DNA from: a virus
Virus record (IMG/VR): IMGVR_UViG_3300047560_000027
Location: 1-25,615 of that record
DNA: 25,615 bases
Direction: 5' to 3' (one strand)
In this document: piece by piece, positions 1-25,615 of the stretch
Layout: each line of letters begins with the position of its first letter
How positions within the stretch are numbered: position 1 is the stretch's first letter
Translations under genes and position numbers: made by a program
The notes under the pieces: model-generated
Told to the model about the DNA's origin: nothing
Seen by the model: only the letters and a program-made list of their open reading frames with translations
Databases searched by the model: none

Positions 1-26
1 TCCTTTGATTAACAAAGCTAACGAGA

Positions 27-55
27 AGTATACCCTTACTTCATCTGCAAGACAA
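27..55 (-). promoter_or_regulatory. Sigma-70-like promoter candidate for the next gene to the left
   Basis: Reading the minus strand, TTGTCT (50-55) is followed after exactly 17 bases by TATACT (27-32), matching the bacterial -35 and -10 consensus at 4/6 and 5/6. The predicted start is near position 20, and an AAAGGA Shine-Dalgarno-like element sits at positions 1-6, so a gene probably starts just beyond the window edge. Bases 1-146 otherwise hold no credible ORF. In related phages the gene after uvsW and its small neighbour is often a regulator such as gp55, but that cannot be seen here. Confidence 0.45.
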
Positions 56-84
56 CTTTATATGCATTGCAATTTAGATTTGCT

Positions 85-92
85 TATTTAGT
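85..92 (-). promoter_or_regulatory. Late-promoter-like octamer ACTAAATA
   Basis: Minus-strand ACTAAATA matches the T4 late consensus TATAAATA at 6/8, with the TAAATA core intact. It lies in the non-coding stretch downstream of the Sm-like gene and points toward the gene beyond the left edge. The same octamer precedes gp18 and the 216-aa fibre gene. Together with the sigma-70-like candidate further downstream it would give the neighbour both early and late transcription. This is a motif match only. Confidence 0.4.
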
Positions 93-146
93 TGACTTAG
101 GGCATAATTCACTGTGTTAGGGTTGATGCTGAATAGAGTAACTTAG

Positions 147-584
147 TTAGTGTCTCGTATCATTTCCTTCGACATAGATACCTTCTCCATCTCCCTCATC
201 TGGTTGAGTCTCATCTTCCAGAGCATCCCCGAAGATCTCCACAAGCTGTTCGATCTTTTTCTTTGTCTCTTCGTCTGGTTCTTGCGCCAGCGAGATATCA
301 TTGTGTTCTTCCACGATTCTCATATAATGCGGAACAAACGCAGAATGCATTGCTTTGATGAACATCACATTCTTTTTCTCAATCAGGTAAGAATCGTCTC
401 TCGTAAACTGGCAGAATGGAGCTGCCGTCACATGTTCTTTCCCAGTCGCAATGTTTGGGATGGTTTTCACAACCATTGGATGTAACAACTCTACATAATT
501 GTCGTCTTCCTCTTGTAAGGCAGACAACACCTGTTCTCCACTCGTGAACTTAACTACAACGAAAACTTCTTTTCCTGTTAACAC
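147..584 (-). CDS. Small Sm-like-fold candidate protein with acidic tail, downstream of uvsW
   Basis: This 145-aa protein is predicted cytoplasmic, with no signal peptide or membrane segment. Residues 7-40 read like an Sm1 strand set: alternating hydrophobics, Gly16 after a short turn, Asp28 and a closing hydrophobic strand (VELLHPMVV). Residues 66-78 (YLIEKKNVMFIKA) resemble a second Sm-type strand. Residues 98-145 are charged and strongly acidic. The start is GTG at 584, inside the end of uvsW. It is chosen because a strong GGAGGT lies at 591-596 with six bases of spacing, and the 7-base overlap suggests coupled translation with uvsW. Similar small proteins follow uvsW in marine T4-like phages (from memory). 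An RNA-binding or Hfq-like role is inference from the strand pattern only. Confidence 0.6.
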   Translation of the reverse strand: MLTGKEVFVVVKFTSGEQVLSALQEEDDNYVELLHPMVVKTIPNIATGKEHVTAAPFCQFTRDDSYLIEKKNVMFIKAMHSAFVPHYMRIVEEHNDISLAQEPDEETKKKIEQLVEIFGDALEDETQPDEGDGEGIYVEGNDTRH

Positions 585-2059
585 AGTTCTACCTCCACCA
601 TCTTTAATTTGAATTCTTCTTCAGCATACGTCTTGTAGCGTTCAGCTGCATGGCTCAGTGTATGATTCTTCCAAGACTTCCAATGTAAATCATCGGCAAG
701 ATCATAGAGATTACAGTGGGTCTTGCCATTTTTCAAACGTAACCCACGACCAATAGATTGTAGGTTACGGATCTTAGACTTGGATGGTGATGCGAAGATT
801 ACATTCTCAATAGATGGGATGTTGATACCAGTAGAGAACGTACCGTATGAAGCAATGATAATGGCATCTTCTTCGCTCTCGCAGATATGGCGAATTGCTT
901 CTCTGTCTGCAGTATCAGTGCCACCGTAAACGAAAAAGATTTTGCGTTTATCGTGCGCTTTGTCTTTGATTAGATCCAATAGAACCTTACCGTGTTTCTC
1001 AACGTACTGGAACAACACAAGAGTATTGCCACCAGACTTAATGGCAAGATTACGAATGAATTTATTTCTAGCTTCGAAGCCAACAATAAAATCCATCTCA
1101 TCTTGGTATGTGTTATTCTTTCTTGCCTTACGAACTTCTTCGTTGTACTTTAATAAAATACAAGTAATGTTTAGTGTGGCAAGTTTGTTGGAGTCCATCA
1201 ATGCTTTGGTGGTAGTAACTCGGTGGACTGGACCAAACATACCTTCAAGAACTAAACGATGAACCTTCTTGTTATCTAGCGTACCCGTTGTGCCGATACG
1301 GTAACGGATCTTGTCCATCTTTTCCATAACTGTTGTTAAGGATTTTGCTTTGAACTGATGCGCCTCGTCTCCGAATATAACATCAAACTGAGCAAACCAA
1401 GATTTTGGTTGTAGGTATACTGATTGCCAAGTAGTAATCAAAACACTTGATGTGAAGTCTTTGGTGAACCCGCTGTATAGTTTTTGGCACTTACCATCAA
1501 CATCCCATCCATTGGCAGATGAATAGTCTTTGAAGTCTGCATGCAGCTGTTCAACTAGCGATGTTGTTGGTACGATGATAATACACTTGCGTTTATTCGC
1601 AACGTGGTATCTCATTGTCGTGTAAATTATAAATGACTTTCCAGAAGCAGTCGGAGATAATAGGAGTGTCCGCTCCTGATCGAGAGCAGTCTTTACTGCT
1701 TCTATCTGATAGTCTCGAATCTCGATTGGTTGGCCACGACCCATAGGGTTTAGTGACTTAGCGTATGCTTCTACTTGGTCTGCTGTAATACCATTACGTG
1801 TCAGAACTGGAGTTACATACTCTAGACCATAGCCATTACGAACAGCGAATTCTTCAACGTATGAAACCAAACCGACATACAATGTCTTTCTGATTTGGTC
1901 ATACAGGCGTACCTTACCATCCCACAAACGTGCTCTGTATTGTGGAGTGAATTTGGCACCTGGATATTCGTAGGTAAAGAAGTCTGCTAGTTCTTGTTCG
2001 ATGCTGGCATCAGAAAAGACTCTTACATAAACCTCATCGAGTTTCTCAATCTTAATCAT
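578..2059 (-). CDS. uvsW: UvsW-type RNA-DNA and DNA-DNA helicase
   Basis: This superfamily 2 helicase, by homology to T4 UvsW, unwinds R-loops and branched recombination intermediates and so shifts T4-type replication from origin-dependent to recombination-dependent initiation. Using the 2059 start (493 aa, T4 about 503 aa), the motifs are Walker A PTASGKS (136-142), DEAH box (231-234), motif III TTGT (257-260) and motif VI QSIGRGLR (434-441). The N-terminal 110 residues match the small UvsW substrate-binding domain (WDGKVRLYD at 46-54). An in-frame ATG at 2086 would add nine residues but lacks a Shine-Dalgarno. The 2059 ATG has AGGGAT upstream and overlaps the uvsY stop as TAATG, indicating translational coupling. 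All key motifs are intact. Confidence 0.95.
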   Translation of the reverse strand: MIKIEKLDEVYVRVFSDASIEQELADFFTYEYPGAKFTPQYRARLWDGKVRLYDQIRKTLYVGLVSYVEEFAVRNGYGLEYVTPVLTRNGITADQVEAYAKSLNPMGRGQPIEIRDYQIEAVKTALDQERTLLLSPTASGKSFIIYTTMRYHVANKRKCIIIVPTTSLVEQLHADFKDYSSANGWDVDGKCQKLYSGFTKDFTSSVLITTWQSVYLQPKSWFAQFDVIFGDEAHQFKAKSLTTVMEKMDKIRYRIGTTGTLDNKKVHRLVLEGMFGPVHRVTTTKALMDSNKLATLNITCILLKYNEEVRKARKNNTYQDEMDFIVGFEARNKFIRNLAIKSGGNTLVLFQYVEKHGKVLLDLIKDKAHDKRKIFFVYGGTDTADREAIRHICESEEDAIIIASYGTFSTGINIPSIENVIFASPSKSKIRNLQSIGRGLRLKNGKTHCNLYDLADDLHWKSWKNHTLSHAAERYKTYAEEEFKLKMVEVELC

Positions 2060-2496
2060 TACATCCCTGCTAGGAACTTCTTCCATTCAACGGCAGTCTT
2101 GATTTGCCAGTCTCTGGCTTTAATCTGTCCGAGGATTGATTCCAAAAAGTATATCATTGTTTCAAGATAGTCGATCTTAACTTTCATTGTGTTGAGATCG
2201 CTGTCGCCTGAGAGGAATTCATCCATCTCATTCTTTAGTGGTTTAACACCCTGCCATTGTGGCCAGTCGAGTGCAGTCAACTCTTCACGTGAGAGTTCAC
2301 CACGATAGTATCTGAATTTGTTTTTGCGTAAGATGTTGTAGTCAGAACTGAACTTGGTATGTTTCAGTTTTACATTGACTAGAAGTTTGACGTACTTAGC
2401 GTGTAGCTTTGGTGTAGCGGTGGTAGTCTCACCGAGGTAGTTGTCGTCGATTTGACAATCGACATCCCACATTTCTTGTATCTGCTCAATATTCAT
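2059..2496 (-). CDS. uvsY: UvsY recombination mediator
   Basis: This 145-aa protein matches T4 UvsY (137 aa) in length and context. UvsY binds ssDNA, displaces gp32 and loads the UvsX recombinase. The sequence is rich in Lys, Arg and acidic residues, mostly helical in character, with a basic stretch around residues 42-68 (KLKHTKFSSDYN, then RKNKFRYYRGEL) suited to ssDNA contact and a C-terminal segment (residues 106-145) suitable for oligomerisation. GGAGT lies five bases upstream of the ATG. Its TAA overlaps the uvsW ATG. The uvsY-uvsW pairing is a T4-family hallmark and supports both calls. uvsX is not in the window. Confidence 0.9.
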   Translation of the reverse strand: MNIEQIQEMWDVDCQIDDNYLGETTTATPKLHAKYVKLLVNVKLKHTKFSSDYNILRKNKFRYYRGELSREELTALDWPQWQGVKPLKNEMDEFLSGDSDLNTMKVKIDYLETMIYFLESILGQIKARDWQIKTAVEWKKFLAGM

Positions 2497-2535
2497 AATA
2501 ACTCCATTTTATAAAGCCTGTTGGCTATACATCAA

Positions 2536-3054
2536 TTACAATAATTTATACCATCCAAACTTAAATGTTACAGAGGCAACAACGTAGTTCACATCATCGT
2601 TTGTAGAAGCGAATCTCATTGAATCGATGGTAGTCGGAAACACATCATAGAACTGCAATGTCTGAATAGCTTGGTTGTTACTATCTAGGATCTGTAGTGT
2701 AGCATCAGAATAGTTCTTTGCCAACTCACCATAAGCAACATTATCTGTAGCATTACCTGCAATGTATTGATCGTAACTTTCTGGGAATCCAAGAGCAACA
2801 ATCCAGTTATACAATGTTCTGTAATTTGACATATTCTCATCTACTAAAAATTGAACTGTCAATGGATCGTATTGTAATGTATCACCTGGAACTGGTTGTG
2901 TAGAGAATGGCGTAGAAAACGCTGGCTCCCCAAGATTAATCCCTGGAAGATTTACCTCTTGACAATGGAATGAGACATCAGGTAGTTTAGTGATACTAAA
3001 CTTAAACCCATTCGGTGATAGAGGATTTAGATTGGAAGGAATAGATGTAGCCAT
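2536..3054 (-). CDS. T4 gp19-fold tail protein, second tube paralogue (positional candidate for gp3)
   Basis: This 172-aa protein aligns by eye with the window's own tail tube protein (9020-9607). Both have a PN-x-F start, a Q-x-x-x-LPG or LPA loop near residues 32-38, a central W or Y region, a strand like LQILDSN matching LSIHQLDRN, FYDVFPTTI matching FVDAFPTSI, and a C-terminal strand ending F-K-F-x-W or F-T-Y-N-F. It is therefore probably a tube-fold ring protein. The slot between 23 and uvsY is held by gp3 (tail completion and sheath stabiliser) in some cyanophage annotations, from memory. A tube initiator such as gp54 or gp48 is the alternative. The gene has no Shine-Dalgarno and is preceded by a late-promoter octamer and a terminator, so it is probably its own transcript. 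Confidence 0.7.
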   Translation of the reverse strand: MATSIPSNLNPLSPNGFKFSITKLPDVSFHCQEVNLPGINLGEPAFSTPFSTQPVPGDTLQYDPLTVQFLVDENMSNYRTLYNWIVALGFPESYDQYIAGNATDNVAYGELAKNYSDATLQILDSNNQAIQTLQFYDVFPTTIDSMRFASTNDDVNYVVASVTFKFGWYKLL

Positions 3055-3059
3055 GTTAT

Positions 3060-3067
3060 TATTTAGG
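3060..3067 (-). promoter_or_regulatory. Late-promoter-like octamer CCTAAATA
   Basis: Minus-strand CCTAAATA lies between the gp23 terminator and the gp19-like gene. T4 late promoters occupy about -13 to -6. Applying that spacing puts +1 on the A of the ATG at 3054, which would make the mRNA leaderless. The absence of any GGAG-like element upstream of that ATG fits. Confidence 0.5.
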
Positions 3068-3072
3068 AAATG

Positions 3073-3099
3073 AAAAAAGGGAGACCGAAGTCCCCCTTT
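3073..3099 (-). terminator. Rho-independent terminator after gp23
   Basis: On the minus strand the hairpin AAAGGGGGAC-TTCG-GTCTCCCTTT forms a 10-bp stem with one G-T pair and a C(UUCG)G tetraloop, followed by further T residues. It starts 33 bases after the gp23 stop. A weaker 5-bp hairpin (ACCTA/TAGGT, 3104-3121) precedes it. It closes the head-gene transcription unit and insulates uvsY and uvsW from very strong capsid transcription. Confidence 0.93.
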
Positions 3100-3132
3100 G
3101 AAATACCTATCTTAAAGTAGGTTTCTAACTGA

Positions 3133-4452
3133 TTACAGCAAGTTAGTAACTTTAACTTTGCGGTAGTAGTAGTTTGCGTTCGCAGTCAAGTTGTCTTGAC
3201 CAGAAGTGCCGTCATCCAAGTTAACGAATGGGTTAGCAACTAGACCGTAACGAGTCTTGAAACCAATCTTTGGTTGGAAGCTGTTTGGATCAACAGCACG
3301 AACCATTTGCAATGGAACGTATGGGCAGTAGAACAAACCAGCGTCGAATGCAGAAGCACCCTTGTAACCAACAACGAAGAATTGGCTGTTAGATACGTTA
3401 GAAGTATATGGGTCAACATAAACTTTGTACTTACCGTTTAGAACACCAGCGAAAGTAGTAGAAGTGTCATCTACAGTCAATGCGTTCTTACCAGTGATAC
3501 CAGAGTTGTAGTCAAGAACACCAGCCATCGCCAATGCAGAAGCAACGTCTGCAGAAGTGATGATGATGTTACCACGACCACGACGAGTTTGTTGACCGAT
3601 AGCGTTAGCTTCACGTTCGATTTGGAACATCAAGCCCTTGAACTTTTCAACAGACCAACGACCGTTAGAGTCAACGTCCAAGTCGAAAGTACCAGCAGTA
3701 GCAGTACCAACTGCAGCACCAACTTTAGAAGTGTTGTAGATTGTACGGATAACTTCACGGTTGATTTCAGCAAGGATCTCAGTAGACAAGATGTTGCTCA
3801 ATTCACCTTCAGCGTCAAGACCATGAACAGATTTCAAGTCTTGTGCCAATTCGATAGAGTACTCAGCCTTCAAAGCACGAGTCTTAGCAACAACAGATGC
3901 CTTCTCGATAGAGAATGCCATTTGTGCGAAAGAACCGTCACCAGAACCGCCTTGACCCAAACGCTCAGCAGCCACAGTAGAGATACCACGACCAACTGCA
4001 TCAGAACCGCCTAGAGCAGAACCAGCAGAAGCGTCAGTACCGTCACCAGAGAAACCAGAGTTAACTTCGTTGAACAATGCTTCAGTACCGTTTTGAGTAG
4101 TGTAGCGAGACTTCATAGCGAAGATCAAACCAGTTGGTTGAGTCATTGGTTGAACACCAGCAACATCATAAGCGATCAATTGTGGCATCGCACGGCGAAC
4201 CAAAGAGATCAATACTGGATCGAAACCAGCAACACCACCAGTAGCACCGCCACCGACAGTACCGATTTGACCACCAGTGCCGTTAGTTGGAGAGCCTTCG
4301 AACAATGCTTCAGCTTGCTTTTGCATTTCACGTTCTTGGTTTTCCAATAGAACAGCAGTAACTTCCTTACGGTAGTTGTCTTGAATTGGGGCAGAACCTT
4401 CGTGGTTCAATACTGGAGCCCACTTCTCCATTAATTGTTGACGTGTTGTCAT
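3133..4452 (-). CDS. gp23: Major capsid protein gp23
   Basis: This 439-aa HK97-fold hexamer-forming shell protein is shorter than T4 gp23 (521 aa), so some T4 surface insertion is reduced or missing. The N-terminal 52 residues form a charged, helical delta-type propeptide. A prohead protease site fitting the T4 rule (Leu or Ile, any residue, Glu) is visible as LFE at residues 50-52, before a Gly-rich linker, giving a predicted mature protein of 387 aa. Family features include the segment around PQLIAYDVAGVQPM, where the mature N-arm meets the core, and the C-terminal FVNLDDG region. AAAGGAAAAT precedes the ATG. It follows gp22 by 22 bases with no clear promoter of its own, and is closed by the terminator at 3073-3099. 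Confidence 0.96.
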   Translation of the reverse strand: MTTRQQLMEKWAPVLNHEGSAPIQDNYRKEVTAVLLENQEREMQKQAEALFEGSPTNGTGGQIGTVGGGATGGVAGFDPVLISLVRRAMPQLIAYDVAGVQPMTQPTGLIFAMKSRYTTQNGTEALFNEVNSGFSGDGTDASAGSALGGSDAVGRGISTVAAERLGQGGSGDGSFAQMAFSIEKASVVAKTRALKAEYSIELAQDLKSVHGLDAEGELSNILSTEILAEINREVIRTIYNTSKVGAAVGTATAGTFDLDVDSNGRWSVEKFKGLMFQIEREANAIGQQTRRGRGNIIITSADVASALAMAGVLDYNSGITGKNALTVDDTSTTFAGVLNGKYKVYVDPYTSNVSNSQFFVVGYKGASAFDAGLFYCPYVPLQMVRAVDPNSFQPKIGFKTRYGLVANPFVNLDDGTSGQDNLTANANYYYRKVKVTNLL

Positions 4453-4474
4453 TTTTATTTTCCTTTAGGATTGA

Positions 4475-5479
4475 TTATTTGTTGAGAACTGATAGATAAG
4501 CAGACATTTTTGGATCTAGTGCTTTAACAGCAACTGTTTCCGCCAACATTTCTACTGGAGCATCAGTAACTACAGATTGCTCTGCAATTGTTTTAGTAGT
4601 GAAATAGTTTTCACGAATAGTCTTTAGCTTTTGTTCGAAAGACGCTACGTCTTCAAAAGACAATTCTTCAACCAAGCCCAAGAATTTCTCAGTCTCAGTA
4701 TCAGTCAAGCCTTCAGAGATAGACTTAACCAACTCAGCTTGTTTAGCTTCTGATAGGCTCTTAGTAAGAGCTACATTAGCTTCAACTTGCTCGTTTAGTT
4801 TTGCTTCGAGTTCAGCAACAGTGTTTTCCATTTCACCAAGAACGTCGTAACGCTCTTCTGGAATTTCAACATAGTGCTCTTCGAATAGGTCTTTCATACC
4901 AAGGATAAAACTCTCCATGATTTCAGACTTCATACCACGCTCAAGGGCGATTTCATTCTGTGCAATCCACTGCTCGGCAATATAGCCAAGGTATCCATCA
5001 ACTTGTTCAACAATTCCCTGTGTATTCTGCTCAACTTGCTCGGCAAGTTTAGCTTCGAATTCTTCTTCGATACGTGCAACTTCTTCAGCAACACGTGTAG
5101 TGACAGCAGCTTCGAAAATAGTAGTAGCTTTAGTTCTGAAGTCTTCAGAAAGCTCTTCACCATTCATAAGTGCGTCGATATCTTCTTTAACGCTAGTAGC
5201 GCCTTTGCGTACTGGAGACTGGTCACCATTCTTTGGGTTGGATGTACCAACTGGTGCCTTCTCAGCTTGTTTCTCATCATCCACGTTGTTACGTGCGCTG
5301 TCTGGATTAGCAGCTGGTGATTGTGCTGGAACAGCATCACCTTGACGAATAACTGATTGATCGCCAGCATGTGCGCCACCAGTAGTAGAGTCGCTACCAC
5401 CTTCTGCGCCAGCAAACTTGGCTTCATTTAACTTTTTAGATTCTGCCAAAATTTCAGCAATTTTTTGTTCGATTGACAT
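4475..5479 (-). CDS. gp22: Prohead core scaffold protein gp22
   Basis: This is the main internal scaffold of the prohead. In T4 it directs gp23 assembly and is then degraded to peptides by gp21. The 334-aa product (T4 269 aa) is Glu- and Lys-rich. Residues 25-100 form a polar low-complexity segment with Gly, Asp, Ser, Asn and Pro, and residues 95-300 are strongly helical and coiled-coil-like (for example VARIEEEFEAKLAEQVEQ). Several protease-type sites with Leu or Ile, any residue, then Glu occur near the N-terminus (IAE 7-9, LAE 11-13, LNE 17-19), fitting a protein destined for digestion. GGAG precedes the ATG. Three overlapping late-promoter octamers lie upstream, marking 22-23 as a highly transcribed pair. 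Confidence 0.92.
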   Translation of the reverse strand: MSIEQKIAEILAESKKLNEAKFAGAEGGSDSTTGGAHAGDQSVIRQGDAVPAQSPAANPDSARNNVDDEKQAEKAPVGTSNPKNGDQSPVRKGATSVKEDIDALMNGEELSEDFRTKATTIFEAAVTTRVAEEVARIEEEFEAKLAEQVEQNTQGIVEQVDGYLGYIAEQWIAQNEIALERGMKSEIMESFILGMKDLFEEHYVEIPEERYDVLGEMENTVAELEAKLNEQVEANVALTKSLSEAKQAELVKSISEGLTDTETEKFLGLVEELSFEDVASFEQKLKTIRENYFTTKTIAEQSVVTDAPVEMLAETVAVKALDPKMSAYLSVLNK

Positions 5480-5508
5480 CGTTTTCTCCTGTAACTGGAT
5501 AGTTCTGT

Positions 5509-5527
5509 TATTTATTTATTATTTATC
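5509..5527 (-). promoter_or_regulatory. Clustered late-promoter octamers upstream of gp22
   Basis: Three overlapping minus-strand octamers ending ATAAATA occur between the gp21 stop and gp22: GATAAATA (5520-5527), AATAAATA (5513-5520) and AATAAATA (5509-5516). T4 late consensus is TATAAATA. They would give 5' leaders of roughly 25-40 bases carrying the GGAG ribosome site. Repetition of the core could raise output of scaffold and capsid mRNA. Confidence 0.65.
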
Positions 5528-6176
5528 TGATTTTACTCAGAAAGTGTTGGAAAGCCTGAATCTTTGCTTCCTCTAGGTTTCTAGAAGAAGTTTTCTTTAC
5601 GAAAGATCTTACCTCTTCGATATTTTGTTCCACAAACTTTCCATCAACAAAAATCCACTCTTTGTTCTCCATGATACCACGAACAAACGCATCTGGGGCA
5701 GATGGGTCTGCTACGATATCAGCAGCAGTAGACAACATGAAGTCGTCCTGAACAATATTGATTCCCTCATTATTCATCTTGAGAGAACCCATGGCTCTTG
5801 AAGAAACACCAAGGTTTGCCCCACCGTCTAGAAGACCTCTAGCAATTTGACCCATTGGAGTTTCTAAAATCTTTGCTTTACCGATCCAGTTAGTACCTTC
5901 TTTGCGAAGGTCAACGATCAAGTGAGATACACGATCCAAGTTAATGGATGGAGTATCTGGATGACCAAGCTCACCGTATGCACGGTTGTTGGCAACAGAT
6001 TCTTTAAGGTAACGACCTACTTCACGATCCATTGTGTGTTCTGGATACATACGACCGTTACGATTCTTAAGTTGTGATTGAAGGAAAATACCTTCGATAA
6101 AGTATTGCTTACCCTTACCTAGTTTTTCTTCAACGATTAGTTTTGTCTCTTCGACTGTTTCTCTGATTAGTTTCAT
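5523..6176 (-). CDS. gp21: Prohead core protease gp21
   Basis: This 217-aa protein (T4 212 aa) is the herpesvirus-type serine protease that cleaves scaffold and shell proteins after Leu or Ile, any residue, Glu. Visible family blocks are the FLQSQLKNRNGRMYP region (32-46), the His block AYGELGHPDTPS (67-78, His72, with His85 in DRVSHLIVDL), and the nucleophile block GVSSRAMG (123-130, Ser125 or Ser126), followed by AADIVADPSAPDAFV (151-165). The first block marks substrate-pocket strands in gp21 homologues. Its ATG follows the upstream TAA by one base, so translation is coupled. Candidate substrates encoded nearby are gp22, gp23, gp67 and gp68. Confidence 0.94.
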   Translation of the reverse strand: MKLIRETVEETKLIVEEKLGKGKQYFIEGIFLQSQLKNRNGRMYPEHTMDREVGRYLKESVANNRAYGELGHPDTPSINLDRVSHLIVDLRKEGTNWIGKAKILETPMGQIARGLLDGGANLGVSSRAMGSLKMNNEGINIVQDDFMLSTAADIVADPSAPDAFVRGIMENKEWIFVDGKFVEQNIEEVRSFVKKTSSRNLEEAKIQAFQHFLSKIR

Positions 6177-6177
6177 A

Positions 6178-6642
6178 TTAGACCTTATCTGGAGAACCGC
6201 TCAATGTGGTAGAAGCACCAACACGAGTTTCATCATCGTAAGCACCGTATGTGGCAGTCTCAACTTTAGTATCCCAACCAGAAACTTTACGCAGAACCAA
6301 ATAACCAGTTACTGGTTTTGCTACATCGTTATATACAACGATATCTGCTGTGTTGTTAGTGTTATCGCTAATACCGATGGAGTTTAGATCCATATGCATA
6401 CCGTTTTCTGGAGCGCAAGAAATAATGTTCTTATCACTACGAACGATACGAGTACCAGAACCTAATGCACCATTGCAAACAAACTTAACGATGTTAACTG
6501 TTGGAGTACCTCCAACAGTTAACGCTTGAGTAGAAGCACCTAGTGTATCTAACTCTAATGTACCATTCTCTGCAGCAACTGTATCGAAGTGTACGATAAC
6601 TTCTTGGTTGGTATTTTTAACTGTTGTGAAAATTACAGCCAT
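6178..6642 (-). CDS. Unrecognised 154-aa protein inside the prohead core cluster
   Basis: I do not recognise a family. The 154-aa product is rich in Thr, Val, Asn and Gly, with alternating polar and hydrophobic residues typical of an all-beta protein. It has two Cys (in FVCNG and IISCAPENG) and no signal peptide or transmembrane stretch. It lies between gp68 and gp21, with 2-base and 1-base gaps, so it is co-expressed with head-assembly genes. A clear ribosome site precedes the ATG (GAGGAATAAAA). This placement suggests a head-related structural or decoration protein, which is inference. The coding region contains a perfect 14-bp inverted repeat near residues 40-50. Confidence 0.7.
   Translation of the reverse strand: MAVIFTTVKNTNQEVIVHFDTVAAENGTLELDTLGASTQALTVGGTPTVNIVKFVCNGALGSGTRIVRSDKNIISCAPENGMHMDLNSIGISDNTNNTADIVVYNDVAKPVTGYLVLRKVSGWDTKVETATYGAYDDETRVGASTTLSGSPDKV
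6493..6523. repeat. Perfect 14-bp inverted repeat with 3-base spacer inside a CDS
   Basis: The arms GTTAACTGTTGGAG and CTCCAACAGTTAAC are exact reverse complements separated by TAC (plus strand). The element encodes the near-symmetrical peptide LTVGGTPTVN. No T-run follows on either strand, so it is not an ordinary terminator. It could be a strong mRNA hairpin, a protein-binding palindrome, or a by-product of beta-hairpin coding. Confidence 0.9.
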
Positions 6643-6644
6643 TT

Positions 6645-7184
6645 TTATTCCTCTATTTGTTCAAGCACAGATAGAAAGTTCTCTTTTGACTCTCTCATGT
6701 ACTCAATAATCTCTGTTTGATTACCTAATAAGTTATTTAGGCGTTGTTGCGTTTGCTCGCTAATTGCTACAATGCTGTCATCAGCAAGCACATAATGCAG
6801 TTTACCTTCAACAATTCTATCAAGTTTATTCAGAGCACGAATGTCTTGAACAACTGGGTCAACACTGAACATATTGGAAGAAGCAAGTTGGATATAGTTT
6901 TCGATTAGCGTATCTGTGACTTTAACATCGTGGTATTCTTTAATGATACTGGCGACTTTAGCGTCTGATATTTCCTCGTATAGTTCTTTAGAGACTTGTT
7001 CTTCTATCTTTTGCGCAGTGTATTCTTGTTTAATGTATTGTCTTGCTTCTTCCAAAGACTTAAATTCTGTAGACTCACCATCAACCAATACTTGGTCTTC
7101 AATCATTTCGATTAGATGGCCATATGAACGGATGCTCGAAGCACCTTCTGTTCTTAGTTGTTTGGTTAAGTCGTAGTAACGCAT
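6645..7184 (-). CDS. gp68: Prohead core protein gp68
   Basis: This 179-aa protein is longer than T4 gp68 (141 aa). It is acidic and largely helical, with the N-terminal block MRYYDLTKQLRTEG and a Gly-poor, Glu-, Asp- and Lys-rich body. In T4, gp68 is a minor scaffold component that affects prohead shape. The call rests on position between gp67 and gp21, composition and size rather than on a catalytic motif. The start follows the gp67 stop by one base. A CCTAAATA octamer lies within its coding sequence (6734-6741) and could drive the 154-aa gene and gp21, but may be chance. Confidence 0.8.
   Translation of the reverse strand: MRYYDLTKQLRTEGASSIRSYGHLIEMIEDQVLVDGESTEFKSLEEARQYIKQEYTAQKIEEQVSKELYEEISDAKVASIIKEYHDVKVTDTLIENYIQLASSNMFSVDPVVQDIRALNKLDRIVEGKLHYVLADDSIVAISEQTQQRLNNLLGNQTEIIEYMRESKENFLSVLEQIEE
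6734..6741 (-). promoter_or_regulatory. Possible internal late-promoter octamer CCTAAATA
   Basis: This is the same octamer found upstream of the gp19-like gene and the 513-aa fibre gene, but it lies inside gp68, about 92 bases before the 154-aa gene. It could add transcription of the 154-aa gene and gp21. A coding coincidence in AT-rich DNA is equally likely. Confidence 0.25.
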
Positions 7185-7185
7185 A

Positions 7186-7401
7186 TTATTCTGCAGCCAC
7201 TTCTACAGCTGCAGCTGGTTGTTCTACTACAGTCTCAACTGCAGCTTCTGGAGTCTTGAACATAGACTGAGCAACACTAGTGCGCATGTCTTCTAGTTTA
7301 GAGGAGATCTTTTCTGCCATTGCAGACTGGAATGCAGTCTCGGTAGCCATTGCATCTTTTTGTAACATAGCTGTTACTAATTGTTTAACTGTTTCACTCA
7401 T
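7186..7401 (-). CDS. gp67: Prohead core protein gp67
   Basis: This 71-aa acidic, Ala- and Glu-rich protein has an N-terminal helix (residues 1-45, including the FQSAMAEKISSKLEDM segment resembling T4 gp67) and a low-complexity tail of Ala, Val, Glu and Pro. In T4, gp67 (80 aa) is an essential scaffold component cut by gp21. The longer reading frame opens at 7506 inside gp20, but the real start is the ATG at 7401. It has AAAGGAAAAT upstream and sits one base after the portal stop, as TGAAATG. The gene order 20-67-68-21 is as in T4. Confidence 0.85.
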   Translation of the reverse strand: MSETVKQLVTAMLQKDAMATETAFQSAMAEKISSKLEDMRTSVAQSMFKTPEAAVETVVEQPAAAVEVAAE

Positions 7402-7402
7402 T

Positions 7403-9001
7403 TCATTTTCCTTTCGGTTTATCTTGTTGCTCAGGCTCAGGTGGTTGATTGTCATCCATCTGTGGAGCATTGTAAGCCATATAGTTATCAGAAGCAGCTT
7501 GTCCAACTGCAGCTAATGTACCATCAAACTCAGCATTCGCCATATGGTAATCTTCTTCAGAGTCCATTTGTTTCTGCATTTCTTCGATGAGTTCTTCATC
7601 TTGGAACAGAACATTCTCTTTGATCCACTGCATAGAGTAGAACTTACCGATGTATGGTTCGATCTGTTGCAGAGCACCAAGACGAGCCATAAGGATTTCG
7701 TTATCCTTTAGTTCAGCGTAGTGGTTATCTTCAACGAAGTCGTAACGGATATCTTGTTTGAAGTCTTCCCATTCGTCAGCACGGATAATGTTCTTAGCGA
7801 TAAGCTGAACACGCAAAGCATCAGTAAAGAAGTTAGCGAAACGCTTACGCAGACGTGCAATAAATTTATGGAACTTTATCTCATCACGAGAGATTTCAGT
7901 GGCACGTCCAATTGAGAACCCTTGTTGTTCTTGCATACGACCAACAGGTACGTTCAATGCGTGGAACAATTTGTTCTGGAAGTATTCGATATCTTGAATG
8001 TCGCCGAGATTCTGACCACCTGGAAGTGTAGTAATCTCAGTACCCTTACCACCTTCACGACGTGGCATCCAGAAGTCTTCCATCATTGACATATGTTTAC
8101 GATCATCACGAACTTCACCAGTAGTAGCATCGTAAACGATCTTATTACGGAATTTGTTCATAATGTCTGTAACATACTGTTCGGCTTTAACCTTAGGTAA
8201 GTTACCAACGTCAATGTAGAAAATTCTACGCTCAGGGGCACGACTAATACGATAGATGACCATTGAGTCTTCGATCATCTTTAATTGGTTTACTGGTTTA
8301 ATTGCTTTGTGCAAGTAAGACAACATCATACTTGTATTGGCATCTAGATAACCAGATGGAACATAAACTACTGAGTCGAGGGATAGTTTAACACCCTGCG
8401 TAGTTTGTTCCGTAATTCCTTTGTCATTGAACAGATAGTACTCTTCGATCTGCTTAATAACTTCAACACCCTTTGGTGTTCTTTCTTTGATTACGTTCTT
8501 GATACGACGAATCTTGCGTGGATCAATGTAACGTAATTCTGCAATACCATTCTTAGGATTCTTTTCGTCCAAAAGGATCTGGTAGTACAAACGACCATCG
8601 ACATACCATGTGCGGAAAATGTCGTGACCACGATCATCTAGTTTGATAAGTTTCAATACATTATTGAACTCATCACGCATCTTTTTCTTGATGGATTCTG
8701 AAATCTGAACATCATCTAGGTTGATGTTTACTGATTTGCCCTTCTCATCAACAATGATCGCTTCATTTACAATGTCTTCTATAGCTGAATCACAGTCGCT
8801 ATATTGAGCGACTTCACGATAACGACGAAGGAGGTCATTCTCATTCTTAATGACCCCATCCAAATCCATAACCATACCGTAGTACCCACCAGCATTAATA
8901 CCAGTGTTTACTACGGTGGCACCGTCCTGTGCCGTAGGGGAGACAACGCTCCCTATTGGCAACTCTTTTTTACGGCTTATTTCAAACCCAAAAATTTGCA
9001 T
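7403..9001 (-). CDS. gp20: Portal vertex protein gp20
   Basis: This 532-aa protein (T4 524 aa) forms the dodecameric portal that initiates prohead assembly, docks the terminase and later binds the neck. Family blocks include LLRRYREVAQYSDCDSAIEDI (38-58) near the N-terminus, LRYIDPRKIRRIKNV, YVPSGYLD, and the conserved stretch GRATEISRDEIKFHKFIARL followed by RKRF in the stem and clip region. The acidic C-terminal region ends in a Gln-, Pro- and Lys-rich tail. GAAGG lies upstream of the ATG in the 18-base gap after gp19. It is the upstream partner of the gp67-gp23 head block. Confidence 0.96.
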   Translation of the reverse strand: MQIFGFEISRKKELPIGSVVSPTAQDGATVVNTGINAGGYYGMVMDLDGVIKNENDLLRRYREVAQYSDCDSAIEDIVNEAIIVDEKGKSVNINLDDVQISESIKKKMRDEFNNVLKLIKLDDRGHDIFRTWYVDGRLYYQILLDEKNPKNGIAELRYIDPRKIRRIKNVIKERTPKGVEVIKQIEEYYLFNDKGITEQTTQGVKLSLDSVVYVPSGYLDANTSMMLSYLHKAIKPVNQLKMIEDSMVIYRISRAPERRIFYIDVGNLPKVKAEQYVTDIMNKFRNKIVYDATTGEVRDDRKHMSMMEDFWMPRREGGKGTEITTLPGGQNLGDIQDIEYFQNKLFHALNVPVGRMQEQQGFSIGRATEISRDEIKFHKFIARLRKRFANFFTDALRVQLIAKNIIRADEWEDFKQDIRYDFVEDNHYAELKDNEILMARLGALQQIEPYIGKFYSMQWIKENVLFQDEELIEEMQKQMDSEEDYHMANAEFDGTLAAVGQAASDNYMAYNAPQMDDNQPPEPEQQDKPKGK

Positions 9002-9019
9002 TATATAACCTTCAGTTTA

Positions 9020-9607
9020 TTATAGAGGGATAGAACCAACTGGAGTATCAACACTAACGTTAACACCGAAGCCAGAAGAAGCACCAGTAGCAGAAGTGAA
9101 GAAGTTGTATGTAAACTCTACATCAAACTGTTCAATTGCATTTTGTTGCTCGTAATCTAAACCGATTGCACCGATAGATGTTGGGAAAGCATCAACGAAC
9201 TTATAAGTCTTGATGATTGCACCGTTACGATCTAGTTGGTGGATAGACAAGTCAACTTGATAGTCAGAAGGATTAACACGACCATTAGTAGTGTCATAGT
9301 TCTGGATACCAGATTGCCATTGTTCCAAAGCATTACGGATACCAAAAGTAGTATCGTTGTAAATTGTTACAGTCCATGGCTGGAATGTACGCTCACCAGC
9401 GAAGTTAACTGGGCGTCCCTTGAACAAGACTGGAATAGTCTCGATAGTTGACGCTGGTAACTGAGCAGCTTTACACAAGAACTGTGCACGTTGTCCAGCT
9501 ACCGCACCCAATGTAACGAACGATGGGAATGTTAGTTCAGCACGGAATTGGTTAGGGCGAGCGCCCCCACCAATCATTTGTGACTTAAAATCAGCAATAT
9601 TTGCCAT
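9020..9607 (-). CDS. gp19: Tail tube protein gp19
   Basis: This 195-aa protein (T4 163 aa) is the tube subunit that stacks as hexamers inside the contractile sheath. Visible features are PNQFRAELTFPS (18-29), the loop QLPASTIETIPVLFKGR, a WTVTIYND strand in the middle, LSIHQLDRNG, and FVDAFPTSIGAIGLDY near the C-terminus, then a Gly-, Ser- and Val-rich extension longer than in T4. It directly follows gp18. AAGGAG lies upstream, and a late octamer sits 22 bases upstream of the ATG, so tube protein can be made from its own mRNA. Confidence 0.93.
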   Translation of the reverse strand: MANIADFKSQMIGGGARPNQFRAELTFPSFVTLGAVAGQRAQFLCKAAQLPASTIETIPVLFKGRPVNFAGERTFQPWTVTIYNDTTFGIRNALEQWQSGIQNYDTTNGRVNPSDYQVDLSIHQLDRNGAIIKTYKFVDAFPTSIGAIGLDYEQQNAIEQFDVEFTYNFFTSATGASSGFGVNVSVDTPVGSIPL

Positions 9608-9628
9608 TTAATTCTCCTTATTCTTTCT

Positions 9629-9636
9629 TATTTATT
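9629..9636 (-). promoter_or_regulatory. Late-promoter-like octamer AATAAATA before gp19
   Basis: Minus-strand AATAAATA matches TATAAATA at 7/8. With T4 late spacing, +1 falls at 9623, giving a 16-base leader that holds AAGGAG. It lies in the 35-base gap between gp18 and gp19, where no terminator is seen. Confidence 0.6.
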
Positions 9637-9642
9637 CTCTAA

Positions 9643-11811
9643 TTACGCACCCAACTCAGTGAAGCTGATGCTAGAACGAGCAGCTACGAAGTTTAGAGTA
9701 ATAAAGTTGATAGAACGGTTTGGCTTAACGAAGATGTCAGCAACAAAGTTGTTAGAGTCAATTACTTGACCAGTGTTGTTAGACTCATCGCACTTAACAG
9801 CGAAATCTGTAATACCACGACGACCTTGAATGTCACGTAGGAATGGCTCGATCAAGTTCTTGAACTGAGCACGAGTGAACGGATCGTTGAATTCGAACAA
9901 TTGATACTTAGCAGCAGTAGCGATAGCCTTTTCCATAACGATGAACAAGCGACGCACGTTGATACGATCGAACGCAGATGGCTTAGCCAACAATGTCTTG
10001 TCACCGAATAGAACAGTACCTTCACCTGGGAAAGTAACAACTGGGTTAACACCAGACTTGTATAATACATCACGGTCTGCTTTAGTTGGGTTGTGCGCCA
10101 ACTTAACTACGTTCTTGATTTGACCACGGTTTAGACCAGATGGAGAGAACCATGGGTCGTTAGTGTAATCAGTACGAGCGCATAGACCAGCAGTGTCGCC
10201 GTTCAATGGAACCCAACGATACTTATCGTTGTAGCGGTCATATTGATACTTGTAACCAGAATCTAGAACAGCGTAAGAAGTGCTTGGTAGAGCATCACGG
10301 TATTCTACAATTGCGTCTGTAGCAGCAGAACCAGTACCGATAATTGGATCACCAGTAGAAGTATCTTGGGCAGAAGCGAATACAACGCAGTCTAAACGAA
10401 CTTCAGCTACGTTGCTGATAACATAGTTAACAACAGTAGTAGAAGCCTTACCCATTGGAATTAAAGAGATGTCATATTGAGCATCATCAGCGAACAATGA
10501 GTATGCTGTCTGTAGTTGTCCATCAGTAGCTGATAAGTTATCAACACCACCAGAAAGAGAACGAGAAACTGCTGTGTCGATTGTATCGAATGATGTGCCA
10601 GCGGCAGTATCACCCCAGTTCTCAATGCTCAAATTGTGGTCCAACCAGTAGATATACTGAGAACCATTATTAATAGCATCTTTGTAATAATTGTTTGTAC
10701 CATCAGACTTCTTGCAATCAGAAGCCTTAGAAACGAATGCGAACTTTTCTAGAACAGTTCCTGGTGTGCCAGTCCACAAACCATCTTCATCAACAACTAC
10801 AACGTGTAGTTCGTCATCAGAACCATTAAGGGCTGCTGTGTATGTTGATGTGCTTGGCGCAGAATCAAAATTAGCTTTATAAGTCCATGCTGCGAAAGAA
10901 GCAGAATCTGCCATAGAAACTTTTAATGAGTTTCCTAGAGAACCTGGGAAACGTGCAGCCCATTCACCACTAACACCTTCTCCATGAGAAAACGATGCCA
11001 AATAATCATCTGTGTTATTAATCTTAATACCACCAACTGTAATATTTGCAGTAGCAGTAGCAGTAATGCCAGATGGTGGTGCTGCAATAGTTATTTCTGG
11101 AGCAGATGAGTAGCCAGTACCAGCATTGGTGATGGTGAAACCAGTGATACTAGAGTTAGAAATTGTGATAGTACCAGCAGTAAAACCAGATCCACCAGAA
11201 ATAGTAACAGTTGGAGCAGATGTATACCCAGAACCAGCAGTCAAAATAACAACAGAAGTGATAACGCCACCAGAAACTTCAACCTCAGCTGTAGCAGCTA
11301 CGCCACCAGCAACTTGTGGTGCAGAGAATGTAACTGTAGAACCAGTTGTATACCCAGAACCACCGCTAGAAACTGTGACACCAGTAACACCACCACCAGA
11401 AAGACGAGCAGTAGCAGTAGCTTGAACACCGTTTGGGTCTTGTGGGGCAGATAATGATACAGCGGGAACAGAAGTATAACCAGAACCTGCTACGTTTATA
11501 GCAATACCAGTAACTGTACCAGTTTGGATAGCAACAGCATTGCGTTGAGTGCCAGTGTCAGCACGGCTGATTAAAAGGCTGTTAGTATAAGACAGGAAGT
11601 TCGCTGCAGTAAAAAAGGCTTGGGCATTAGCGTCTTGTGGCTTGCCGAAGATACGAACTAATTCGTTCTCGGAAGTAACAGATGTAGGAGCCAAAACTGG
11701 ACCCCATGCAAACGCACCAGCAAAAGCTCCACGTGAGCTAGACACGGCTGGAACGATTGATGAAAAATCTTTTTCTACGACTGCAACGCCTGGAGATAAT
11801 TGGAAAGGCAT
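9643..11811 (-). CDS. gp18: Contractile tail sheath protein gp18 with inserted GSGY repeats
   Basis: This 722-aa protein (T4 659 aa) is the contractile sheath subunit. The N-terminal block SPGVAVVEKDFS and the region AFAGAFAWGPVLAPTSVTSE (30-49) are typical of sheath N-domains. The C-terminal block includes RRLFIVMEKAIA, FEFNDPFTRAQFKNL and the handshake region near VKCDESNN. Between them, residues 97-260 are four copies of a roughly 40-residue beta repeat (consensus V-x-V-x-x-x-GSGYT-x-x-P-x-V-x-I, then a GV-x-ATA segment), which probably form a surface domain. The same repeat occurs in gp14. AAGGAG precedes the ATG, and a late octamer plus a 5' hairpin lie in the 80-base gap upstream. Confidence 0.96.
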   Translation of the reverse strand: MPFQLSPGVAVVEKDFSSIVPAVSSSRGAFAGAFAWGPVLAPTSVTSENELVRIFGKPQDANAQAFFTAANFLSYTNSLLISRADTGTQRNAVAIQTGTVTGIAINVAGSGYTSVPAVSLSAPQDPNGVQATATARLSGGGVTGVTVSSGGSGYTTGSTVTFSAPQVAGGVAATAEVEVSGGVITSVVILTAGSGYTSAPTVTISGGSGFTAGTITISNSSITGFTITNAGTGYSSAPEITIAAPPSGITATATANITVGGIKINNTDDYLASFSHGEGVSGEWAARFPGSLGNSLKVSMADSASFAAWTYKANFDSAPSTSTYTAALNGSDDELHVVVVDEDGLWTGTPGTVLEKFAFVSKASDCKKSDGTNNYYKDAINNGSQYIYWLDHNLSIENWGDTAAGTSFDTIDTAVSRSLSGGVDNLSATDGQLQTAYSLFADDAQYDISLIPMGKASTTVVNYVISNVAEVRLDCVVFASAQDTSTGDPIIGTGSAATDAIVEYRDALPSTSYAVLDSGYKYQYDRYNDKYRWVPLNGDTAGLCARTDYTNDPWFSPSGLNRGQIKNVVKLAHNPTKADRDVLYKSGVNPVVTFPGEGTVLFGDKTLLAKPSAFDRINVRRLFIVMEKAIATAAKYQLFEFNDPFTRAQFKNLIEPFLRDIQGRRGITDFAVKCDESNNTGQVIDSNNFVADIFVKPNRSINFITLNFVAARSSISFTELGA
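11032..11523 (-). repeat. Four-copy GSGY beta-repeat array within gp18
   Basis: Residues 97-139, 140-181, 182-210 (shorter) and 219-260 of gp18 repeat a pattern of a GVTGV-type strand, then GSGYT or GTGYS, a P-x-V strand and an ATATA-type strand. The repetition also drives the base pattern here (recurrent ccagaacca and gtagcagtagc in the plus strand), which produces long false antisense frames. Confidence 0.85.
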
Positions 11812-11841
11812 TGTAATTCTCCTTGTTAATAAGTTTTACTT

Positions 11842-11861
11842 TAGACAGAAAATCGTGTCTA
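11842..11861 (-). promoter_or_regulatory. 5'-terminal mRNA hairpin upstream of gp18
   Basis: Minus-strand TAGACA pairs with TGTCTA around an 8-base loop (CGATTTTC). The hairpin's first base coincides with the +1 predicted from the late octamer at 11867-11874. No T-run follows, so it is not a terminator. A 5'-end hairpin may stabilise the gp18 mRNA, as described for some T4 late and middle transcripts. Confidence 0.5.
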
Positions 11862-11866
11862 CATTT

Positions 11867-11874
11867 TATTTAGT
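11867..11874 (-). promoter_or_regulatory. Late-promoter-like octamer ACTAAATA before gp18
   Basis: Minus-strand ACTAAATA lies in the 80-base gap between gp17 and gp18. Predicted +1 is 11861 and the leader is 50 bases, carrying the hairpin and AAGGAG. This would separate heavy sheath expression from the modest need for terminase. Confidence 0.6.
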
Positions 11875-11891
11875 TTTTACAAGTTTTCAAC

Positions 11892-13469
11892 TCAGAAATT
11901 CAAAGGCTCAGCATCGCCGTCCCCATTATCATAGAATCCGAATGGCGTCAGTTCCTCTTCGATAGCTTGCATCTGTTTCTTATACATAATTTCTCGGAGG
12001 TTTACATTATTTAGCTCTTTGAAATAAGGCTGAGTTGTAACCCAACCAAAGAGAACCAACGGCATTACCAAATCATCGTGATAACCTTCGTCTGCTGCAT
12101 ATGAACCTTTAACCTCAATAAAAGTAGAGATCTCGGAGATCGTGTCAGCATCGTTGACAATCAGCTTATTTTCTTCGACCATCGCCTTGAAGTTGTGACA
12201 TCCAATGCGTTTGACCTTCTTATCAGTATTAACACCCAGCTGAGTCTTACCTCCACCGAAGCCACCACCGATATACTGTCCATTAGTATGACGGTTCACC
12301 ATTAAAATGTTCTCATATTCGAGTTCACTATAAAGGATGTGAGCAACCTGTTCACTAATGTTAGTTTCAATTAAGATATAAGCCTCGTTGTATTCCTTAC
12401 CAACTTTGTATAACACGTTAGGATACAAGAGAGGACTAATCTCATTATTTCTATACTTACCGACAATACGGTAAGGCACTTCTGTGATGTCGATAATTTG
12501 GAAGGCAGAGTGGTCTCCACCAACACCCTTAGCGACGTCAGCAATAATACAATATGTATGCCCAGCAGAAGGGCGAGTATAAATGTCTAGACCATCTTTC
12601 TGATAGATGATTGGGTCTACAGACATCTTAGCGATAACATCAGCGTTTACTAATGTTAAGCTAGAACCCAAGAACTTACATACAACCTCTTGGTTATACT
12701 TGAGTTCACCAAGCATAGCTTTCTGCTCAGCAGCCCACTTCTCATCACGACCTGGAATTTCCCAGTAAGGAATGAATAATGGCACGAATCCATTACGACC
12801 ATTCTCAGCATCATTCCAGAATTTCCAGAAGTGGTTGTAACCGAGTGGTGTAGAAGATAGAAGAATCTTTGTTGTTTGACCCGCAGAAATAGTAGGGTAA
12901 ACAGAAGTGAAGAACTGTTCAGCAACAGTGTTTGGAATAATCGCAGCTTCGTCAACGTACAATAAGTTTACAGACTTACCACGAATACCAGAGGCAGATG
13001 TCGCTGCAGTAAATACCTTAGAGCCGTTCTCTAATTCGATGTCACCCTTGTTCCAAGTTGTAACACCTTGTTGGAGCCACATTGGAAGAGCCTCGTACAT
13101 AGTCTGATAACGATCCAAAACTTCACGAGCAGCAGTGGCTTTGTTAGCCAAGATAGCTACGTTCTTATTTGATTGGAATAGAGTGTACCAAAGAATGTAG
13201 GCAGCAGACGTTGTCGTCTTACCCTGTTGACGTCCTTCCATAAGAATAACACGACGGTTATTATGGATGACATTGATCTTGTTTTTCTGACAGTCATATA
13301 AGGCGAACTTAATCAAGCCATGGTCAAGAGAAACAATATAGCAATAATTTTCAATAAAGTAGATAGGATCTTGAGAGCATTTAATATACTCTTGAACCTG
13401 CTCAGGTGTAAACTGTACCTGAACCCCAGCTGCCTTTAAGTTTGCATTCGAATTATAATTTTCTGCCAT
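11892..13469 (-). CDS. gp17: Terminase large subunit gp17
   Basis: This 525-aa packaging motor (T4 610 aa) has an N-terminal ATPase and a C-terminal RNase H-fold nuclease. Motifs are Walker A GRQQGKTT (79-86), Walker B LLYVDE (169-174), the coupling motif ILLSSTPLG (202-210), and nuclease acidic residues D311 in IIADVAKG, E368 in LIETN, and the D465-D466 pair in GYHDDLVM. All catalytic positions are intact. Compared with T4 it lacks some N-terminal and C-terminal residues. Its ATG overlaps the gp15 stop as TAATG, so no small-terminase gene (T4 gp16) fits between them. It works with portal gp20 at the prohead vertex. Confidence 0.97.
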   Translation of the reverse strand: MAENYNSNANLKAAGVQVQFTPEQVQEYIKCSQDPIYFIENYCYIVSLDHGLIKFALYDCQKNKINVIHNNRRVILMEGRQQGKTTTSAAYILWYTLFQSNKNVAILANKATAAREVLDRYQTMYEALPMWLQQGVTTWNKGDIELENGSKVFTAATSASGIRGKSVNLLYVDEAAIIPNTVAEQFFTSVYPTISAGQTTKILLSSTPLGYNHFWKFWNDAENGRNGFVPLFIPYWEIPGRDEKWAAEQKAMLGELKYNQEVVCKFLGSSLTLVNADVIAKMSVDPIIYQKDGLDIYTRPSAGHTYCIIADVAKGVGGDHSAFQIIDITEVPYRIVGKYRNNEISPLLYPNVLYKVGKEYNEAYILIETNISEQVAHILYSELEYENILMVNRHTNGQYIGGGFGGGKTQLGVNTDKKVKRIGCHNFKAMVEENKLIVNDADTISEISTFIEVKGSYAADEGYHDDLVMPLVLFGWVTTQPYFKELNNVNLREIMYKKQMQAIEEELTPFGFYDNGDGDAEPLNF

Positions 13470-14212
13470 TAAAAGTTGTTTAACCAGTCTTCACTGGAAA
13501 CTGTTGCTGTAGTTGTATCACCAGTTGCGACATAAGATCTATTCGGGTTGTCAAAGTTCTCATTCTGTCCGATGTTAGCATTAACTTGAGTAATAACATT
13601 TCTATCGGAAACTGGACCAAATAAATTCAACTTCATTTCAAAGTTCAATGTATGTGTTACGAAACGACGATCTTGAAATGCTCCATCGTATTCGTCTTCT
13701 ACCTGAACACTAGTCAGAACAATAGGTACATCGTTCTGAATACCCATATCTGGGATAGTGTTAATAGTTAGAGTGTATTCTGGGGTGAATGTAGGTAGGA
13801 TCTGTTCGATTACCTGTAACCCATCTTCCTGTGTCTTAGTTAGGATATACAAAGAAAGATCTAGTGTATATGGTACTGGAGTATAAACAGTCGGCTGATT
13901 CGATCCAGTGCCAGACTTAATCTGTTGCATACGATTAGTTTTACGTGCAGCATCATAACGATACCCAGTAATCTCAAAAGACATTCTTGGTAAAGTCGTG
14001 TATGTGTTGTTCTCTAGATTAGGGTCTTGCTCTAGGCGAACAATCCACTTTTCTTTTGGAGCATATGCAAGTGGTACTTGAACACGTTGTGCAGTTGTTC
14101 CGTTAACAGAGTCGCCAACTTTACGATCGATATAGATGTCGCTGAAGAGACGCCCAAAAGCAACTATGCTCTTGCGGATAATTCCGTGGTAGTATACATT
14201 TCCGTTAAGCAT
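13469..14212 (-). CDS. gp15: Tail sheath stabiliser / tail terminator gp15
   Basis: This 247-aa protein (T4 272 aa) forms a hexameric ring on top of the sheath that locks the last sheath ring and receives the neck. The N-terminal block NVYYHGIIRKSIVAFGRLFS (residues 5-24) and the following FSDIYI and VQVPLAYAPKEKW regions are characteristic of gp15. The C-terminal third holds FVTHTLNFEMKLNLFGP, a strand typical of tail-terminator folds, then a flexible Asn- and Thr-rich tail. Both ends are coupled by TAATG overlaps, with gp14 upstream and gp17 downstream. Confidence 0.94.
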   Translation of the reverse strand: MLNGNVYYHGIIRKSIVAFGRLFSDIYIDRKVGDSVNGTTAQRVQVPLAYAPKEKWIVRLEQDPNLENNTYTTLPRMSFEITGYRYDAARKTNRMQQIKSGTGSNQPTVYTPVPYTLDLSLYILTKTQEDGLQVIEQILPTFTPEYTLTINTIPDMGIQNDVPIVLTSVQVEDEYDGAFQDRRFVTHTLNFEMKLNLFGPVSDRNVITQVNANIGQNENFDNPNRSYVATGDTTTATVSSEDWLNNF

Positions 14213-15111
14213 TATTGGATCTCACCGAATGGGTTAGCCTCATCAAAGTTAATAACTGATGCAGCTTCTTCTTTGAACTTATTGTTATCGCCAAAAGAAC
14301 TTGGCTTATCTACATTAGCTTGGATTTCAGTAGTAGCTGATGCACCTTCTCCATCACCAATAATATCAAGTAGTGGTGGTGTCTGGTATCCTGTGCCTGC
14401 ATTTTCGATAGTAATGCTAGTGATTTCACCTGCTGTGATAACTGGTGTTAGCACAGCGCCTCTTCCAGTACCACTTGTAATATTTACAGAAGCTGTGGTA
14501 TAACCAGAACCTCCGTCTGTGATGTTTACCTTAGTGATTTCACCATTCGGGTTTCTAGTTGTATTCGTATTGAATGTCTTTAGAGACTCGAATGTATCAA
14601 TAGCTGGGATGCCAGTATCTATAGCTTCTGAAGCATACTGGAACAATTCAACTTGTAGCTTATAAACATATAGCTTGCCAAGTTGATAGAATGGGTCTTG
14701 ATGTTGAACGAACTTAATTTCAAACAAACCTTTTGATAGTGGGAAATAAATTAAGTCGCCTTCGTTCGGGCGATTCGGTAACTGAGTTACACCATAACGA
14801 CCAATGAATTGTTCCCAGCGACGACGAGCAACTACTAGAGTTGCAGACTGTTCAACCATAAGTCCGAACTTCTGAATGAAAGCTCCCTGACCACCAAATG
14901 AATCTACGTTTTCGAAATACATTTCGATAGGGAATGCAGACTTAAATTCGCTTAGACGATCTTCTCCGAGGATGTTATCCTTTGACACTAATGTTCTTGG
15001 AATGTACATGACCTCGTTGCCGTACATGCGCAACGATTCTATGATTAGGTCTTCTACAAGATACTGCTCATTGCGAGTACCATGCGTGAAGTAAACATTA
15101 GTTGTTGTCAT
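14212..15111 (-). CDS. gp14: Neck protein gp14 with two inserted GSGY repeats
   Basis: This 299-aa neck protein (T4 256 aa) joins gp13 and gp15 below the portal. The family core is seen in NVYFTHGTRNEQYLVEDLII (5-24), MYIPRTLVSKD (35-45), IYFPLSKGLFEIKFV (121-135) and PFYQLGKLYVYKLQVELFQY (140-159). Residues 190-266 are two copies of the gp18-type repeat (GSGYT at 201-205, GTGYQ at 239-243), an addition that accounts for the extra length over T4. The repeats precede a short C-terminal tail (FGDNNKF), so they are probably an exposed domain. GGGAT precedes the ATG, one base after the gp13 stop. Confidence 0.94.
   Translation of the reverse strand: MTTTNVYFTHGTRNEQYLVEDLIIESLRMYGNEVMYIPRTLVSKDNILGEDRLSEFKSAFPIEMYFENVDSFGGQGAFIQKFGLMVEQSATLVVARRRWEQFIGRYGVTQLPNRPNEGDLIYFPLSKGLFEIKFVQHQDPFYQLGKLYVYKLQVELFQYASEAIDTGIPAIDTFESLKTFNTNTTRNPNGEITKVNITDGGSGYTTASVNITSGTGRGAVLTPVITAGEITSITIENAGTGYQTPPLLDIIGDGEGASATTEIQANVDKPSSFGDNNKFKEEAASVINFDEANPFGEIQ
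14314..14544 (-). repeat. Two GSGY beta repeats within gp14
   Basis: Residues 190-227 and 228-266 of gp14 share the pattern I-T-x-V/I-x-I, then G(S/T)GY, a P- or V-containing strand and a Gly-rich turn. The same pattern fills residues 97-260 of gp18. The two proteins are otherwise unrelated, so this is a transplanted module. Confidence 0.8.
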
Positions 15112-15112
15112 T

Positions 15113-16069
15113 TTATCCCATCATAAAGTTGAGTGGAGCAGACTTATTTTGTAGTTCGTCTTCTAGCTGAGCGATTTCAGTAGTGGCTTCTAGGTATAAC
15201 TTGTCGCCATCTAATGTAACACCACCTGGAAGTTGGATACCAGTAAACTTCTTAATGTTAATTGCCCATTGTTTCTTGAACTGAGCAGTAACATATCGCT
15301 TCAACCAAGCCTCGTTCCAGATCTTAGACCATTGTGTTGGATCCATGGCACGGTAGCACTTGATGATAATATAATCACCGAAGGCTACATCAGACTGCCA
15401 GTTAATATCTAGATACATACGATCTTGTAGTCTATTAAAACGGAAATTATCCTTACCGTTAAGAGTCCAGTCCAGTAAGTCTAGATGTTGCATAACAGTA
15501 GTATAATAAATGATAGATGTAGATGTTAAGTCATACAAATCGTTCAGACGCAACTGATACTGTAAGTCAAAAATATTCTTAGAAGAAGAGGCTTGACCGA
15601 TAGAAAGAACATCAGTAATACCATAGACATAGTCTGGGATATTGATGTAACGATTATCATATTCACGTGGAGTGATAGAAACAGTAGTTGCAGTAACTGT
15701 TGTTCCTTGAATAGCTTCTCCAGCTTGGAATGTGCCAACGATATTTTTAACTAACAACAGAGTGCCAGTAGAAGTGCGTTGTGACTCACGAGTGACTGTA
15801 GCAGTGGCTCCAGAAGTGGCTCCAGTAATATGTTCTTCTAGAGCAAATTGGTCTGCAACAGCAGTAGTTAGAACGATCTCAGAAGCACGGATCTGTTGTT
15901 TTAGGTAGACTTCTTCGATACCATCATAGTGATATAGACGCCAGTAATCTAGGCATTCATCAATACGATCTTCTAATTGATCATCGTCAACGTTGATTTC
16001 CAACACTGGAGCACCAAGTGCTCTTAGGCAGTATTGTTTTAGAGATTCTCTAGATGTTGGAATAGCCAT
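15113..16069 (-). CDS. gp13: Neck protein gp13
   Basis: This 318-aa protein (T4 309 aa) is the neck protein that attaches to the filled portal and completes the head for tail joining. The N-terminal region ESLKQYCLRALGAPVLEINV (8-27) and the acidic DDDQLEDRIDECLDYWRLYH (28-47) are strongly gp13-like. Further family blocks are PDYVYGITDVLS, the DWTLNGKDNFRFNRLQDRMY region, WAINIKKFTGIQLPGGVTLD and a C-terminal LPxG-type hydrophobic segment. Residues 81-131 look like a Gly-Ala-Thr-rich inserted beta module (ITGATSGATATV...IVGTFQAGE). The gene starts three bases after the 513-aa fibre stop, and only a weak AAGG lies upstream. Confidence 0.94.
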   Translation of the reverse strand: MAIPTSRESLKQYCLRALGAPVLEINVDDDQLEDRIDECLDYWRLYHYDGIEEVYLKQQIRASEIVLTTAVADQFALEEHITGATSGATATVTRESQRTSTGTLLLVKNIVGTFQAGEAIQGTTVTATTVSITPREYDNRYINIPDYVYGITDVLSIGQASSSKNIFDLQYQLRLNDLYDLTSTSIIYYTTVMQHLDLLDWTLNGKDNFRFNRLQDRMYLDINWQSDVAFGDYIIIKCYRAMDPTQWSKIWNEAWLKRYVTAQFKKQWAINIKKFTGIQLPGGVTLDGDKLYLEATTEIAQLEDELQNKSAPLNFMMG

Positions 16070-16072
16070 TTA

Positions 16073-17614
16073 TTATACCTTGAAGATAGTCGCTTCACCT
16101 TTTACAGTGGATGTACCAGTAGAAGCTGTTGCTAAAATTCGTACATTACCACCAGAGATATCTGCAGTAATTGTAGTATTAGTGTTTGCTGTCTGAATAT
16201 CAGCGTCTCTAGTATAGTTTTCAGAGATAGTAGCAGTAGTACCATCATGGATAACTAAAACTTCTAAGATTCTATAAGCAGAGCCGTTGGTAATCTGAAT
16301 AGAGATTTTACCAGAACGATATGTTGTCGCTGAGAATGAGTATATTGCAGTAGCAGTAGTACTAGAAGTTGTTCCACTAAATGTTTGTTGTGTTCGAATA
16401 GAGTCATCTAGTGAAGATGAATATACAGTACCAACCTTAATTGGATCATATACAGCAGCACTAAAATCAATAGTAGTTGTAGGCTCTGTAGTTACACCAG
16501 AAAATAGTTTCCAAACACCATCTGATGCATCACGAACTAAACCAGTGTGTTGGTAAGTTCCTGGATTAAAGTGACCTACGACGCCGATATCTGCAGAGTT
16601 ACCTTGGTTACCCGCACCGATGTAGATTAATGGATCGTCAATTTCATAAGTTGTGCTGTTTAGAGTAGTTGTTGTACCATTAACAGTTAAGTTACCTGCA
16701 ATGACAACACCGTCATGGGTGATACCCATTGCTTTAGTAGAACCAGTGCCTGCAGAGTCTTCAACGTAAAATTCTAATTCGCCGTTAGAAGCACCAGCAG
16801 AAGTTTCTGCTAAGATGTATGTTAGTTTATCAACAGAAGTCACACCACCCAAAGATGCCCATGCGCCAGAAGAATATCCTTCAAATGAAGAGATAGTCGT
16901 ATTGTAACGAACCATACCAGTCGCAGGAGAACCTGGACGCTGTAAAGAAGTTCCAACTGGTAATTTCCAGTGGCTAGTTCCAGTAGCAGCAAGAATGTCC
17001 AAACCAACTAAAGAAGTAGTTCCGCTACCAAGGTCAATAACTGTAGAACCGATTGTAACGTCGGCAGTCGCCCAAGTAGGAGCATAACCAGCACCAGCAG
17101 AACGCAAGAACGTGCCAGAAGCGCCAGCTGTAATGAAAGTAGACAAGCTAGTGTCAGACTGAATGACCAACTGACCAGCAGAACCACCAGCGATGTTAGT
17201 CGCAGTAGTTGCCAAAGTAGATGTACCAGCAGAAATACTAGAAGCAGCAACCCAAGTCGGAGCGCCAGTACCACCAGAAACTAAAATCTGACCAGATGTC
17301 CCTGGAGAGTTTAATGCTAAACCATTAGCAGTAGAATATGGGACAGCACCAGCTGCTGCTGTTAGAGAAGAACCAGTACCACCGTATCCAAGACCAACAG
17401 CGTTACCCTGCCATGAAGATCCAGTACTAAATGTTTTGTTTAGAGCTGTCTGGCTAGAGATGTTGTTAAGCATGGTGGCACCACCACCAGCGGTAGTGCC
17501 ATCGTGTAGACGAATCGTTTTAAGATCGGTGTCAACGGAAATCTCACCAGCTGCGCCAGTGAACGCATTGTTCTGCGTTGTTGTACCTCGTCTAAATTGT
17601 ACTTGTGTTGACAT
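16073..17614 (-). CDS. Tail fibre-like structural protein, 513 aa
   Basis: The N-terminal segment (VQFRRGTT at 5-12, GEISVDTDLKTIRLHDGT at 23-40) resembles the N-terminal domain of tropism-determinant and fibre proteins. Residues 70-190 are glycine-serine-alanine repeats, including two copies of a G-x-SG-x-x-L...GAPTW-type unit (105-123 and 164-183). Residues 310-395 (YEIDDPLIYIGAGNQG, YQHTGLVRDASDGVWKLF, TIDFSAAVYDPIKVG) are a segment I associate with cyanophage fibre proteins, and the C-terminal 110 residues are a beta-rich domain. It may be a virion fibre or baseplate appendage involved in host recognition. Nothing suggests a chaperone or enzyme. AGAGGAAAA lies upstream, behind a late octamer. 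Confidence 0.7.
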   Translation of the reverse strand: MSTQVQFRRGTTTQNNAFTGAAGEISVDTDLKTIRLHDGTTAGGGATMLNNISSQTALNKTFSTGSSWQGNAVGLGYGGTGSSLTAAAGAVPYSTANGLALNSPGTSGQILVSGGTGAPTWVAASSISAGTSTLATTATNIAGGSAGQLVIQSDTSLSTFITAGASGTFLRSAGAGYAPTWATADVTIGSTVIDLGSGTTSLVGLDILAATGTSHWKLPVGTSLQRPGSPATGMVRYNTTISSFEGYSSGAWASLGGVTSVDKLTYILAETSAGASNGELEFYVEDSAGTGSTKAMGITHDGVVIAGNLTVNGTTTTLNSTTYEIDDPLIYIGAGNQGNSADIGVVGHFNPGTYQHTGLVRDASDGVWKLFSGVTTEPTTTIDFSAAVYDPIKVGTVYSSSLDDSIRTQQTFSGTTSSTTATAIYSFSATTYRSGKISIQITNGSAYRILEVLVIHDGTTATISENYTRDADIQTANTNTTITADISGGNVRILATASTGTSTVKGEATIFKV

Positions 17615-17634
17615 AGTTTTCCTCTAATTCGATA

Positions 17635-17642
17635 TATTTAGG
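17635..17642 (-). promoter_or_regulatory. Late-promoter-like octamer CCTAAATA before the 513-aa fibre gene
   Basis: Minus-strand CCTAAATA overlaps the TAA stop of the 954-aa gene. Predicted +1 lies at 17629, giving a leader of about 15 bases with AGAGGAAAA. It could serve the 513-aa fibre gene and the neck genes gp13-gp17. Confidence 0.5.
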
Positions 17643-20502
17643 CTTGTGCTTCAGACCAGAATAAGTTGACTGAAACAGTTGCTGTATTTGTAGTAGAAAG
17701 GTTCTTAACAACAACTGCTAAAACGTCTGGTCCATCTGGATAGTTAGAATAACCACCAATAGCAGAGTTTGTCAATTCCTTCAATTGTGATAAGTCAATC
17801 TCAGCGAAACCATTTGGTTGACCAAGAGTTGAGAAGTTTTGCTCACCTGGAGTTGCTGCAGTAGTTGTACTTGTAGAAATCTGAGCAAAAGAAGGTTGAG
17901 AACCAAGAGCAGCAGTGTTAACTGACTGCCATGTTAATGATGACGCATCTATGTTACCTGGATTCAAGATACCATAAACCTGTACAGACTGGTCAGCTTG
18001 TACTTGAAGTTTCTGTAGCAACAACTGAGAACGGTTAATCAAGTCACGATCACCGAACGCACCAGCGATTGAGTTTGAAACAGATGGAGCTAAACGCAAG
18101 AAGAACTGCGTCTCAGCAGTATTCGCAGGAATTGCGTTTGCAATACCAGCGTAGTTAAAGTAGTATCCACGATCTGAATCAAAATTACCATCAATAATGT
18201 AAGATGAACCCCAGTGGTTAACAATTGGAGAACATGTACAGCTAATCAATGTTACTGCTGTATATCCGTTACCAACTGAGTGTACGCTTGCAGAAGCTCC
18301 AGAGAATGTTTTGTTAGAACCGCCTACGAACATTGTAAATGCCGCACCACGAGTGCATCCAGTCAATGTGTTATCTGACTTACCAGTATACGTGATAACC
18401 TCAGTTCCAACTAGAACAGTACCTCCAGTGGCAGGGAAACGAGAAGCATTAACTAATGGAATAGTTGTTTGTGTGTTATCAAGAGATTCTGCTAGGCGAT
18501 CACGAGCGGATTCATTAATAGCTTGATAACGAACAGCAGAGTTACCTGTACGCATATACGCTTCATCGTTCACGTTGTTTTGTTTCATGCGATGAACAAG
18601 AATCATATTACCATCACCACCACGACACATAAAGTCAATGAAACCTGCACCATACCAAGAGAATGAGATACCAAGCATCTGCATCTTGTTTAGGTTAATG
18701 TTATAGCCAGAAATACCAGTACCATCAATCTTGTCAATATTGAACTGAGATTGTGGAATGCGTTGGTCGATAACTTGAGCGATCTTGATACCTGATGCGT
18801 TATTAACACCACGATATTCTGGGTTAATAGACATGGTGTTATCGTCAGTAATAGAACCTACACGATAAGTCATACCACGAATAACGATAGTGTCACCAAC
18901 TTTTAATTGTTGAGTGAAACGACAAGATGTACCAGTTAGTAACTGAGATCCTGCAGTAACAGAAACGAAACCAGATAGCTGATAAGTTGCAGAACGCTTA
19001 ACTACAGCAAGTTCTTGTCCATCAAATTCCCAGAATAATCCGTTTTGATCATCAAATGGACCGCAACGTGTGCAAGCGCCAATCCAGTTCTTAACTGTTA
19101 CACGTGGAAGGTTTGTAATAATAGCAGCAGTCGCACCAAGTTCATTAACGGCAGCAACAGTGAATGTAGATTCGTTCACTACGCCAGTAACACCGTAAGT
19201 GCCATTGTAACCTGAAGTAACGACACCAGAGATCTGAACAGTCGCACCGATTTGAAGACCATGGTCGATCTCAGTGGAAACTGTGATAACAGAACCGACT
19301 TCTATTGCGCTGGCAGAGATTTGGTCTAGGTTAATAACTGGGTTAAACAAAACACCAGAAGTCCAAAGAATACCCTTACCCGACTGGTAACGCATATATT
19401 TCTTAGTCTGACGAGAGACAGAGGCTCCGTGAGATGGTAAGAACGTGCCGATGTTAACACCACCGTCAAATGGTCTATGTTGAACATAAGCATCTGAACG
19501 AGTGTAAGTCTTAGCGACGATACCAGAGTTTGCTACCGCACCACCAACTCGAGCAGTGAATGTAAATGTAGTTGCAGTTGGAACAGTCTCAACGAAGAAG
19601 TTACCATTCATCAATGTATGGTTTGTTCCAGTAGAAGTAACTGTGTTAACAATAGGAGCACCTGGAACTAGACCGTGTGGTGCAGAACACGTTACTGTAA
19701 TCTTAGATGGAGATACTGTATCAGAAACATATCCAGTGATTGGTAGGTCTGCGCCAGCGTAGAAACCACCACGACGAGCATATGTTGATTGGTTATAAAC
19801 AGAAGTGCCGTTAACACCAACAATACCTTTAGCGAAGAATGTGAAGGATGTTGAATCTGGAACAGTCGCAACAACGAAAGCACCTTCTGCACGAGCAGCG
19901 TTTGATACACCAGCACAACCGAAGATAATAACAGGTTGTGCGACAGAAAGACCATGTGGTTGTGAACAAGTAACAGTCATAACAGATGGGTTACCACCAT
20001 CTGAGGTGATACCAGTCATGAACAAGTCAAGACCTGGTTTTTCGTAAATACCTGGAATTCCACGGATGTCAGAATAGTTCTGCCACTTTGTTGGTTGTAA
20101 TCCATATTCAAAGTCAGCATCAATTAATGACTGTGGTTGAGCAACACGCATACGCTCAATAGCATCAACACCGAAAGCGTATGGGCGAACAATGTTACCG
20201 ATTTGTTTTGGAGCATCAGTATAGATAGCCAGTTTATCTGTCGATAACATTGACGCAGTGTCAGCTGCAATAGTTACAGTTGAAACTCCAGGCTGTTCTG
20301 AGTAGAATGTAGTAGTGTCACTCGGATCGTATACGATAGAACCATTCTTTGTAGGGTCACCGATCGCATAGATGTTTGTTTGTTGAGTCTTGTTCGCAAT
20401 AATCAGGAGTTGAGTCAGATCAACCTTTCCTGGAAATTTAACGATACCAGCCCCTGCCTCGTTTGGTTCAAATATGTATTTTTCAATTAACTGACGTGCC
20501 AT
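17638..20502 (-). CDS. Large virion structural protein with three HGL-type beta repeats, 954 aa
   Basis: I recognise this as a T4-like marine phage structural protein but not as a specific T4 gene. Three modules at residues 174-226, 266-318 and 404-452 share the pattern V-T-V, xxHGL-x-x-G, x-x-I, NG or EG, x-F-x-V, STFT. This resembles the FCCH-type beta module (first catalytic cysteine half-domain of E1 enzymes), which recurs in phage tail proteins. It is not evidence of ubiquitin chemistry. A Cys-x-x-Cys (CTRC, 477-480) precedes FDDQNGLFWEFDGQELAVVK, and WYGAGFIDFMCRGGDGNMIL (617-636) follows. The C-terminal half is beta-rich. A baseplate or fibre-anchor role fits the context between fibre genes. 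AAGGAT precedes the start. Confidence 0.7.
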   Translation of the reverse strand: MARQLIEKYIFEPNEAGAGIVKFPGKVDLTQLLIIANKTQQTNIYAIGDPTKNGSIVYDPSDTTTFYSEQPGVSTVTIAADTASMLSTDKLAIYTDAPKQIGNIVRPYAFGVDAIERMRVAQPQSLIDADFEYGLQPTKWQNYSDIRGIPGIYEKPGLDLFMTGITSDGGNPSVMTVTCSQPHGLSVAQPVIIFGCAGVSNAARAEGAFVVATVPDSTSFTFFAKGIVGVNGTSVYNQSTYARRGGFYAGADLPITGYVSDTVSPSKITVTCSAPHGLVPGAPIVNTVTSTGTNHTLMNGNFFVETVPTATTFTFTARVGGAVANSGIVAKTYTRSDAYVQHRPFDGGVNIGTFLPSHGASVSRQTKKYMRYQSGKGILWTSGVLFNPVINLDQISASAIEVGSVITVSTEIDHGLQIGATVQISGVVTSGYNGTYGVTGVVNESTFTVAAVNELGATAAIITNLPRVTVKNWIGACTRCGPFDDQNGLFWEFDGQELAVVKRSATYQLSGFVSVTAGSQLLTGTSCRFTQQLKVGDTIVIRGMTYRVGSITDDNTMSINPEYRGVNNASGIKIAQVIDQRIPQSQFNIDKIDGTGISGYNINLNKMQMLGISFSWYGAGFIDFMCRGGDGNMILVHRMKQNNVNDEAYMRTGNSAVRYQAINESARDRLAESLDNTQTTIPLVNASRFPATGGTVLVGTEVITYTGKSDNTLTGCTRGAAFTMFVGGSNKTFSGASASVHSVGNGYTAVTLISCTCSPIVNHWGSSYIIDGNFDSDRGYYFNYAGIANAIPANTAETQFFLRLAPSVSNSIAGAFGDRDLINRSQLLLQKLQVQADQSVQVYGILNPGNIDASSLTWQSVNTAALGSQPSFAQISTSTTTAATPGEQNFSTLGQPNGFAEIDLSQLKELTNSAIGGYSNYPDGPDVLAVVVKNLSTTNTATVSVNLFWSEAQA

Positions 20503-20511
20503 TGTATATCC

Positions 20512-21162
20512 TTAGAATCCGAAAATAATAGAGTAACCAAGATAGTCTGATTTGACTGATTGGTCAATGTTGTTCAACGAGATAATACCCGTAAAGCTCA
20601 ATACACCTAAGTCATAGATGTTGTTGGTCTGTTCTGTGACAAGACCTTCGTCTTCCATAACAGTAAGCACTGAATCAGACACCTGACCCATATCATACTG
20701 TGATGAAGCGAAAACTGCTGATGCAACAACAGCATTTGAGTCAGCGTTAACCCACTGTGTGCCGTTGAAGGTTAGAACCTGTTGAGTTTGAGGAGAAGAT
20801 AAGTTAATATCTTCTAGGTTCACTAATTTATTATCTTCCCACTGAACACCAGTACCAGTAGAGATAAGGTGTTGCCCCGTAGTACCATCAGATGAATTTG
20901 CGGTTAATGTACCCGCAAGAGTTAAATTCGTTGCAGTTGCAGAAGTTAGTGAAGCTGATGTGAGAGTGGGGGAGGTGAGGGTTTTATTCGACAGAGTCTC
21001 AGTTGCAGTAGAAGAACCGAGATGTTGAATTGTGTTGGAAGAATCTTTGAAATACAGTTTACCATCAGCATAGTTTAATGCTAACTCACCGTATACTAAG
21101 TCACTAGTAGTTGGGACTTTTGCGCCAACTGATGACTTTTTGAGTATGATTTGATTACTCAT
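20512..21162 (-). CDS. Short fibre-like structural protein, 216 aa
   Basis: The N-terminal block (IILKKSSVGAKVP at 5-17, then YGELALNYADGKLYFKDSSN at 24-43) matches the pattern in the 715-aa and 513-aa proteins: basic residues, Ser or Thr, then GELA and LY. Residues 50-90 are Thr-Ser-Leu repeats of the form LSNKTLTSPTLTSASLTSA, also seen as SLSNKTITSSS in the 715-aa protein. The C-terminal 75 residues (from about 140) form a separate domain ending YSIIFGF. The common N-terminus suggests docking to the same virion partner. AGGAAG precedes the start. Which protein carries the receptor-binding tip cannot be told. Confidence 0.65.
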   Translation of the reverse strand: MSNQIILKKSSVGAKVPTTSDLVYGELALNYADGKLYFKDSSNTIQHLGSSTATETLSNKTLTSPTLTSASLTSATATNLTLAGTLTANSSDGTTGQHLISTGTGVQWEDNKLVNLEDINLSSPQTQQVLTFNGTQWVNADSNAVVASAVFASSQYDMGQVSDSVLTVMEDEGLVTEQTNNIYDLGVLSFTGIISLNNIDQSVKSDYLGYSIIFGF

Positions 21163-21184
21163 TCATCTTCCTAAAAAGGTTAAA

Positions 21185-21204
21185 GCTGGGGTAAAAACCC
21201 CAGC
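21185..21204 (-). terminator. GC-rich hairpin between fibre genes (terminator or 5' leader element)
   Basis: GCTGGGGT pairs with ACCCCAGC around a 4-base loop, an 8-bp perfect stem, followed on the minus strand by TTTAACCTTTTT. It lies 20 bases after the 715-aa stop, so it may be a moderate terminator. It also starts at +6 of the transcript predicted from the octamer at 21215-21222, so it could act in the leader of the 216-aa gene. Confidence 0.6.
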
Positions 21205-21214
21205 GAACTAAGTT

Positions 21215-21222
21215 TATTTAGT
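21215..21222 (-). promoter_or_regulatory. Late-promoter-like octamer ACTAAATA before the 216-aa fibre gene
   Basis: Minus-strand ACTAAATA follows the 715-aa stop by one base. Predicted +1 is 21209, upstream of the hairpin at 21185-21204. It is the same octamer as before gp18 and at 85-92. Confidence 0.5.
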
Positions 21223-21223
21223 C

Positions 21224-23371
21224 TTAGTATGTACCGCCATCGATGTTAAATCCATCGATGTTAGAGTCTGCAGCGCCAGAACCGATAAGGTCAGTTCCAA
21301 CATATACTTTCTTAGCTACAGATAAACCACCAGATAGAACAACAGCTGCAGTTCCAAGAGGACCAGCGTCAGTTGTATTAGTGAATGTTACTAATCCAGA
21401 GGCAGATAGTGTTGTAGCAGCAACAGAACCAGCGAAAGAAGAAGATGTAATCGTCTTGTTGCTTAGGGATTCAGTTCCAGTTAAAGTCGCTAAAGTGCCT
21501 GAAGTTGGTAGTGTTAAGCTAGTATTAGCTGTAACAGTTAAAGTTGTATTATAAGCACCAGCAGTAGTTAAATTACCACCTAAAGTCAGTGTATTAGAAC
21601 CGTTATTTACACCAGTACCACCGTAAATAGGATCAACAATAGTGCCTTGCCATACACCAGTATTAATAGTACCGAGTGTGGTGATAGATGTTTGACCAAC
21701 ATATGTGGATGCAATATCTACTGTGTTTGAATTAATAGTGATACGATCTGCAGTACCGCCAACAGATAATACACCATCAGTAATAGATAAACCATCACCC
21801 GCAACAGTAGACTTCAACTGTAGATTATCTGCAGAGATCTCAATGCCACCAAGTGGCGCTACATTAACCTCTAATGTATAACCGTTCTTAGAAAGACCAT
21901 TACCTGCAATTAAAGTTCCAGAGGCAGAGAATAGCGCAAAATCGAGAGCAGTTGTACCGAGAGTGATTGGGTCATTAGTTGTTAGAACAAAACCACAATC
22001 GCTGTTAACTGTACCTTGTTCAACGAAACAGAACATACCAGAAGTGACTTCACCGCCTGGATTGTTGTCGGCATCAGTCGCACGAGTCCAAGAACCAGAA
22101 GCGACTACATAGATACCATTTTGGGATTTTACAGTTTGGTCTTTAACAAGAACACGATCACCAACAGAAAGTGCAACATCATCAATAGTCTGTGTATTGC
22201 TTAGCGTGATATTTGCATTAGTAGCAACCTTAACAGACTGTTTAACATCTAAACCAGAACGAGCAGCGTCTACGTAGTATTTTGTAGCTGCATCAGAGTC
22301 AGCGACAGGTTCTGCGACATTAGTGATTCTAGAAGAAGATGCATTAATATTACCATCACCATTAGGGCTGATAACGATGTCACCATCTGTATCAGTAGAA
22401 CTAATAGTGTTACCATTGATATTGATATTATCAACAGTAAGTTCTGTGATGCCAGCTAGAGAAGTAGAAGTGGCACCAAGAGCAACAGTAGTAGTACCGA
22501 ATGTTACGCTAGAGTTAACCAACTGTGTGTTTGTAACACCACCAGATTTGATTGTAACATCACCACCAGTAACAGTAAAGCTAGCAGTATTGAAAGTCGC
22601 AACACCACGATTAGTGTCAGTTGCAAGTTCAGCAGAGATAGTGATAGTATTATTGCTAACTGATGTATCAATACCTTCACCACCAATGACAGATAATGTA
22701 TCAGTCAGAAGGGCAATAGAATCAGTACCAGTATCTGCAGCTAGTCCTAGACTTGTAGCTAGAGAAGCTGTACCAGCAGCAGTCAAACGACCTTTGCTAT
22801 CAACTGTGAATGTTGGGATACTAGTAGAAGAACCGTAAGAACCAGCAATAACGCCAGTAGTCTTAAGTGCTAGTGAAGTAGTACCAGCACCGTCATCGTA
22901 AGTAGCATCAATTTCATCACTATCTGCGATAGCACCACCAGAAACGTCTTGGATGTACTCAGCAAGAGTTGTGCTTGTATCACCAATGTAAGTGTTTGTA
23001 AGAACTAACTTACCAGTACCATTTGGAGTGATGTTCAAATCACCGTTGGTATTTGTAGTGCTTAATGTGCTACCGTTTAATTGTAGGTTATCGACTAATA
23101 GGTTATCAATCTTGCTATCTGAATCAGTAATGATAGCAGAGTTTGCTGTTAATGTACCTTTGTTGTGGTCCAACATATCGGTGAAAAACTTACCACCGAT
23201 AACGACGTGATTGACTGCGTTGCCGCTAGTCTCTGTGCCCATACCAATGTATAGACGATCACCGCCGTTTGAACCATTGTCAGTTAAGGCTGAATACGCT
23301 AACTCACCAGCACCCAGTGTACTTGGGTTACCAGATGTGCTAGAACGCTTAATTCTAATAATAGATGCCAT
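21224..23371 (-). CDS. Long tail-fibre-like protein, 715 aa
   Basis: This 715-aa structural protein starts with the shared anchoring pattern (IIRIKRSSTSGNP, GELAYSAL, DRLYIGMGTE, residues 4-48). A repeated segment occurs at residues 92-120 and 312-340 (VDNLQLNG...NGDLNITPNGTG, versus VDNININ...DGDIVISPNGDG). The central block SRITNVAEPVADSDAATKYY (347-366) is typical of phage fibre shafts. Later are a GIYVVASG and WTRATDADN region and a YGGTG segment. The protein ends in a direct repeat, NIDG-x-NIDGG, then TY. It is Gly-, Thr- and Ser-rich throughout with few Cys, so probably a trimeric beta fibre. GGAGAAA precedes the start. Host-receptor contact is inference. Confidence 0.75.
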   Translation of the reverse strand: MASIIRIKRSSTSGNPSTLGAGELAYSALTDNGSNGGDRLYIGMGTETSGNAVNHVVIGGKFFTDMLDHNKGTLTANSAIITDSDSKIDNLLVDNLQLNGSTLSTTNTNGDLNITPNGTGKLVLTNTYIGDTSTTLAEYIQDVSGGAIADSDEIDATYDDGAGTTSLALKTTGVIAGSYGSSTSIPTFTVDSKGRLTAAGTASLATSLGLAADTGTDSIALLTDTLSVIGGEGIDTSVSNNTITISAELATDTNRGVATFNTASFTVTGGDVTIKSGGVTNTQLVNSSVTFGTTTVALGATSTSLAGITELTVDNININGNTISSTDTDGDIVISPNGDGNINASSSRITNVAEPVADSDAATKYYVDAARSGLDVKQSVKVATNANITLSNTQTIDDVALSVGDRVLVKDQTVKSQNGIYVVASGSWTRATDADNNPGGEVTSGMFCFVEQGTVNSDCGFVLTTNDPITLGTTALDFALFSASGTLIAGNGLSKNGYTLEVNVAPLGGIEISADNLQLKSTVAGDGLSITDGVLSVGGTADRITINSNTVDIASTYVGQTSITTLGTINTGVWQGTIVDPIYGGTGVNNGSNTLTLGGNLTTAGAYNTTLTVTANTSLTLPTSGTLATLTGTESLSNKTITSSSFAGSVAATTLSASGLVTFTNTTDAGPLGTAAVVLSGGLSVAKKVYVGTDLIGSGAADSNIDGFNIDGGTY

Positions 23372-23385
23372 CTTTTATTTCTCCA

Positions 23386-23631
23386 TTAAAATTCTCCACC
23401 TTCCATGTTCTGTGCATCTAAGGTGGTTGTGGATGTCCACTTGTTTGTTATTGTTTTGTATACCAAAATAGACCCATTAGCCTTAACTGTTGTATCAACG
23501 TCTGCAATATTAGACATTGATTCGACTACAGAAGGGTTAGCCACATTTGATGAAGAAAGTGTAAGAACACCCTCAGAGACTGCTACCTGAAGTGCTTCAT
23601 CGGGTTGTACAATAGCGATTGTATCTGCCAT
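23386..23631 (-). CDS. Small fibre-associated protein, 81 aa
   Basis: I do not recognise a named family. The 81-aa product has no Cys, a beta-like N-terminal half (ALQVAVSEGVLTLSSS), a central SNIADVDTTVKANGSILVYK and a polar C-terminus ending NMEGGEF. The last residues resemble the NIDGGTY end of the 715-aa fibre. The ATG follows the upstream stop by one base and lacks a clear ribosome site, so translation is probably coupled to the 111-aa gene. Position suggests an adaptor or shaft piece in the fibre complex. Confidence 0.6.
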   Translation of the reverse strand: MADTIAIVQPDEALQVAVSEGVLTLSSSNVANPSVVESMSNIADVDTTVKANGSILVYKTITNKWTSTTTLDAQNMEGGEF

Positions 23632-23632
23632 A

Positions 23633-23968
23633 TTAAATCTGCGTTATTTGTGGGTTAACTGTTACGATACCCTCGACAACTCTGGTTTTTGTGCCAGATT
23701 GTGATGTGATTTCTACGTCGTATAGCCAGCGTCCAGCTGGAATAGCTGAAGACTGGTCGGAATCGAGTTGGAGGCGAACTTTACCAGCATTAGCGTCATA
23801 GACTGATGCTGTGAAATTGTAGGCTACAGATGAGCTATACGATTTTCTCATCTGAGATTTAACCGTATAACCTGTTAGATTTAGTGGTTGTCCGTTAGTA
23901 GCAGCAACGGTGATGATATTACTATAATTTGCCCCTGCATCTACGAAAAGATTACTAATTGTCGCCAT
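23633..23968 (-). CDS. Ig-like beta-sandwich structural protein (BppU N-domain-like), 111 aa
   Basis: This 111-aa protein follows a beta-sandwich pattern seen in the N-terminal domain of baseplate upper proteins: an N-terminal strand, PLNLTGYTVKSQMRKS (28-43), a D-x-x-x-GKVRLQL strand (58-67), IPAGRWLYDVEITSQSG (76-92) and VVEGIVTVNPQITQ near the end. The segment order LTGYTV, PAGRW-Y-V, G-x-V-x-P is the basis of the call. It is probably a small virion structural protein acting with the 81-aa and 715-aa products. It has the best late promoter match of the window upstream, so it starts the fibre transcript. AGGA lies about nine bases before the ATG. Confidence 0.6.
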   Translation of the reverse strand: MATISNLFVDAGANYSNIITVAATNGQPLNLTGYTVKSQMRKSYSSSVAYNFTASVYDANAGKVRLQLDSDQSSAIPAGRWLYDVEITSQSGTKTRVVEGIVTVNPQITQI

Positions 23969-23998
23969 CGTTCAATCCTAAAATGATTCTTATCATCT

Positions 23999-24006
23999 TA
24001 TTTATA
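23999..24006 (-). promoter_or_regulatory. Late promoter, exact T4 consensus TATAAATA
   Basis: Minus-strand TATAAATA is identical to the T4 late promoter consensus. It lies in the 55-base gap between the radical SAM gene and the 111-aa gene. Predicted +1 is about 23993, a leader of about 25 bases with AGGA. A weak 5-bp hairpin (ATGAT/ATCAT, 23983-23996) followed by TTTT overlaps it. Confidence 0.75.
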
Positions 24007-24023
24007 AACGAGGAGATTTGTAA

Positions 24024-25412
24024 TTACGCTGCAATAATAGGGATTATTTTTTTAGCTTTTCTAGTCTTCTCTGGCTTACCATTAACCCACCAGAAAATGT
24101 CTTTTCTGTCCTGTCGCAGAGGACCATCGATGTACATCGGGACGAATCCAGTAGCTGATTCAATTGCTGTCGCAAACACTACGATGTTATCGCTATATGC
24201 GTTATTGCAAGAAGCCTCCCAGAGATCTCCAGAAAGGAACATACAAGCGCCTTTACAGATATGAATAACTGGACATTTAGGACATTCTTCTCTATCTTTC
24301 CAGTGAGTAGAAGTATCTAATCTAACAGCTTCTAGGTCAGAGACATGGCCAATTTTATGCGAAACACCAGCTGGATTGTTAGAGACAGCACTTACGTTCT
24401 GGCAGGTCAATACGTTTCCATTTAAGTCTACCGCCATAGAATCTGACTTGTCCATACCACACTTTTGCGGTAATGATTCTATTCTTCTTCCAGAATAGAT
24501 ACCGTTCAAGAACCCTTTAACTTTATCGTGAACTGCCATGAAACGAGTGACCTTAGTTTCCCTAAGTTCATTATAAGCTAAGTTTCTAAATTTGATTTCC
24601 TCTTCTTCGTCTTGTAGAGAGTTTGTCATACCACCTTCGTCGTATGCGTCTACGAAACCACCTTCTCCGATGCAAACATACTTGGTCCATTCATCGCCTA
24701 GATTTTCTCTAATAAAATTGAGGAAATAACTTTCAATGTCTCCTCTACTAACATTCTTATTGTTGATCATTGCATTGAATGAAAACTTGTTTTGAGGAGC
24801 GAGAATCTTATATGCTTGAAGAATAGCTTCTTTAGATTTTTCGTCTTCTAAAGGATCTGGACCACGAACATGTTGCCCTGGACCATCATGAGAAAACCCA
24901 ATCCAGAAGCCATGTTTGTTCAGCCACTCAATCTTATCCATGTCTAACAAACTACCGTTAGTGATAACTGATCGAGTTGAGTTTGGATATTTTTCTACGA
25001 TCGCTTCAACCAGAGGTTTCATTGTTTTCCAGTAAACAAATGGTTCTCCACCCCAAAACTCGAAGTGTGTCCCTAGACCCTGACCATCATCGCCACCTTG
25101 ATACCAAGTAGACATATTTTGTACAAATGGTAGAACATCATCTGGGTTAGTTGAATCTGCGTGTGGTACGAATCTTTGAGAACAATAGTCACACTCAAAG
25201 TTGCAAGAAAGCCCTAGCTGGACTTTAATTGTCTTTAGACCTTTCTTAGAGTGTTCTATCTTTGCAGGCTCATCGACTGGTGGGGAAGTTACCGTACCAT
25301 TTAGAATATGAGTTCCATCTTGCCACTTTAATGTGCTAACAGAACTGTCATACACCATTACTCGTTCTTCTTGGTTGACTGGGTTCCATACTTTAATTTC
25401 AAATGTTGCCAT
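24024..25412 (-). CDS. Radical SAM/SPASM enzyme, anSME-like
   Basis: This 462-aa enzyme has the radical SAM cluster motif CNFECDYC (Cys70, Cys74, Cys77), the SAM-binding GGE motif in FWGGEPFVYW (119-128), the TNGS strand (151-154) and FSHDGPGQHVRG (173-184), close to the S-x-DGP...R block of sulfatase-maturase-like enzymes. The C-terminal SPASM set is complete: Cys318-x13-Gly332-x4-Cys337, then Cys377-x2-Cys380-x5-Cys386-x3-Cys390, and Cys402. It would bind auxiliary 4Fe-4S clusters and modify a peptide or protein residue, by family precedent. Residues 1-60 are an extra beta-rich segment. It sits beside fibre genes, with no recognisable precursor peptide. GAGGT precedes the ATG. No sulfatase is present. 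Confidence 0.92.
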   Translation of the reverse strand: MATFEIKVWNPVNQEERVMVYDSSVSTLKWQDGTHILNGTVTSPPVDEPAKIEHSKKGLKTIKVQLGLSCNFECDYCSQRFVPHADSTNPDDVLPFVQNMSTWYQGGDDGQGLGTHFEFWGGEPFVYWKTMKPLVEAIVEKYPNSTRSVITNGSLLDMDKIEWLNKHGFWIGFSHDGPGQHVRGPDPLEDEKSKEAILQAYKILAPQNKFSFNAMINNKNVSRGDIESYFLNFIRENLGDEWTKYVCIGEGGFVDAYDEGGMTNSLQDEEEEIKFRNLAYNELRETKVTRFMAVHDKVKGFLNGIYSGRRIESLPQKCGMDKSDSMAVDLNGNVLTCQNVSAVSNNPAGVSHKIGHVSDLEAVRLDTSTHWKDREECPKCPVIHICKGACMFLSGDLWEASCNNAYSDNIVVFATAIESATGFVPMYIDGPLRQDRKDIFWWVNGKPEKTRKAKKIIPIIAA

Positions 25413-25420
25413 TATTTACC

Positions 25421-25615
25421 TCAATTTTGTGGGGGTTGTGCGTATATGTTTTTATATCCATCCAACAAGAATAACCATGTTGGGTCAGTTGCTAAAAAAG
25501 ATGAAATTCTTTTTTCTTTATTCTTAGCGTAATGAGTTTCTCCAAACATCTCATCTAATACTTGTCTCATCTGCCATCGGTGTGTGTTCGCATCACCTTT
25601 GACTTTAGTGAAAGG
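25421..25615 (-). CDS. Partial gene, C-terminal 64 residues of an unrecognised protein
   Basis: An open frame runs from the right edge to a TGA at 25421-25423. The visible 64 residues contain HRWQMRQVLDEMFGETHY, a basic KNKEKR patch and TDPTWLFLLDGYKNIYA, and end PPQN. Composition and frame continuity look coding. I do not recognise a family. It ends eight bases before the radical SAM start, so the two are probably co-transcribed. Confidence 0.6.
   Translation of the reverse strand, partial: PFTKVKGDANTHRWQMRQVLDEMFGETHYAKNKEKRISSFLATDPTWLFLLDGYKNIYAQPPQN

Follow-up and report, generated by a model that had tools for sequence, protein, structure and literature searches.

A candidate SPASM maturase paired with cysteine-rich C-terminal tails of phage fiber proteins

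Known SPASM maturases and the phage enzyme

Targets that bear repeats are already known for radical SAM maturases. In the HxsB/HxsC (His-Xaa-Ser) and CefB (Cys-every-fifth) systems, a SPASM enzyme is matched to a short-repeat target, and ACGX is a further radical SAM system whose target bears repeats. To our knowledge, these targets differ from the one considered here and are not phage tail fibers, which determine host range and are usually regarded as protein without modifications. Other SPASM enzymes, namely, PapB, the SCIFF maturase CteB, and NxxcB, act on Cys-rich precursors (PMC6231123, PMC8326336). The AuxI site of CteB is open and binds a substrate cysteine, whereas AuxI is fully ligated in anSME, SuiB, and PqqE (PMC6231123). 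Finally, QhpD demonstrates that SPASM enzymes are able to crosslink a subunit of a protein instead of a free peptide, in this case through Cys-Asp/Glu thioethers (PMC7876137); its substrate, QhpC, belongs to a periplasmic enzyme, bears a leader peptide, and is not a virion protein.

The enzyme described here is encoded on a 25.6-kb fragment of a T4-like phage (the whole stretch of DNA analyzed, referred to as the window), whose terminase is ~51% identical to the terminases of Methylophilales phage Melnitz and cyanophages. The gene reads leftwards, and small tail genes followed by fiber/virion genes (at 14 to 24 kb) lie directly downstream of it (Table 1). This gene order confirms that the enzyme gene sits directly upstream of the fiber cluster, as the initial annotation had placed it. 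The first of the small tail proteins also has a BppU_N match, which is below the cut-off. On the other side of the enzyme gene, the window ends within a gene whose full-length relatives (cluster c3) give weak Asn_synthase-, LarE-, and QueC-like matches.

Table 1. Coordinates of the enzyme, its motifs, and its neighbors in the window
Feature	Position	Strand	Basis
Radical SAM/SPASM enzyme, 462 aa, phrog_1802 family	24024..25412	-	Translation, profile matches, AlphaFold model
N-terminal module of the enzyme, ~60 aa, short beta strands	25227..25412	-	DSSP of model
CxxxCxxC radical SAM cluster motif, C70-x3-C74-x2-C77	25182..25205	-	Translation; invariant in 30/30 homologs
SPASM cysteines C318, C337, C377, C380, C386, C390, C402	24207..24461	-	TIGR04085 match; invariant
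PP-loop/asparagine-synthase-like protein (cluster c3), C-terminal end, cut by fragment end	25421..25615	-	Cluster and position as L003:6943-7992
111-aa tail protein, first gene downstream of enzyme	23633..23968	-	phrog_1084, phrog_3304 (L-shaped tail fiber assembly-like)
81-aa protein, second gene downstream of enzyme	23386..23631	-	Cluster c7, conserved in 31 loci
715-aa fiber/virion structural protein, itself without cysteine tail	21224..23371	-	ORF and PHROG match

The open reading frame runs from an ATG start without a single internal stop. Its seven-cysteine SPASM pattern is complete (C318-x13-G332-x4-C337...C377-x2-C380-x5-C386-x3-C390...C402) and fits the published motif, CX9-15GX4C-gap-CX2CX5CX3C-gap-C (PMC6231123). 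Exactly ten cysteines, three of the radical SAM motif and seven of the SPASM domain, are invariant in 30/30 diverse homologs, and any other alignment column holds a cysteine in at most 6 of the 30. Profile matches assign the protein to the radical SAM superfamily (Pfam PF04055, 29.8 bits; cut-off, 29.5), to the SPASM domain family (TIGR04085, 33.8 bits; cut-off, 27), and to phrog_1802, "radical SAM domain-containing protein" (residues 47 to 421; E = 4e-65). The AlphaFold model (mean pLDDT, 90.8; pTM, 0.89) has the partial TIM barrel fold of radical SAM enzymes and, among PDB structures, most resembles anSME, ChlB, CteB, TigE, and SuiB; anSMEcpe is the top full-length match (E = 5.4e-14), and ChlB is second. 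The gene is intact, and neither chance nor decay is apparent. The initial annotation had reached the same view from the intact CxxxCxxC motif and full SPASM pattern, and the uninterrupted frame, the invariant cysteines, and the confident model bear it out.

The assignment of the enzyme to a subfamily is less clear-cut. Among the matches listed, none reached a curated NCBIfam subfamily cut-off; the highest scores were for DynA (dynobactin maturase, 52.9 bits), nif11 (52), PapB (NF047865, 51.9 versus a cut-off of 340), the sulfatase maturase anSME (TIGR03942, 49.5 versus 349), and QhpD (TIGR03906, 44.2 versus 453), and with cut-offs of several hundred bits such scores have no power to separate subfamilies. 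The SCIFF maturase model (TIGR03974) gave 37.7 versus 425, and the HxsB/HxsC and CefB models likewise score the enzyme weakly. By DSSP, the N-terminal module has strands at residues 3 to 9, 16 to 22, 27 to 30, and 61 to 65 and no helix, and the AlphaFold model appears to contain no helical RRE leader-binding domain there. In this, the enzyme would differ from the ranthipeptide maturases, as it would in acting on the C terminus of a large structural protein.

We considered the possibility that the enzyme is a sulfatase maturase and rejected it, since no sulfatase was seen in the annotated neighborhoods, the curated score was not reached, and one AuxI cysteine fewer is expected than in anSME. 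A homolog in Achromobacter phage JWF (KP202971.1, 31659-32894) is labeled an anaerobic sulfatase-maturating enzyme in GenBank; the evidence here gives that label no support.

Linkage of the enzyme and the tail in both directions

The fragment stops 203 bases upstream of the enzyme gene, which is why the window shows no precursor. A relative (locus L003) that is collinear with the window, with 88% DNA identity across the enzyme region, carries in order c2 (1101 aa, partial), a 78-aa protein, a fiber (3552-4751), an Ig-domain protein, three genes, the enzyme, and the downstream genes of the window. The fiber gene of this relative is located 3.2 kb upstream and encodes a protein with the C terminus ...YTYNCNCACNC. 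Thus, the earlier statement that no precursor is seen holds for the fragment and fails for its close relative. The window holds no tailed fiber of its own, and its pairing rests on relatives, in most of which a gene at the first or second position upstream of the enzyme encodes a protein ending in ...NCNCNC, ...NCNCNCNC, or a longer tail.

The linkage was counted from the enzyme to the tail in loci found via the enzyme alone, after redundancy had been removed at 90% and only loci with 3.5 kb or more of upstream sequence had been kept. A tail was present in 44/48 phage loci and in 42/52 bacterial (prophage-like) loci. The four phage loci without a tail comprise two with a shorter ending, NCRNCNC (L006 and L007), one with a CNCSKIIC motif (L073), and one at a contig edge (L077). 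The 10 bacterial misses are L279, whose tail precedes a Hint motif and was missed by the regular expression; L213, whose fiber frame is broken; L247; and seven of the most distant enzymes, which have profile scores below 340 and, like L247, have no tail nearby. Matches in Campylobacter and Thermus phages were left out of the analysis; these are distant (E about 1e-7) and partial and have no such tail nearby.

The linkage also holds from the tail to the enzyme. A scan of IMG/VR for AAYTGYAAYTGYAAYTGYAAYTGYTRR returned 52 stretches, 46 of which were true in-frame (NC)4+ C termini. The enzyme was found within 39 of these 46 stretches and on the same contig in four more (L100, on the contig of L041; L127, on the contig of L017; L116; and L135), giving 43/46, while the remaining three (L111, L115, and L119) reach a contig edge 0.07 to 1.4 kb past the tail. 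As a background, 14 of 8066 other ORFs of at least 70 aa in the same loci have a CxCxC ending. This survey of relatives for co-occurrence, which the initial annotation had named as a check, strongly supports the enzyme and the tailed protein as a conserved pair.

The short form of the tail motif is less specific. A looser scan for (NC)3 recovered NCNCNC-ending proteins for which no enzyme was found on their mostly partial records, both in L144 (1838-2392), L168, L198, L174, and L165 and in L146 (2303-2911; DUF6712), L161, L170, L178, L185, and L200. It is possible that these phage families represent metal sites or counter-examples.

A tree of 71 enzymes places the window among enzymes paired with tailed fibers (smallest supported sets, 97 to 99% SH-aLRT). 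Hint-tailed systems occur in two separate places in this tree, and most tail-less members are among the distant homologs. These placements indicate that the enzyme and the tail stayed together while the carrier protein changed. The pair also shares one feature of RiPP pathways, a genetically linked precursor with a modifiable core, and here the predicted precursor is usually the C terminus of a fiber rather than a short peptide.

Carriers of the tail and neighboring genes

In 171 distinct tails, the residues between the cysteines are mainly Asn (384), Ala (112), and Asp (48), and other residues are rare; N-x-x-C occurs in 160 of the tails, and some tails are (AC)n repeats without Asn. Synonymous codons are mixed in 82/97 tails, which points to selection at the protein level and rules out an origin of the tails as a DNA-repeat artifact.

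The tail is carried by several kinds of protein, including the c4 fiber of T4-like phages (tail fiber profile match, 2e-12), an 891-aa fiber (L043; 2.7e-200), a collagen-like fiber in a Burkholderiaceae prophage-like locus (L206; 5.8e-89), and the small c8 protein. Family clustering of the carriers merges several fiber types via shared fiber motifs, so that a total of unrelated families cannot be counted. In L036 (3431-4214) and L046 (3799-4608), there are three tandem proteins of ~85 aa with different bodies, each of them NC-tailed, and L105, L112, and L114 each encode two NC-tailed small proteins; these look like alternative or mixed fiber ends. A free, bacteriocin-like product was considered and rejected, since the tail sits on fibers and no transporter or protease was evident in the annotated neighborhoods. 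A 62-aa RiPP-precursor-like protein ending in GACACACGGPCY is encoded just downstream of a distant enzyme homolog (L282:9771-9956) and is perhaps a link to non-phage peptide systems.

In some carriers, the tail is not the last element of the encoded protein. It runs into a Hint motif (CFPAGT) in Achromobacter phages JWF and 2-1, in Burkholderia paludis, and in several Rhodospirillaceae loci, and the motif follows straight after the tail in L082, L083, L230, L272, L273, L275, L279, and L280. Hint domains cut themselves off at the cysteine of this motif. Here, the domain would presumably cleave itself off after the tail, which would then again be the C terminus.

The c8 long-form lineage has a further domain after the cysteine motif, and its surrounding genes look non-structural. 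In L066 (2856-3758), L069 (1981-2880), and L079 (7021-8034), the cysteine run of the c8 protein is followed by a conserved extra domain (CSKIIC.KL...) and a hydrophobic C terminus; this domain has no match in Pfam or PHROG. The initial annotation had held that related phages with the enzyme away from fiber genes and a dedicated precursor would count against its proposal. This lineage (the L061-L079 type) corresponds to that case in part, since its enzyme is encoded outside the fiber cluster, yet even there the neighboring protein bears the cysteine motif.

Further enzymes are encoded close to the pair. An iterated 2OG-Fe(II) oxygenase profile matches a protein near the enzyme in 42/66 bacterial and 11/66 viral loci; the protein has two conserved His columns, and some single matches are weak and absent from the Pfam results. 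Phage relatives also encode an Asp/Asn hydroxylase-like protein. Roughly half of the viral loci encode, close to the enzyme, a PP-loop/asparagine-synthase-like protein (e.g., L010:10692-11747) that is possibly a second tailoring enzyme. A Trp-halogenase-like flavoprotein (PF04820) occurs near the enzyme and tail in L055 (10432-11598) and L080 (9538-10704); a radical SAM enzyme and a flavoprotein monooxygenase are also paired in the maturation of QHNDH. In L071 (4378-5819) and L081, genes for two fatty-acid-desaturase-like proteins (PF00487) separate the enzyme from the c8 cysteine protein. The fiber cluster of T4-like phages that adjoins the enzyme contains a DctP-like (TRAP transporter) solute-binding protein (PF03480, 147 bits), found at L007:7277-8224, in L010 and 20 other viral loci, and at 5881-6882 in L003. 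Collectively, the neighboring enzyme genes suggest a wider, putative tailoring cluster.

Proposed chemistry, alternatives, and implications

We propose a phage-encoded modification system with this enzyme as its maturase and, as its substrate, the cysteine-rich tail at the C terminus of a fiber or similar virion protein, and we assign this reading a probability of roughly 0.8. The fiber would be made with an alternating C terminus (e.g., N-C-N-C-N-C-N-C), on which the enzyme, judging from sequence comparisons, would act directly and post-translationally. For the earlier suggestion that a virion protein, perhaps a fiber, may be modified, the two-way link to cysteine-tailed fiber and structural proteins provides strong comparative-genomic support; the modification itself stays a prediction.

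For the product, we give about even odds to thioether bridges from Cys sulfur to a carbon of nearby Asn, Asp, or Ala, for which the ranthipeptides and the QhpC subunit would serve as models. With exactly seven SPASM cysteines, three Cys ligands are expected at AuxI, and a non-Cys fourth ligand is conceivable. In NxxcA, Cys23 is linked to Asn20 (PMC8326336), and N-x-x-C is inherent in an (NC)n repeat. Against the thioether reading, the (AC)n tails fit an Asn acceptor poorly, the top fold match is anSME, and the sequence scores are indiscriminate. A bridged tail could form a rigid, reduction-proof cap at the fiber end; it is speculative that this cap lies at the receptor-binding tip and stabilizes the tip or joins in host contact. 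In its broadest form, a proposal on which we would bet neither way, the SPASM enzyme, often with the 2OG-Fe(II) oxygenase and other tailoring enzymes, would put repeated thioether or other crosslinks into (N/A/D-C)n fiber tails, constituting a widespread RiPP-like class in tailed phages with covalently knotted receptor-binding ends.

The enzyme may instead act on the tail by other chemistry, such as Cys-to-formylglycine conversion (anSME-like), C-C crosslinking (ChlB/SuiB-like), epimerization, or methylation. We entertain this tentatively, given the fold ranking of anSMEcpe and ChlB and the NCBIfam scores, which lie far below cut-off and separate no subfamily. With seven SPASM cysteines and not eight, however, an open AuxI is expected, unlike in anSME and SuiB (PMC6231123). 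Aromatic residues between the tail cysteines are not conserved, which also argues against these chemistries. In addition, the tails have no sulfatase motif, C/S-x-P/A-x-R.

It is unlikely that the tail is a metal- or Fe-S-binding fiber end and that the enzyme modifies another component or aids metal loading. CxCxC clusters are plausible metal ligands, many c4 fibers also bear HHH runs ahead of the tail, and the tip of the T4 long tail fiber has HxH iron sites. However, the enzyme is tied to the tail, not to histidine tips, across several fiber types, and simple metal binding requires no SPASM enzyme.

Another conserved neighbor could be the true substrate, with the tail as a cofactor or recognition handle. 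One such neighbor is the Ig-domain protein c1, whose C-terminal fold resembles intimin Ig domains and which 44/66 viral and 45/66 bacterial loci encode near the enzyme, mostly between it and the fiber. Its invariant positions are M1, G235, and G269 only, with no conserved Cys pattern, and much of the c8 lineage lacks c1 but still has the enzyme next to the tailed protein; we therefore regard this reading as decidedly improbable. Radical SAM genes of phages are often classed as auxiliary or cassette genes (e.g., PMC5332604, PMC7029224), but the reciprocal enzyme-tail linkage over unrelated phages and prophages makes it highly improbable that this one is an auxiliary metabolic or host-directed enzyme lying near fiber genes by chance, and the host target offered as a second option in the initial annotation found no support.

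In the open-access papers searched, we found no description of (NC)n phage tails or of the enzyme-tail pairing, and a phage tail fiber as the target of a radical SAM maturase appears to be new. The pairing suggests that many phages chemically rebuild the fiber ends that contact the host. If modification of the tail by the enzyme is true, fiber models and expressed fibers that ignore it would be wrong for such phages, and residues that the genetic code does not specify could take part in host recognition. A phage enzyme family that so far carries only the label "radical SAM" would also gain both a function and a substrate, the conspicuous repeat of the fiber ends would be accounted for, and a naturally repeated substrate would be available for enzymatic crosslinking.
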